Assembly: GCA_029863645.1 (NCBI GenBank) | Contig: JAOTVA010000008.1 | Span: 1-64,000 of the forward strand | Length of the DNA stretch: 64,000 nucleotides | Origin: Gemmatimonadota bacterium | Lineage (GTDB): Bacteria; Gemmatimonadota; Gemmatimonadetes; Longimicrobiales; Gaopeijiaceae | Reading direction: 5' to 3' | Shown: positions 1-64,000 of the stretch, piece by piece | Numbering within the stretch: the stretch's first letter is position 1 | Layout: every line of letters starts with the position of its first letter | Program-made: the position numbers and the translations under genes | Notes under the pieces: model-generated | What the model saw: only the letters and a program-made list of their open reading frames with translations | What the model was told of the DNA's origin: nothing | Database searches by the model: none

Positions 1-1
1 C

Positions 2-706
2 AACCTCGTCGAGTTGTTCTTCGAGGGCTCTGTTCCCGAGGCCGGTGCCTATCAGTTGGCGCCCACCGATTTGAAGGCCGAGAGGAGCTTCAACGTGGAC
101 CTCGGCTTCCGGTATCTGACGCCGGAGCTCTTCTTCGAGGCTTTCGTTTTCAGGAACAAGGTCTACGACGGCATCCGTGGGCGGGCCGTCACGGATGCGG
201 CTGGAGACACCGTGCTTACCGCCGGTGACCCCACGTTTCAGGACGTCAACGTCGACGAGATCCTCCTACGAGGCATCGAGCTCAACGCGGACTACCGATT
301 CGATTCCGGCTTCGGGGTCGGCAGCTCGTTCACGTATCTCGACGCCGAGGACGCCATCGATCCGGACAACCCCGTGGGTGAGAGCTACTCGAGCAAGCTG
401 ACGGGGCGGGTAGGCTACCGGGACCCATCAGGCCGGTTCTGGAGCAACTTCGAGGCTCGGCACAACGGTGAGCAGAAGGACGTCGCGCTGGGATCTGGCA
501 ACCCGCTCGGCGACAAGCTACCGGCCTTTACAGTTCTCGGCCTGAGGGCCGGTGTTAGGCTCCCGGAAGTCGGCGGCGTACGGCAAGGCCTGACGATCGC
601 TCTGAACAACCTGACGAACGAGTTGTATGCGGAGTCCTCGAACGCTTCATTCTTCCGGCCCGAGCCGAAGCGAAGCGTGACCGTGAGCCTCGACGTGACG
701 TTCTAA
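2..706 (+). CDS. TonB-dependent receptor, C-terminal part (5' end outside window)
   Basis: Frame open to the window edge; beta-barrel-like alternating sequence ending 'NNLTNELYAESSNASFFRPEPKRSVTVSLDVTF', typical of TBDR C-termini. Confidence 0.85.
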   Translation, partial: NLVELFFEGSVPEAGAYQLAPTDLKAERSFNVDLGFRYLTPELFFEAFVFRNKVYDGIRGRAVTDAAGDTVLTAGDPTFQDVNVDEILLRGIELNADYRFDSGFGVGSSFTYLDAEDAIDPDNPVGESYSSKLTGRVGYRDPSGRFWSNFEARHNGEQKDVALGSGNPLGDKLPAFTVLGLRAGVRLPEVGGVRQGLTIALNNLTNELYAESSNASFFRPEPKRSVTVSLDVTF

Positions 707-719
707 CCGAAGCGCTAAG

Positions 720-1439
720 ATGCCGACGCTGGTCCACTACATCCCGATCGCCACGACCGTACTCGCGATCTTCTTCGCACCCGTCGTGTTCCGGCGGTGG
801 CAGGAGCGGAAGCCCGCTCCCCATCTGTTCTGGTGGGCGTTGGGCATCGCGGCGTACGGTGTCGGCACCTTCACGGAGGGATTCACGACGCTCTTCGGTT
901 GGAACGAGTGGGTCTTCCGCAGTTGGTACATCTCCGGCGCGCTGCTCGGCGGTGCGCCGCTCGCGCAAGGCACGGTCTTCCTGATGTTTTCACGAAAGAC
1001 GGCGACGATCATGGCGGTCGCCGTGGGGCTGACTATTGTCGCGGGCGCGACCGTGGTGATGATGGCGCCGATCGACTACGCGCTCGTGGAGTCCCACAGG
1101 CTGACCGGCGCGGTGATGGAGTGGCGTCAAGCGCGCCTCTTCAGCCCCTTTATCAACACGTACGCGGCGATCTTCCTGATCGGTGGCGCCGTGTTGTCGG
1201 CGTGGCGCTACCGCAAGGATTCGGCTGCTCGCCATCGGTTCATCGGGAACTGCTTCATCGCGGTCGGCGCGCTCCTACCCGGGATTGGCGGCATGGCGAC
1301 CCGGATGGGTCACACCGAGGTGCTCTACGTGATGGAGTTCCTCGGCATCATCCTGATCTGGATCGGCTACCGCTACAACGTCATGCCTGGCGCACGCGGT
1401 GCGCCGGCAGCTTCGCAGGCGGTCGCCGCAGCCGGCTGA
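720..1439 (+). CDS. Multi-pass membrane protein of unknown function (about 7 TM segments)
   Basis: 239 aa ORF with several hydrophobic segments, 13 nt after the TBDR stop. Confidence 0.75.
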   Translation: MPTLVHYIPIATTVLAIFFAPVVFRRWQERKPAPHLFWWALGIAAYGVGTFTEGFTTLFGWNEWVFRSWYISGALLGGAPLAQGTVFLMFSRKTATIMAVAVGLTIVAGATVVMMAPIDYALVESHRLTGAVMEWRQARLFSPFINTYAAIFLIGGAVLSAWRYRKDSAARHRFIGNCFIAVGALLPGIGGMATRMGHTEVLYVMEFLGIILIWIGYRYNVMPGARGAPAASQAVAAAG

Positions 1440-1455
1440 GCGGTTGCGGCGGGGC

Positions 1456-1614
1456 TCAGCCCTTCTTGCCGAGCTTCAGCCACTTCAGGGGATCGGGCCC
1501 CCCCAGCTTGTCCCAGGCCGGCGTCGGCTCGGGGTCGGGCGGACGCTTCGGCGGCTTCGGGTCGCATGGCCCCTTGGGGACCTTGAACTTCGACTTCTTG
1601 ATCTTCTTCGGCAT
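1456..1614 (-). CDS. Small basic Lys/Pro-rich protein (52 aa), hypothetical
   Basis: Manual translation MPKKIKKSKFKVPKGPCDPKPPKRPPDPEPTPAWDKLGGPDPLKWLKLGKKG*; upstream AAAGGAGG Shine-Dalgarno 7 nt before ATG; below the length cutoff of the ORF track. Confidence 0.65.
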   Translation of the reverse strand: MPKKIKKSKFKVPKGPCDPKPPKRPPDPEPTPAWDKLGGPDPLKWLKLGKKG

Positions 1615-1723
1615 GTGCGCGCCTCCTTTCCCGTAAGCCTACGCCGGGGAGGCCCAGAAGGGTTCAGAGCTCGCCGCCGCAATAACTCTTGATGACGCCC
1701 ACCGAACCGGTGAAGACTCCCAT

Positions 1724-2581
1724 ATGTTTGCCGTAGCCCCACCCGAGCCTTCCCGGCGTGCGGGGGTCGCATGGACCGCTGGCCTGCTCGGGATCGTCGG
1801 TATTGGTGTCCTCGACTACCTCACCGGCGTCGAGCTACGGGTGTTTCCGCTGTACTACGCCCCGCTGGCCGTCCTCGCGTGGCGATCCGGCCGCCACGGT
1901 GCCCTGGTTGCCACCGTCGGTTGCACCGCGAGCTGGGTGGCGTCCAACGTCTGGGCGGGCCTCGCATACTCGCTGACACTCGTCTGGGTCATCAACACGG
2001 TGATGCAGCTGGTGTCGTTCCTCGTCGTCGGACTCCTCATTGCGGCCGTACGGGACGCACTGCTCCGGGAGCAGGGGCGCAGCCGCACCGACCCCCTCAC
2101 CGCCATGCTCAACCGGGCCGGTTTCTACGAGGAAGCCGCGCGGCTCGTCGCTCTGTGCCGGCGCACTGGACGACCCGTGACCGTGGCCTACATCGACCTC
2201 GACAACTTCAAGGCGGTCAACGACAGCCTCGGCCATGAAGCCGGGGACGATGTGCTTCGCACCGTGGCGGGCTTGCTGCGCGTCGCGATACGTCCGAGCG
2301 ACGTGGCAGCGCGACTCGGTGGCGATGAGTTCGTCGTGTTGTTTCCCGAGATCGGCCCGTCGGAGGCTGCGGCGACGTTGGAGCGCATTCGCGCGTCGTT
2401 GGCCGCCGCACTGGATCGTGGGCCGCTTTCGGTTACGGGGAGCATAGGCGCAGTGACGTTTGTCACCGTTCCCGCCCGCGTCGAAGACATCGTCAGCCTC
2501 GGCGACTCACGCATGTACCTCGCCAAGGCCGGGGGACGAAATCGCGTGAGCCTACACGTCGTGGGGGAGACAGGCGCCTAA
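1724..2581 (+). CDS. Membrane-anchored diguanylate cyclase (GGDEF)
   Basis: N-terminal TM helices, then DPLTAMLNRAGF and RLGGDEFVVLFPE. Confidence 0.9.
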   Translation: MFAVAPPEPSRRAGVAWTAGLLGIVGIGVLDYLTGVELRVFPLYYAPLAVLAWRSGRHGALVATVGCTASWVASNVWAGLAYSLTLVWVINTVMQLVSFLVVGLLIAAVRDALLREQGRSRTDPLTAMLNRAGFYEEAARLVALCRRTGRPVTVAYIDLDNFKAVNDSLGHEAGDDVLRTVAGLLRVAIRPSDVAARLGGDEFVVLFPEIGPSEAAATLERIRASLAAALDRGPLSVTGSIGAVTFVTVPARVEDIVSLGDSRMYLAKAGGRNRVSLHVVGETGA

Positions 2582-3270
2582 TCGGCCGCCGTGGCGATCT
2601 CGGCGGCGCGCTCCATCGCCCGGCCGATCGCCTCCCCCCGGAAGCCTCGGCGGGCTAGATACCCGTGGAGTCTCCGCTTCGCCTGTTCCCGCTCGGGAGA
2701 GTGAGCGCCCGCCAGAGCCGCGGCCGCACCAGGTCCCTGCCGGCGGAGCCATCCCTCTGCAGCCTCGCGAGCCAGGTCCACGTCGCTCGCTCCGGCCTCG
2801 TCGAACACACGGTCGATCGTCTTGAGTGCCGTGTCCGGGTCCAGTCCCTTCTGACGGAGTTCGGAGGCCAGCCTTGCTTTGCCGCGCGGGCGGAGGAGCA
2901 GTCGGTCCCGCACGAACGCGGCCGCGACCGCGGCATCGTCCAGCAGACCATTTTGCTCGAGCCGGTCGAGACAGCTGTCGATGCGTTCCGCCACGAAGCC
3001 CTTCTGACGCAACTTCGTCTTCAGCTCCCGCCGCGTCCGTGCGCGATACGACAGCAGGGTGAGCGCAGCTTCGCGCACACGGATATCGGCGTCGACCTCG
3101 AGGAGCTCCAGGCGTGCGTCGTGGGGTAGGGGATCGCCCACGCCGAGGCGGCTGACTTCGAGGGCCTCGAGCGTGACCTCGAACGGCTCATCCCCGTCGA
3201 TGTGGATGACAACGCGTAGTCCGCGCGGGCGAAGGGGCTCGATACGGGTGATGAGGGGGGGAGGGGCCAC
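2578..3270 (-). CDS. recX: Regulatory protein RecX
   Basis: RecX-like helical repeats: 'ALTLLSYRARTRRELKTKLRQKGF...LDRLEQNGLLDDAAVAAAFVRDRL...GKARLASELRQKGL'. Confidence 0.85.
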   Translation of the reverse strand: MAPPPLITRIEPLRPRGLRVVIHIDGDEPFEVTLEALEVSRLGVGDPLPHDARLELLEVDADIRVREAALTLLSYRARTRRELKTKLRQKGFVAERIDSCLDRLEQNGLLDDAAVAAAFVRDRLLLRPRGKARLASELRQKGLDPDTALKTIDRVFDEAGASDVDLAREAAEGWLRRQGPGAAAALAGAHSPEREQAKRRLHGYLARRGFRGEAIGRAMERAAEIATAAD

Positions 3271-3276
3271 CGTTGC

Positions 3277-3633
3277 TCAGTCGGTCGAGGGTGCCATGTC
3301 GAGCACTTCAATGACTGCCTGACCCACTCGCTGCATCGCCTCGGCCGACAGCCTGGTCAGGGGACCTCTCACCAGATGCCGATTGTCGATCGCGCGCAGC
3401 TGGTCGATGAGGAGGTCAGAGGCTTCGTTGAGGTTGCCCTGGGCCGGTACTCGGATACGCAGCGGCTCGGCCCGGTCGGCCAGCTTCGCCGTCAGCGGAA
3501 TGACCAGCGTGGATGGGTGCCCGGCTTCGATCAGGGCCTGCGCCTGCACCAGCAGCACGGGTCGGGTCTTTCCTGGGGTACGACCCCTCCTCGGCCCCAG
3601 GTGTGCTACCCAGATTTCCCCTCGCTCAGGCAT
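3277..3633 (-). CDS. MazF/PemK-family endoribonuclease toxin
   Basis: 'RGEIWVAHLGPRRGRTPGKTRPVLLVQ...TLVIPLTAKLADRAEPLRIRVP...LIDQLRAIDNRHL'. Confidence 0.85.
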   Translation of the reverse strand: MPERGEIWVAHLGPRRGRTPGKTRPVLLVQAQALIEAGHPSTLVIPLTAKLADRAEPLRIRVPAQGNLNEASDLLIDQLRAIDNRHLVRGPLTRLSAEAMQRVGQAVIEVLDMAPSTD

Positions 3634-3877
3634 CGGGATCGGCGTCGACCGTGCTGAACTCCTTCAGTACCGCCATGCTTTCGGCCCGCACTCGGGAGGA
3701 GGCTTGGGCGAGACGCGTAGCGCGCAGCTCGGCCTCGTTGCGGCTGTTCAAGTCGGCGATCGCACGGCGTATGTACTCGGCCCGCGTGACTCCCAGCGCG
3801 TCGGCGCATTCACCGGTTCGGCTCAACAGGTCGTCCGGGATGTGCAATGAAATAGCTCGCATGAAATCAGAATGCAT
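3626..3877 (-). CDS. Ribbon-helix-helix antitoxin of the MazF-like toxin
   Basis: 'MRAISLHIPDDLLSRTGECADALGVTRAEYIRRAIADLN' RHH-like; overlaps the toxin start by 8 nt. Real start may be the internal Met at 3862. Confidence 0.75.
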   Translation of the reverse strand: MHSDFMRAISLHIPDDLLSRTGECADALGVTRAEYIRRAIADLNSRNEAELRATRLAQASSRVRAESMAVLKEFSTVDADPDA

Positions 3878-3981
3878 ATCTGTATTATATATGTCAAGTA
3901 ACTATCGGCACGATGTATGCCGTGGGAGCTGCCTGTGCGTTCTCGACCCATGATCGGCTGTAGCGCGGGACGGCAGAATGG

Positions 3982-4260
3982 CTAGGAGCCCAACTGAGCG
4001 TACCACGAGCCGTCCGATTGGTCGTGATAGAGCGTGATCACGCGGCCGTCGTCGAGAATGACGGTCCTGTACTCCCTGGAGATCGACTCGCGCCACCATT
4101 CGTCATCGATGCGCCAGCGCTCGCGCACGACCTCGACCCGCCGTGCCGTCTTTCCCGGGAGGCGCACGTATGTCGGCTCTCCGTGCTCGTCAGTGCGCAC
4201 GGTAACGGCCTTGGGTTGACCGAGCGGCCGGAGACGAGGCCGGTGGCTTTGATCGCTCAC
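3982..4260 (-). CDS. DUF6504-like protein, ImuB-associated
   Basis: 'PKAVTVRTDEHGEPTYVRLPGKTARRVEVVRERWRIDDEWW...REYRTVILDDGRVITLYHD'; GTG start at 4260 overlaps the imuB stop (GTGA). Confidence 0.65.
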   Translation of the reverse strand: MSDQSHRPRLRPLGQPKAVTVRTDEHGEPTYVRLPGKTARRVEVVRERWRIDDEWWRESISREYRTVILDDGRVITLYHDQSDGSWYAQLGS

Positions 4261-5522
4261 GGATCGAAACTCAGGAGTGCATGGCGGCGCTCGGGGATCC
4301 TGGACCAAGGGTCGATTTCGACCACCCTGTAGAGCGGCGAATGCCCCAAGCGGAGTTTGAGCTCCTTCACGGCATCACGCAGCGAGGGGGGGATCTCGCC
4401 TTGGACGAGCTCGCGGCCCGATGCGGCTCGGCCGCTACAGTCCTTGCGGTCGAAGAGGCCTGTCTGCGCATCAGGTGGACCGAAATGGGTGAGCTCGAGC
4501 AGGAGGGTTTCCACGGCTTTCGGCGGTGGAGCGATCGCCATCTTTGCACGGAGGGGCGCTGCGATGCGCTCGCGCTGAGACGTGGGCTCACGAAGCACCG
4601 TCTCGACGAACCAGGACCCGCCTCCCTCCAGGTGTGCGCCCATACGTACGCCCGTCACGCTGCGCCCACGGCGTGCGGGGCGAGAGAGGGCTCGCTCGAC
4701 CAGCCGGTCCAGGGCTCCATGGAGCGTCTCGATGAGTCCCACCGGGTTCGAAAATTCTAGGGACGCACGAATCGGCCGGGGACGGTGCCAGGGGCGCACG
4801 GGGTCGACGCGGCGGCCGAGTGACCACGCGAGCGCACTTCGGCCCTCCTTTCCGAACTGTGCGACGAGCGAGGGCTCAGGAAAGCCGCGGAGTTCTCCGA
4901 GCGTTTGGATGCCGAGGCGCTCCAAGCGTTGGACGACAAGATGGTCGACCGGGAGCACGCTCACCGGGCAGTGGCCGAGGAACGCGACGAGCTTTTCTTC
5001 GGCGACGATGATGGGTTCGCCCACGCGGGCTGCCGTCGCCGCGACCCAGGCGCCGAACTTCCCAGGGGCCATACCGGCTCGGGTCGCTGCGACGAGAGGA
5101 GGAGGGAAGATCTTGAACAGTGACCGCAACGCTCGGTCCACCTGTTGCGGAGGGGAACCGAAGAGCCGGCCCAGACCATCCATCCCCAGAAAGACACGCC
5201 CACGCCCCGCCGGCTCCAGGACGGGGGTGAGTTCGCCGAGGGCTTCGAGCATCGTGTCCACCGCCGCGTCGTAGTGCGCCGGATCGGGTTCGAGAAGCGT
5301 GAGCGACGTGCAGAGCGAGACGGCCTGGGAGACGAGCTGTCCCGGGCGCACGCCTGCTTCGTGCGCGCGCTCCGATACTTGCCAAATCGTGCGGCGCGTG
5401 CTTTCGCCCGGGGAGAGGAGGGCGACCGACGTGCTGTCGAGCTCAGGGGAACGGACGAGCTCCAGACGAAGCTCGAAGGTGGGGAGCCAGAGGCAGAGCG
5501 CCTGCCGGCTCCCCGTCGTCAT
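4257..5522 (-). CDS. imuB: DNA polymerase Y-family protein ImuB
   Basis: 'RQALCLWLPTFELRLELV...LEPAGRGRVFLGMDGLGRLFGSP...RLERLGIQTLGELRGFPEPSLVAQFGKEGRSALAWSLGRRVDPVRPW'; start set at ATG 5522, downstream of the track ORF start. Confidence 0.8.
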   Translation of the reverse strand: MTTGSRQALCLWLPTFELRLELVRSPELDSTSVALLSPGESTRRTIWQVSERAHEAGVRPGQLVSQAVSLCTSLTLLEPDPAHYDAAVDTMLEALGELTPVLEPAGRGRVFLGMDGLGRLFGSPPQQVDRALRSLFKIFPPPLVAATRAGMAPGKFGAWVAATAARVGEPIIVAEEKLVAFLGHCPVSVLPVDHLVVQRLERLGIQTLGELRGFPEPSLVAQFGKEGRSALAWSLGRRVDPVRPWHRPRPIRASLEFSNPVGLIETLHGALDRLVERALSRPARRGRSVTGVRMGAHLEGGGSWFVETVLREPTSQRERIAAPLRAKMAIAPPPKAVETLLLELTHFGPPDAQTGLFDRKDCSGRAASGRELVQGEIPPSLRDAVKELKLRLGHSPLYRVVEIDPWSRIPERRHALLSFDP

Positions 5523-5939
5523 GCGGGGGGTGGCGGGGAGGAAGGCGGTGGACGATCCGGGCCCGGAGGCCCAATGGGGGGTGCGTGTGGAGCCGTCTTG
5601 AAGTGCTTCATGGCTTTGGGCCCACCCACGACCTTGGTGGGTGGGAACACTTTGCGCGCTCGAGACGGCCTTGCCCATAGCCCATTGGGACGGGGTGAAT
5701 GTTGGAGACGAAGAGTCCCCGGCTTCCGAAAACACACCCCACATCCGTGTCCGCCCACCGTGGGTTTCGAAAACCGGGGACCACACCGAATAAAAACCGA
5801 AATCGGATACCGAAGATAAGCCGAATATCCAAGGCGTGCAAGCAGGGGAATTCGTCACTGTTCGAGGGCGCCACTTTGGCTCAGTTGAGCCATTGAACCA
5901 CATTGTCGGAGACCGAACAGGCCACTCTTACAAAGGGCG

Positions 5940-6045
5940 AGACCTGGGAAAGAAGGGCTCGAAACTTTCGGCGGATGCCGAATCGGCGGCCGCGAATCTG
6001 GTCGAGAGCCTGGCCAGCCTGGGCGATGTCTCGAGCAAGAGGTAG
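5940..6045 (+). pseudogene. Possible truncated TfoX/Sxy-like N-terminal remnant
   Basis: 'KKGSKLSADAESAAANLVESLASLGDVSSKR*' resembles the start of TfoX-N proteins just before their RMFGG motif, then stops. Confidence 0.4.
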
Positions 6046-6057
6046 TGGACCGCCCGA

Positions 6058-7203
6058 TCAGTTCCCTGCGACGGGTCTCGCCCCGAAGGAGTTCGTCATC
6101 AATTCGTCGTTCCAGCCACCGGTGACGTGGATGAACGCCTTGGCATCGTAGAGGAAGGCCTTGATGAGGTTGTGGTTGAGGTATGCATAGGTGCCTTCCT
6201 GTCGGAATGTGTAGACGGCGGCCGCTGTCCCCCCCGCCACGACGTCCCATGTTTCCAGGCCCTCATCCGGCCGGTTGTTGAACTTCCCGTATGGCCAGAC
6301 CCAGTCACCGTGTCCACCGATCAAGTGCGGGTACGATGGGTTGTTCGCTTGCGAATGGAGCATGAGAACCGTCTCGCCCACCTCGGCCTCCAGGCGTGTA
6401 TCCGCAGTGAGCGCACCATAGGAGCCGTTGAAGGCAATGTGCGTAGGGGTAAGGCCACGCATGACCTGCAGCATATCCCCCATCTGAAGCACGAAGTTGC
6501 CGTATCGCTTGGACGTGCGGCCGTCCGGATTCATCGGCACGTAGTAGTCCTGCTCGCCGAAGTAGAAGGCTCGGTCGTAGCGCACCGGGTCCCCTGATCC
6601 GTCCCGCAAGCCTTCGCGAGGGAGCACGAGGATCGCTCCGTTGCCACCAGTTACGACGTGATAGGGCACCATCTCGCCGCCGGGAGCGCAGTGATACACG
6701 AAGAAGCCCGCTTTCACAGCTCGCCAGCGCAGGCCGACCTCCTGACCTGGAGCGACGAGGGTCAGTTCGCCACCCCCGAGTGCGCCCGTGGCCGCGTGGA
6801 AGTCCACGTTGTGCTGCAGCTGGTTCTGGGCCGCGCCGAAGCGGATCGTGTCCGTAGTGCCGTTGACCAGCGTGAGATCAACCCAGTCCCACTGGAACAC
6901 GACGGGCACCGGGCCAGGGACGTGATTGTTGAAGGCCATCTGCCAAACGAAGACGCCTGGAGCGATCTCGACCTCGCGCTCCACGATCTCCATGCGAATC
7001 CTCACGACGCGCGGGGGCCCGCTAGCCAGCTGCTCGTGTGACGGAAGGAAGGGCGGATCGACGAGCTGTTGGTCGACGACCTCGGCGTCTTCCATCGCGA
7101 AGTTCACAATGGCCTCGTCGGGTGGAATCGCCCAGTCGTCCGGGGAGTCGAGGCAGGCAGTTAAGGACGCAGAGAAGAGCAGGAGGGCCGCGGAATATCT
7201 CAT
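6058..7203 (-). CDS. nirK: Copper-containing nitrite reductase NirK, predicted lipoprotein
   Basis: HNVDFHAATGALGGG, FVYHCAPGGEMVPYHVV, PHLIGGHGDWVW, TFRQEGTYAYLNHNLIKAF, GGWNDELM; signal peptide with lipobox LTAC; start at internal Met 7203. Confidence 0.9.
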   Translation of the reverse strand: MRYSAALLLFSASLTACLDSPDDWAIPPDEAIVNFAMEDAEVVDQQLVDPPFLPSHEQLASGPPRVVRIRMEIVEREVEIAPGVFVWQMAFNNHVPGPVPVVFQWDWVDLTLVNGTTDTIRFGAAQNQLQHNVDFHAATGALGGGELTLVAPGQEVGLRWRAVKAGFFVYHCAPGGEMVPYHVVTGGNGAILVLPREGLRDGSGDPVRYDRAFYFGEQDYYVPMNPDGRTSKRYGNFVLQMGDMLQVMRGLTPTHIAFNGSYGALTADTRLEAEVGETVLMLHSQANNPSYPHLIGGHGDWVWPYGKFNNRPDEGLETWDVVAGGTAAAVYTFRQEGTYAYLNHNLIKAFLYDAKAFIHVTGGWNDELMTNSFGARPVAGN

Positions 7204-7329
7204 CTTCAACCTGGTTTCAAGGTCAGGCCCGACCGACGCCGGACGGGACATTCGAATCGGGTCGAAGCTACCGTTTCGGCCGGTGTGCCCCCGACGGGCG
7301 AACCCCGTCCTATCGTGTAGTCGAGGGCC

Positions 7330-7665
7330 CTACGTGCGGGCGTCGAGCTCGCGGAGCAGACGTTTCGGGGCGGTGAGGCGCCAGGCGTCTTCGAGCAACA
7401 AGCAGATCTGGTCGAAGGAGATCCGTTCCAGCGCCACGCCCAACCAATGCTGTCCCCAGACGCTCGAGAACGTCGCCGGATCCCTCGCCACCAGGTGCTC
7501 GAGGTTCTCCGGGGCGATCTTCAGATTGACCGCGGCCGACTCTGTCGGGAGCGTAGCGAAGATCTTGCCTCCAACTCGCAAGTCGGGTCGCCCACGGTGC
7601 GATGACTCCTCGACACCCGGAAGGCTGAGCGCGAACCCTCGTACCTGGTCCTGATTCGTCGGCAT
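7330..7665 (-). CDS. MmcQ/YjbR family protein
   Basis: 'VRGFALSLPGVEESSHRGRPDLRVGGKIFATL...VNLKIAPENLEHLVARDPATF'. Confidence 0.8.
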   Translation of the reverse strand: MPTNQDQVRGFALSLPGVEESSHRGRPDLRVGGKIFATLPTESAAVNLKIAPENLEHLVARDPATFSSVWGQHWLGVALERISFDQICLLLEDAWRLTAPKRLLRELDART

Positions 7666-7668
7666 CGG

Positions 7669-8025
7669 TTAGGGCTCGAGGTGAACCAAGACCGCTTCAC
7701 CACGAGGGGACAGCCTGTAGCCGACCTCGAGACTCTCGGTCAGCCCCGGACCTTTCAGTTTCCGCACGTGGGTCTTGAAGTGCGCTCGCTCCATGCCGAC
7801 TTCGGAGGCCAGGTCGGCAGCGCGCTCCCCTGGCCGCGCGCAGATGACACGCAGCGTCGCCCAGGTCCAAGGACCACGCGTCGAGCGCGCGTCGAAGTGG
7901 GCAAGCCGGGCCAAGATGTCGTCGATCTCCGAACGGTCCGGCAGCGCCCCTCGGAGCGCGATACAGGGATCGGCGCCGAGGTACGAAAGGCCGACCCGGT
8001 AGGTCGAGCCGGACGCGGCGATCAT
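7669..8025 (-). CDS. Hypothetical protein, possible winged-helix/HTH
   Basis: 'MIAASGSTYRVGLSYLGADPC...LASEVGMERAHFKTHVRKLKGPGLTESLEVGYRLSPRGEAVL'; start chosen to avoid overlap with the upstream gene. Confidence 0.6.
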   Translation of the reverse strand: MIAASGSTYRVGLSYLGADPCIALRGALPDRSEIDDILARLAHFDARSTRGPWTWATLRVICARPGERAADLASEVGMERAHFKTHVRKLKGPGLTESLEVGYRLSPRGEAVLVHLEP

Positions 8026-8045
8026 CGCGCGACCCGCGTCAGGGC

Positions 8046-10949
8046 TCAAGGATTCAGCCAGTAGTTCACCTTGATCCCGAAGATGTTGTCCGCCGGCGTA
8101 CCGAACATGTCGCCGACGTCCCGGCCCAGGTCGAAGTCGCCGACCCACGGGTCCGTGCCGTTGGGGCCCAGGTTGCTGAGCGAGCTGATGCGCCGTTGCT
8201 GCCAGACCAAGAAGATCGTCGAGCCCTCCCGCCATTCCCATCGGAGCACCGCGTTGCCGAGCAGGCTTCGGTAGCTGAAGTCCCGGTTGCCGACATTGAA
8301 CTGTGCGGCCGGACCCGCGCCGTCCGGATCCACGGCGAACGTGCCGTTCGGCTGCTGTGAGATCGTCCCGATGTCGTCGCCGTACCGCAGGAAGTCGAAG
8401 GTGCCGGGTTGCGCGAATTCCTTGAGGCCACTGTAGTCGCCCGACGAGATGAAGGGCTCGGCGTAAAGCTGGAGCGACAGCGCCGGGGACAGCGTCACCG
8501 CGACGCGCGTCGCCAGGGAGAACGTTGTCTGGTCGAGATCGGCGAAGATGTAGCGCCGACCGAAGGTCGGGGTCGCGAGGGTGTCGATCTGCGCCGATAC
8601 GTACTGGGCGGTCTCTTTGCGGCGGCTGAAGTTCGGCGAGAACTGCAGGTCTACGGCCTCGCCCGCGGTAATGGACAGGTTGAGGCCGACCCCGTGATCC
8701 CAGCCACCGTCGGACGTGGTGCCATGGTTGTAATTGAGGCGTCCGACGAGTGCCCGCCGTGAGTCAGAGGAGAAGTTGACCGATTGCGAGAACCGGGTGG
8801 GAGTCTTCGCGATGGGTCCGCCCCGAGTGAGGCGGTCATCGTCGTTGACCGGGTTGTAGGCGAGTCGAACCCCTCCGCCCCAATAGTTGAGGAGCTGGAC
8901 GTTGAAGTTGCCGTTGATCTCGCCCTGCACGCGGTCACCGGCGTAGTTCCACGAGGCGTCGGGGCTGCCCCGTACGCTCCAGTTACGGAGGAAGCGGCCG
9001 GGGCTGGGCTGGCTGTACTGGAAGTTGGTGTCGAGGATGACCCGGTCCGACGCGGACTGGAAGCCGAGATCGTTGACCTCGTAGCCGGGGCTCGCGAGCG
9101 CCACGGCCGTGCGGGCCGTAAACGCGCCAGCCTGCTTGCCGACGTCGACCATGGCATAGTACCCGGCCAGCGATGTCGCGGTGGGATCGAAGTCGAGGTG
9201 CGAAGCGTCCGGCCTCTGATAGTAGCGGGTGGACGTGGCCTGAGTCCGAGTGATCGCTCCCGGGCTGCCGCTCACGTAACTACCGGTGATCGCGCTGCTT
9301 ATGACATACGTGCGATTGGACCATTCGTGCGCGAAGTCGAGGCCTCCCGAGTAGGCCGAAGTGTGCAGTCGGTCCTCCATGCCTGTGCCGGAGAGGCCGC
9401 GGTTCACGGCGCTGCCGAGTACCCCGATGCGCGTCTCTCCTCCTCCGAACTGGCGACGTAACCTACCGACCAGGTAGTTGGTCCTGGGCTCGACGACCGC
9501 CTCGCCAGGCACCTGAGACGCATCGACGAACTTGGCCGACTCCTCGTCGGTGACTGCCTCCAGTAGGCCGAGGGACCAGCCTCCCTGCGTCCGGCCCGTG
9601 ACCTTGGCGGCCCCGAGGATTGTCGTGGATGTCGCGTGGTCGTCGAAGATGGCCTGGGACGGCACCGGGCCCTGGGGCGCCCTGCCGATGCGGCGCGAGT
9701 ACAGGAGCTGAGGCGGTCGCCCGGTGCTACCCGCGGGCCCGCCCTCACCGAAGTTGAAGATGTCGGCGCCTTCGACGAAGAAGGGACGCACTTCCTGAAA
9801 CCGCGTCTCGAACGCGGTGAGGTTGACCACGGACGGGTCGAGCGCGACCTGCCCGAAGTCGGGATTGACCGTGGCGTCCAGCGTGACGTTCGCGGCCAGC
9901 CGGTACTTCAGGTCGAGCCCGACGTCGGCGAAGTGATCCGATCCACTCCGGTACGGATTCGGGAAGTTTACGCCCCCGTCCGACAGGTTCAGGTATTCTC
10001 CCCGCGCGGCAACATAAGGAAGCAGCTCGAGTCGTTGGCCGGGCTCGATGCCCGTGATGCCCTGGAGGTGCCCATACCGCGAGGCTCCTCCGCGATCGAG
10101 CGTGGGCACGAAGGGGAAGATGGTGCGCTCCTGAGTCCGGTAGATCGTTCGCTGGAAGCGGATTCCCCAGACCTGCTCCTCCGCGCGGCTGAAGCGGAGC
10201 TGGCTGAACGGAATGCGCATCTCGAGCGACCAACCCTCCGCAGTGACCTGCGTCGCGCGAGTCCATACAGGGTCCCACGATGCGTCGGAGCCGCCACCGC
10301 CTCGCCCACCGCCATCACCCCCACCACCCCCACCGCCACCTACCGCGTCCCGGAACGTGCCGGTCGGGTTGATGAAGAAGTCGTACGTGGTCTCGTGATC
10401 GTGGAAGGAGTCGAGGCTCAGCTGGAAGAAATCGAAGTTGCCCCGTCCGATGTCGCGTCGTGCCATCACCCCAGATACGGGGCCGTCATCGTACATCATG
10501 ACACCGACGTAGAGTGCGTTGTCGTCGTACGCGAGCCGGACCTCGGTCCTCTGGGTCCCCGGCTCACCCTCGAGCGGCACCTGCTGGATGAAGTCGGTGA
10601 TGGGCGTGGCGGCCGCCCAGGTGGCGTCCTCGAGTCGTCCGTCGATGTCGATGGAGCCGGAGACCGGGATCGCGGTCGCTGTCGGGGCGAATTCGTGCTG
10701 GTACTCGGGGCCGGGCATCCCGGCCGCGGTCAGCCTGGCTTGGCCGCTGGGAGTCTCGGGCGTTTGAGCGCCGAGCGCGGTTGCCGAGACCAGCGCCAGA
10801 ATCGCCAGGGCGGGGCCGGTAAGGGTTACCAGCGGCCGCCGGGCAATGGATGACGTGACGATCCTCATGGTCGCTGGGGCTGCCGTGACAGAGGGAGTTT
10901 CGCGGACCCGCGGGTCGCTGATGATTCGCTGGCCAATGTGCGGGTGCAT
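8046..10949 (-). CDS. DUF5916-type outer-membrane protein with N-terminal CBM9-like domain
   Basis: 'ISGSIDIDGRLEDATWAAATPITDFIQQVPLEGEPGTQRTEVRLAYDDNALYVGVMMYD...' followed by a long beta-barrel; poly-Gly insertion. Confidence 0.85.
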   Translation of the reverse strand: MHPHIGQRIISDPRVRETPSVTAAPATMRIVTSSIARRPLVTLTGPALAILALVSATALGAQTPETPSGQARLTAAGMPGPEYQHEFAPTATAIPVSGSIDIDGRLEDATWAAATPITDFIQQVPLEGEPGTQRTEVRLAYDDNALYVGVMMYDDGPVSGVMARRDIGRGNFDFFQLSLDSFHDHETTYDFFINPTGTFRDAVGGGGGGGGDGGGRGGGGSDASWDPVWTRATQVTAEGWSLEMRIPFSQLRFSRAEEQVWGIRFQRTIYRTQERTIFPFVPTLDRGGASRYGHLQGITGIEPGQRLELLPYVAARGEYLNLSDGGVNFPNPYRSGSDHFADVGLDLKYRLAANVTLDATVNPDFGQVALDPSVVNLTAFETRFQEVRPFFVEGADIFNFGEGGPAGSTGRPPQLLYSRRIGRAPQGPVPSQAIFDDHATSTTILGAAKVTGRTQGGWSLGLLEAVTDEESAKFVDASQVPGEAVVEPRTNYLVGRLRRQFGGGETRIGVLGSAVNRGLSGTGMEDRLHTSAYSGGLDFAHEWSNRTYVISSAITGSYVSGSPGAITRTQATSTRYYQRPDASHLDFDPTATSLAGYYAMVDVGKQAGAFTARTAVALASPGYEVNDLGFQSASDRVILDTNFQYSQPSPGRFLRNWSVRGSPDASWNYAGDRVQGEINGNFNVQLLNYWGGGVRLAYNPVNDDDRLTRGGPIAKTPTRFSQSVNFSSDSRRALVGRLNYNHGTTSDGGWDHGVGLNLSITAGEAVDLQFSPNFSRRKETAQYVSAQIDTLATPTFGRRYIFADLDQTTFSLATRVAVTLSPALSLQLYAEPFISSGDYSGLKEFAQPGTFDFLRYGDDIGTISQQPNGTFAVDPDGAGPAAQFNVGNRDFSYRSLLGNAVLRWEWREGSTIFLVWQQRRISSLSNLGPNGTDPWVGDFDLGRDVGDMFGTPADNIFGIKVNYWLNP
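10279..10350 (-). repeat. Poly-glycine-coding GGN triplet tract inside the DUF5916 protein
   Basis: Encodes GGGGGGGGDGGGRGGGGSD; + strand reads cca/ccg/ccc triplets. Confidence 0.8.
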
Positions 10950-11098
10950 CGGAGGGAGGGAAAGGCTGATGGGGGACCGCCGCTCGAAACCGGGTGCTGC
11001 GGTCCTTGAGGGGTGGGGGCTCCGAGACCGACGGTCTATGTTACAGATGACGTAGCGGGCTGCTCGGAGCGTTCATCCCCAGGACCAAAGGAGCGGGC

Positions 11099-11872
11099 GT
11101 GGTTGGCAGCACCCCCGGCCGGGGCGACGCAGGCAAGGGCACAGGGGAGGGCGGGGGTCCCCGACTTGGTGCGACCGTCCTCGAGGCCCGCGACCTCTCC
11201 AAGATCTACGACATGGGAGAGGTGCAGGTGGAGGCGCTGCGCTCGGTGGACCTCGACCTCTATAGCGGTGAACTCACGGTGCTGCTGGGGGCCTCCGGCA
11301 GTGGCAAGTCGACGCTCCTCAACATCGTCGGCGGACTGGACCGCCCCACGTCTGGGACGCTGCACTACGGCGACTGGGACCTGAGCGAGGCCGACGACCA
11401 CGAGCTGACGCTCTACCGCAGGCGGTACGTGGGCTTCGTCTTCCAGCTCTACAACCTCATCCCGAGCCTGACGGCCAGGGAGAACGTGTCGTTGGTGAGC
11501 GAGATCGCCCGGGACCCGATGCGCCCGGAGGAAGCGCTCGAGCTGGTCGGTCTCGGCGACCGGCTCGATCATTTCCCGGCCCAGTTATCCGGAGGGGAGC
11601 AGCAGCGGGTCGCCATCGCGCGCGCGGTGGCCAAGCGGCCGGAGCTCATGCTTTGCGACGAGCCGACCGGGGCGCTCGATGTCAAGACCGGCAAGCTGGT
11701 CCTGGCCGTGCTCGACCAGGTGAACCGCGAAACGGGTACCACGACGGCCATCATCACCCACAACGTCGCCATTGGCGGCCTGGGCGACCGCGTCATCCGC
11801 ATGAGCAGCGGGGAGATCGCTGAAGTGACGGTGAATCACGAGCGCTCCAGCCTAGACGAGGTCGAGTGGTGA
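11099..11872 (+). CDS. ABC transporter ATP-binding protein (MacB/LolD type)
   Basis: Walker [10 protein letters not shown], signature [14 protein letters not shown], Walker [13 protein letters not shown]. Confidence 0.95.
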
Positions 11873-14238
11873 GGATCCGCGCGCTGGACCGGAAGATGCT
11901 CCGCGAGCTTTGGCGGCTGAGGGGGCAGCTCCTGTCAATCGGGCTGGTGGTGGCCACGGCGGTCATGATGCTTGTCACGATGCGGGGGACCTTCGAGGCG
12001 CTGTTCGAGGCTCGCGCGGCGTACTACCGCGACTATCGGCTCGGCGACGTGTGGTCGACGCTGGAGCAGGCGCCTGAGTCGCTTCGCGAACGCATCGCGC
12101 GGATTCCGGGGGTCGCGGCGGTTGAGACCCGGGTGACGACCTTCGCGACCCTGGACCTTCCCTGGCTCGACGCGCCGGGGCAGGGACTCTTCGTGTCGGT
12201 CCCCGAGGGGCGCCGTGCCGCGGTCGATGACATCCACATTAGAGAGGGACGCTACGTGCGCGCGGGCCGCGCGAGCGAGGTCGTGGTCAGCGAGAACTTC
12301 TTCCTCTCCAACGGCCTCCAGGTCGGCGACACGATCCGGGCGGTCCTGAACGGCATTCGTCGGGATATGCGCATTGTCGGCTCGGCGATCTCGCCCGCGC
12401 ACTCCTACGCGGTGCCTCCGGGCGCGCTCTACCCCGATGACGAGCGGTACGGCGTCTTCTGGATGAGCCGAGAAGTCCTGGGCCCGAACCTTCAGGCTGA
12501 CGACGCATTCAACGAGGTGGCGGTCCGGCTGGGTAGGGGCGCGAGCGAGACGGCGGTCATCCGCGAGCTGGACCGCGTTCTCGACCCCTACGGTGGGCTT
12601 GGTGCATACGGGCGGCCGGATCAGCTCTCGTACAAGATCCTCAACGACGAACTGAACCAGAACCGCAGCATGGGCACTGCGTTTCCATTGGTGTTTCTCG
12701 GCGTCGCCGCGTTCCTACTCAATCTCGTATTGAGCCGACTCATCGCCACCCAGCGCACCGAGATCGGCGCGCTCAAGGCGGTCGGGTACACGAACCGGGA
12801 GATCGGTGTCCACTTCCTCAGCTACTCGGTGGCGGCCGTGGGGTTGGGCACGCTGCTCGGTGCCCTGGGCGGGGTGTGGGCGGGCGACGCGATGATCGAT
12901 CTCTACGGCGTATACTTCAACTTCCCGGCGCTCGAGCACCGGCTGTCGTGGACGCTCGTGGCCATCGGGGGAGGCATCAGCCTGGTGGCCGCGGTGCTCG
13001 GCGGAGGTGGGGCCGTCCGGCGCGCAGCCTCGCTCCCCCCTGCGGAGGCGATGCGTCCCGAGCCGCCGGACCGCTTCACGCCCGGGTGGGTCGAGCGTGT
13101 GGGTGTCGGGGACATGCTGTCCACGAGCGGGCGCCTCATTCTGCGGAACCTGGAGCGCCGGCCTGTACGCGCGATGATGTCGTCACTCGGTGTCGCGTTC
13201 TCGGTCGCCATTCTCGTCATCGGCATGTTCATGTTCGACGGCATGGAGCTGATGATCGATCTTCAGTTCGAGGTCGCTCAACGCGAGGATCTGACGGTCG
13301 CGTTCAACCGTGATCTCGGGGACGAAGTCCGCTACGATCTCGCGCGCATGCCCGGCGTGACGAGAGTGGAGCCCTTCCACATCGTGCCGGTGCGGCTGCA
13401 TGCGGGGCACCGCGAACGGGAGCTCGCGATCACGGGCCTGGAGCCAGACTCCCGCCTCCGCCGGATCGTAAGCGAGAATAGGCGCATTCATCCGATCCCG
13501 CTCGAGGGGCTGATCCTCAGCGCAATCCTCGCCGACCGGCTCGGGGTAGCGCAAGGAGACACACTGGGGGTTGAAGCGCTGACGGGCCTCAGGAGAACAG
13601 AGCGCATTGCGGTCGCCGACGTGGTCCATGATCTCATGGGCATTTCTGCCTACATGAGTATGGACGCGCTGCGCAGACTCACCCGCGAGGGCCCACGAGC
13701 CACTGGTGCCTACCTCCTCACCGACGGCGCTCGGCTCAACGAGGTGAACCAGGAGCTCAAGCAGGCCCCTGGGGTGGCGAGCGTTGCGTCTCCCGCGACA
13801 ATGCAGGCGTCCTTCGAGACACAGCTCGAGGACAGCCTCTTCATCGCGATCTTCTTCATCGTCGGCTTCGCGAGCATCATCTCAGTCGCGATCATCTATA
13901 ACGGGACGCGCATCGCGCTCTCCGAACGTGGTCGCGAGCTCGCGAGCCTCCGCGTGCTCGGTTTCACGCGGAAAGAAGTGTCGACTCTGTTGTTTGGAGA
14001 GCAAGCGGTGATCACCTTGTTCGCGATTCCGGTCGGGTGGGGGATCGGTTACGCGTTGGCCTACCTCTTGCTGACGTCGCTGAATTCGGAGACCTACAGG
14101 ATCCCTCTGGTCGTGAGCGGCCAGACGTACTTCTGGACCGCAGCAATCACGCTGGCTGCGGCTGTGGCGAGCGCCATGCTTGTGCGGCGCCGGCTCAATC
14201 GCATGGATCTGATCGCCGTGTTGAAGACTCGGGAGTGA
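11866..14238 (+). CDS. ABC transporter permease (FtsX-like, two repeats)
   Basis: 790 aa FtsX-like architecture, '[20 protein letters not shown]' and '[21 protein letters not shown]'; likely start GTG 11869 (GTGA overlap). Confidence 0.9.
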
Positions 14239-14242
14239 GTCG

Positions 14243-15418
14243 ATGACCAAGAAGCGGGTGCTGATCGCCGCGGCCGCAGTTGCTGTCGTAGCGGTCGTCT
14301 GGATCGTGAGCGGGGGCGGGGGCGTGGAGGTGTCGGTCGCCGAGGCCGTCCGCGACACGTTGAGCGTCACGATTCCAGCCGAGGGCAGAACGCGCGCGCG
14401 TGACCAGTTCACGGTGGCCGCCCCGGTCTCGGGCCGGCTCACGCGGCTGAGCCTCGAGGCGGGCGACCTGGTGGAGCAGGGCCAAGTGCTCGGCAGGCTC
14501 TTCCCGGCTCCGGAGGACTCTCGGGTCGTCGCCACGGTGCGGGCAGAGGTCGACGCGGCCGAAGCGCGCTACCGTGAAGCCGTGAACCGCCTGCGCGAGG
14601 CTGAGCTCCAGGCGCTCCAGGCCGAGCGTGAGGCAGAGCGCCGGCGTCCGCTGCTCGAGCTGGGAGCGATCACTCGCGAGCAGCTGGAGCAAGCCGAACT
14701 TGCCACGGTCGTCGCGAGCGAACGCCAAGACTCGGCTGAAGCGGGGGTCGCCGCGGCTTCGGCCGCGCTCGAGGCGGCTCGTGCGAGGCTGATGGGCTCC
14801 GGGACGGCCGACACGGATGGCCGACCCATCGACATCGTCGCTCCCGTCGCGGGACGCGTGGAGCGCGTACCGGATGAGAGCGAGCGGGTCGTGCTCGCGG
14901 GCTCACCCATCGTCGTGCTGGCCGAGGTGGGCGGACTCGAGATCGTCCTCGACATCTTGTCGGAGGACGCGGTGCGCGTGAGATCCGGGAACGAGGTCCT
15001 ACTCACCGGGTGGGGCGGAGAGGGCACTCTGGTTGCCGTCGTGCGCACCGTCACGCTCGTGGGTTACACGAAGATCTCGGCACTCGGCGTCGAGGAGCAG
15101 CGTGTCGACGTGATCGCCGACCTGCACAATCCTCCGCCCGTGTTGGGCACGGGATACCGGGTCTCGGGCGAGATCGTGACGATGCGCGCCGAGGACGTCG
15201 TCACGATTCCCACGAGCGCACTGTTCCGGTCGGGCGAGGCGTGGCAGGTGTTCGCCGTGGCAGGCGGCCGGGCCGAGGTCAGAGCGGTGCAGATAGGCCG
15301 GCGCAACGAGGACCGTGCGGAGATCCTCGAGGGTGTGCAGCCGGGAGACTCTGTCATCTTGTTCCCTCCGGAGACGGTCGAAGACGGCGTGGCCGTGCAG
15401 GTGGCGCCAGGCGCCTGA
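14243..15418 (+). CDS. HlyD-family periplasmic adaptor subunit
   Basis: N-terminal TM, 'VSGRLTRLSLEAGDLVEQGQVLGRL', coiled coil, 'VAPVAGRVERVPDESERVVLAGSPIVVLAEVGGLEIVLDI'. Confidence 0.9.
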   Translation: MTKKRVLIAAAAVAVVAVVWIVSGGGGVEVSVAEAVRDTLSVTIPAEGRTRARDQFTVAAPVSGRLTRLSLEAGDLVEQGQVLGRLFPAPEDSRVVATVRAEVDAAEARYREAVNRLREAELQALQAEREAERRRPLLELGAITREQLEQAELATVVASERQDSAEAGVAAASAALEAARARLMGSGTADTDGRPIDIVAPVAGRVERVPDESERVVLAGSPIVVLAEVGGLEIVLDILSEDAVRVRSGNEVLLTGWGGEGTLVAVVRTVTLVGYTKISALGVEEQRVDVIADLHNPPPVLGTGYRVSGEIVTMRAEDVVTIPTSALFRSGEAWQVFAVAGGRAEVRAVQIGRRNEDRAEILEGVQPGDSVILFPPETVEDGVAVQVAPGA

Positions 15419-16073
15419 AGTAGGGGTATGCGTCCCACAGGACCGGTAAGGCACGCACCACACAGATGCCTACGGTCATCACCACGACCCATCCGGTCAG
15501 GGCCACGATTCCGGCGGTCCAATCCGCCGAGACGAGCGCGACTCCGCCAGTAGCGGCGCGATCGAGCACGACCACGAAGCCGAGAAGCACGAATGATGCG
15601 ACCTTGGCCACTCCGTATACACTGCGCATCGTGCGCGACGCGACCAGGAAGCGAGACAGCGGCGACCGTTGCATCGTCTTCGACCCGAAAGCCGTCTTAC
15701 CAGCGATCAGCGCCACGCTCCGAACCGCGTCTACCATGAAGCTTCTGGACACGATCAGGAGGGGGACCCACAAGGGCACGAGTCCGGCCACCGCGAAGTA
15801 GATCCAGAACGCGTGCTCGACAATGCGGTCCCCGGTGATGTCGAGGATCCCGCCGAGCTCCGAAGCGACACCCAACCTGCGTGCCAGGTACCCATCGAGG
15901 CCGTCCATGGAGATCGCTACGACGGTGAGGACCAGGGCCGCGACGGGGTAGGGAAAGGGAAGAGAGAAGAGGCCCAGCACGGCGAAGGCTAGGACCACGC
16001 GAACGAGAATGACGATATCGGGAACGAGGGCCCGCTTGGGACGCATAGGCCGATCTGGCAGCTGGTTGGTCAT
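15354..16073 (-). CDS. CDP-alcohol phosphatidyltransferase family protein
   Basis: Motif DGYLARRLGVASELGGILDITGD matches DGx2ARx8Gx3Dx3D; start at Met 16073. Confidence 0.9.
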   Translation of the reverse strand: MTNQLPDRPMRPKRALVPDIVILVRVVLAFAVLGLFSLPFPYPVAALVLTVVAISMDGLDGYLARRLGVASELGGILDITGDRIVEHAFWIYFAVAGLVPLWVPLLIVSRSFMVDAVRSVALIAGKTAFGSKTMQRSPLSRFLVASRTMRSVYGVAKVASFVLLGFVVVLDRAATGGVALVSADWTAGIVALTGWVVVMTVGICVVRALPVLWDAYPYFRRLAPPARPRRLRPSPEGTR

Positions 16074-16275
16074 CGGTCGACTCCTTGGAGGACTCGGCTT
16101 CAAAGGAACGCCCCCAAAGAAACATTGGAGGTCCGCTCCCAACCCTCCGCCACGTGACGTAGACGCCATGTAACAGCCGGCAAGGGGGCCACCGAGCACC
16201 TCGGGTCCTTCGACGAGGCACACTTCTCCCCTATACTGACGCGCTCCACGACGTGCCCACCCAACCGCGGACCCG

Positions 16276-18498
<2,223 letters not shown>

Positions 18499-18501
18499 CG
18501 C

Positions 18502-19992
18502 ATGCAAGTGCGCTATGTGGATACAGCCCCTCAGTCGCATGAGACGGAGTTGCTCGCCTGTGGCGTGATCCAAGGCACCGAGTCGCCGGAGGGAGCGCTC
18601 GGGGATCTCGACAAGGCCACGGGGGGCGCAGTCGGCCGCGCGCTCACATCCGGCGACATGCGTGGTCGCAAGGCCGACCAGCTCATGCTGTACGGCGGCG
18701 ACAGCGGGCCCCGCAGGATCCTCCTGCTCGGGATCGGCAAGGCGGACGACGTGAGCACCGAGGTCGTGCGTCGTTTGGCCGGCAGGGCCGTGCGTGCCGC
18801 AGAAAAGTTGGGAATCGAGGGCATTACGGTGAGCCTGGACGGGCTCGGTGCGCTGGGAGACGAGGCGAAGGCCCAGGCGGCGGCAGAGGGCGCCGCGCTG
18901 GCCGCGTGGCGATTCCAGGAGCTCAAGGCTCCAGACGAGGAGGAGCCCACAACCGACGTGTCCTCCGTCGATATCGTCGGCGCCGGCGACCCGGACGCAC
19001 TAAGCACGGGCAGCATGGCCGGGGCGGCCATCGCGCGTGCGGAGAACTTCGCTCGTACGCTGCAGTCGCGACCCGGCAATGTTGCGACGCCTAGCCACAT
19101 CGCCGCGGAAGCCGAGCGCATGGCCGGCTCCGTTGGGCTCGACGTGACGATCTTCGACGAGAAGCGCCTGGCGGCCGAGGGCATGCACGCGATTCTGGCC
19201 GTTTCGCAGGGTTCAGAGGAAGAAGCACGGCTCATCGTGCTGGAGAACCACGGCGGGAAGAAGGGCGACGCACCGCTGATTCTCGTCGGAAAGGGTCTGT
19301 CGTTCGACGCTGGGGGCATCTCGCTCAAGCCGCCCGCCGGTATGGAGGATATGAAGTACGACATGTCGGGCGGCGCGGCGGTGATCGGCGCGATGCAGGC
19401 GATTGCCGAGCTGGGCGTGAAAGCCAACGTGGTCGGCATCGTGCCTTCATCGGAGAACCTCCCGTCGGGAACCGCGGTCAAGCCGGGCGATGTGATTCAG
19501 ACGCTTGCCGGGAAGACGGTCGAGGTCATCAACACCGACGCGGAAGGCCGACTCATTCTCGCAGACGCGCTCGCCTACGGGGCGCGCATGAATCCGGCAG
19601 CCATGGTGGACTGTGCGACGCTCACCGGTGGGGTGGTGGTCGCTCTCGGACGCCACGCCGTTGGCCTCTTCGGAAATGATCCCGACCTCGTCGACGAGGT
19701 GCTCGAGGCCGGCGAAACGACAGGGCAGCGCTGCTGGGAGCTGCCGATGTGGAGCGAGTACAGGAAGCAGTTGGACAGCACCACGGCGGACCTCCAAAAC
19801 ATCGGGGGCAGGGAGGGCTCCTCGATCACGGCGGCGTGCTTCCTCGCCGAGTTCGTGGGCGAAGCGAAGTGGGCGCACCTGGACATCGCGGGGACGGCCT
19901 ACGGCGACGGAGACGTGCCGTATCTGAGGAAGGGCGGGTATGGTCTGCCGACGCGGCTTCTCGTCGAATGGGTGCGGAGCCGCACCAGGTGA
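18502..19992 (+). CDS. pepA: Leucyl aminopeptidase
   Basis: M17 signature NTDAEGRLILADAL; 'KGLSFDAGGISLKPPAGMEDMKYDMSGGA'. Confidence 0.95.
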   Translation: MQVRYVDTAPQSHETELLACGVIQGTESPEGALGDLDKATGGAVGRALTSGDMRGRKADQLMLYGGDSGPRRILLLGIGKADDVSTEVVRRLAGRAVRAAEKLGIEGITVSLDGLGALGDEAKAQAAAEGAALAAWRFQELKAPDEEEPTTDVSSVDIVGAGDPDALSTGSMAGAAIARAENFARTLQSRPGNVATPSHIAAEAERMAGSVGLDVTIFDEKRLAAEGMHAILAVSQGSEEEARLIVLENHGGKKGDAPLILVGKGLSFDAGGISLKPPAGMEDMKYDMSGGAAVIGAMQAIAELGVKANVVGIVPSSENLPSGTAVKPGDVIQTLAGKTVEVINTDAEGRLILADALAYGARMNPAAMVDCATLTGGVVVALGRHAVGLFGNDPDLVDEVLEAGETTGQRCWELPMWSEYRKQLDSTTADLQNIGGREGSSITAACFLAEFVGEAKWAHLDIAGTAYGDGDVPYLRKGGYGLPTRLLVEWVRSRTR

Positions 19993-21875
19993 CAGTAGAC
20001 GCTCGCCGCCTTCGCGTGCCGCTGCGATGGCTCGCGGCGGGCGTCTTTGCTGTGACTTACGTGTCCCCCACCGCTGCACAAATCCCCGGTACGGGAACAG
20101 CGCCGAGGGACTCGGTGGGGACGAGCACAGATTCGCTTACCCAGGCCCAGCAGGACTCCGTGCCTGCCGACACGATCTTCTACAACCTTCCCTCGTTGGA
20201 TCACGGTGCCCCCGCGGGGTTCGCCACCGGGGTCTGGTCTTGGGACCGTGAGGCGATCCTGGTCTCGGCTGCGAACAACCTCGCCGAGCTTCTCGCCGAC
20301 CTTCCGGGTGTGATCGCGCTCCGCGGCGGGGACTACGGCACACCGGCCGCACTGAGTGCCTTCGGCTCCGGTGCTGGGGGCGTGCGGATCATCCGCGATG
20401 GCTTCGAGGTGACTCCCCTCGACGGCGGCGTGGCTGATCTCCAGCGCGTCGGGCTCGGGGGAGTCGGTGCGGTGAGGGTCGAGCGCAGGGGAGGTGAACT
20501 CCTCATCGAGCTGACGGCGTATCGATACGACGACGGCCGGCCCTACTCGCTCGTCGAGGCGGGCACAGGTCAGCTCGACACGAACCTCTTTCGAGGGACG
20601 TACGCCGATCCCACTGCGCTCGGCGGGAGCATTGCGGGGGCGCTGGAGCGGGTCGACACGCGCGGCTTCGGGGAGGACGAAGGGGGGAACCGCACCGGCG
20701 CTTGGTTCAGGTATCAGTTCCACAGAGGCGACCGCGCCGGTGTGGCCCTGGACTACCGCAGCATGAACTCTCAGACCGAAGTGCCTGACTACGCGACCTC
20801 CGCTCGTCGAACGGACATCACGCTGCGAGGGCGGCTCGAGATCGTCGACGGGGTCGTCGCCGAGGTGTATACAGGCAAGTCCTCGCACGACGTGAAAGAT
20901 GTGCGGGAGGCGTACGACTTCGAGGGAGGGTCGCGGGATCAGCATGGCGTGCGGGTGGCTATTCGTCGGGATGGGTTCTGGGCACGAAGTGCCTTCCGGC
21001 TCCACAGCGACGACGAGCTGCCCACGCACCGGCTCGAGGGGTCCGGCGGCTTCACGCGCGCGAACATAGGTGCGTACGGCAACGCCTCCCGCGCGACATG
21101 GGACGGATCCTCCGTCTTTGGTTACGGCGTCGGTGGTTGGCTGGGGCCGGTCGCGGGGGTCACGGTCTTCGGGTCGTTGGACGGGGGCTCTTATGCCGGC
21201 CCGTCCGGACCGGTGCTCGACGAGCTGCCCGCCGTGGAAACGCCCGCTCCACCCCTCCCCATCATCCCGCCCGTGGCCCCTCCGGGGCCGACCGCGCTCA
21301 TTGCCGACCGAACCCTGATCCGGCTTGGTGCCTCTGCCTCGTTGTTCGGCGTGACGCTGGCGGGGGCGGGCCTCCGCGCGGACGCCGGCGTGCACTACCC
21401 GCTCGGTCTCGAGCTTGACCGAGGGGCCCCAAATGCTCTGGGCGGGGAGCGTTACGGGATCGAGGGATGGGCGAGTCTACCGATGCCGATGGAGGGGCTA
21501 CGCCTCGAAGGCTCGTATCAGCACTGGGACTCTGACGGGCCGTATCTGCCCAAACGCATCTATCGCGCGGCCTTTATGTTTCACCGCGTGTACCTCGAAA
21601 CTGGCAACTTCGAGTTGTGGTGGTCGCTCGGGGTGCGGGGCCACGACCCGATGTCGGTGTTCGTCCCCGACGATGGCGCGGGCGGGCCCGGCGGCCTGCA
21701 GACCGTCCCGTTCTATCAGAACTGGTATGGCCAGATTCAGGCTCGCATTCTGACGGTCCGGCTTTTCTTCACTTGGGAGAATCTGGCCGTCCGCCGAAAC
21801 CTCCAGAACTTCCCAGGTCGGCTCCTTCCGCCTACTCGCTCGTTCTTCGGGCTCCGCTGGGATCTTTGGAACTGA
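19989..21875 (+). CDS. TonB-receptor plug-domain outer-membrane protein
   Basis: Signal peptide; plug-like 'LAELLADLPGVIALRGGDYGTPAALSAFGSGAGGVRIIRDGFEV'; barrel ending ...FFGLRWDLWN; GTG at 19989 overlaps pepA stop (GTGA). Confidence 0.75.
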   Translation: MTVDARRLRVPLRWLAAGVFAVTYVSPTAAQIPGTGTAPRDSVGTSTDSLTQAQQDSVPADTIFYNLPSLDHGAPAGFATGVWSWDREAILVSAANNLAELLADLPGVIALRGGDYGTPAALSAFGSGAGGVRIIRDGFEVTPLDGGVADLQRVGLGGVGAVRVERRGGELLIELTAYRYDDGRPYSLVEAGTGQLDTNLFRGTYADPTALGGSIAGALERVDTRGFGEDEGGNRTGAWFRYQFHRGDRAGVALDYRSMNSQTEVPDYATSARRTDITLRGRLEIVDGVVAEVYTGKSSHDVKDVREAYDFEGGSRDQHGVRVAIRRDGFWARSAFRLHSDDELPTHRLEGSGGFTRANIGAYGNASRATWDGSSVFGYGVGGWLGPVAGVTVFGSLDGGSYAGPSGPVLDELPAVETPAPPLPIIPPVAPPGPTALIADRTLIRLGASASLFGVTLAGAGLRADAGVHYPLGLELDRGAPNALGGERYGIEGWASLPMPMEGLRLEGSYQHWDSDGPYLPKRIYRAAFMFHRVYLETGNFELWWSLGVRGHDPMSVFVPDDGAGGPGGLQTVPFYQNWYGQIQARILTVRLFFTWENLAVRRNLQNFPGRLLPPTRSFFGLRWDLWN

Positions 21876-22101
21876 GCGCCCGCCCCAGCCGCCCTCGCTC
21901 GTCGACCCCCCTGCGCCCACAATCAGGCAGCCCGTATGACCTTGTGTGGTGGCGGGTTACGGCGGCATGGCCCCATCTTCGTCGTTGACACTCCTCGACG
22001 TAGCTTAGGCTATGCTTTCGTCGTGTCGCCTAGAATCTGGGGCCATGGCGCGCGTAACGCGGGCCGCTGGATTTCTACCACCGGCTCCTAGGGGAGCTTT
22101 C

Positions 22102-22989
22102 ATGATTCGCAGCATGACGGGGTACGGAGAGGCCGAGCGCGATTCGCCCGCAGGTCGGCTACGGCTGGAGGTGAAGACGGTCAATCACCGCTTCTTCAAC
22201 TCGAGCATCAAGACGCCGTCGGGCTTCGACAAGTACGAGGCTCAGCTCACGGCTGCCCTCAAGCGGCATATCTCGCGTGGCCACGTGAGTGCGTACTTAT
22301 CCATCGATCGCGGATCCGTCGAAACCGAGACGCCCTTTAAGCCGGACCTCGTGCGAGCGCGCGCATACCTCGAGGCACTCGAGGCGCTGCGCCACGAGCT
22401 GAATGTGCCTGGCGCGGTGCAACTGTCGATGCTGGCGAACGAGCCGAGCCTCCTGCGTCTACAGCAGGCGGACCGTACCGAGGGCATCGAACCGGAGCTC
22501 CTGACCGAGCTCGCTGAGGCGGCGGCAGCCGCGGTCACGGAGCTCCGTACGGCGGAGGGTCAGCGGTTGGCGGCCGACTTTGTCGAGCGGCTGCGCGTGA
22601 TCCTCGAAGTGCTCGTCCGGATCGAAGCGCGGGCGCCGCAGCGCCTCGCGGAGCAGCGTGACCGCCTTCGCGAGCAGGTCCGCGAGCTGACGGAGCAGGT
22701 CGAGGTGGACGAAGACCGTCTGGCTCGGGAAATCGCCTATCTGGCCGAGCGATGGGACATCAACGAAGAGCTCGTACGCTTCCGCTCACACGTAGAGCTC
22801 TTTGCCGAAGCGCTCGAGGGGGACGCCTCGGAGCCGGTAGGCAAACGTCTCGGCTTTCTGGTCCAAGAGATGAACCGCGAGGCCAACACGATCGCCTCGA
22901 AGGCCAACGACGCGGATATCGCCCAGGGGGCCATGGGCTTGAAGGAGGAGATCGAGCGGATCCGCGAGCAAGTCGAGAACGTCGAGTGA
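22102..22989 (+). CDS. yicC: YicC family endoribonuclease
   Basis: 'MIRSMTGYGEAERD...LEVKTVNHRFFNSSIKTPSG...LGFLVQEMNREANTIASKANDADIA'. Confidence 0.95.
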   Translation: MIRSMTGYGEAERDSPAGRLRLEVKTVNHRFFNSSIKTPSGFDKYEAQLTAALKRHISRGHVSAYLSIDRGSVETETPFKPDLVRARAYLEALEALRHELNVPGAVQLSMLANEPSLLRLQQADRTEGIEPELLTELAEAAAAAVTELRTAEGQRLAADFVERLRVILEVLVRIEARAPQRLAEQRDRLREQVRELTEQVEVDEDRLAREIAYLAERWDINEELVRFRSHVELFAEALEGDASEPVGKRLGFLVQEMNREANTIASKANDADIAQGAMGLKEEIERIREQVENVE

Positions 22990-23651
22990 GTGAGCGCGCG
23001 AGCCCGGTGGTACTTGCCGCGCCGAGCGGGACAGGCAAGACGACGCTCGCGCGTAGGCTGGTCGAGGACAGGGAGGACTACGTCTTCTCCATCTCCGCCA
23101 CCACGCGCCCGCCGCGTCCGGGGGAGCGCGACGGCATCGACTATCATTTCGTAGACCGTGCGCGCTTCGAAGAGATGGTCGTTTCGGGCGAGTTCGCCGA
23201 GTGGGCCGAGGTGCACGGGCGGCTATACGGGACCCCACAGGCTCAGCTAAAGCACGCGGCCGAGAGTGGGGTTCATGTCGTCCTCGATATCGACGTCCAG
23301 GGCGCCCGTCAGCTCAGCGCCTCCGTCCCTGACACCAAGCTGATCTTCGTGCTACCCCCAGATGTTGGTACCTTGCTGTCCCGTCTGACAGGTCGCGGCA
23401 CCGAAGGGCCGGCCGAGGTGGCGCGGCGCCTGGAATCGGCGCTCGAAGAGTTGCAGGCGGTGGAGAACTTCGACTACGTAGTGGTGAACGACGACCTGGA
23501 ACGGTGCCTCGGAATGATCCGCGGCATCGTGTCTGGCGAGATTCGCGCGATGGGACACGAAGCGGTGGAGCAGGACGTGGAGGTGTTTCGCTCCGAGATC
23601 CGCCGCATTCTCGCCGACGATTTCTCAGACTATACGAACGTCTCGTCATAG
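22986..23651 (+). CDS. gmk: Guanylate kinase
   Basis: 'VVLAAPSGTGKTTLARRL', 'SATTRPPRPGERDGIDYHFV'; GTGA overlap with yicC. Confidence 0.95.
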   Translation: MSERASPVVLAAPSGTGKTTLARRLVEDREDYVFSISATTRPPRPGERDGIDYHFVDRARFEEMVVSGEFAEWAEVHGRLYGTPQAQLKHAAESGVHVVLDIDVQGARQLSASVPDTKLIFVLPPDVGTLLSRLTGRGTEGPAEVARRLESALEELQAVENFDYVVVNDDLERCLGMIRGIVSGEIRAMGHEAVEQDVEVFRSEIRRILADDFSDYTNVSS

Positions 23652-23661
23652 GAGTAGATGG

Positions 23662-23880
23662 ATGAGAGTCTTTACGCCCAACGAGGTCGCCAAGGGTACC
23701 GAGAGCAAGTACCTCGGCGTTCTGGTGGCCGCGAAGTACGCCCGCGAGTTGAACTCGCTCCCCAGCGACGCCATGCCCCTGGGAGAAGAGAAGAAGCTCA
23801 CGACGCGCGCGCTGGAGGCGCTGACCTCGGGACAGATTGAGTTTCGCCTCGTGAAGCGTCGCCGTCGCGAGGAAGGCTGA
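23662..23880 (+). CDS. rpoZ: DNA-directed RNA polymerase subunit omega
   Basis: 'MRVFTPNEVAKGTESKYLGVLVAAKYAREL...KLTTRALEALTSGQIEF', downstream of gmk. Confidence 0.85.
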   Translation: MRVFTPNEVAKGTESKYLGVLVAAKYARELNSLPSDAMPLGEEKKLTTRALEALTSGQIEFRLVKRRRREEG

Positions 23881-23920
23881 CGCAGGACCTGCCGGACTAG
23901 CCGGCCCCAAGGAGCTCAGC

Positions 23921-25162
23921 GTGCCCAGACCCGAGCTCGTTCCCCGTCGTCCGTGGCAGGGCCGGCGAATCTTGCTCGGGGTCACCGGTGGCATCGCCGC
24001 GTACAAGTCCATTCAGCTTGCGCGCGACCTCACCCGGCTCGGAGCCGAGGTCGACGTCGTCCTCACCGCCGCGGCGCAGAAGTTCGTAGCACCGCTCTCC
24101 TTCGAAGGGGTGACGGGCCGGCCGGTGCTTACCGACCTCTTCTCCGTCGACGGCGCGGCCATGCACCTGCGTCTCGGCAAAGACGCCGATGCCATCTGCG
24201 TCGCTCCCGCAACCGCCGACTTTGTGGCGAGGGCTGCCGAGGGAAGGGCCGACGACCTGCTTTGTACCGCTCTGCTGGCCACCCATGCGCCCGTCGTGGT
24301 ATGCCCGGCGATGAACGACCGCATGTTCGCCCACCCGCAGGTGCAGGAGAATGTAGAGCGACTCCGCCAGCGCCCCGGCTACGTCATCGCCGGACCGGGT
24401 GTGGGAGCACTGGCCGCGGGCGAGGAAGGGGGTCCGGGAAGGATGCTGGAGCCACAGGACATCACCGAGTACATCGGCCGAGCGCTGGGCGCGGAGGACG
24501 CATACCGCGAGCGCAGGGTGTTGGTCACCGCAGGCCCCACGCGTGAAGCGCTTGATCCGGTACGCTACGTAGGCAACCGCTCGTCTGGACGGATGGGGTA
24601 CGCCGTCGCCGCAGCCGCTTGGCGGAGGGGTGCATCGGTCACGCTCGTCTCCGGGCCGTCCTCGCTCGAGCCGCCCGTGGGCGTGGACCTGGTGCGCGTG
24701 CAGAGCGCAGATGAGATGTTCGCGGCCGTGGCGGACGCCATCGGAGCCGCGGACGTATCCGTGTTCGCTGCGGCGGTGGCGGACTTCCGGCCGACTACCA
24801 CCGAGAGCGACAAGGTCAAGCGGGAAGCGGTCGGGGATGAGTTCGCCGTGTTGCTGGCTCCCAACCCGGATATCGCGGGGGAGACCCGAGACCGTCGCAA
24901 GGCCGGAAGCGTCACAGTGGGCTTCGCGCTCGAGACGACGGACCTGCTGGAGAACGCCCGCAAGAAGCTGGCGAAGAAGGACTTCGACCTGCTCGTCGCA
25001 AACGACGTGACGCAGGAGGGCGCTGGCTTCGACGTAGAGACCAACCGAGTGACGATTCTCGACAAGCAAGGGGAGCCGGAGTCCTTGCCGCTGATGTCGA
25101 AGGATGCGGTCGCGGAGGAGATTCTCGACCGGGTCGCCTCGCGCTTATCGGCGAGGCGGTGA
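23921..25162 (+). CDS. coaBC: Bifunctional phosphopantothenoylcysteine decarboxylase/synthetase
   Basis: 'ILLGVTGGIAAYKSIQLARDL', 'VCPAMNDRMF', 'VTAGPTREALDPVRYVGNRSSGRMGYAVA'. Confidence 0.95.
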   Translation: MPRPELVPRRPWQGRRILLGVTGGIAAYKSIQLARDLTRLGAEVDVVLTAAAQKFVAPLSFEGVTGRPVLTDLFSVDGAAMHLRLGKDADAICVAPATADFVARAAEGRADDLLCTALLATHAPVVVCPAMNDRMFAHPQVQENVERLRQRPGYVIAGPGVGALAAGEEGGPGRMLEPQDITEYIGRALGAEDAYRERRVLVTAGPTREALDPVRYVGNRSSGRMGYAVAAAAWRRGASVTLVSGPSSLEPPVGVDLVRVQSADEMFAAVADAIGAADVSVFAAAVADFRPTTTESDKVKREAVGDEFAVLLAPNPDIAGETRDRRKAGSVTVGFALETTDLLENARKKLAKKDFDLLVANDVTQEGAGFDVETNRVTILDKQGEPESLPLMSKDAVAEEILDRVASRLSARR

Positions 25163-25166
25163 GGGA

Positions 25167-25955
25167 ATGACTCACGATAGCCGTGACTCCGCTCGCGACG
25201 GTGCGCGACTCCTACGCCAGCGAATGGAGATGGGGGAGCACGAACTCTTCCTCGATGGACTGACTCGGGAGCAAGCCTTGAGCCTCGCCGCCGCGGCGCG
25301 AAAGGGAGCTACGCGGGCCGCCGTGCAGGTCTCGCCCACGCCGTTTGCGGCGTCCGTGCCGGCGGCGCCTGCAACAGCGGCGAAGCTTGCGGTCCTGCCG
25401 GCGTCCTACGAAGAGCTGCGTGACACCGCCCTCGTGTGCACACGGTGTCGACTTTCCGAGACGCGCACGCAGGTCGTTTTCTCCGACGGCGCCGTGAACG
25501 CGCGGCTGGTCGTCGTGGGCGAAGCGCCCGGGGCGAATGAGGACGCGTCAGGCCTGCCATTCGTCGGGGCGGCAGGCAAGTACCTGGACCTCTTGCTGGC
25601 TAGCGTCGGGCTGTCGCGAGAGGACTCCGTGTATATCTGCAACGTGCTCAAGTGTCGCCCGCCGGCGAACCGAAATCCCATGGCGGACGAGATCGACGCG
25701 TGCGCGCCCTTCCTGAAGAGGCAGCTCGAGTTGATTCGCCCCATGGCCCTCTTGGCAGTCGGATCGTTCGCCGCTCAACTGCTGACCGGGAGCGAGAAGA
25801 CGGCGCTCGGAAAGCTTCGTGGCCAGGTGCATTCGTACGAGGGTGTCCCGCTCGTGTGCACCTACCATCCGGCCGCGTTGCTTCGGAACCCCAAGTGGAC
25901 TAGATCCTTCTGGGACGACCTCCAACTGCTCCGCACCCTCTTGGATGGCGCGTAA
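25167..25955 (+). CDS. Uracil-DNA glycosylase family 4
   Basis: 'LVVVGEAPGANEDASGLPFVGAAGKYLDLLL', 'YICNVLKCRPPANRNP', 'CTYHPAALLRNP'. Confidence 0.92.
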   Translation: MTHDSRDSARDGARLLRQRMEMGEHELFLDGLTREQALSLAAAARKGATRAAVQVSPTPFAASVPAAPATAAKLAVLPASYEELRDTALVCTRCRLSETRTQVVFSDGAVNARLVVVGEAPGANEDASGLPFVGAAGKYLDLLLASVGLSREDSVYICNVLKCRPPANRNPMADEIDACAPFLKRQLELIRPMALLAVGSFAAQLLTGSEKTALGKLRGQVHSYEGVPLVCTYHPAALLRNPKWTRSFWDDLQLLRTLLDGA

Positions 25956-25979
25956 GCCACGCGCCTGCTGATCGCATCC

Positions 25980-27404
25980 ATGGAAGCTTCGCCGACCTTC
26001 GCCGACCGGGTCTTCGACCGCACGCCTCCGTTCTCCATGGAGGCGGAGACGGCGGTGCTCGGCGGCATGCTCATCGACCGCGAAGCCGTCACGCGCGCCA
26101 TCGAGCACATCGACGACGGGATGTTCTACCGTGAGGCCAACCGGCGGCTCTACCGCTCCATGGTGCGGCTTTTCGAGCGCGGCGACGTCATCGACGTCAT
26201 CACTGTCGCGGAGGAGCTGAAGAAGACCGGAGAGCTCGACTCGGCGGGGGGCTTCGACTACCTGGGCTCGCTCGTCGATGCGGTGCCGACCGCCGCGAAC
26301 CTGGAGTACCACGCCCGCATCGTGCGGGACAAGGCGCTGCTACGCCGCCTGGTCGAGCAGTCCACGCAGATCATCCGGGACGTGTACGACCAGGGCGAGC
26401 GCGGCGTCGACGAGATCTTGGATCAGGCCGAAGCGCGCATCTTCCAGGTTGCGGAGAGTCACAAGCGCGAGGGCTTCGTCTGGATCAAGGAGATCCTGTG
26501 GGCCGCGTTCGAGCACATCGAGCGGTTGCAGGAATCCGACAGCGGCATCACGGGGGTCCCGACCGGCTTCGCCGATCTCGATCGCATGACTACGGGGCTG
26601 CAGAAGGGCGACCTCGTCATCGTCGCGGCGCGGCCCTCGATGGGTAAGACGTCGATGGCCCTCAACATGGCCGCGAACGCGGCGATTTCCGAGGGTCTTC
26701 CGGTCGCCATCTTCTCTCTGGAGATGTCTTCCGAGCAGCTCGTGCAGCGGCTCCTGTGCGCCGAAGGCCGTATCGATGCACAGAAGCTCCGCCGGGGTCG
26801 GTTGTCACAGGAGGAGCATCAGCGCCTCGCCGCGGCCGCAGGCCACCTCAACACGGCTCCGATCTGGATCGACGACCAGCCGGGCGCCAACGTTCTCGAG
26901 ATCCGCGCCAAGGCTCGACGCCTCCAATCAGAACTCCGCTCCGACGGCAAGGATCTGCGCATGGTCCTCATCGACTACATGCAGCTCATGTCGGGGACCG
27001 CAAGATCGGAGAGCCGCGTCCAAGAGGTCAGCGAGATCTCCCGCGGACTGAAGGCGCTGGCACGTGAGCTCGACGTGCCAGTGGTAGCGCTGTCCCAGCT
27101 CAGCCGCGGTCCCGAGCAGCGCACCGACAAGCGACCCATGCTCTCCGATTTGAGGGAGTCGGGGTCGATCGAGCAGGATGCCGATGTAGTCATGTTCCTG
27201 TACCGTCCCGAGTACTACGCTCCGGCAGAGAAACGTGACGAACTGGAGGGGAAGTCAGAGTTGATCGTAAGCAAACAGCGGAATGGACCGACCGGCGTCA
27301 TCGAGCTGTACTTCCAGAAGGCCTATACCCGCTTCGATTCGGTGCAGCGCAGCCCCGGCGCAGCGTCTCATACCCAGGATTCAGGGCCCGGCTTTCGTCA
27401 ATGA
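25980..27404 (+). CDS. dnaB: Replicative DNA helicase
   Basis: 'PPFSMEAETAVLGGMLID', Walker A 'AARPSMGKTSMALNMA', 'VIFSLEMSSEQLVQRLL'-type motifs, 'SDLRESGSIEQDADVVMFLYRP'. Confidence 0.97.
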   Translation: MEASPTFADRVFDRTPPFSMEAETAVLGGMLIDREAVTRAIEHIDDGMFYREANRRLYRSMVRLFERGDVIDVITVAEELKKTGELDSAGGFDYLGSLVDAVPTAANLEYHARIVRDKALLRRLVEQSTQIIRDVYDQGERGVDEILDQAEARIFQVAESHKREGFVWIKEILWAAFEHIERLQESDSGITGVPTGFADLDRMTTGLQKGDLVIVAARPSMGKTSMALNMAANAAISEGLPVAIFSLEMSSEQLVQRLLCAEGRIDAQKLRRGRLSQEEHQRLAAAAGHLNTAPIWIDDQPGANVLEIRAKARRLQSELRSDGKDLRMVLIDYMQLMSGTARSESRVQEVSEISRGLKALARELDVPVVALSQLSRGPEQRTDKRPMLSDLRESGSIEQDADVVMFLYRPEYYAPAEKRDELEGKSELIVSKQRNGPTGVIELYFQKAYTRFDSVQRSPGAASHTQDSGPGFRQ

Positions 27405-28120
27405 GTCCGCGTCGTACCGCTCCGAATTCCCGAGGGCGAGTCGGCGTTGCGATCCCCGCGGCCGGCTCTGGCGTGCGCATGGGGGGGGTGCGCAAGGTGT
27501 TCCTCGAGCTGGCGGGCCGGCCGGTTCTCGAGCACGCGCTCGAGGCGTTCCTCGCAGAGGAGCGCGTGGTGTCCGTGGTCATCGCACTCGCCCCGGACGA
27601 TGCGGCGTCCCCACCGGACTGGCTTACGTCGCTCGACCCCAGGATCGTGGTCGTGGCGGGAGGCGACACCCGCAGCCAGTCCGTGCGTGCGGCCATCGCA
27701 GCGCTTCCGGACGACCTGGACGTGATCGCGGTTCACGACGCGGCTCGCCCTCTCGTCGAGTGGGCGCTCGTCGTCCGTTGTGTAGACCTGGCGTTGGGAG
27801 GTGTCGGCGCGGTTGCTGGCTGCCCTGCAGTGGACACCATGAAGGTCGTTGACGTCGATGGCGCCGTGCTGGACACGCCCGATCGAGCGACGCTTTGGCA
27901 TGCGCATACGCCTCAGGTCTTCCCGGCCGCCGCGCTGCGAGCTGCATATGAGGCAGTTACAGGGGAGGGTACCGACGACGCCGCCTTGGTGGAGCGATGC
28001 GATCCGAATCTCAAGGTCATGATGGTGGACGGCGGGCCTGGTAATCTGAAGGTGACACGCCTCGTCGATTTGCCGCTCGCCGAGGCGCTGCTCGCGCGAC
28101 GCCCGCGCAACGGGCCGTGA
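27401..28120 (+). CDS. ispD: 2-C-methyl-D-erythritol 4-phosphate cytidylyltransferase
   Basis: 'VGVAIPAAGSGVRMGGVRKVFLELAGRPVLEHAL', 'VHDAARPLV'. Confidence 0.93.
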   Translation: MSPRRTAPNSRGRVGVAIPAAGSGVRMGGVRKVFLELAGRPVLEHALEAFLAEERVVSVVIALAPDDAASPPDWLTSLDPRIVVVAGGDTRSQSVRAAIAALPDDLDVIAVHDAARPLVEWALVVRCVDLALGGVGAVAGCPAVDTMKVVDVDGAVLDTPDRATLWHAHTPQVFPAAALRAAYEAVTGEGTDDAALVERCDPNLKVMMVDGGPGNLKVTRLVDLPLAEALLARRPRNGP

Positions 28121-28782
28121 GCGGAGGGCCGCGGCGCTTCGACCTCCGTGCCGACCCGGACGTCGACCTCACCGCGGTGATCGCCCACGTACGTGCGGGC
28201 GGGCTCCTCGCGTATCCGACCGAGACGGTGTACGGCCTGGGCGGTGCGGCCACCGCCGGTGCAGTCGCCGCCCTTCGGCGACTCAAGTCGCGCGATGGTG
28301 ACAAGCCCTTTCTGGTGCTCGTCCACTCTGCCGAGGCGGTCGGGCAACTCACCTGGACCGATAGTGCGCGCGAACTGGCGCGACTCTTCTGGCCCGGACC
28401 GCTGACTCTGGTTCTCGCCGACCCGTTGGGTATCTTCCCGGTCGGTATCCGGGACGGGAAGACGGGCGGCGTAGGGGTCAGGGTGAGTCCCCATGCCCTG
28501 GTGGCCCGCCTCGTTGCTGAGTCGGGTGGGCCGCTGACTTCCACCAGCCTCAACTTGCCTGGCGCGCCTCCCGTCACTTCGGGAACCGACGCGATGGAGG
28601 TGGTTCGCGAGCTCGGCGGGGAAAACGTCATCGTCTTGGATGCGGGTACGCTTGATGCGTCCGCCCCATCCACGATTGTCGACTGTACCGGCCCCGTGCC
28701 CATCGTTCGCAGGGCAGGCACGGTTCCTACGGAGCGCCTGCGGTGCGCAATACCGGAGATCCATGGTGAACAGCCCGCCTGA
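28117..28782 (+). CDS. tsaC: L-threonylcarbamoyladenylate synthase (Sua5/TsaC)
   Basis: 'GGLLAYPTETVYGLGGAAT', 'RDGDKPFLVLVHS', 'FWPGPLTLVL'. Confidence 0.93.
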   Translation: MSGGPRRFDLRADPDVDLTAVIAHVRAGGLLAYPTETVYGLGGAATAGAVAALRRLKSRDGDKPFLVLVHSAEAVGQLTWTDSARELARLFWPGPLTLVLADPLGIFPVGIRDGKTGGVGVRVSPHALVARLVAESGGPLTSTSLNLPGAPPVTSGTDAMEVVRELGGENVIVLDAGTLDASAPSTIVDCTGPVPIVRRAGTVPTERLRCAIPEIHGEQPA

Positions 28783-29260
28783 GGAGCGCTTCAGACTTCT
28801 CTTCGTGTGCACGGGGAACACCTGCAGGAGTCCGATGGCCGAAGTCATCGCCCGGAGACGCACGCGTGAACTCGGATGGGGCCATGTCGAGGTGCAGTCG
28901 GCGGGCGCGGCCGCGGCGTTCACCGGTGCCGGAGCGTCCAGTGGGGCCGTGCGGACCGCCAAGGCTCATGGCCTGGACCTGTCCGCGCACTCGTCGCAGC
29001 TGCTGACCGAAGAGATGGCCGCGAGCACCGACCTGATCCTGACCATGACCCCGATGCACCTCATGCGCGTGATCGAGCTCGGAGCGGGGGACCGTGCGGC
29101 GCTGCTCAGCTCCTATGCGGGAGGCCTGGAGGATGCTTCGGGGGTGTCGATCCCGGACCCGATCGGCGGGCCCGACGAAGAGTACGAGGAGACCTTCCGC
29201 CTCCTCGACGAGCTCATCGAGCGGGTGCTGGAACGCCTGAAGCCGGTGCTCGCAAGATGA
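28763..29260 (+). CDS. Low-molecular-weight phosphatase, YwlE-like protein arginine phosphatase
   Basis: P-loop VCTGNTCRSPMAE (CTGNTCR, Thr variant), 'SIPDPIGGPDEEYEETF'. Confidence 0.85.
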   Translation: MVNSPPEERFRLLFVCTGNTCRSPMAEVIARRRTRELGWGHVEVQSAGAAAAFTGAGASSGAVRTAKAHGLDLSAHSSQLLTEEMAASTDLILTMTPMHLMRVIELGAGDRAALLSSYAGGLEDASGVSIPDPIGGPDEEYEETFRLLDELIERVLERLKPVLAR

Positions 29261-30093
29261 TCGTCACAGCCAAGACGAGAGTGCTGACGCTTCTCGGAGA
29301 CCCTGTCGGTCACTCGCGCTCGCCGGAGATCCAGAACGCCGCGTTCGCCGAGGCCGGCGTCGACGGCGTGTACATTGCGGTTCGGTGCGCCCCCGACGAC
29401 CTGTCAGGGTTCATGCACGGCCTCGCGCGAGCGGGCGGAGGCGGGAACGTCACCCTGCCGCACAAGGAGAAGGCGGCTGCCGTCGTGGACGTCACCAGTG
29501 AAGCGGTCCGCAGGACCGGGGCGTGCAACACCTTCTGGGGGGAGAACGGGAAGGTCCACGGCGACAACACCGACGTGGACGGATTCCGGCGCGCGCTGCG
29601 CTTGTTCTTGGACGGTCCGGCTGAGGGGCTGCGAGCCTTGTTGCTCGGCGCGGGCGGCGCGGCGCGGGCGGCTCTGCTCGGGTTGCTCGACGAAGGCGCG
29701 TCAGAAGTCTCGCTCTACAACCGGACCTCGGAGCGCGCGCGCGCGGTGGCGCGCCGCATCGGCGGTCAGAAGGCTCGGGTCGTCCCGCTCATGCAGGAGC
29801 TCGCCGGTGAGAGTTTCGACCTGGTCATCAACGCGACGCGACTGGGACTGGACCCCAAGGATTCGGCCCCGCTGGACTTCTCGATCCTCGGAAGGGCCGG
29901 AGCGGCGCTCGACCTCGTGTACGGCAAGCACAAGACGTCGTTCGTGCGGGCCGCCGAAGACCGTGGCATCCGTACGGCCGACGGAATGGAAATGCTGGTG
30001 CAGCAGGGCGCGGTCTCCTTCGAGCGCTGGTGGGGTCGGCCCGCGCCGACGGATGTCATGCGCGCCGCGATTCGCCGCTCGCTAGGACGCTGA
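29257..30093 (+). CDS. aroE: Shikimate dehydrogenase
   Basis: 'LLGDPVGHSRSPEIQNAAF', 'GNVTLPHKEKA', 'GDNTDVDGF', 'LLGAGGAARAAL'; ATGA overlap with upstream gene. Confidence 0.95.
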   Translation: MIVTAKTRVLTLLGDPVGHSRSPEIQNAAFAEAGVDGVYIAVRCAPDDLSGFMHGLARAGGGGNVTLPHKEKAAAVVDVTSEAVRRTGACNTFWGENGKVHGDNTDVDGFRRALRLFLDGPAEGLRALLLGAGGAARAALLGLLDEGASEVSLYNRTSERARAVARRIGGQKARVVPLMQELAGESFDLVINATRLGLDPKDSAPLDFSILGRAGAALDLVYGKHKTSFVRAAEDRGIRTADGMEMLVQQGAVSFERWWGRPAPTDVMRAAIRRSLGR

Positions 30094-30097
30094 ACGA

Positions 30098-30859
30098 TTG
30101 AAGCCGACCGCGTGGGGCGCCGGACTGGTCGATCTCTTACTCCCCGCCGGCTGCATCGCGTGCCGACATTGGATCCCCGGCGGACGAGGGGCGCCACATT
30201 TGTGCGGCCGGTGTACGAGCCTGTTGAGGCGAGCCTCCTGGCCCCGGTGCGAGCGTTGCCACCATCCTCGGGGAAGCGGCCGGACTGAGACGGATTACTG
30301 CCTCGAGTGTCAGGAGTGGGCTCCCGCCCTCGGTGCGGCGCGATACGCCTATGTCTTGCGCCCACCCGCGGACGACCTGGTGCATGCGCTCAAGTACGAG
30401 GACTGGCCGGAGCTCGCTGTCGTGATGGGGGACGACCTAGCTCGTTTGCCCATCCCAGATCGAAGCGGGACGGGGCGTCGCACGGTTGTCGTACCCGTAC
30501 CCACGACTGCAAGCCGCCTCAGGCGTCGCGGATACAACCAAGCCGAACTGCTCGCTCGCCGCGTCTCCGCGGTGCTCGACTTGCCGCTGTGCGAGGCACT
30601 GCTGCGGCCCACTGCTCGGCGTTCGCAGACGGCACTCACGCCGGCCGAGCGACGCGAAAACGTTCGAGGCACATTCGGGGCCTCGACGCCGGCCAGCTCT
30701 CGAATTCGGGGCGCTAGAGTCCTGCTGATCGACGACGTGCTGACTACGGGTGCGACGGCCTCCGAGGCTGCTGCGACCCTCGAACGTCATGGGGCCGAGA
30801 CCGTGACGCTGCTCACCTACGCTCGGGCGCTCGCCGCGGGGCCCGAAAAGTCCGCTTAG
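30098..30859 (+). CDS. comF: ComF family protein
   Basis: Cys-rich N-terminus and PRPP motif [18 protein letters not shown]. Confidence 0.9.
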
Positions 30860-30914
30860 GCGTTATCTTAGCCCCCAAAACTCCTACTTGACCCAGGCGA
30901 AGGACCGAGACGAA

Positions 30915-31940
30915 ATGGCCATCCGCGTAGCGATCAACGGATTCGGACGCATCGGACGGAACGTTCTCCGGAGTGCAAAGCAGAGCGGTCGCACCGACAT
31001 CGACTTCGTAGCCGTGAACGACCTCACGGACGCGGCAACCCTGGCTCATCTGCTCCAGTACGATTCGGTACACGGGAAGTACCCGGGAGAAGTCGCGGTA
31101 TCCGCGAACGGGCTCCTGGTCGATGGCGACGAGATGCGCGTGCTCAGCGAGCGCGAGCCCGCGAACCTCCCGTGGGCGGAACTCGGCATCGACATCGTCA
31201 TCGAGTCGACGGGGCGCTTCACCGATCGCGCGTCCGCGAGCAAGCACCTCGATGCCGGAGCCGCCAAGGTGATCATCTCGGCGCCCGCGAAGCAGGAGGA
31301 CATCACCATCGTCCTGGGTGTGAACCAGGATGCCTACGACCCCGACGCCCATCACGTCATCTCCAACGCGAGCTGCACGACGAACTGCCTCGCGCCGGTG
31401 GTGAAGGTGATCACCGATACGTTCGGATTTCGGCACGGGCTGATGACGACGATCCACTCGTACACGAACGACCAGAAGATCCTCGACCTACCTCACAAGG
31501 ACCTGCGCCGAGCCCGCGCGGCGGCCATGTCGATGATCCCGACGACCACAGGCGCGGCCAAGGCCACCGGGCTGGTGCTCCCGGAAGTGGCCGGTCGCAT
31601 CGACGGCATGGCGATTCGTGTACCGACGCCTGATGTGTCGATCGTGGACCTCGTCGCAGAAGTGGACAAGGATACGTCGGAGGAAGAGGTCAACCATGCG
31701 TTCCGCGCTGCCGCGGCAGGCGCCATGAGCGGCATCCTCGCCGTGTCGGACACCCCGCTCGTCTCCATCGACTACACGGGTGACCCGCACAGCTCGACGG
31801 TCGACTCGATCTCCACTGCCGTGATGCAAGGGCGTATGGTCAAGGTCCTCGCCTGGTACGACAACGAGTGGGGGTACTCTTCGCGGGTCGTGGATCTCGT
31901 CCGCTTCGTGGGGGACAGGCTTCCCGGAAAGAAATCCTAG
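30915..31940 (+). CDS. gap: Glyceraldehyde-3-phosphate dehydrogenase, type I
   Basis: '[19 protein letters not shown]', '[16 protein letters not shown]', '[15 protein letters not shown]'. Confidence 0.97.
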
Positions 31941-31975
31941 AGCACTACGAATCCACATCCGGCCCTGGAGCGCGT

Positions 31976-33178
31976 GTGAAGAAGGCCATCTCCGACATCG
32001 ACCCTGCGTGGCTCGAGGGTCGTACGGCGGTGGTGCGGGCCGACTTCAACGTCCCGCTAGATGACGGTCGCGTGTCCGACGACCATCGCCTGCGTGCCTC
32101 TCTCCCCACGCTCGATCTGCTTACGGCAGCAGGGGCCAGGGTCGTCCTGCTCTCCCACCTGGGCCGTCCAGATGGACCGAGCCCTGAACTCTCCCTGGCT
32201 CCCGTGGCGACCCGCCTCACCGAGCTCCTGGGTCGACCCGTCCAGTTCATCGGGGAGCTCGATGCCGGGAAGGTGGCTGCGGCGGTAGCGCACCTACCGG
32301 CAGCCTCGATCGGGCTGCTGGAAAACACCCGGTTCCTGGCCGGTGACGCTGAGAATGATCCCGCCCTGGCCGCTTCGTGGGCCGACCTCGGGGACATCTT
32401 CGTGAACGACGCATTCGGCGTCGCGCACCGTGCTCATGCGTCCACTGCGGGGCTCGCCGAGGCGATGATGGCCCGGGGAGGCGAGGCCGTCGCGGGTTTG
32501 CTGATGGCGAAGGAGCTGCTCTTTCTCGAAGACGCGCTGCTAGAGCCTGAGCGCCCGTTCACCGGCATCCTCGGAGGTGCGAAGATCTCGGGAAAGATCG
32601 GCGTCATCTCTGCGCTCCTCGGACGCGTGGATCGGCTCCTGATTGGAGGTGCCATGGCGAACACGTTCTTCATGGCCATGGGCTTGGACACGGGCAGCTC
32701 GCTCGTCGAGGAGGACAGCCTCGATCTAGCCAAGTCGCTCATGGAGCAGGGAGGGGAGCGACTGGTTCTCCCCGTTGACTGTGTGGTGACGCACGAGCTC
32801 CGGGAGGGGGCAGAGGCTCGTACCGTCGAGCGATCCGAGGTCGCTCAGGACGACAAGATCGTCGACATCGGTCCGCGCACCCGAGCGATGTTCGCCGAGG
32901 CGATCGGCGGCTCGAAGTCGATCCTGTGGAACGGCCCGATGGGCGTGTTCGAGATCGACCCGTTCGCGGAGGGAACGATCGCCATCGCTTGGGCCGTCGC
33001 CGCCGCATGCGACCGCGGGGCTCTGGGCGTGATCGGCGGTGGGGACTCCGGTGCCGCGGTCGAACGCGCTGGTGTCGCCGATCGCGTGACGCACGTGTCG
33101 ACGGGCGGCGGTGCCTCGATCAAGCTCTTGGCCGGCGCGAAGATGCCGGGCCTGGACTCACTCACCGAAAAGGGGTGA
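31976..33178 (+). CDS. pgk: Phosphoglycerate kinase
   Basis: 'VVRADFNVPLDDGRVSDDHRLRASLPTL', 'ILGGAKISGKIGVI', 'GGGDSGAAVERAG'; GTG start at 31976. Confidence 0.97.
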   Translation: MKKAISDIDPAWLEGRTAVVRADFNVPLDDGRVSDDHRLRASLPTLDLLTAAGARVVLLSHLGRPDGPSPELSLAPVATRLTELLGRPVQFIGELDAGKVAAAVAHLPAASIGLLENTRFLAGDAENDPALAASWADLGDIFVNDAFGVAHRAHASTAGLAEAMMARGGEAVAGLLMAKELLFLEDALLEPERPFTGILGGAKISGKIGVISALLGRVDRLLIGGAMANTFFMAMGLDTGSSLVEEDSLDLAKSLMEQGGERLVLPVDCVVTHELREGAEARTVERSEVAQDDKIVDIGPRTRAMFAEAIGGSKSILWNGPMGVFEIDPFAEGTIAIAWAVAAACDRGALGVIGGGDSGAAVERAGVADRVTHVSTGGGASIKLLAGAKMPGLDSLTEKG

Positions 33179-33185
33179 CAGGACC

Positions 33186-33929
33186 GTGTCGGTGATCGCG
33201 GGCAACTGGAAGATGCACCTGGGGCCTGCCGAGGCCCGGACCTTCCTCGAGGGGCTGAGCCTGGGAGATGTCCCGGCGCAGCAGGAGCTCTTGATCTTCC
33301 CACCGTCGGTGACGCTCGCGTCGCTCGTGGCCGATCCGAGTCGGCCCGCGCGGGTCCAGGTAGGGATCCAGAACATCCACTGGGAGGACCAAGGCGCGTT
33401 CACGGGTGAGGTGTCGGCGGGGATGGCGGCCGAAGTGGGCGCGACCTTCGCGCTCATCGGACATTCGGAACGAAGGCACGTATTCGGCGAGACCGACGAG
33501 GAAGTCTCCCTCAAGGTGACGGCGGCGTACAGACACGGACTAGTTCCCGTCGTCTGCGTGGGCGAGACGCTCGAGGAACGGCGCGCCGGGCGCGTGGACG
33601 AAGTGATCCTTCGCCAGCTCGACGCCGCGCTCAGCGCTTTCCCGGCACAGGGCCGTGTCCTGCTGGCCTACGAGCCGGTCTGGGCGATCGGCACGGGTGA
33701 GACGGCGACGCCCCAGGACGCATCAGCGGCCCACGCGACGCTCCGCAGGAGGCTTACGGATGCCCTCGGCGTAGCCAAGGCCCGCGAGGTCGCCATCCTG
33801 TACGGCGGATCTGTGAAGCCGGCCAACGCCGCGGAGCTTCTCGATGCCACTGACGTCGATGGGGTCCTGGTCGGCGGCGCCAGCCTCGACCCGGAGTCCT
33901 TCGCCCGCATCGCCTCGGCGGGGTCCTGA
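33186..33929 (+). CDS. tpiA: Triose-phosphate isomerase
   Basis: 'VIAGNWKMHLGPAEA', 'IGHSERRHVFGETDEEV', 'AYEPVWAIGTGETATP', 'ILYGGSVKPANA'. Confidence 0.97.
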   Translation: MSVIAGNWKMHLGPAEARTFLEGLSLGDVPAQQELLIFPPSVTLASLVADPSRPARVQVGIQNIHWEDQGAFTGEVSAGMAAEVGATFALIGHSERRHVFGETDEEVSLKVTAAYRHGLVPVVCVGETLEERRAGRVDEVILRQLDAALSAFPAQGRVLLAYEPVWAIGTGETATPQDASAAHATLRRRLTDALGVAKAREVAILYGGSVKPANAAELLDATDVDGVLVGGASLDPESFARIASAGS

Positions 33930-34016
33930 TCCAGATGCTCCGGCTCACCGTCCCGTTGACACCCTTTCTGGGCTCTCAGAGCTTTAGCGCTGCACTTCGA
34001 TAGGAATAACAAGACG

Positions 34017-34394
34017 ATGTATGGAATCCTGCTCGCCGTCCTCGTTCTGGACGGCATCTTCATGTCCGTCGTGATCTTGCTCCAGTCCGGAAAGGGCGGT
34101 GGTCTCGCTGCCGTGGGTGGAGGAGCGGCCATGACCGAGGGTATCCTAGGCGGTCGCCAGGCCACGACGATGATGACCCGTGCCACCTGGACGTCCGGCA
34201 CGATCTTCATGGTCCTCGCGCTGGTCCTGTCGATCATGTCGTCCAGGGCCCAGGCACCCCAGTCGGTAATCCAGGTCCCGATTCCGGCTGGGGCGGAGTC
34301 GCCCGAGCCTGTGATTCCGGGCTTCGGAGGCCAACCCGTCGAAGTGCCCGCACCGGTGGGCGGCGCGCCCGCCGCGGAACCCCCGGCCAACTGA
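34017..34394 (+). CDS. secG: Preprotein translocase subunit SecG
   Basis: Two TM segments, 'VVILLQSGKGGGLAAVGGG', downstream of tpiA. Confidence 0.92.
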   Translation: MYGILLAVLVLDGIFMSVVILLQSGKGGGLAAVGGGAAMTEGILGGRQATTMMTRATWTSGTIFMVLALVLSIMSSRAQAPQSVIQVPIPAGAESPEPVIPGFGGQPVEVPAPVGGAPAAEPPAN

Positions 34395-34444
34395 GGTCGG
34401 TTCGCCGGGCCCCTGAGCTCTAACCCGTAGGGAGTGAATCGAGC

Positions 34445-35851
34445 GTGGCTCGAATCGAAGTCCCGATGCCTCAGATGGGCGAGTCCATCGCGGAAGGCAC
34501 GGTGTCCAAGTGGCTCAAGCTGGTCGGTGAGGCCGTCGAGCGAGACGAGCCGATCCTAGAGATCTCCACGGACAAGGTCGACGCGGAAATTCCCGCGCCC
34601 GCGGCAGGTACGCTGGTCGAGATCTCCGTCGCGGAAGGTGAGACGGTGGAGGTCGGGACCGTTGTCGCCTATATCGACCCGGACGGTGGCGCACCCTCGG
34701 TCGAGGTGGCGCCGCCCGCCCAGGAGGCCCCTGCGGAGCCTGCGCCTGTCCAGCCCGAACCGGCCATGGCCGCTGCGGCTGCTGCCCCAACGCCCGCACA
34801 ACGGACTTCGCACGATCCGGCTCCCCCGTTCATCCCGCCACGTGGTGCGCCTGTGGGGGACGACGAGCGCCTCCGCCAGCGCTCAACGCCCGTCGTGCGC
34901 AAGATCGCCGAGGAACACGGCATCGACATCGGCGCGGTCCCGGGGACCGGGCACGCGGGTCGGGTGACGAAGCAGGACATCCTCGGCTTCATCGACGGCG
35001 GGGCACCCACCCCGGCCGAGCCCCCGGCCGCTTCGCCCTCACCTCCCGCGGCTTCCGCCTCGGCGCGGCCCGCCCCCTCGGCGGCGCCCTCGGATCTGTG
35101 GACGGCCTTCTACAAGGAGGTGCAGCATCCGGAGTACTCGGTGCGCGCCGCCGACCACGTCGAGCCGATGGACAAGATCCGGCGGCTCACGGCCGAGCAC
35201 ATGGTGCTGGCCAAACGCGTGGCGCCCCACGTTCATTCGTTCATCGAGATCGACTTCTCGGCCATCGACCGGATCAGAGCCGAAGGCAAGGCCCGCTGGG
35301 CCGCACAGGGCGCACGCGTGAGCTACACGGCGTTCGTCGCATGGGCCGTTTCCCGCGTGCTGCGTGACTTCCCGACCGTGAATTCGGCGGTGTCGGGCGA
35401 CAACATCATCTTCCGCGGCAATGTGAATCTCGGCATGGCGGTCGATCTGGATCCGGGCCTCATCGTGCCCGTCATCCACGATGCGGACCACCTCGGCCTC
35501 GTCGGAATCGGCAACAAGATCGTCGACCTCGCGACGCGGGCCAGGGACCGCAAGCTGGTGCCCAGCGAAATCCAAGGCTCGACCTTCTCCATCACCAATC
35601 CAGGCGTGCTCGGCACGCTCGTCGGCATGCCCATCATTCCCAAGGGCACGTCGGCCATTCTCGGCACGGGTGCGGTCGAGAAGCGTGTGGTCGTCGTGAC
35701 CGACCCTAAGACCGGTACCGACTCCACGGCGATTCGCAAGCGGGCGTTCTTCTCACTCGCGTACGATCACCGAATCGTCGACGGCGCGGACGCCGCACGA
35801 TTTCTGGCGCGCCTCAAGGACACTCTCGAGAGCTTCCCCGAGGACGCATGA
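34445..35851 (+). CDS. 2-oxo acid dehydrogenase E2 (dihydrolipoamide acyltransferase)
   Basis: Lipoyl domain 'EISTDKVDAEIPAPAAGTL', E3-binding 'STPVVRKIAEEHGIDIGAVPGTGHAGRVTKQDI', catalytic 'LAYDHRIVDGADAARFL'. Confidence 0.95.
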   Translation: MARIEVPMPQMGESIAEGTVSKWLKLVGEAVERDEPILEISTDKVDAEIPAPAAGTLVEISVAEGETVEVGTVVAYIDPDGGAPSVEVAPPAQEAPAEPAPVQPEPAMAAAAAAPTPAQRTSHDPAPPFIPPRGAPVGDDERLRQRSTPVVRKIAEEHGIDIGAVPGTGHAGRVTKQDILGFIDGGAPTPAEPPAASPSPPAASASARPAPSAAPSDLWTAFYKEVQHPEYSVRAADHVEPMDKIRRLTAEHMVLAKRVAPHVHSFIEIDFSAIDRIRAEGKARWAAQGARVSYTAFVAWAVSRVLRDFPTVNSAVSGDNIIFRGNVNLGMAVDLDPGLIVPVIHDADHLGLVGIGNKIVDLATRARDRKLVPSEIQGSTFSITNPGVLGTLVGMPIIPKGTSAILGTGAVEKRVVVVTDPKTGTDSTAIRKRAFFSLAYDHRIVDGADAARFLARLKDTLESFPEDA

Positions 35852-36513
35852 CCGCGGGCCGACGCCCGCTCTCCGTCTACCGGGCCGGCACGGTCCCGTA
35901 CGGAGATGGCCTCGCCCTCCAGGCGGATCTTGTCGCCCGGCGACGGAGCGGTGAGATCCCGGACACGCTGGTTTTGCTGGAGCACCCCCACGTCATCACG
36001 CTCGGTTCGAGTTCGGACAGGGCGCACGTGCTACTGGCCGAAGAGGAGCGCGAGGCCCGGGGGGTCGAACTCCACGAGGTAGGGCGGGGGGGCGACGTAA
36101 CGTACCACGGCCCAGGCCAGCTGGTCGCCTACCCCATCATCGACCTCAAGCCCGATCGCAAGGACCTGCATGCGTATCTGCGCGACCTGGAGGAAGTCAT
36201 GATCCGCGTTGCGACGTCGTTTGGTGTCGTTGCTCGGCGGCGCGAGGGCCTCACGGGTGCGTGGACCGACCGGGGTAAGCTCGCGGCCATCGGCGTGCGC
36301 GTATCGTCGCAGTGGATTGCATCCCATGGAGCAGCGCTCAACGTCAGCTCGGACCTCGGGTTCTTCGATGCGATCGTGCCGTGTGGGCTCCAGGGCGAGA
36401 GTGTCACCTCGCTCGAACACGAGCTGGGCGCGCCCGTGGCATTGGAGAAGGTTGCCGGGACGCTCGCAGGGCGATTCGCCGAAGTGTTCGAGTGCGATAT
36501 TGTCGTCGCCTAG
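35848..36513 (+). CDS. lipB: Octanoyltransferase
   Basis: 'LLEHPHVITLGSSS', 'GRGGDVTYHGPGQLVAYPIIDLK', 'VSSQWIASHGAALNV'. Confidence 0.95.
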   Translation: MTAGRRPLSVYRAGTVPYGDGLALQADLVARRRSGEIPDTLVLLEHPHVITLGSSSDRAHVLLAEEEREARGVELHEVGRGGDVTYHGPGQLVAYPIIDLKPDRKDLHAYLRDLEEVMIRVATSFGVVARRREGLTGAWTDRGKLAAIGVRVSSQWIASHGAALNVSSDLGFFDAIVPCGLQGESVTSLEHELGAPVALEKVAGTLAGRFAEVFECDIVVA

Positions 36514-36532
36514 GCAACACTGTTTAGGGTAA

Positions 36533-36558
36533 ATTCGGGCCCTGACCAGGGCCCGAAT
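36533..36558 (+). terminator. Intrinsic terminator-like hairpin after lipB
   Basis: Perfect 11-bp inverted repeat ATTCGGGCCCT-GACC-AGGGCCCGAAT 20 nt after the lipB stop; weak T-tract. Confidence 0.5.
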
Positions 36559-37114
36559 CACCTAGTATTTTGCAAGTGACGGACGGTGCTATCGTGAGTT
36601 TTCGGGAAAGTATGTTCCCGAATTCAAATGTTTTCGAATGTTCTGAATCCTCCCAAGTGGCTTCTTAAGTAGAATCGGTAAACTGTTTCAGAACATGTAG
36701 TTACTTCGTCCTCCTCAAGTACACGGATGTTTGCCGACGGAGGCCTTGCAAGGGCCTCGGTCGCCCCTTAACATGTTCTCGCGTTTCAGATGTGGCTCAT
36801 CGAGATCGATGGCGTTGGTCATCCCTTGATGAATCTGAGATGTGAGTTGCCGGGCGCGACGGCGCAGCGGTGACAGGCGAACCAGGACTTGGGACATCTT
36901 GGCGAGCACGACGGGGGAGGTCGCTGGCCCCCGCCGAACAGCCCCAAAGAAAAGAGCTCGGGGCGCCTCCGGTCACTGACTGCGTGACATCGAGGAGGGA
37001 GGGAGAAAGGTCCAGCCACCTTCACGAAGGTGGACCCAAGCCGGACCATGATCCCGCCAGCGCAGAAGGGACCGCCGGGCGAGTGTCGTGAATGCCGCCA
37101 GGGGCCCTCGAGAA

Positions 37115-37161
37115 GAAGCGGCCCGGTCGTGGGTAACTGCGATCGGGCCGCTTCGCTTTTT
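37115..37161 (+). terminator. Intrinsic terminator in the carA leader
   Basis: GAAGCGGCCCGGTCG / CGATCGGGCCGCTTC 15-bp stem with one G-U, 10-nt loop, then GCTTTTT. Confidence 0.75.
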
Positions 37162-37208
37162 ACCCCAGCTTGACCGTCGATCTGCACTGGGTAGCTTTTT
37201 CGCGACCC

Positions 37209-38351
37209 ATGTCGCTAAAGCCGAGGCCCACCCTGGATCCCACAGCCTACCTCCTCTTGGAAGACGGGCGCCGCTTCGACGGAGCGCTGATCGGTGCCGG
37301 GAAGCTCTCGCACGGAGAAGTGGTCTTCAACACGTGCATGACGGGTTACCAGGAGGTCCTCACGGACCCGTCGTACACGGGCCAGCTCGTGACGATGACG
37401 TACCCGCTGATTGGGAACTACGGCGTCAACTCTACGGACCGTGAGTCGCCAGCCCCACGTGTGTCGGGGTTCATCGTGCGCGAGGCCTCCCGGATGCACT
37501 CGTCGTGGCGGGCCGAGCAGGGGCTCGACGAATACCTAGCCGAAAGCGGCGTGACCGGGATCGCGGATATCGACACGCGCGCATTGACGCGCCACATCCG
37601 CTCCCATGGGGCGATGAGGGGCGCCATCGCGCCAATCGAGCTCGACGAGGAAGAGGTCTTGGCGGGGGTCCGCGCGCAGCCGCGCATGGAAGGGCTCGAT
37701 CTTGCGTCGGGAGTCTCCACGGAGGAGCCCTACGTGGTCGATGCGGTCGGCGAGGAGCGCTTCAGAGTCCTCGCGTACGACTTCGGGGTGAAGGCCCATT
37801 CTCCGAAGCTGCTCGCCGAGCGCGGCTGCCGCGTGACGGTGATCCCGGCCGGGACGCCTGTAGAAGAGATCCTGGCCGACCCGCCCGACGGGCTCTTCGT
37901 GTCGAACGGACCGGGCGACCCGGCCGCGGTCGAACGGGCAACGGCTGCGATCGTCGGACTCGCGGAGGCGAACGTACCCGTTTTCGGAATTTGCCTCGGC
38001 CACCAGCTGATCTGTCGCGCCTTTGGTGCGACGACGTTCAAGCTCCCGTTCGGGCACCACGGCGGAAACCACCCTGTGAAGAACCTGGACCGGGACACCG
38101 TGGAGATCACGTCGCAGAACCACGGGTTCGCCGTGCAGGGTGGGGAGGGGGACGAGATTCCGGGCGCTCCGGGCCTCCGACTCACGCACACGAACCTCTA
38201 CGACGACACCGTTGAGGGCGTGGAGCATCGCACGCTGCCCGTGCTGGCCGTCCAGTATCACCCAGAGGCTGCGCCGGGGCCTCACGACAGTCGATATCTC
38301 TTCGACAGCTTCATCGGTTTGATGGAGGAGCGGAGCCGGTCCGGAGCCTGA
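37209..38351 (+). CDS. carA: Carbamoyl-phosphate synthase small subunit
   Basis: 'FNTCMTGYQEVLTDPSYTGQLVTMTYPLIGNYG', class I GATase 'FGICLGHQLI'; start at ATG 37209. Confidence 0.95.
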   Translation: MSLKPRPTLDPTAYLLLEDGRRFDGALIGAGKLSHGEVVFNTCMTGYQEVLTDPSYTGQLVTMTYPLIGNYGVNSTDRESPAPRVSGFIVREASRMHSSWRAEQGLDEYLAESGVTGIADIDTRALTRHIRSHGAMRGAIAPIELDEEEVLAGVRAQPRMEGLDLASGVSTEEPYVVDAVGEERFRVLAYDFGVKAHSPKLLAERGCRVTVIPAGTPVEEILADPPDGLFVSNGPGDPAAVERATAAIVGLAEANVPVFGICLGHQLICRAFGATTFKLPFGHHGGNHPVKNLDRDTVEITSQNHGFAVQGGEGDEIPGAPGLRLTHTNLYDDTVEGVEHRTLPVLAVQYHPEAAPGPHDSRYLFDSFIGLMEERSRSGA

Positions 38352-38500
38352 TCGGCCCTCGCTGAGGGGCGGGTAGGTCGCCCTCGCAAGTCCATCTGCC
38401 CCAACGACTCCCGACCACCTTGCGGCCCTCCCGAGTGCTCGTTACCGTCCCTGCCCAATCGATCTTGGATGGTCGGATCGTACGCCGCTCTGGAGGGAGC

Positions 38501-38800
38501 ATGACGAAGGCAGACTTGGTTGAACAGGTGGCCGAAGCCATCGGCCCCGGCATCACCAAGAAGGACTGCGCACTCGTCGTTGACGGATTCCTGAATGCCG
38601 TCAAACTCGCTCTGGCCAACGGCGAGAACATCGAGATCCGCGGCTTCGGCACCTTCAAGGTTCGCAAGCGCAAGACGCGTATGGCGAGGAACCCGCGGAC
38701 CGGCGATCCCGTCGAGGTGCCGCAGCGGTCGGTGCCCGTGTTCAAGCCCTCCAAGCACCTACGCACCAGGGTTGAGCGTCTCGACGAGATTGGCGTCTGA
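38501..38800 (+). CDS. HU/IHF family DNA-binding protein
   Basis: 'MTKADLVEQVAEAIGPGITKKDCALVVDGFLNAVKLALANGENIEIRGFGTFKVRKRKTRMARNPRTGD'; SD TGGAGGGA. Confidence 0.95.
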   Translation: MTKADLVEQVAEAIGPGITKKDCALVVDGFLNAVKLALANGENIEIRGFGTFKVRKRKTRMARNPRTGDPVEVPQRSVPVFKPSKHLRTRVERLDEIGV

Positions 38801-38839
38801 CCCGAGCCGTTTAACAGCCCTCGTCCCAGAGGCGTCTAA

Positions 38840-39403
38840 TTGTCGGTGAGGGACGAGGAGCGTCTGGGCGGGGATCCATCGGATCTTGAGTTGGTCCATG
38901 CGGGCCGTTCTGGGGACGACTCCGCGCTGGGGGAACTCGTCAAAAGGCATCACGCCGCTGCGTACCGCGTCGCGGTGTCCCTCGTGAACGAAGACGACGT
39001 TGCGCAGGACGTGGTGCAGGATGCGTTCATCAAGGCGTTCAGAGCACTGGGTGGCTTTCGGGGGGATGCGTCCTTCCGTACCTGGTTGCTTACGATCACG
39101 GCGAACGAGGCTCGCGGCGCCCTGCGGCGCAGCAGCCGCCGAAAGGAGACGGCGCTGGAGGATGCGGGACCGGTACAGTCCGAGGCGATGGGGCCAGCGC
39201 AGGCTGCCGTGGTCTCTCAAGAGGCCGGCAGGGCGAGGGCGATGCTGGAACGACTCCCCGAGAAGCAGAGGCTTTCCGTGTCTCTGCGGATAGAAGAGGG
39301 GCTTAGCTTCAAAGAGATCGGAGAGGTTATCGGATCGAGTGAGGGCGCAGCACGGGTGAACTACTTCCACGGAATCCGACGGCTCAGGGAGCTGATGGAA
39401 TGA
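38840..39403 (+). CDS. ECF-type RNA polymerase sigma factor
   Basis: Region 2 'DVVQDAFIKAFRALGGFRGDASFRTWLLTITANEARGALRR', region 4 'LPEKQRLSVSLRIEEGLSFKEIGEVIGSSEGAARVNYFHGIRRLRELME'. Confidence 0.93.
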   Translation: MSVRDEERLGGDPSDLELVHAGRSGDDSALGELVKRHHAAAYRVAVSLVNEDDVAQDVVQDAFIKAFRALGGFRGDASFRTWLLTITANEARGALRRSSRRKETALEDAGPVQSEAMGPAQAAVVSQEAGRARAMLERLPEKQRLSVSLRIEEGLSFKEIGEVIGSSEGAARVNYFHGIRRLRELME

Positions 39404-39864
39404 ACAACGAAGCGTGTGGGACGGTTCGGGAGCTGATTCCCGACTTCGTCGGTGGCCGACTGGCGGCCACCGATGTCGGGGTCGTGGAGCGTCACGTCCC
39501 GGACTGTGCTGAGTGCGCCGCTGAACTCGCGCTCGCGCGCGTCGTTTTGGCGAGTCGGCTCGCGCCGCCGCCCCAGCTCTTGGAACGTCTCCTTCGGTCG
39601 GTCGAATCCGTCCGCACCCAGCCTGCACGGACGTGGTGGGGGATCTCGGCGGCGGCCATCGCCGCGCTCGCACTAGGCATCGGGATCTCCTCCGATCCTG
39701 CAGCCCAGATCCCGGTCGACGTCCCGGGATATGCCTATGAAGTAGAGGAGGGCGATATCTGGTTGAGCGACGACGGGCTCGTCGCGGGTGCGCCGTTGTT
39801 CGATGGGCTGAGCGACGACGCGCTGCTGCAACTCTTGGATGAGCTTTCCGGGGGGTCTGCATGA
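39400..39864 (+). CDS. Anti-sigma factor with zinc-finger (ZAS) domain
   Basis: 'VVERHVPDCAECAAEL' (Hx3Cx2C), single TM; ATGA overlap with sigma gene. Confidence 0.85.
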   Translation: MNNEACGTVRELIPDFVGGRLAATDVGVVERHVPDCAECAAELALARVVLASRLAPPPQLLERLLRSVESVRTQPARTWWGISAAAIAALALGIGISSDPAAQIPVDVPGYAYEVEEGDIWLSDDGLVAGAPLFDGLSDDALLQLLDELSGGSA

Positions 39865-40424
39865 GGCTCATGAGGCAGTGGATGCCCATCGCGCTCCTGG
39901 TAGCCCTGGTCTCGTCGCCCCAGGCGGCGGACGCACAACGCCGCCGTGGTGGCGACGCACCCGACCGGGCGCAGCTAGAACAGCGTATGCGAGCACAGAT
40001 GGCTCGTATGATGCAGGCGCGACTGGGCCTGGACGAAGCGGAAGCCGCAGCGCTTTCGGAGATCGTGGGCACGTTCGATGCCCAGCGCCGAGCGCTGTTC
40101 GGAAGAGAGCAGGCGACCAGACGGCGCGTGGATGCGCTTGTCGAATCGGGCACCGACGTTCAAGACGCCCCCGAACTGCTACGGCTCCAAGCGGATCTGA
40201 GGATGGAGGAGGCCCAGCTTCTCCGAGCCGAGCAGGAGGCCCTCTTAGGGGTACTGACCGCTCGGCAGGTTCTTGAGCTGCAGGAACTCAGAGAGGCTCT
40301 GGGCCGCCGAATCCGTGCACTGCGCGGAGGCGGCCGAAACGGAGGCCAAGATTCTCGCGGGCCGGGCCCGCGCTCGGATCGACAGGGAGGGCGTGGTCTG
40401 CTGGGGTACTCGCCCCCGGCTTAG
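39861..40424 (+). CDS. Periplasmic Spy/CpxP/CnrX-like helical protein
   Basis: Signal peptide, long Met/Arg/Glu-rich helices 'MRAQMARMMQARLGLDEAEAAALSEIVGTFDAQRRALFGREQ...LTARQVLELQELREAL'. Confidence 0.6.
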   Translation: MRLMRQWMPIALLVALVSSPQAADAQRRRGGDAPDRAQLEQRMRAQMARMMQARLGLDEAEAAALSEIVGTFDAQRRALFGREQATRRRVDALVESGTDVQDAPELLRLQADLRMEEAQLLRAEQEALLGVLTARQVLELQELREALGRRIRALRGGGRNGGQDSRGPGPRSDRQGGRGLLGYSPPA

Positions 40425-40441
40425 TTGAGCGGAACGGCTGG

Positions 40442-40555
40442 CTACTTGCCGCCGTTCGCCTGTAGATCGTCGGGGCTTCCCTCCGAGCAGCCTGCCCCGA
40501 ACAGAGCGAAGGCAAGGAAACCCGCGGCGCTACGTAGCCTTCGTGAAATCGTCAT
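40442..40555 (-). CDS. Small predicted lipoprotein (37 aa)
   Basis: MTISRRLRSAAGFLAFALFGAGCSEGSPDDLQANGGK*; lipobox FGAGC; SD GGAGG 5 nt before ATG. Confidence 0.6.
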   Translation of the reverse strand: MTISRRLRSAAGFLAFALFGAGCSEGSPDDLQANGGK

Positions 40556-40692
40556 GAGAACCTCCACGGCGGCGCCAGGCCTAGGATCCCGCCCGCCACG
40601 GCCCGCGAGCCGCGGCTCCAATGTTGACGCGTCAGACGGGGTCGATTCATTTGAAGGACAGCGACACGCAACATACGTTCCCGGGAAAGCCA

Positions 40693-40938
40693 GTGTCCGT
40701 TCAGGCGCTCTTCTTCGCGGCATACCGCGATCTCCTCGGCACCAAGGCCCTTTCCGTGGATCTCCCTGACGGAGCCACGGTGGGAGACCTCGTCGCGGAG
40801 CTACGTGGACGCGGGGCGCCGTTCGACGCACTTCCCGCCGAGCCGGCGGTCGCGGTCAATCGTGCGTATGCACTCCATCACGAGCAGCTCAGCGCCGGCG
40901 ACGAGGTCGCGTTCATTCCTCCCGTGGCCGGCGGCTGA
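40693..40938 (+). CDS. moaD: Molybdopterin synthase small subunit
   Basis: Ubiquitin-like fold sequence ending 'FIPPVAGG'; next to moaE and moaA; GTG start at 40693. Confidence 0.9.
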   Translation: MSVQALFFAAYRDLLGTKALSVDLPDGATVGDLVAELRGRGAPFDALPAEPAVAVNRAYALHHEQLSAGDEVAFIPPVAGG

Positions 40939-40940
40939 GG

Positions 40941-41399
40941 ATGGTCCATGCCGCCGTCGTCCATGACCCGATCGACAATGCGTCGGTTCTCTCCCACGTC
41001 GGGGCGCCGGAGGACGGAGCGATGCTGCTCTTCCTCGGGATGGTACGAGATCACGCGGACGGACGGCCCGTCACCGGCATGACGTACGAGTCGTATGAGG
41101 AGATGGCTACGCCCGTGCTACTCGAGATTGCGCACGAGGCCGCGCAGCGCATCGGCAGCGACCGGGTCGCCGTAGTGCATCGCGTAGGCGACCTGACCAT
41201 TGGCGAGGTTTCGGTCGCGATCGCCGTATCCAGTCCCCACCGGGCCGAGGCGTACGACGCCTCTCGGTACGTGATCGAGGAGATCAAGAAGCGTCTGCCG
41301 GTGTGGAAGAAGGAGCACTACTCCGACGGGGCGCGGGAGTGGGTAGAAGGCACGGTGCCGCCGGGTGCCGGCGCCACGTCGCTAAGGCCGGGCGACTGA
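40941..41399 (+). CDS. moaE: Molybdopterin synthase catalytic subunit
   Basis: 'LLFLGMVRDHADGRPVTGMTYESYEEMA', 'VAVVHRVGDLTIGEVSVAIAVSSPHR', 'PVWKKEHYSDG'. Confidence 0.95.
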   Translation: MVHAAVVHDPIDNASVLSHVGAPEDGAMLLFLGMVRDHADGRPVTGMTYESYEEMATPVLLEIAHEAAQRIGSDRVAVVHRVGDLTIGEVSVAIAVSSPHRAEAYDASRYVIEEIKKRLPVWKKEHYSDGAREWVEGTVPPGAGATSLRPGD

Positions 41400-41400
41400 G

Positions 41401-42381
41401 ATGATCGACCAATTCGGACGGACGGTTCAATACCTCCGCATCTCGGTGACGGACAAGTGCAACCTGCGCTGCGTCTATTGCATGCCCATGGAAGGACTTC
41501 CCTGGCTCAAGCGCGAGGATCTGCTCTCCTACGAGGAGATTGAACAGATCGTGCGCGTCATGGCCCCGATGGGGCTCGAACGCGTGCGCATCACGGGCGG
41601 CGAACCGTTGGTTCGCCAGGACCTGCCGGAATTGGTGAAGCTCCTGGCCGCTGTGCCCGGGATTCGGGACTTGTCGCTGTCGACCAACGCGGTGCTGCTG
41701 GCCGATCAGGCCGACGCGCTAAAGGCAGCCGGAATCGACCGCATGAATGTGTCGCTCGACTCGTTGCGGCCCGACCGGGTCGACGCAATCGCCAGGCGGC
41801 CGGGCTCGTATCCCAAGATCATGGAGGGGCTCGACGCAGCCGAGGAGGCCGGCTTCGCTCCCATCAAGGTCAATGTTGTCCTGATCAAGGGTCAAAACGA
41901 CGACGAAATCAGGGACTTCGCGGAGATCACCCGCGAGCGCCCTTGGCACATTCGCTTCATCGAGATGATGCCCACCGGGGCCAATCTTGAGCTCAGCGCC
42001 TCCCAGTTCGTCTCGTGCGACCAGGCGTTGAAGCAGGTCCGCGAGATCTCTGCACTCGAGCCGGTCGCGGGACCGTTCGGTAACGGACCAGCACGCTACT
42101 ACCAGTTCGCGGGTGCGCCCGGAACGATCGGCGTCATCACACCGATGAGCCACAACTACTGTGACCGCTGCAACCGCATGCGTCTCACGGCCGACGGCCA
42201 ACTTCGTCCCTGCCTCTTCGGAGACATCCAGACGAACCTGCGGGATCCGCTCAGAGCAGGCGCTGACCTCGTGCCGCTCATCGAAGAGACACTGCGTATC
42301 AAGCCCGAGCGCCACTATCTCATCCAAGGCAGCGCCGCCGGTTCCGGTGGCCTCGTGGCGCTCTCTCAGACGGGCGGGTAA
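41401..42381 (+). CDS. moaA: GTP 3',8-cyclase
   Basis: 'LRISVTDKCNLRCVYCMP' radical SAM motif, 'RITGGEPLVRQDLPELV', C-terminal 'HNYCDRCNRMRLTADGQLRPCLF'. Confidence 0.97.
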   Translation: MIDQFGRTVQYLRISVTDKCNLRCVYCMPMEGLPWLKREDLLSYEEIEQIVRVMAPMGLERVRITGGEPLVRQDLPELVKLLAAVPGIRDLSLSTNAVLLADQADALKAAGIDRMNVSLDSLRPDRVDAIARRPGSYPKIMEGLDAAEEAGFAPIKVNVVLIKGQNDDEIRDFAEITRERPWHIRFIEMMPTGANLELSASQFVSCDQALKQVREISALEPVAGPFGNGPARYYQFAGAPGTIGVITPMSHNYCDRCNRMRLTADGQLRPCLFGDIQTNLRDPLRAGADLVPLIEETLRIKPERHYLIQGSAAGSGGLVALSQTGG

Positions 42382-42470
42382 CCGAACGTTCCGAAGGAAC
42401 GTTGCGGCGCCTGCACGTCGAGAAGGCCGGGGTGGGTAGACCCCGGCGCGAGCGTTCCTTAGACTCCTCG

Positions 42471-42497
42471 GGCCCCGTTCTTCGGGGCCTGTTTCTT
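42471..42497 (+). terminator. Intrinsic terminator between moaA and mdh
   Basis: GGCCCCG-TTCTT-CGGGGCC followed by TGTTTCTT. Confidence 0.55.
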
Positions 42498-42531
42498 ACC
42501 TCAGAACATCACCGCGGAGCGGTTTCCATCC

Positions 42532-43470
42532 ATGAGCGTCAAGAAAATCACCGTAGTCGGGGCCGGCCACGTCGGCGCCACATGCTCCCAGCTGCTCTCC
42601 CAGAAGGAGTTGGCCCGCGAGGTCATCCTCGTCGACATCGCGGAAGGCATTCCGCAGGGTAAGGGGCTCGACCAGTGGGAGAGCGCACCCATTGAGGGCT
42701 TCGATTCGCGGGTGACCGGCAGCAACAACTACGAGTCGTCAGCCGGGGCTGACATTTTCATCGTCACGGCTGGCATTGCGCGTAAGCCTGGCATGAGCCG
42801 CGACGATTTGCTCAAGATCAACGCCGGCGTCATGCGGGCTGTGACCACGGAGATCAAGCGGGTCGCGCCGGACTCCATCATCATCGTGGTCACGAATCCG
42901 CTGGACGTCATGGCTCAGGTTGCGCTCGAGACGTCCGGCTTCCCGCGGGAGCGCGTCATTGGCATGGCCGGCGTGCTCGACACGGCACGGTACCGCTCCT
43001 TTATCGCGCTGGAGCTCGACGTGAGCATCGAGGACATTCAGGCGCTAGTTCTCGGGGGCCACGGTGACACGATGGTGCCGTTGGCGAGCTACACGTCGGT
43101 GAGCGGCATCCCGCTCACGCAGTTGCTGTCGCAGGAGCGTATCGATGCCCTCGTCGAGCGCACGCGGAAGGGAGGAGGGGAGATCGTAGCCCACCTCAAG
43201 ACAGGCAGCGCGTATTATGCGCCCGCGGCTGCGGCAGTTCAGATGGCCGAGGCGATCGTCAAGGACAAGCGCCGCATCCTTCCCTGTGCCGCGTGGCTCC
43301 AGGGCGAGTTCGGCATGAAGGATCTCTATTTGGGCGTGCCCTGCATGCTCGGAGAGAACGGTCTCGAGCGCATCATCGAAGTCGACCTCGACGACGAAGA
43401 GAAGGCCGCGCTGGAGACAAGCGCCGAGCACGTGCGCTCTACCGTGGCGGCGCTCAAGGCTTTGGAGTAG
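42532..43470 (+). CDS. mdh: Malate dehydrogenase
   Basis: '[19 protein letters not shown]', '[39 protein letters not shown]', '[11 protein letters not shown]'. Confidence 0.96.
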
Positions 43471-43536
43471 GCGCACCACGACTGGTTGACGATGCCGAGC
43501 GGCGGGGCGAGACTTTGCCGCTTCGCTGGAAAAAGA

Positions 43537-43609
43537 TGGGGTGTAGCTCAACTGGCAGAGCGCCTGGCTGTTAACCAGGAGGTTGAAGGTTCGAGCCCTT
43601 CCGCCCCAG
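43537..43609 (+). tRNA. tRNA-Asn (anticodon GTT)
   Basis: Cloverleaf: acceptor TGGGGTG/CGCCCCA, D-arm GTAGCTCAACTGGCAGAGC, anticodon arm CCTGG-CTGTTAA-CCAGG, T-arm GGTTCGAGCCC; CCA not encoded. Confidence 0.97.
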
Positions 43610-43854
43610 TGAAGGGAAACGATTGCCCAGCTTGACGTTACGGCGTTGAGCCGGGCTCTTGTTTGGGCGACCCTGATACGTGAGGCAGGCCCTGACAGGC
43701 TGGGCTTGTTGGCGACTCAGGGCGAAATCATTATCGCGGCTTTGGACAGGCTTGTTGCCGACTTGGCCTAGGCACAATCGCACTAGACCGTTCCCCTCCA
43801 TTGCCTCCCCACCTCCCGCTCCCCAGCCTCCTGTAGCATCCACAAGGAGGACGT

Positions 43855-44463
43855 ATGTCGGGCAGGGCCGTGCGGGAGACACTCGGGTTCTTAGCGGTGG
43901 CCGCGGCGTTGATGGGCCTGACTGGATCGGCGGCGGCCGGACAGACCGGCTGGTCGTCGGGTGTCTCGGTCGCCGGGAACCTAGTGGTCGGAGGTGGTGG
44001 GTCCGACTTCCTCGACTCGGGGTTCGGCCTGGACGGCACGGTCGCGCGCGCCATGGGAAGCCACTTCGCGATTCGCGCGGACGGGATCTTGATCCGGCTG
44101 GCTCCCAGCAGCACCGGCGCGAGTCCCGGCAGGAACACCATCATCGCGCTGGGCGTTGGCCCCGAGGCGAACCTGTCGCTCTCAGCCTTCAGCCTCTACG
44201 CGCGCCTTCTACTTGGCGTCGCGACAAACGTGCAGGGGGGAACAGGCTCGACCGGTGGTGAGGGCGGGACCTGGACGAGCATGCTGGGGGGTGGCGTGGG
44301 GGTGCGGATAGCAGTCAGTCGATCCGTCGCAGTCGACTTCGGCGGAGACATTCTGAAGCTGGGCGAGCTTGCGTTCGGCGGCTCCGCTGTGTCGAGTCTT
44401 CGGTTCACCTCGGACCCAGCGGTGCTACGACTGCGACTAGGACTCCGCTTCGGGGTCGGCTAG
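43855..44463 (+). CDS. Hypothetical secreted/outer-membrane beta-barrel protein
   Basis: N-terminal signal sequence and amphipathic strand pattern ending 'LRLRLGLRFGVG'. Confidence 0.7.
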   Translation: MSGRAVRETLGFLAVAAALMGLTGSAAAGQTGWSSGVSVAGNLVVGGGGSDFLDSGFGLDGTVARAMGSHFAIRADGILIRLAPSSTGASPGRNTIIALGVGPEANLSLSAFSLYARLLLGVATNVQGGTGSTGGEGGTWTSMLGGGVGVRIAVSRSVAVDFGGDILKLGELAFGGSAVSSLRFTSDPAVLRLRLGLRFGVG

Positions 44464-44702
44464 GAGAGCCGCACCTCGGCTGCCGTTGGTGTTGGTGTGT
44501 CGATTGGGCCGGTTTATGTGTCGATTCAGAGCGGCAGATGTGAGCATCGGCCAGGTGCGATAGTCGCAGATCGTGCGCCCTGCCAATGCTTCGTGCCGTG
44601 CGGGGCCTTCGGCGTGGACTGGTATGGGTTGCGGTCGGCTTGCTCGGCCGAGAGGATACGTTACGACACCGGATCCAGACGGAAAAGACAAGGGAGGCAC
44701 CC

Positions 44703-45689
44703 ATGCGGCTCAGTCGCTTTCGCCCGGCAGCGATGCTCGCGACCTGCCTGACAGTCGTTGGCTGTGAGGGCGCGGCGATCTCACCCGAGGTCGAAGTCAC
44801 GCCCAACTTCGCGAGACCTGGGGCGGACGCGGTAATAGCGCCCGCGGCCTCGACGATCGCCGAGCTCGCCCGCCGGGTCGACGATTTCAACGCGACGCTC
44901 GAGGCCAATGGATCGTCAATCCGGCTCGATTACCCTTGGATGTTCGTCGTGGGTGGCGGTACCGATCCGTTTCAGCAGCTGCGAACCGGGTCGCGCTGGA
45001 CGACCTCCGACCCAGAGTACATCCTGGACGCGTCGGACTTTACAACCGACCTCGCGCCCGCGGAGGTCGACGCGACGCTGATGTCGGCGTTCGATTCGTG
45101 GAACGCCGTGCCCCAGAGCCGCCTGACGGCGCATCGCGTGGCTGACTCCGGCGGCAACATCGACGTGCTCGACGGACTCTATGATCGGTCTGGCAACTGC
45201 GTCTCCCTGTACGACCTCGCGTCCCCGAACCTCGACTTCGGTGCTGGCCTGATCTTCCCGGAGGCGGATATCGTGGTCGGCGGATGGGTTCCGGCTGAGT
45301 ACTTCAGCCAGTGCCTCGGCAGCGAGGACATCATCGGCGTGACGTGGACGTTCTCCGACGTGGACAGCGATGGGGACAACTATCGGGATCGTCTGTATGT
45401 CGAGCAGTTCTACAATCCGGCGTTCACCTGGGTCACGTCGGGGGCGACGTTCCTGAACTTCGGGTTGATGGACCTGGAGACGATCGCGGCGCATGAGAAC
45501 GGGCACGCGCATGGGTTGGGTCACTTCGGTGGCCCGTTGGCGAGGCAGCCCTTCAAGCTCAAGCCGAACGGTCGGGTCTTCAATCCGGAAGCGGTGATGA
45601 ACCCGTTCTATCTTGGAGGCGAGGACCGATCGCTGCACCCCACCGATGTGGCGGCTCTGCAAACCCTTTACGCGGGGAACACGCCTTAG
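44703..45689 (+). CDS. Matrixin-like metalloprotease lipoprotein
   Basis: Lipobox 'TVVGC'; zinc motif HENGHAHGLGH (HExxHxxGxxH) and later 'VMNPFY' possible Met-turn. Confidence 0.75.
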   Translation: MRLSRFRPAAMLATCLTVVGCEGAAISPEVEVTPNFARPGADAVIAPAASTIAELARRVDDFNATLEANGSSIRLDYPWMFVVGGGTDPFQQLRTGSRWTTSDPEYILDASDFTTDLAPAEVDATLMSAFDSWNAVPQSRLTAHRVADSGGNIDVLDGLYDRSGNCVSLYDLASPNLDFGAGLIFPEADIVVGGWVPAEYFSQCLGSEDIIGVTWTFSDVDSDGDNYRDRLYVEQFYNPAFTWVTSGATFLNFGLMDLETIAAHENGHAHGLGHFGGPLARQPFKLKPNGRVFNPEAVMNPFYLGGEDRSLHPTDVAALQTLYAGNTP

Positions 45690-45709
45690 ATCGCCCGGCT
45701 TGGAACCCG

Positions 45710-47590
45710 CTAGTCCGGCGCGGAGCGTCGCTGTAGCTGGAGTGTTGCGTCACCCGTAATTCTGCCGAGGACCACCATGCCGGGCTCAGCGGCCTTCACG
45801 AGTCCGGGGGGGTCGGTCGAGACCGTTTCCAGTCCGACGGGGAGGCGCAGCGTGAGGCCCTCCAGCGGCTCGGGTGCGTACAAGACGACCTCAACCCCGT
45901 CGCCCGTGGCCCGCGTCTCGAGGTCGACCCGATCTCGGGCGCTCCAGAAGGTCCCGAAGTCCCGTAGCGTACCGAACCAGGCGTCTTCCCTCAACGCCTC
46001 TACGAGCCTCCTTTCGAACGCGAGCTTGGTCTCGACCTCGTCGGTGTGAATGAGGACGACGAATAGTCCGCCGTAGAGTCCGAGGCGCTCCGCCAGAGCC
46101 ACGGCTTCGTCGAATCTCGAGGCTAGCGCCGGGGCTCTCTCATCCTCGACGGTAACTGGGAACTCGAAAACCGGGACCGCCGTTTCCGTTCCGCGGCCTT
46201 CAGTCAAGCGAAACGGGAGGTGTGTCAGCGCGTTTCCAGCGGTGACAGACGAGCTGAATCGATATCCGGTGCCCTCGAGCCCAGCCGGAAGCGAGTAGGG
46301 ATTTCTGAGGTGACCGGGTCGAAAGCTCACGACCCTGAGCCCCGGAACGAGCGTCTCGAGAAGGAAGCGACTGACCCGAAGCTCGCCCAGGACCGTGGCG
46401 CCCTCGGTATGGCCTTCGTCTCGCACGAACGGCCGGTAGGTCGGGTACCTCTCTTCACCGGTGCCGACGGGCAGCTCGGCGAACTGCAGCGAGTGGGCCA
46501 CGGAGTGACTGGCGATCTCCATGCCGAGGTCCGACAGCTCACGGAGCACCGTCGCACCCTCGGAGTCCAGGAACGCTTCGTCGTTCCAGTCCCGGACGTA
46601 CTTGGTCTGGATGAAATAAGTGGCGCTCAATCCAGCCGACGCCTCGTAGCGGGCGAAGATCTTTGCGTTCGGCAGAGACTCTTCGTAGTCGACATCGTGC
46701 GTGATCACCGCAGCCAAGCGTTGGCCCTCCGGGACCGTATGCAGGGTTACCGCATCGCTCTGGCCGGCCTCGTAGATGCCGAGAAGGATTCGAAGGAGTA
46801 CATCGAGGGCCGGCTCATACTCGTTGACGTAGGAGCGCGACAGACCCTCTTCGCGATTTCCATAGGCCCGAAGCATCAGGAAGCCCGGGTCGATGCCGAA
46901 GGCGAACGCCCTACCTCGACCGACACGACGAGCCGTAATCGCCGCAGTGCCGTCGTCGTAGGTCGCGAGGGGGTCCGCGGCTCCGGAGTACCCGAGGCTT
47001 CCCGCGGCCAGAGACCCGCGGTCAGGGTTCGAGAAGGGCACGCGCTGCTCGCGCTCGTGGGTGAAGGCCGCCGCAAGCGGATGATTGACGTCGAAGACCA
47101 ACTCGCTCCGCTCGCGCGAGTGCACGACCTCACTGAATCCGAAGACGGCAGCGAGCCCCCCGCCTTCGACATTCACACCGATCAGTGTGCCACCTCGCTC
47201 TGGGAACTCCGCGAGTGCCTGAAGCGCGTCGGGGGACAGGACTCGCCCGGAAATGCGCGGATACACGAGCACTACGTCGTGGCGCAGCGCCGCCTCGTAG
47301 TCGCGGGTGATCCGGAAGGGCACGCCAATGGTCTTCAGCCCGTGGGCGATCCCCAGCCATGAGGAGGTCGTGTCCGTGAGCAACACTGCGAGGCGGCTGG
47401 TGCCGCCTGCCTCGAACGTGCGCCAATCGGCCGGCGGGCTCACAGCGAGAGGCGTGACGCCGGAGGGTCCTGCGACACCCTCGAACAGGATGATGGACGG
47501 CGACCGACCGACGGCCATAGCGACTGCCACCGCTCCGACCACGGCAATGAAGACGAGCGGGGCCGCATACTGCGAGACTCGACGGAACAA
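45710..47590 (-). CDS. Polysaccharide deacetylase (NodB-like) family membrane-anchored protein
   Basis: 'LAAVITHDVDYEES' and 'MEIASHSVAHSLQF' NodB motifs; N-terminal TM; N-terminal half resembles a GATase-like/ThuA-like fold (weak). Confidence 0.75.
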   Translation of the reverse strand: MFRRVSQYAAPLVFIAVVGAVAVAMAVGRSPSIILFEGVAGPSGVTPLAVSPPADWRTFEAGGTSRLAVLLTDTTSSWLGIAHGLKTIGVPFRITRDYEAALRHDVVLVYPRISGRVLSPDALQALAEFPERGGTLIGVNVEGGGLAAVFGFSEVVHSRERSELVFDVNHPLAAAFTHEREQRVPFSNPDRGSLAAGSLGYSGAADPLATYDDGTAAITARRVGRGRAFAFGIDPGFLMLRAYGNREEGLSRSYVNEYEPALDVLLRILLGIYEAGQSDAVTLHTVPEGQRLAAVITHDVDYEESLPNAKIFARYEASAGLSATYFIQTKYVRDWNDEAFLDSEGATVLRELSDLGMEIASHSVAHSLQFAELPVGTGEERYPTYRPFVRDEGHTEGATVLGELRVSRFLLETLVPGLRVVSFRPGHLRNPYSLPAGLEGTGYRFSSSVTAGNALTHLPFRLTEGRGTETAVPVFEFPVTVEDERAPALASRFDEAVALAERLGLYGGLFVVLIHTDEVETKLAFERRLVEALREDAWFGTLRDFGTFWSARDRVDLETRATGDGVEVVLYAPEPLEGLTLRLPVGLETVSTDPPGLVKAAEPGMVVLGRITGDATLQLQRRSAPD

Positions 47591-47944
47591 AGGGATCCTT
47601 GCTGGGGGACGGCCGTCGCCCGTGGGCGCGGCTCGTTGGAGGTAGGCTCAGGACTCGGCCCTCTGCAGGGTGCCATCTTTGAGAAGCTGGGTCCAGGCAC
47701 TTGAGCTGGCGTCGCACACCGACGACCCGGCCCAGTGGCCTGCCCGAGGCGGTCATGAACCCGTTCCACGCGGTCGTCACTACGGGAATCACCGCCGCAC
47801 GGGCGGTGAAAGCTCCCTACACGCGGGTCAAGCAAGTCCCTACTGCGCCTTCAGCCGTGCGCGCTGATCTTGTGAAGTGGACCTCCCTGCCCGGGGTTCA
47901 GCCGTTGCCGGTGGCATCGGCGCAGCACCAGCAAGGGAGGCGTT

Positions 47945-50644
47945 ATGTTGGCGACCTACCGCAGTCTTCTCACCATCGCGCTCTTCTCTGCCCTCGCGGG
48001 CAGTTCCGTGGCCGCTCAGCAGGGCACGATCACCGGACAAGTACTGGACCGCGGCACGCGGAGTCCGGTTTTCGGCGCGCAGGTATCGGTTGATGCCGCA
48101 GCGACTCAGGCCGGTGATGAGGGCTTGTTCACGATCAGGGTCCCACCCGGTGCAGTCACCCTAACCGTGGTCGCAGTCGGCTACTACTCCACCGAGCGGG
48201 TCGTGTCGGTTTCGAGTGGCCAGACTGCGACGATTGAGGTGCTTCTGGACCCGGACCCGATCGCAATGGTCGGGGTCACCGTTACCGCTTCCCGTGACGC
48301 GACTCCCCAGAGCAGCGCGAGGGTCCCTGCGGCGGCGGCGAGTGTAACGGCCCGGGAAATCGAGGCCCTACCCGCGCGCACCGTCGGCGAGTACGTCGAA
48401 GCGATACCAGGCGTAGACGCCCCCCAGTCCGGAATCCAGACGCGTAACATCGTCACCCGAGGCTTCAACAACGTCTTCTCGGGGGCCCTACTGGTGTTGA
48501 CGGACTACCGGTACGCGCGGGTCCCGTCTCTGCGGGTGAACGCCTACAACATGATTCCGGTGCCTTCGCTGGACATCGAACGCATCGAGATGGTGCTGGG
48601 ACCTGCCTCGGCGCTGTACGGCCCGAACTCGGCGAACGGGATCATGCACATCATCACCCAGTCGCCGATCGATAACCCCGGAACGAGCGTGAGCATCGGC
48701 GGTGGCAATCAGAGCATCTTCACGGGCGCGCTCAGGCAGGCCTTCCGCTTCAACGACAAGGTGGGTTTCAAGGTCACGGGCCAGTACTTCAGAGGGAACG
48801 ACTTCGAGTACTTGGATCCAGCCGAGGTGCCCAACGCGGCGAACCCGCTCATCGCCAATCGCGACTTCGGCCTGGAGCGTTGGGGGGGGGAGGCGCGCCT
48901 GGACGTGCGGCCCTGGGAAGACTCTCGAGATGGAGTCTCCTTCACCTACGGCTTGAATCAGCTCGCGAGCTCGATCGAACTGACCGGCATCGGGGCCGGG
49001 CAGGCCCGGGACTGGAGGTACCAGTACGGCCAGGTACAGTTCAGGCGCTCAGGCCTTTTCGCTCAGGCCTTCGTCAACGCCTCCGATGCGGGCGACACGT
49101 ATCTGCTTCGTACCGGGGTGCCGATCGTGGATCGCTCGACGGTTGTGGCCGCTCAGGCACAATACGCGTTCGCTCCAGTCGAGCGTCTCGATCTCACCAC
49201 CGGCGTGGACTACAGCCTGACCACGCCGAAGACCGAAGGAACGATCAACGGCTCGAACGAAGACTCCGACGAAACCACGGAAGTCGGCGCGTATCTGAGT
49301 GCGAGGTTCGAGTTGGCGGAGCCGCTCGACCTCGTCGCCGCACTTCGCATGGACGATCACCAGCACCTTGAGAATCAGGTGTGGTCGCCGCGTGTCGGCC
49401 TCGTCTACGAGCCGTTAGCGGGCCAGTCCTTCCGGGCGACGTACAACCGCGCGTTCAGCACACCCACGTCGAACAACCTGTTCCTCGATCTGAGTGCGGC
49501 AACGATTCCCATCATCCCCGGGGTCAGCTACGACATTCGCACCTTAGGCGTGCCGGAGTCTGGCCTCACGTGGACCAACCAGTGCGCCGGAGGTGTCAGC
49601 AATTACTGCATGTACTCCCCGTTCGCACCGGGCGTACAACTTCCAGCGACCGGGGCTGCGCTGTGGGACGGGGTCGTGGTCGAGGGACTCCTCGCCGACC
49701 CGGCAGTAGTGGCTGCATTAGGAGCGATGGGACTCGACTCGGCGGGCTTTCGCGCAGCGGTCGGGGGTCCGACCCCGGCCGACGTCGCCTCGGTGCTCCG
49801 CCGTTTCAATCACGAGAACGCCTCCTTCCCGCTGGATCCGGGAGTGACCGCCCTCGAGCGCATTCGGCCGACGATCACGACAACGTACGAAGTGGGCTAT
49901 CAGGGTTTGGTGGCTGAACGTGTGAGGCTCTCAGTGTCGGTCTATCGGAGCGAGATCCGTGACTTCGTGGGACCCCTGCGTGTAGAGACGCCCAGCGTCT
50001 TCTTGGATGGACTGTCCGTCGCGAACTACGTGGCGACCAGTCTCATCACCGCGGGCGTCGCGCCCGCTGACGCCGCTTCCTTTGCGCAATTCGTAGCACC
50101 GGATGTCGCGATGATTCCACTCGGCACGGTAGCCCCGGACCAGCGCAACAACTCCGCGTTGATCCTCACCTATCGCAATTTCGGTGACGTCGAGTTCTGG
50201 GGCGCCGACCTCGGGTTCGAGGCCGCCGTCACTCAGAGGCTGAGTGCCCTGGGCTCGTACTCCTGGGTGAGCAAAGAGTGCTTCGACTTCAATAGCGACG
50301 GACTGTGCTCGAGCAGCGCCGACATCGGGCTCAACGCGCCCACGCACAAGGGCTCCTTCGGCCTCCGCTTCAGCGATCGGGGGGCAGGGGGCTCGGGAAT
50401 CGAAGTGGGCGCGCGCGCCCGCTATAGCGGAGACTTCCCCATGAACTCCGGCGTCTACGTGGGAGACATCGACAGCTACACCGTCTTGGACGCCAACGCG
50501 GCGTACGAGGTGCCCGGGTGGGAAGGCCTCATCGTCTCGCTCGCCGTGAATAACGTCTTCGACGACAAGCACCGGGAAATCATCGGCGCGCCGGAGATGG
50601 GAATGGTCGCGCTGCTCCAACTCAAGTACGGCTTCGGGGGTTAG
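47945..50644 (+). CDS. TonB-dependent receptor with carboxypeptidase-like regulatory domain
   Basis: 'GTITGQVLDRGTRSPVFGAQVSV', plug 'GEYVEAIPGVDAPQSGIQTRNIVTRGFNN', 'IEMVLGPASALYGPNSANGIMHIITQSP', barrel C-terminus. Confidence 0.95.
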   Translation: MLATYRSLLTIALFSALAGSSVAAQQGTITGQVLDRGTRSPVFGAQVSVDAAATQAGDEGLFTIRVPPGAVTLTVVAVGYYSTERVVSVSSGQTATIEVLLDPDPIAMVGVTVTASRDATPQSSARVPAAAASVTAREIEALPARTVGEYVEAIPGVDAPQSGIQTRNIVTRGFNNVFSGALLVLTDYRYARVPSLRVNAYNMIPVPSLDIERIEMVLGPASALYGPNSANGIMHIITQSPIDNPGTSVSIGGGNQSIFTGALRQAFRFNDKVGFKVTGQYFRGNDFEYLDPAEVPNAANPLIANRDFGLERWGGEARLDVRPWEDSRDGVSFTYGLNQLASSIELTGIGAGQARDWRYQYGQVQFRRSGLFAQAFVNASDAGDTYLLRTGVPIVDRSTVVAAQAQYAFAPVERLDLTTGVDYSLTTPKTEGTINGSNEDSDETTEVGAYLSARFELAEPLDLVAALRMDDHQHLENQVWSPRVGLVYEPLAGQSFRATYNRAFSTPTSNNLFLDLSAATIPIIPGVSYDIRTLGVPESGLTWTNQCAGGVSNYCMYSPFAPGVQLPATGAALWDGVVVEGLLADPAVVAALGAMGLDSAGFRAAVGGPTPADVASVLRRFNHENASFPLDPGVTALERIRPTITTTYEVGYQGLVAERVRLSVSVYRSEIRDFVGPLRVETPSVFLDGLSVANYVATSLITAGVAPADAASFAQFVAPDVAMIPLGTVAPDQRNNSALILTYRNFGDVEFWGADLGFEAAVTQRLSALGSYSWVSKECFDFNSDGLCSSSADIGLNAPTHKGSFGLRFSDRGAGGSGIEVGARARYSGDFPMNSGVYVGDIDSYTVLDANAAYEVPGWEGLIVSLAVNNVFDDKHREIIGAPEMGMVALLQLKYGFGG

Positions 50645-50710
50645 GGAACCCCGGAGCCATTGCGGGTATCGGTCTCTCCGACAGGGTTGCACACATCGAG
50701 AGGGACCCAC

Positions 50711-51166
50711 GTGACAGCCACCGAGGCCGAGAGCGAGAGTCCGGTCACGATCCGCTGCGTCTTCTGCGCGAAGCTCAACCGCGTCGACTTGTCGCGGGCC
50801 GAGGATCGACCGGCCTGCGGTGAGTGCGGCAAGCCGATGCTCCTGGATCGCCCGGTGAAGGTCGGCCAGGACGACTTCGCCAGAACAGTCCTACAGGCGG
50901 CCGTTCCCGTCCTCGTCGACTTCTACGCAGACTGGTGTGCGCCGTGCAGGATGGTCGCGCCGTTCGTCGATGAGCTCGCGCAGGCCCACGTGGGGGGGCT
51001 TCTGGTGGCTAAGGTCGATACCGACCAGGCTCCTGAGGTCGCCACGAAGTACGGCATCCGCAGCATCCCCACCCTCATCATGTTTCGGGGAGGGGAAGAG
51101 GTGGAGCGGAGCGTCGGTTTCGAGCCCGATAGATTGCGCGGCCTCATCGACCGGGTGTTGGCATGA
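50711..51166 (+). CDS. Thioredoxin with N-terminal zinc ribbon (TrxC-like)
   Basis: N-terminal CVFC/CGEC cysteines, active site WCAPC; GTG start at 50711. Confidence 0.92.
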   Translation: MTATEAESESPVTIRCVFCAKLNRVDLSRAEDRPACGECGKPMLLDRPVKVGQDDFARTVLQAAVPVLVDFYADWCAPCRMVAPFVDELAQAHVGGLLVAKVDTDQAPEVATKYGIRSIPTLIMFRGGEEVERSVGFEPDRLRGLIDRVLA

Positions 51167-51624
51167 GTAAGCGAGAGCGACACGAACAGATCCTGGAGAT
51201 TCTTCGGGAGAACACGGTCACGAGTCAGGAAGCACTGCGTGAGCTGCTTCAGGCGCGGGGCATGGAGGCCACCCAGGCCACGCTCTCGCGGGACATCCGC
51301 GAGCTCCGCTTGGTGAAAGTGCCGGCTGCGGACGGCTCCGGACACTACTCGCTTCCGGAGGAGTGGGAGAGCACGCCACCCCTCGAGTCGCTCTTGCCGA
51401 CGCTGTTCCTGAGCGCCGACGGTGTGGATCACCTACTCATCATCCACACCATGAAAGGGGGCGCACAGACCGTGGCCGCCGGGATCGACTGGGAGGAGTG
51501 GCCCGAGGTCCTCGGCACGCTCGCGGGGGACGACACGATCTTGATCGTCCTCCGGGATCCCGCATCGTTGCCATCGCTGAAGGCTCATGTCGAGCGCCTG
51601 GCGGGGGTGGGACCGGAGCGGTAA
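51163..51624 (+). CDS. argR: Arginine repressor
   Basis: 'ILRENTVTSQEALRELLQARGMEATQATLSRDIRELRLVKV' N-terminal wHTH; adjacent to argG; ATGA overlap with trx. Confidence 0.92.
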   Translation: MSKRERHEQILEILRENTVTSQEALRELLQARGMEATQATLSRDIRELRLVKVPAADGSGHYSLPEEWESTPPLESLLPTLFLSADGVDHLLIIHTMKGGAQTVAAGIDWEEWPEVLGTLAGDDTILIVLRDPASLPSLKAHVERLAGVGPER

Positions 51625-51648
51625 CGCGCGATCTAGAGAAATAATGCA

Positions 51649-51680
51649 GACCGGAACCGAGCTTCGGTTCCGGTCTTTCT
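51649..51680 (+). terminator. Intrinsic terminator after argR
   Basis: GACCGGAACCGA-GCT-TCGGTTCCGGTC then TTTCT. Confidence 0.6.
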
Positions 51681-51715
51681 CTTGCCGCCACTGCGATGCA
51701 CGTAGATCTGTGGGG

Positions 51716-51752
51716 TTGACAGAATGCAGAAGCGCTGCATATTTATACTTCA
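51716..51752 (+). promoter_or_regulatory. Candidate argG promoter with overlapping operator
   Basis: TTGACA at 51716-51721; AT-rich TATTTATACT at 51740-51749; palindrome ATGCAG-AAGCG-CTGCAT at 51724-51740 lies in the spacer. Confidence 0.45.
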
Positions 51753-51770
51753 ATACCACCGGACCTGACT

Positions 51771-51857
51771 GGGGACCGGGGGCTGAGGTTTGGGGCACGG
51801 GCCCCCTGACAGCTTTGGCGGGAAGCGGTCGGACCTCTGTCCCCGGGCCCTTTTTTT
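51771..51857 (+). terminator. Attenuator-like intrinsic terminator in the argG leader
   Basis: GGGGACCGGGGGCTGAGGTTT pairs with GGACCTCTGTCCCCGGGCCCT over about 20 positions with few mismatches, followed by TTTTTTT; 35 nt before argG ATG. Confidence 0.65.
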
Positions 51858-51892
51858 CACAAGCGTATAGAACGCAAGACACGGGCAACAAC

Positions 51893-53137
<1,245 letters not shown>

Positions 53138-53140
53138 CTC

Positions 53141-54565
53141 GTGGGGGGCCGCAAGGGCGCACCCGGGAAGCCGGCTGGTGATGCCAAGGCGCTCTGGGGC
53201 GGGCGTTTCGAGGGGGGCATGGCTCCAGCGATGGTCCCGCTCAACCTGAGCCTGGGCATCGACCAACGGCTCTGGCGCGAGGACATCCGCGGGAGCTCGG
53301 CCTGGGCGCGAGCCCTCGGAGGCGCGGGCGTGCTCACGCCCGACGAGCGGGATGCGATCCTCGCCGGCTTGACCGCGGTCGCGGTCCGGATCGAATCGGA
53401 AGGGCTAGCGGACGCTCCCGAGGAGGACATTCACTCCGTCGTCGAGCGGATGCTCGGTGAAGCGGCCGGCGCGGTCGCTGGAAAGCTGCACACCGGCCGG
53501 TCCCGCAACGATCAGTCGGCCACGGGTGTTCGCATGTACGGCATGGAGTCGGCCGTGCGCATCCGGGACGAGCTGGCAGCCTTGGCCGAGGCGCTGCATG
53601 CCTTGGCGGCCCGCGGCGTGGACGTCATCATGCCGGGCTACACGCACCTTCAGCAGGCGCAGCCGATCCGAGCCGCACACTGGGCGCTCGCGCACCTCTT
53701 CCCCTTCTTACGCGACATCGAGCGGATCGAAGCTGCCGCTGACTCGGCGTCGGTATTGACGTTGGGGTCCGGCGCGATCGCCGGGTGCCCGTTCCCTGTG
53801 GACCGGGAGGTGCTCAGGGCCGAGTTGGGCTTCGCGCGGATCAGCGAGAACTCTATAGACGCGGTATCCGACCGCGATTGGATGTGCGACCTGACCTACG
53901 GCGGCGCGATGGTCGGGGTGCACCTGTCGCGACTCGCCGAGGACTTGATCCTCTTCTCGAGCATCGAGTTCGGCTTCGTGCGTCTCTCCGATGGATACTC
54001 CACCGGCTCGAGCCTCATGCCGCAGAAGCGCAACCCGGATGTCGCGGAGCTCGCCCGGGGTAAATCCGCACGACTCGTTGGCAATCTCACGCGGATGCTG
54101 ACCCTTCTGAAGTCGCTTCCGACGGGATACAATCGCGATTTGCAGGAGGACAAGGAGGCCCTGTTCGATACTGTGGATACCCTGCTGCTGACGCTTCCGG
54201 CGGTCACTGGCGCCATCGAAACGCTAAGCCTTGTACCGGAGCGGATGCGAGATGCCATGGCTTCGGAACTGTTGGCGACCGATCTGGCGGATTACCTGGT
54301 GCATCGTGGCGTGCCGTTCAGGACGAGCCACGAGGTCGTGGGCCGGCTCGTCCGCAAGGCGGAGGAACGGGGTGTATCGCTGTCCGGCCTGACGACCGAC
54401 GACTTCCGTGCCGAGCACGAGGTGTTCGAAGACGACGTGCATAAGGTCTTCGACTGGCAGGCTTCGGTGGACTCACGGAACAGTTCAGGCGGAACGTCGT
54501 TGCGCGCGGTTAAGCAGCAGCTCGCGGCCGCCTCGGTCCGGCTGGCCGCGATCGGCCGCGGTTAG
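53141..54565 (+). CDS. argH: Argininosuccinate lyase
   Basis: 'ALWGGRFEGG', 'LHTGRSRNDQSAT', 'GSSLMPQKRNPDVAELARGK'. Confidence 0.97.
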   Translation: MGGRKGAPGKPAGDAKALWGGRFEGGMAPAMVPLNLSLGIDQRLWREDIRGSSAWARALGGAGVLTPDERDAILAGLTAVAVRIESEGLADAPEEDIHSVVERMLGEAAGAVAGKLHTGRSRNDQSATGVRMYGMESAVRIRDELAALAEALHALAARGVDVIMPGYTHLQQAQPIRAAHWALAHLFPFLRDIERIEAAADSASVLTLGSGAIAGCPFPVDREVLRAELGFARISENSIDAVSDRDWMCDLTYGGAMVGVHLSRLAEDLILFSSIEFGFVRLSDGYSTGSSLMPQKRNPDVAELARGKSARLVGNLTRMLTLLKSLPTGYNRDLQEDKEALFDTVDTLLLTLPAVTGAIETLSLVPERMRDAMASELLATDLADYLVHRGVPFRTSHEVVGRLVRKAEERGVSLSGLTTDDFRAEHEVFEDDVHKVFDWQASVDSRNSSGGTSLRAVKQQLAAASVRLAAIGRG

Positions 54566-54568
54566 CGC

Positions 54569-55588
54569 CTACTCGGCCAATACCCGTCCGGCCGCGGCAA
54601 CGAAGGGCCGTAGGGTTTCCATCAGCGTCGCGAACTCCGGAAAGTCGAGGGACTGGTCGCCGTCAGAGGTCGCCGTCTCGGGCTGAGGGTGTACCTCGAT
54701 CATCAGGCCGTCGGCTCCTGCTGCAATCGCGGCGTACGAGAGCGGCGCAACGAGGTCCCGGCGGCCGCCGGCGTGCGACGGATCCGCAATCACGGGGAGA
54801 TGGGTTTCCTGCTTGAGAACCGGGATGGCCGCCAAGTCGAACGTGTTTCTCGTCGCCGTTCCGAACGTCCGGATGCCGCGCTCGCAGAGGACCACGTTCG
54901 GGTTTCCCTGACTCATGACGTATTCCGCCGCGAGCAAAAGGTCCTCTACCGTAGCCGACATGCCGCGCTTGAGGAGGACCGGCCTGCGCAGGCGCCCCAC
55001 TTCGGTCAGTAGATTGTAGTTTTGCATGTTGCGCGCACCGACCTGCAGCATGTCCGCGTACGACGCCACCAGGTCGACCTGTCGCGTGTCCATGACCTCG
55101 GTCACGATCGGCATGCCCGTTTCCGCTCGGATCTCGGCGAGGATCTCGAGCCCCTCCTCGCCGAGCCCCCGGAACGAATATGGCGAGGTGCGCGGCTTGA
55201 ACGCTCCACCCCGCAGGGCCTTGGCACCGTGCGACTTGATGGAGTTCGCCGTGGCCAGCAGCATTTCGCGGCTCTCCACCGAGCACGGGCCCGCGATGAC
55301 CAGGACCTCCGGCCCCCCGATCTGGACGCCGCCCAGAGGGATCTGGGTCGGGTCGGCCGCGAAATCCCGAGAGGCCAGCTTGTAGGGCCTCATCACGGCG
55401 TGCACCGTGTCGACTCCGGGAATCGCGAGGAGAGACACGCCCTCTAGGCGGCTTTCGTCGCCGACGCATCCGATGACCGTGTGGTGCTCCCCTTGGGAGA
55501 CATGGGTGCGCAGGCCGAGCGACTCCACCCGCTCGCGGATGTGATCCACCTCGTCCTGCGTAACCCCCCGCTTGGTCACGATGATCAT
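54569..55588 (-). CDS. aroF: 3-deoxy-7-phosphoheptulonate synthase (AroF/KDOPS-like type)
   Basis: '[25 protein letters not shown]', '[15 protein letters not shown]', '[26 protein letters not shown]', '[16 protein letters not shown]'. Confidence 0.95.
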
Positions 55589-55633
55589 GTCGACGTTCCT
55601 CCGGTGGGGCGCAGTCCCCAATTCACGAGCATG

Positions 55634-55662
55634 AAAAAGGCCCTCGACCGATGTCGAGAGCC
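55634..55662 (-). terminator. Attenuator-like terminator upstream of the DAHP synthase gene
   Basis: On minus strand: GGCTCTCGAC-ATCG-GTCGAGGGCC then TTTTT, about 45 nt before the ATG. Confidence 0.6.
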
Positions 55663-55975
55663 CGAGTGCCGAATCCGTGCGTTCGCAGCGCTACGTACGC
55701 ACGGAGTGGCGGGGGGCTCCCGCGTTGGTAAAGCCCCAATATCGATCACGATGTCTGTGAAGCCGTTGCCTGCCGGTAGGATGGCAGGGGCGGGGACGGG
55801 GTGTCAACCAAGCGGCGCGGACCGTGAGCATGCGTCTGGAATAGACCTCCGGGCTGGGGTACATTTGCGCGGCTCAAAGAGTCTCAGCCACGTCCACGCC
55901 CCGAAAACTTCCGCGCGTTGCGGAAATCCCCGTTCGACCGTGAGGAGTGAACCCTATCCGACGGTTCCAGCGTCC

Positions 55976-56677
55976 ATGAGCTCGAACGCTGAAGGGTTGA
56001 AGCGCAGTGCCGCCGAGGCCGCCTTCGCTTATGTGAAGAGCGACATGGTGCTCGGCCTGGGGACAGGTAGCACCGTGGCGCATCTCCTCGATCTCCTTGG
56101 GGAGGCCGTCGGAACGGGCGTCCTGTCCGGCATCGTCGCGGTGCCGACATCGGTGCGGACCGAGACCAGGGCACGGGAGCTCGGCATCGAGCTGATCGAC
56201 CTCGGTATGCATAAGAGGCTCGACCTCACGATCGACGGCGCGGACGAGATCTCGCCGACCCTCGAACTCATCAAAGGTGGGGGCGGCGCGCTTCTCCGCG
56301 AGAAGATGGTCGCCCAGGCATCGGAGCGACTCGTCATCATCGCGGATGCGGGCAAGGCCGTCGATCGCCTCGGAACGACGTTTCCGCTCCCCGTCGAGGT
56401 CGTCCGCTGGGGCTGGCGGGCTCATGTCCGATTCATGGAATCCTGGGGCGCCGAAGCCACGGTCCGCACCGCCACGGATGGCTCCTTCGTCGAGAGCGAC
56501 AACGGGCAGCTCCTGTTGGACTGCCGCTTTCCGGGTGGCATCGACGATCCTGGCGCGCTCGAAGCCGCGCTGGCGGGGCGAGCGGGGGTCGTAGAGACCG
56601 GGCTCTTCCTCGGGCTGGCCGACGAGGCGTTCGTCGCCTCCGAAGGCGGCGTCGACCGCATCGTGAGGGCCACATGA
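55976..56677 (+). CDS. rpiA: Ribose-5-phosphate isomerase A
   Basis: 'MVLGLGTGSTVAHLLDLLGE', 'LDLTIDGADEISPTLELIKGGGGALLREKMVA'. Confidence 0.96.
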   Translation: MSSNAEGLKRSAAEAAFAYVKSDMVLGLGTGSTVAHLLDLLGEAVGTGVLSGIVAVPTSVRTETRARELGIELIDLGMHKRLDLTIDGADEISPTLELIKGGGGALLREKMVAQASERLVIIADAGKAVDRLGTTFPLPVEVVRWGWRAHVRFMESWGAEATVRTATDGSFVESDNGQLLLDCRFPGGIDDPGALEAALAGRAGVVETGLFLGLADEAFVASEGGVDRIVRAT

Positions 56678-57330
56678 AGATCGCGCCGTCCATTCTCTCC
56701 TGCGACTTCTCCCGGCTCGCCGAAGAAATCAGGGCAGCCGAGGCCGGCGGTGCGGATTGGATCCACGTCGATGTCATGGACGGTCACTTCGTGCCGAACA
56801 TCACGATTGGCCCCGTCATCACTGAGGGGGCGCGACGCGCGACTGACCTCCCACTCGATGTTCACCTCATGATCGAGGCCCCGGATCGGTATCTCGAAGC
56901 CTTCGTCAAGGCGGGGGCGGACAGCCTAACCGTGCACCAGGAGGCCTGCCCGGACCTGCCCGGCACACTCGCGAAGATCCGCGCGCTCGGTGTGCGCACG
57001 GGGGTGGCCGTGAACCCGGACACGCCGCTGGACAGCGTTCGACACGTCGTCGCCGACATCGACGTTCTCGTCATCATGTCGGTTCATCCAGGCTTCGGCG
57101 GACAGAGGTATATCCCGGGCAGCACAGCGAAGCTGCGCCGGGCCAGGCTCATGCTCGAAGAGCTGCATTCGGTTGCGGAACTGGAGGTCGACGGAGGGAT
57201 CGATGCCCTCAACGCACGGGAAGCCGTGGACGCGGGTGCGAGCGTGCTCGTCGCGGGGTCTGCAGTGTACGCTCACCCCGAGGGGGCGGCCGAGGGTGTC
57301 CGAGCCATCCGAAAAGCGCTCGGCGCATGA
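56674..57330 (+). CDS. rpe: Ribulose-phosphate 3-epimerase
   Basis: 'IAPSILSCDFSRLAEEIRAAEAGGADWIHVDVMDGHFVPNITIGP', 'MSVHPGFGGQRYI'; ATGA overlap with rpiA. Confidence 0.97.
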   Translation: MKIAPSILSCDFSRLAEEIRAAEAGGADWIHVDVMDGHFVPNITIGPVITEGARRATDLPLDVHLMIEAPDRYLEAFVKAGADSLTVHQEACPDLPGTLAKIRALGVRTGVAVNPDTPLDSVRHVVADIDVLVIMSVHPGFGGQRYIPGSTAKLRRARLMLEELHSVAELEVDGGIDALNAREAVDAGASVLVAGSAVYAHPEGAAEGVRAIRKALGA

Positions 57331-57427
57331 CGTTCCGCCACTTCCTTGGCGCGAGAAAGTGTTGGCGACATGACCCCCCGGAAGCTAGACTCCTGAAAGC
57401 TCCCAGACCCCCCGGAATCCTTCAATC

Positions 57428-57787
57428 ATGACCGATTCTCAGATCATTGACCCTCAGGCTCTGGATCGGCTCCGGGAGTGGGGAGGGGACAAGCTCGCGG
57501 GTCAGATGGTGCGGCTGTTCCTCAAGAACTCCGGCACCCGCATGGACCAGATCCGTGCGGGCGTGGGCGCGAGTGACCTAGAGGAGGCCGAGCGGGGGGC
57601 GCACTCACTGAAGTCGAGTGCGGCGAACATCGGCGCGGAGACGCTCCGTACTCTCGCGACCCGAATGGAGAGTGCGGCGTTAGAGGGCAATCCCGACGAT
57701 GCTCGAGCGATACTCCCGGAGATCGAGTCCGCCTATGCGGACGCCATGCAGGAGCTCAAGAAGCTCCAAACGGAGATCAAGGAATGA
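57428..57787 (+). CDS. Hpt (histidine phosphotransfer) domain protein
   Basis: 'AERGAHSLKSSAANIGAETLRTLATRMESAA'. Confidence 0.88.
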   Translation: MTDSQIIDPQALDRLREWGGDKLAGQMVRLFLKNSGTRMDQIRAGVGASDLEEAERGAHSLKSSAANIGAETLRTLATRMESAALEGNPDDARAILPEIESAYADAMQELKKLQTEIKE

Positions 57788-58158
57788 GTCATAAGATCGC
57801 AGTGGTCGAAGACAACCCAGACAACCGTATGCTCGTTCAGGCCCTTCTCGAGGACCGCTACGAAATCTCGGAGTACGAGACGGGCCTGGAGGCAGTCGAG
57901 GGACTCGGCGGAAACATCCCGGATCTCGTGCTCCTCGACATCTCGTTGCCTGAGATGGATGGCACCGAGGTGCTCGCTTGGATTCGCGCGCAGGACGATC
58001 TCAAGAGCATCCCGGTCATTGCTCTAACGGCGCATGCCATGGCCGGAGACCGCGACAAGTACCTGGCGGCGGGTTTCAACGACTACGTGACGAAGCCCAT
58101 CATCGACGAGGACGTCTTGTTCGAGGCAATCGAGCGTTGCCTGAGCCCGACGGCCTGA
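57784..58158 (+). CDS. Single-domain response regulator
   Basis: REC motifs 'VVEDNPDNRML', 'LVLLDISLPEMDG', 'ALTAHA', 'YVTKPI'. Confidence 0.93.
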   Translation: MSHKIAVVEDNPDNRMLVQALLEDRYEISEYETGLEAVEGLGGNIPDLVLLDISLPEMDGTEVLAWIRAQDDLKSIPVIALTAHAMAGDRDKYLAAGFNDYVTKPIIDEDVLFEAIERCLSPTA

Positions 58159-58220
58159 CGCCGAGAGCTGCCTTTCCGGAGCATGCTTCTGCTCCGGCTG
58201 GCTCGTCCGCCCCTGCCGGG

Positions 58221-61200
58221 GTGATCGCCGACGGGCCGCCGCTTCCCAACAGGTCTCGGGAGCACGTGACCCTCTACCTCGTGATCTTCGCCGTCCTCGC
58301 GGGCGGTGCGGTTCTCCTGCGTCAGCCCTTCGTATTCCTGAATTGGGCCTCCGTGTCGGGCGTGCACACGCTGTTCGAAGCGATTGCAACCGTGCTGGGG
58401 TTCATCATCGGCGGCCTGGCGCTCGTCCGGTTCTACAGTCGAAAGCAGATCACATTCCTGTTCATCGGGTGTGGCTTTCTCGGCGCGGCGCTACTGAATC
58501 TCAACCACGCCTTGGCGACGAGCGAGTTCCTTCTCAACGCCGAGGTGGCACGAAATCCCAGCGTGCGGCCGGCCGACGTCTTCGCGTGGACGTGGACAGC
58601 GGAGCGTGTATTCCTGTCGATCTTCCTGTTCGGGAGTCTGCTTCTGTCGCGACAGGAAGTGCGTGCGGAGGAGGCGGAGGGCATCTCCGAGGGGTCGGTC
58701 TATGGCACCGCGCTCGGGCTCACGATCTTGAATTTGCTCTTCTTCCAGTACGTGCCGTTGGCACAGATGATCTTCCCGTTCCAGGCCATCAGCCGGCCCG
58801 CGGAGTTCATCCCAGCCACGTTCTTCCTGATAGCGTTCATCGGCTTCTACCGGAAGGGAACGTGGCGGCAGGACGTGTTCGAGCATTGGCTCCTCGTCTC
58901 GCTTCTCATTGCCGTGCTGACGCACGCGGCGTTCATGGCGTTCTCTGAGCAGCGCTTCGACTCGATGTTCGACGCCGCTCATCTCATGAAGATCACGAGC
59001 TATGTCGCGATCCTCACGGGGCTCCTGTCGAGCGTGTACGAGACGTTCAAGCGGGAGGCTCGGGCGCTCGACGCACTCACCGAGAGCAACGATGCGCTCG
59101 CGCATGAGATCGAAGTACGCGCCCACACCGAGCAGGCAGTGAAGGAGGGCAGTCAGCGCCTGCAGGGGTTCTTGGACAACGCCAACGACCTGATTCAGAG
59201 CGTCGCTCAGGATGGGCGTATCCTCTACGTGAACAGCTCATGGAAGCGAGTCCTGGGCTACACGGACGAGGAGCTGGAGCGCCTGACCCTCTTCGACATC
59301 GTGCACCCCGCGAGTCGCGAGCGCCTGAAGAGCGAATTCCAGAGAGTCCTCGACGGGGGCAATCCGGGCCGCTTCGATGTCGAGTATGTCGCATCGGACG
59401 GACGCGTCGTGATGCTATCGGGCGGCGTTCAGGCCCAGCAGTCCGCGGGCCGCACGGTCGCCTCGCAGAGCATTTTTCGGGACGTCACCGAGCAGCGTCT
59501 GGCGGAACGACAGCTGGACGAGTCGCAGCGCAACCTGGAAGTGCTCGTCGAAAACACCGGTGACTCGATCTGGTCGATCGATCGACGCCATCGGTTGATT
59601 ACGCTGAACTCTGCGTTCGCCCTCGGCGTTGAGGCCCGAACGGGGTCGGAGCCTCAGGTGGGGCAGCTCCCGTCCGACGTCTTTCGGCCCGAGGACGTCG
59701 CCTGGTACGAAGAGCTCTACGACCGCACGCTCCGAGGGGAGCGTCACGTTGCGCTACGCACAGACGAGGCGGACGGTCAACTTACCTACCTTGAGTACTA
59801 CGCCAACCCGATCCATGCACTGGAGGGTATCGCCGGGGCCGTGTTCTTCGGGAAGGACGTCACGGAACGCGTACGGGCGCAGGAAGCGCTGGCGGTGGCC
59901 AAGGAAGAGGCTGAGGCGGCGAACAAGGCGAAGAGCGACTTCCTCGCAAACATGAGCCATGAGCTGAGAACGCCGCTCAACTCGGTCATCGGCTTTACGA
60001 ACATCCTGCTCAAGAACAAGGAGGAGCGCCTCACCGAGAAGGATGTTGGCTTCTTGCAACGAGTGCTCTCCAACGGGAAGCACCTGCTCGCTCTGATCAA
60101 TGAGGTGCTCGACCTCGCCAAGGTCGAAGCAGGGCGCATGGAGTTGATCATCGAGGAGATCGACCTCGCGCACCTGTGCGTCGAGACCGTCCAGCAGCTC
60201 GAGGGCCAGGCAAAGACGAAGGAAGGCAAGGTCGCGCTCGTCGCCGATGTGCCGGAGGAAGTGAAGGTCGTCGAGACCGATTCGGCCAAACTCAAGCAGG
60301 TGATCATCAACCTGGTCGGCAACGCGCTGAAGTTCACGCACGCTGGGTCCGTGACGGTCCGTCTCGATCTTGCTCCGGACGGCATGACACCCGTGGCCAT
60401 CGCGGTCGTGGACACCGGCATCGGGATTCCGGCCGACCGACTGGGAGCGATCTTCGAAGCCTTCCAGCAGGCAGAGGCGGGGACGTCCCGGAAGTACGGT
60501 GGGACCGGCCTCGGTCTCGCCCTTTCGAGGTCGATCTGTCTCCTTATGGGCTACGATCTCATCGTAGAGTCCGAGGAAGGGAAGGGCTCCACGTTCAAGA
60601 TCGTGCTCGGTCAGCGTGCCGAGAAGCCCGTTCGCGAGCCGGAGGCCAAAGCGGAGCCTCGCCAGCCCGAGGCCCCGCAGGTTGCTGCAGCAGAAGGGGT
60701 CGGCCCTTCGGAAGAGGTAGAGGCAGGCGCGGCCCCTAGCCCAGCGTCAAGCGGACCGTCGCTGCGCGACTTCAAGGTCCTGGTGGTAGACGACGAGAAG
60801 GACTCGCGGGTCCTCATTGAGCACTATCTCGAGGAGTTCGGCTGTCAGGTCGTTTCGGCTTCGAGCGGCGAGGAGGGGCTGGAGCTGGCACGGAAGCACG
60901 CGCCGGACCTCATTACTCTCGATCTCCTCATGCCTGGGATGACTGGCTGGGAGGTCTTGAAGAAGGTCAAGGCCGATCCAGGCCTCCGGCACATTCCGGT
61001 GGTGGTCGTCAGCGTGCTCGCAGGAGAAGGCCGCGGCAGCTTGTTGGGCGCGGTAGACCTCATCACGAAGCCGTTCGAGCGGGAGGACCTCCTGAGGGTG
61101 TTGTGGCGACACCTCGGTCGGAGCCGCGGCGGGCGCATCTTACTGGTCAGCGATGCCTTGGATCTGACGGGCGAGCTCGAGGCGTTCATGACGCGTCGAG

Positions 61201-61517
61201 GTCTCGACGTCGTCTCGCGCCGAGGGAATACCAACATGTTCGATGCCCTCGCCGCCGAGATGCCCGATGCGGTACTGCTCGACCACGCTGCGACGGATCT
61301 GGACGTCCTAGCCGTTCTCGGCAAGCTCCGCATGAACCGGCTGTACGCAGGCCTTCCCGCGTTCGTGCTTGCGGGCGGGCACCTCACGCCAGCGGCCCGT
61401 GACAAGTTGGGCGAGCTCCACGCCGTGATCGTGCCCCGTGAAGAGCCGGTCGCCGCGCTGGGCGAGGTGCTGGGGGTGCTGTTCCCGATCGCAGATGTGG
61501 CGGAGCGCGGCGGGTGA
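58221..61517 (+). CDS. Hybrid sensor histidine kinase: MASE-like 7TM sensor, two PAS, HisKA, HATPase, REC, pseudo-REC
   Basis: H-box 'FLANMSHELRTPLNSVIGF', N/G boxes 'NLVGNALKFT', 'DTGIGIPADRL', 'GGTGLGLALSR', REC 'LVVDDEKDSRVL...LITLDLLMPGMTG...KPFE'; start codon uncertain (GTG 58221 or GTG 58266). Confidence 0.92.
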   Translation: MIADGPPLPNRSREHVTLYLVIFAVLAGGAVLLRQPFVFLNWASVSGVHTLFEAIATVLGFIIGGLALVRFYSRKQITFLFIGCGFLGAALLNLNHALATSEFLLNAEVARNPSVRPADVFAWTWTAERVFLSIFLFGSLLLSRQEVRAEEAEGISEGSVYGTALGLTILNLLFFQYVPLAQMIFPFQAISRPAEFIPATFFLIAFIGFYRKGTWRQDVFEHWLLVSLLIAVLTHAAFMAFSEQRFDSMFDAAHLMKITSYVAILTGLLSSVYETFKREARALDALTESNDALAHEIEVRAHTEQAVKEGSQRLQGFLDNANDLIQSVAQDGRILYVNSSWKRVLGYTDEELERLTLFDIVHPASRERLKSEFQRVLDGGNPGRFDVEYVASDGRVVMLSGGVQAQQSAGRTVASQSIFRDVTEQRLAERQLDESQRNLEVLVENTGDSIWSIDRRHRLITLNSAFALGVEARTGSEPQVGQLPSDVFRPEDVAWYEELYDRTLRGERHVALRTDEADGQLTYLEYYANPIHALEGIAGAVFFGKDVTERVRAQEALAVAKEEAEAANKAKSDFLANMSHELRTPLNSVIGFTNILLKNKEERLTEKDVGFLQRVLSNGKHLLALINEVLDLAKVEAGRMELIIEEIDLAHLCVETVQQLEGQAKTKEGKVALVADVPEEVKVVETDSAKLKQVIINLVGNALKFTHAGSVTVRLDLAPDGMTPVAIAVVDTGIGIPADRLGAIFEAFQQAEAGTSRKYGGTGLGLALSRSICLLMGYDLIVESEEGKGSTFKIVLGQRAEKPVREPEAKAEPRQPEAPQVAAAEGVGPSEEVEAGAAPSPASSGPSLRDFKVLVVDDEKDSRVLIEHYLEEFGCQVVSASSGEEGLELARKHAPDLITLDLLMPGMTGWEVLKKVKADPGLRHIPVVVVSVLAGEGRGSLLGAVDLITKPFEREDLLRVLWRHLGRSRGGRILLVSDALDLTGELEAFMTRRGLDVVSRRGNTNMFDALAAEMPDAVLLDHAATDLDVLAVLGKLRMNRLYAGLPAFVLAGGHLTPAARDKLGELHAVIVPREEPVAALGEVLGVLFPIADVAERGG

Positions 61518-62785
61518 AGGCTCCGGATCGGCAGCGGGTCCTGATCATCGAAGATGACCCCGAGATCCAGTACATCCTCTCCGTCATTCTGGCGGAGGAC
61601 GACCGCGAGATCATCGGGGCCGTAACTGCCCAGCAGGCCCGAGCTGCGCTTGAGGGCGGGGACATCGATCTGGTCATCCTGGATCTGATTCTCCCCGACG
61701 CGGATGGGCGCTCCCTTCTCTCAGAGCTGCGCGGTGAGCCGGCAACGGCCGCGGTGCCCGTCGTGGTACTCACCGCGCGAGCCGCACCCGAGATTCGGCA
61801 GGACTGCTACGCGCTAGGCGCCGACGCGTTCGTAGAGAAGCCCTTCGACCCCGAAGAATTTGGCGCTGACATCGCCGTTCGTCTCGAGCGGGTGGCGCGG
61901 GCGGAACGGGAAGCCCTTGGCGACCCCCTGACGGGACTGCTGAATCGCGCCGGCCTCGAGGCGGTCTGCGCCGAGGCCAAAGACGAAGTCGTGCTCGGCT
62001 TGATTCAAGTGGACCGTTTCGGCGTGCGCTCGGAGGGTTGGGGATGGGACGCTTCGGAACGGATTGTTCGGGAGGTTGCCACAGCGTTACGCAAAGCGCT
62101 TCCGGAGAACGTGAGGTTGGGCAGAATCGGTGGTGGGGATTTCGCACTGGTAGCCCTAGATGAGGACCTCGATGCTGTAAGCGCATTAGCTGAGGCCGCC
62201 CTCGGGGCGTTGCGGCATCTCCGCCCTGACGACCTCGCTTCCGAGGAGGGCCCTCTCACCGCCACCATTGCCGTCCTTAGCATCCTGCCTGATACGTCTC
62301 TAGAGGAGTCGCTCGAGATCGGGAGGCAGAGGATCTTTCAGGCGCGCGCCACGGAGGGCGATCACGTCGTCGCCGAGGATGTCGGTGATGTGGCCCGCGA
62401 CGGCCACGTGCTCGTGGCCGAGGATGACGAGATCTCCGCCACGATTCTTCTGCACCGACTCGAGAAGGAGGGGCTGGACGTCGTCCGCTTCGACAACGGC
62501 CAGGAGGCGTACGAGGATGCGCTGCGCGAGGCGCCCATTCTCGTGATTCTGGACGTGAAGATGCCCGGCCTGGATGGCTTCGAGGTGTTAGAACGGCTCC
62601 GGAAGGACCACAGGTTCTCCAGCATTCCGGTGATCATGCTGACCTCGATGGGCCAGGAGGCTGATGTAGTGCGGGCATTCCGGATGGGGGCCGACGACTA
62701 CGTTCTGAAGCCGTTCTCCCCGACCGAGCTCTCCGCCCGAGTGCGTCGCCTGCTCACGCGTGGACGTTCACCTGCGTCGCTCTGA
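61514..62785 (+). CDS. Response regulator REC-(degenerate GGDEF)-REC
   Basis: REC1 'VLIIEDDPEIQYIL...VILDLILPDADG', GGDEF-type 'DPLTGLLNRAGL' but catalytic loop 'RIGGGDFALV', REC2 'VLVAEDDEISATIL...VILDVKMPGLDG'. Confidence 0.9.
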   Translation: MKAPDRQRVLIIEDDPEIQYILSVILAEDDREIIGAVTAQQARAALEGGDIDLVILDLILPDADGRSLLSELRGEPATAAVPVVVLTARAAPEIRQDCYALGADAFVEKPFDPEEFGADIAVRLERVARAEREALGDPLTGLLNRAGLEAVCAEAKDEVVLGLIQVDRFGVRSEGWGWDASERIVREVATALRKALPENVRLGRIGGGDFALVALDEDLDAVSALAEAALGALRHLRPDDLASEEGPLTATIAVLSILPDTSLEESLEIGRQRIFQARATEGDHVVAEDVGDVARDGHVLVAEDDEISATILLHRLEKEGLDVVRFDNGQEAYEDALREAPILVILDVKMPGLDGFEVLERLRKDHRFSSIPVIMLTSMGQEADVVRAFRMGADDYVLKPFSPTELSARVRRLLTRGRSPASL

Positions 62786-62787
62786 CC

Positions 62788-63864
62788 GTGCCTGACTTTC
62801 TTCTTCGTGACCCCGAGAGCATCAGCGCGACGGGGCTGCTGGTCCTCATCGCGCTCATTCTCGTGCTCTTCGTCTGCACGCTCGTGCTGTCGGCCTACGC
62901 GGTCGTGATGCGCTCGTTCCATCGGGCGCGCGCCAAGCAGACGTCAGAGCTCACGGATCAGTGGCGTGACCCGGTTCTGAGCGCGGTCGCGGACCCGACA
63001 CTCGTGCCCTCCGTCCAGTCTCTCGTATCCGATGACGACGGTGTGCAATTCGTGGACCTCGTCATCGAGTACGTGCGCCGAGTACGGGGGGAAGAACGCG
63101 TGATATTGCGCGACCTGGTAAAGCCGTTCCTGCCTCAAGTGGCTGAGAGGATTCACGCGCGCAGTACCGAGAGGCGGGCGTGGGCGGTCCAGACGCTAGG
63201 GACCCTAGGCTTGCCCGAGTACGCGGCTCAGGTTGTCGCCGCCCTGGACGACTCATCGCCACTGGTGGCTATGGTGGCGGCCCGGGCGCTCTCTCGGGAG
63301 GAGACTCCCGAGTACGCCGGGGAGGTGCTGGCGCGGCTCGATAGGTTCGAGGGTTGGAATCGACTCTTCCTGGCCGCCATGCTCGCCGCCATGGGCCCCG
63401 CCGTGTCGAAGCAGCTGCGAGACGCGCTCGCCGACGAGAACGGATCACCGTGGACCCGAGCAGTGATGGCCGATGCGCTTCGACTCCAAGGGGACTTCCT
63501 CGCGGGAGACATCGCGGCGGCCATCGTGGGGGTGGCCGAAGACCGCGACCTTCTCGCATCATCCCTGCGGCTCTTGTCCGCGGTCGGACGCCCCGAGCAC
63601 GCCGCCGTGGTGCGACCGCACTGTGCATCCGCCGACGCGGTCGTGAAGGCACAGGCGCTCCGCGCACTGGGGCCGCTCGGCGGCGACCAGGACATCCCGC
63701 TCTTGGTCGAGGCCATGGGCGATCCCAGCCCGTGGCCGTCCCTTTACGCCGCCCGTTCCGCCCGCGACGCCGGTGGCAAGGACGTGCTCATGCGGCTTGT
63801 CGCTTCGGAGCATCCCAGCGCGGCCCTCGCCGAACAGGTGCTCGCCGAGGAGAACAGTCTGTGA
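62788..63864 (+). CDS. HEAT-repeat protein with N-terminal TM helix
   Basis: N-terminal hydrophobic helix followed by repeated 'RRAWAVQTLGTLGLPEYAAQVVAALDDSSPLVAMVAARAL' units. Confidence 0.85.
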   Translation: MPDFLLRDPESISATGLLVLIALILVLFVCTLVLSAYAVVMRSFHRARAKQTSELTDQWRDPVLSAVADPTLVPSVQSLVSDDDGVQFVDLVIEYVRRVRGEERVILRDLVKPFLPQVAERIHARSTERRAWAVQTLGTLGLPEYAAQVVAALDDSSPLVAMVAARALSREETPEYAGEVLARLDRFEGWNRLFLAAMLAAMGPAVSKQLRDALADENGSPWTRAVMADALRLQGDFLAGDIAAAIVGVAEDRDLLASSLRLLSAVGRPEHAAVVRPHCASADAVVKAQALRALGPLGGDQDIPLLVEAMGDPSPWPSLYAARSARDAGGKDVLMRLVASEHPSAALAEQVLAEENSL

Positions 63865-64000
63865 GCGAGCTCCTTTGGGATGTCGTCGGAGTCTTCAACT
63901 GGGTCGTCCTCGTCTACTTCGTGCTCCTCAATGGTGTGTACTTGGCGACCAGCATCTTCGCATTCGGTGCTCTCAAGCGGTATTCGCTGCGGCTGAGGTC
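63861..64000 (+). CDS. Start of a membrane protein, possibly a family 2 glycosyltransferase (truncated by window end)
   Basis: GTG at 63861 (GTGA overlap), 'MSELLWDVVGVFNWVVLVYFVLLNGVYLATSIFAFGALKRYSLRLR'; family inferred from TM start and context. Confidence 0.5.
   Translation, partial: MSELLWDVVGVFNWVVLVYFVLLNGVYLATSIFAFGALKRYSLRLR

Follow-up and report, generated by a model that had tools for sequence, protein, structure and literature searches.

The copper-containing nitrite reductase (NirK) encoded in the window, the 64,000-nucleotide stretch of Gemmatimonadota DNA analysed here, lacks the axial Met150 of the His2-Cys-Met type-1 site and holds a glycine in its place (residue numbers such as Met150 and Met62 follow the Alcaligenes faecalis enzyme). 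The textbook view of NirK is that the electron-entry copper requires the full His2-Cys-Met set. On each criterion we tested, the fourth type-1 ligand excepted, the window protein is a NirK. We lean towards a working, lipid-anchored two-domain class I enzyme in which Met150 changed to Gly once and the axial place is filled by Met62. A lineage found in two phyla has fixed the very substitution that chemists made to open the type-1 site, and it offers a natural experiment in how a cupredoxin replaces or forgoes its axial ligand.

A nitrite reductase with glycine at the axial type-1 position

The nirK open reading frame occupies window positions 6058-7203 on the minus strand, with a coding part (6061-7203) of 381 amino acids. 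Its product scores 378 bits against the TIGR02376 profile for copper-containing nitrite reductase, whose cut-off is 296.3. The AF2 model (mean pLDDT 91.2) superposes almost completely on solved NirKs of the PDB, 1zdq among them (TM (target) 0.93-0.97, rmsd 1.3-3.1); model and superposition together place the two-domain cupredoxin fold in this Gly150-type enzyme.

At its N-terminus the protein carries a predicted lipoprotein signal peptide (7153-7203, minus strand). The lipobox LTAC, already claimed in a first-pass annotation of this DNA, is found in the translation, with Cys17 at 7155-7153, and suggests that the protein would be anchored to the membrane via a lipid. Most members of the clade described below have a lipobox-like motif ending in Cys; it is absent from one of them, L038. 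Compared with the A. faecalis enzyme, some nine extra residues lie ahead of the HNVDFH motif (6811-6860, minus strand, within GTTDTIRFGAAQNQ), an insert that is variable in length and sequence inside the clade.

The segment HVVTGGNGAILVLPREGL holds G187 where the axial Met is expected, encoded by GGC (6645-6643, minus strand). HMMER alignments to PDB chains put this residue opposite the Met in 7p2f, a wild-type NirK, and opposite the Gly in the structures of the A. faecalis Met150Gly mutant (1zdq and 2b08); the alignment of the clade gives the same placement. Translation and pairing with the 7p2f Met therefore bear out the first-pass observation that the axial position reads Gly; its remark that engineered Met-to-Gly variants had been studied before is likewise correct (PDB 1zdq).

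The remaining type-1 ligands are all kept. His95 corresponds to H131 of HNVDFH (6811-6813), Cys136 to C172 of the YHC motif, and His145 to H182 of GGEMVPYH (6658-6660), all on the minus strand, as are the features that follow. The type-2 ligands His100, His135 and His306 are equally complete, as H136, H171 and H344, the last in NHNLIKAF (6172-6174). His171 and Cys172 (6688-6693) combine a type-2 and a type-1 ligand in the electron-transfer bridge. The stretch from Asp134 to His136 (6796-6804) begins with AspCAT, Asp98, and that from His293 to Ile295 (6319-6327) with HisCAT, His255; the catalytic trio Asp98, His255 and Ile257 is thus preserved as D134, H293 and I295. The type-2 residues and type-1 His and Cys residues that had been claimed present were all found in the translation and in the alignments, where they are invariant: the ligands of both coppers, AspCAT, HisCAT and Ile257 are intact in every complete sequence of the clade. 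Judged by these residues, the window protein probably has nitrite reductase activity.

One Gly150 clade in two phyla

Relatives were sought by homology searches and in a set of one genome per species covering 84,980 species. Eighteen distinct proteins have Gly at position 150, the window's included. Their hosts are mostly Gemmatimonadota MAGs, with five Pseudomonadota MAGs or their class (L037, L038, L039, L041 and L057); no cultured strain is among the named records bearing the clade in that one-genome-per-species set. Position 150 is Gly in 18/18 members, against Met in 25/25 aligned class I relatives. The codon varies between GGC, GGA and GGG while the residue stays fixed, as expected under purifying selection.

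These data bear on whether Gly187 might be a sequencing or assembly error, or the gene a decaying one without a type-1 site. The source assembly is indeed fragmented, at 86% completeness. Yet independent MAGs yield 18 distinct proteins with the same Gly, encoded by varying synonymous codons, which takes it beyond chance or error; in addition, there are no internal stops and the catalytic residues are all kept. Sequencing error is thereby ruled out, and decay is left with next to no probability. The first-pass annotation had considered that the closest homologues might retain Met and expose an error; the Gly proteins recovered here dispose of that reading and support a type-1 site that naturally has no Met at position 150.

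The NirK phylogeny that the same annotation had proposed as a check was computed by maximum likelihood from 62 sequences: 16 Gly150 rows, 24 class I Met150 rows and 22 distant NirKs. The 16 Gly150 rows form one side of a branch with support 100/100, that is, a single clade, and its stem is long (0.95 changes per column). They group with the 24 Met150 rows of class I, and this whole set is separated from the 22 distant NirKs, again at 100/100. Met150 is kept in L007, from a genome (G057) of the same bacterial family, and in L058, which is 57% identical; L087, at 58% identity, also has Met at this position. The simplest reading of the tree would be that Met150 was lost once and that Gly was then kept. 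Since the clade occurs in two phyla, we infer that its nirK was transferred horizontally at some point. A plasmid collection gave 193 matching records, every one under 60% identity, and so contains no member of the clade.

Some observations concern the relatives themselves. Two canonical class I NirKs with Met150 (L007 and L054), nearly identical to each other, are encoded on separate contigs of G057. The same family also has a divergent NirK-like protein (L027, 1501-2100, minus strand) with an axial Gln in HTAMGQYGAV, resembling the Gln type-1 site of the Thermus scotoductus enzyme, TsNirK. A Cys-to-His loop longer by one residue was considered as a feature of the Gly clade and discarded: the form CAPGGxM is also usual in Met150 relatives.

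Read along its strand, the window's nirK has a YjbR-family gene before it and a gene for a Y-family polymerase-like protein after it. The product of the latter, directly downstream of nirK (4257-5903, minus strand), matches PF00817 with 49 bits. No conserved gene neighbourhood was found across the Gly-clade loci compared, nirK alone being common to them, and FNR/NnrR-like boxes sought upstream of nirK gave nothing consistent.

The window's NirK is the only NirK match in its source genome, and a search of that 86% complete genome for nosZ gave nothing above the family cut-off. Another contig of the genome, C61, outside the window, encodes a heme-copper subunit I (L083, 1207-2961, minus strand) that falls far below the curated CtaD/CoxA cut-off; an SCO-like gene comes after it and a CuA-like domain (L084) lies just upstream. 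The HSSQQIN of L083 aligns to HPEVYVV of the oxidase in L082, which puts a Gln at the position of the cross-linked Tyr. Such a Gln has been described as the mark of eNOR, a type of nitric oxide reductase (PMC8756737). Because L083 shows this eNOR-like residue, a route from nitrite through NO to N2O is plausible in the window's genome.

Candidates for the axial ligand

Three Met residues of the window protein are invariant in the clade: Met89, Met248 and Met369. The last two belong to domain 2 and are near-invariant in Met150 enzymes too; Met89 alone (6937-6939, minus strand) lies in the type-1 domain. It is identified as Met62 because a query with Leu at Met89 has PDB 3h4f, whose title reads 'Met62Leu variant', as its best match, and a full one.

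Position 62 is Met in 17/17 sequences of the clade, versus Met in 11, Leu in 12 and Phe in 2 of 25 Met150 relatives (Fisher p = 1.2e-4, with the sequences treated as independent and the phylogeny ignored). Counted on the tree, by parsimony and scaled to the two subtrees, there are 0 changes in the clade versus 5 in the Met150 relatives, which is not significant (P about 0.16). Both neighbours are clade-specific: position 61 (Gln88, 6940-6942, minus strand) is Gln in 17/17 members versus Ala in 24/25 Met150 relatives, and position 63 is Ala in 17/17 versus Thr in 24/25.

In A. faecalis M150G, Wijma et al. (J Mol Biol 2006) reportedly observed that an external ligand displaces Met62, which then binds the emptied place at the copper. 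Clade invariance, clade-specific neighbours and this reported binding make Met62 the leading candidate axial ligand, one that would bond to the copper. The residue also occurs in ordinary Met150 enzymes, as the 11 relatives above attest, and Gly150 arose only once, so that no independent co-occurrence with Met62 is available. As the reported binding in M150G came upon displacement by an external ligand, the occupancy of the copper by Met62 at rest is uncertain.

In the enzyme we favour, His131, Cys172 and His182 would bind the type-1 copper, with Met89 (= Met62) in the axial position, as is said to happen in the engineered A. faecalis M150G. The usual Cys172-His171 bridge would then carry electrons to the type-2 site, which is unchanged and where nitrite would be reduced to NO.

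The site could instead be open. Gly187 would then leave a cavity, with the copper three-coordinate or bound to water or a small exogenous ligand, and Met62 would stay at rest or shift only on ligand entry; we regard this arrangement as a serious rival, though a less likely one. At an open site, small molecules would govern potential and turnover, as they do in the engineered M150G enzyme. That enzyme is reported to be activated by external ligands, a behaviour that favours an open site. Furthermore, the substitution is the same as in the protein crystallised with methylsulfanyl methane bound (1zdq), and the residue fixed in the clade is Gly, which gives a cavity, and not Leu, Gln or Phe. On the other hand, the conserved Met62 and the clade-specific residues flanking it suggest that the ligand is supplied by the protein. 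Natural cupredoxins without an axial Met also normally have this space taken by Leu, Phe or Gln, which speaks against an open site.

By analogy with M150G, the clade as a whole might be ligand-gated, a doubtful proposition in our estimate: a small molecule in the Gly150 pocket would move Met62 on or off the copper, shifting potential and turnover. If so, the enzyme would sense a metabolite in the manner of the engineered mutant.

An oxygen ligand, provided by Gln88 (position 61), Asn188 (position 151) or a backbone carbonyl, would give a stellacyanin-like or azurin-like site; we think this improbable. Gln88 is found in 17/17 members of the clade versus 0/25 Met150 relatives, Asn188 is invariant in the clade and variable elsewhere, and the type-1 copper of TsNirK is Gln-coordinated (PMC6400189). 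The Gln of TsNirK, however, occupies the axial position itself, and Asn151 is also common in Met150 enzymes. Moreover, Gln88 and Met89 are adjacent in the predicted strand E84-91, and their side chains are therefore expected on opposite faces.

The Met of GGEMVPYH (Met178, = Met141; 6670-6672, minus strand), which the first-pass annotation had put forward as a substitute, does lie within the type-1 ligand loop and is Met in 15/18 members of the clade. But L002 has Arg at this position and both L039 and L041 have Val, and in canonical NirKs this Met commonly coexists with Met150, so it is not a general substitute; the alignment led us to reject it, and a role as axial ligand is very unlikely.

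Met62, capping a natural Met150Gly site permanently or switchably in a working NirK, is most likely on the strength of the sequences compared. The clade bears on whether the swinging Met62 of the engineered mutant operates in nature. It further points to a lineage of environmental nirK genes which annotation based on ligands would misjudge.

Comparison with known nitrite reductases

The class I (green/blue) two-domain NirKs of A. faecalis, Sinorhizobium meliloti (7p2f) and Achromobacter cycloclastes are about 50-54% identical to the window protein. They have in common with it the fold, the type-2 site, AspCAT and HisCAT, the Cys-His bridge and three of the four type-1 ligands. The window protein differs from them in its axial Gly instead of Met, the insert of about nine residues before HNVDFH, the pair Gln61/Ala63 and the lipoprotein signal.

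In the engineered A. faecalis Met150Gly enzyme (1zdq, 1zds and 2b08), the substitution is identical to that of the window protein and Met62 is present; the title of 1zdq is 'Crystal Structure of Met150Gly AfNiR with Methylsulfanyl Methane Bound'. The local sequences, HVVSGGNGAIM in the engineered enzyme and HVVTGGNGAIL in the window, are near-identical. The former is lab-made in an otherwise wild-type protein, whereas the window type is natural, fixed in its lineage and accompanied by further changes beside Met62.

Our search of the open-access literature, with most subscription journals outside its scope, found no natural Gly-type NirK; the only natural exception to the axial Met that it returned is TsNirK, with Gln. 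This is a three-domain protein with a type-1 copper coordinated by Gln130 and a Ser as AspCAT (PMC6400189). It resembles the window protein in being a natural NirK whose core type-1 copper has no axial Met. None of its other particularities, be it the axial Gln, the third cupredoxin domain or the Ser in place of AspCAT, occurs in the window protein, which has Gly, two domains and Asp134. The two also part at the axial residue itself: Gln coordinates the copper of TsNirK, while the side chain of Gly is unable to do so.
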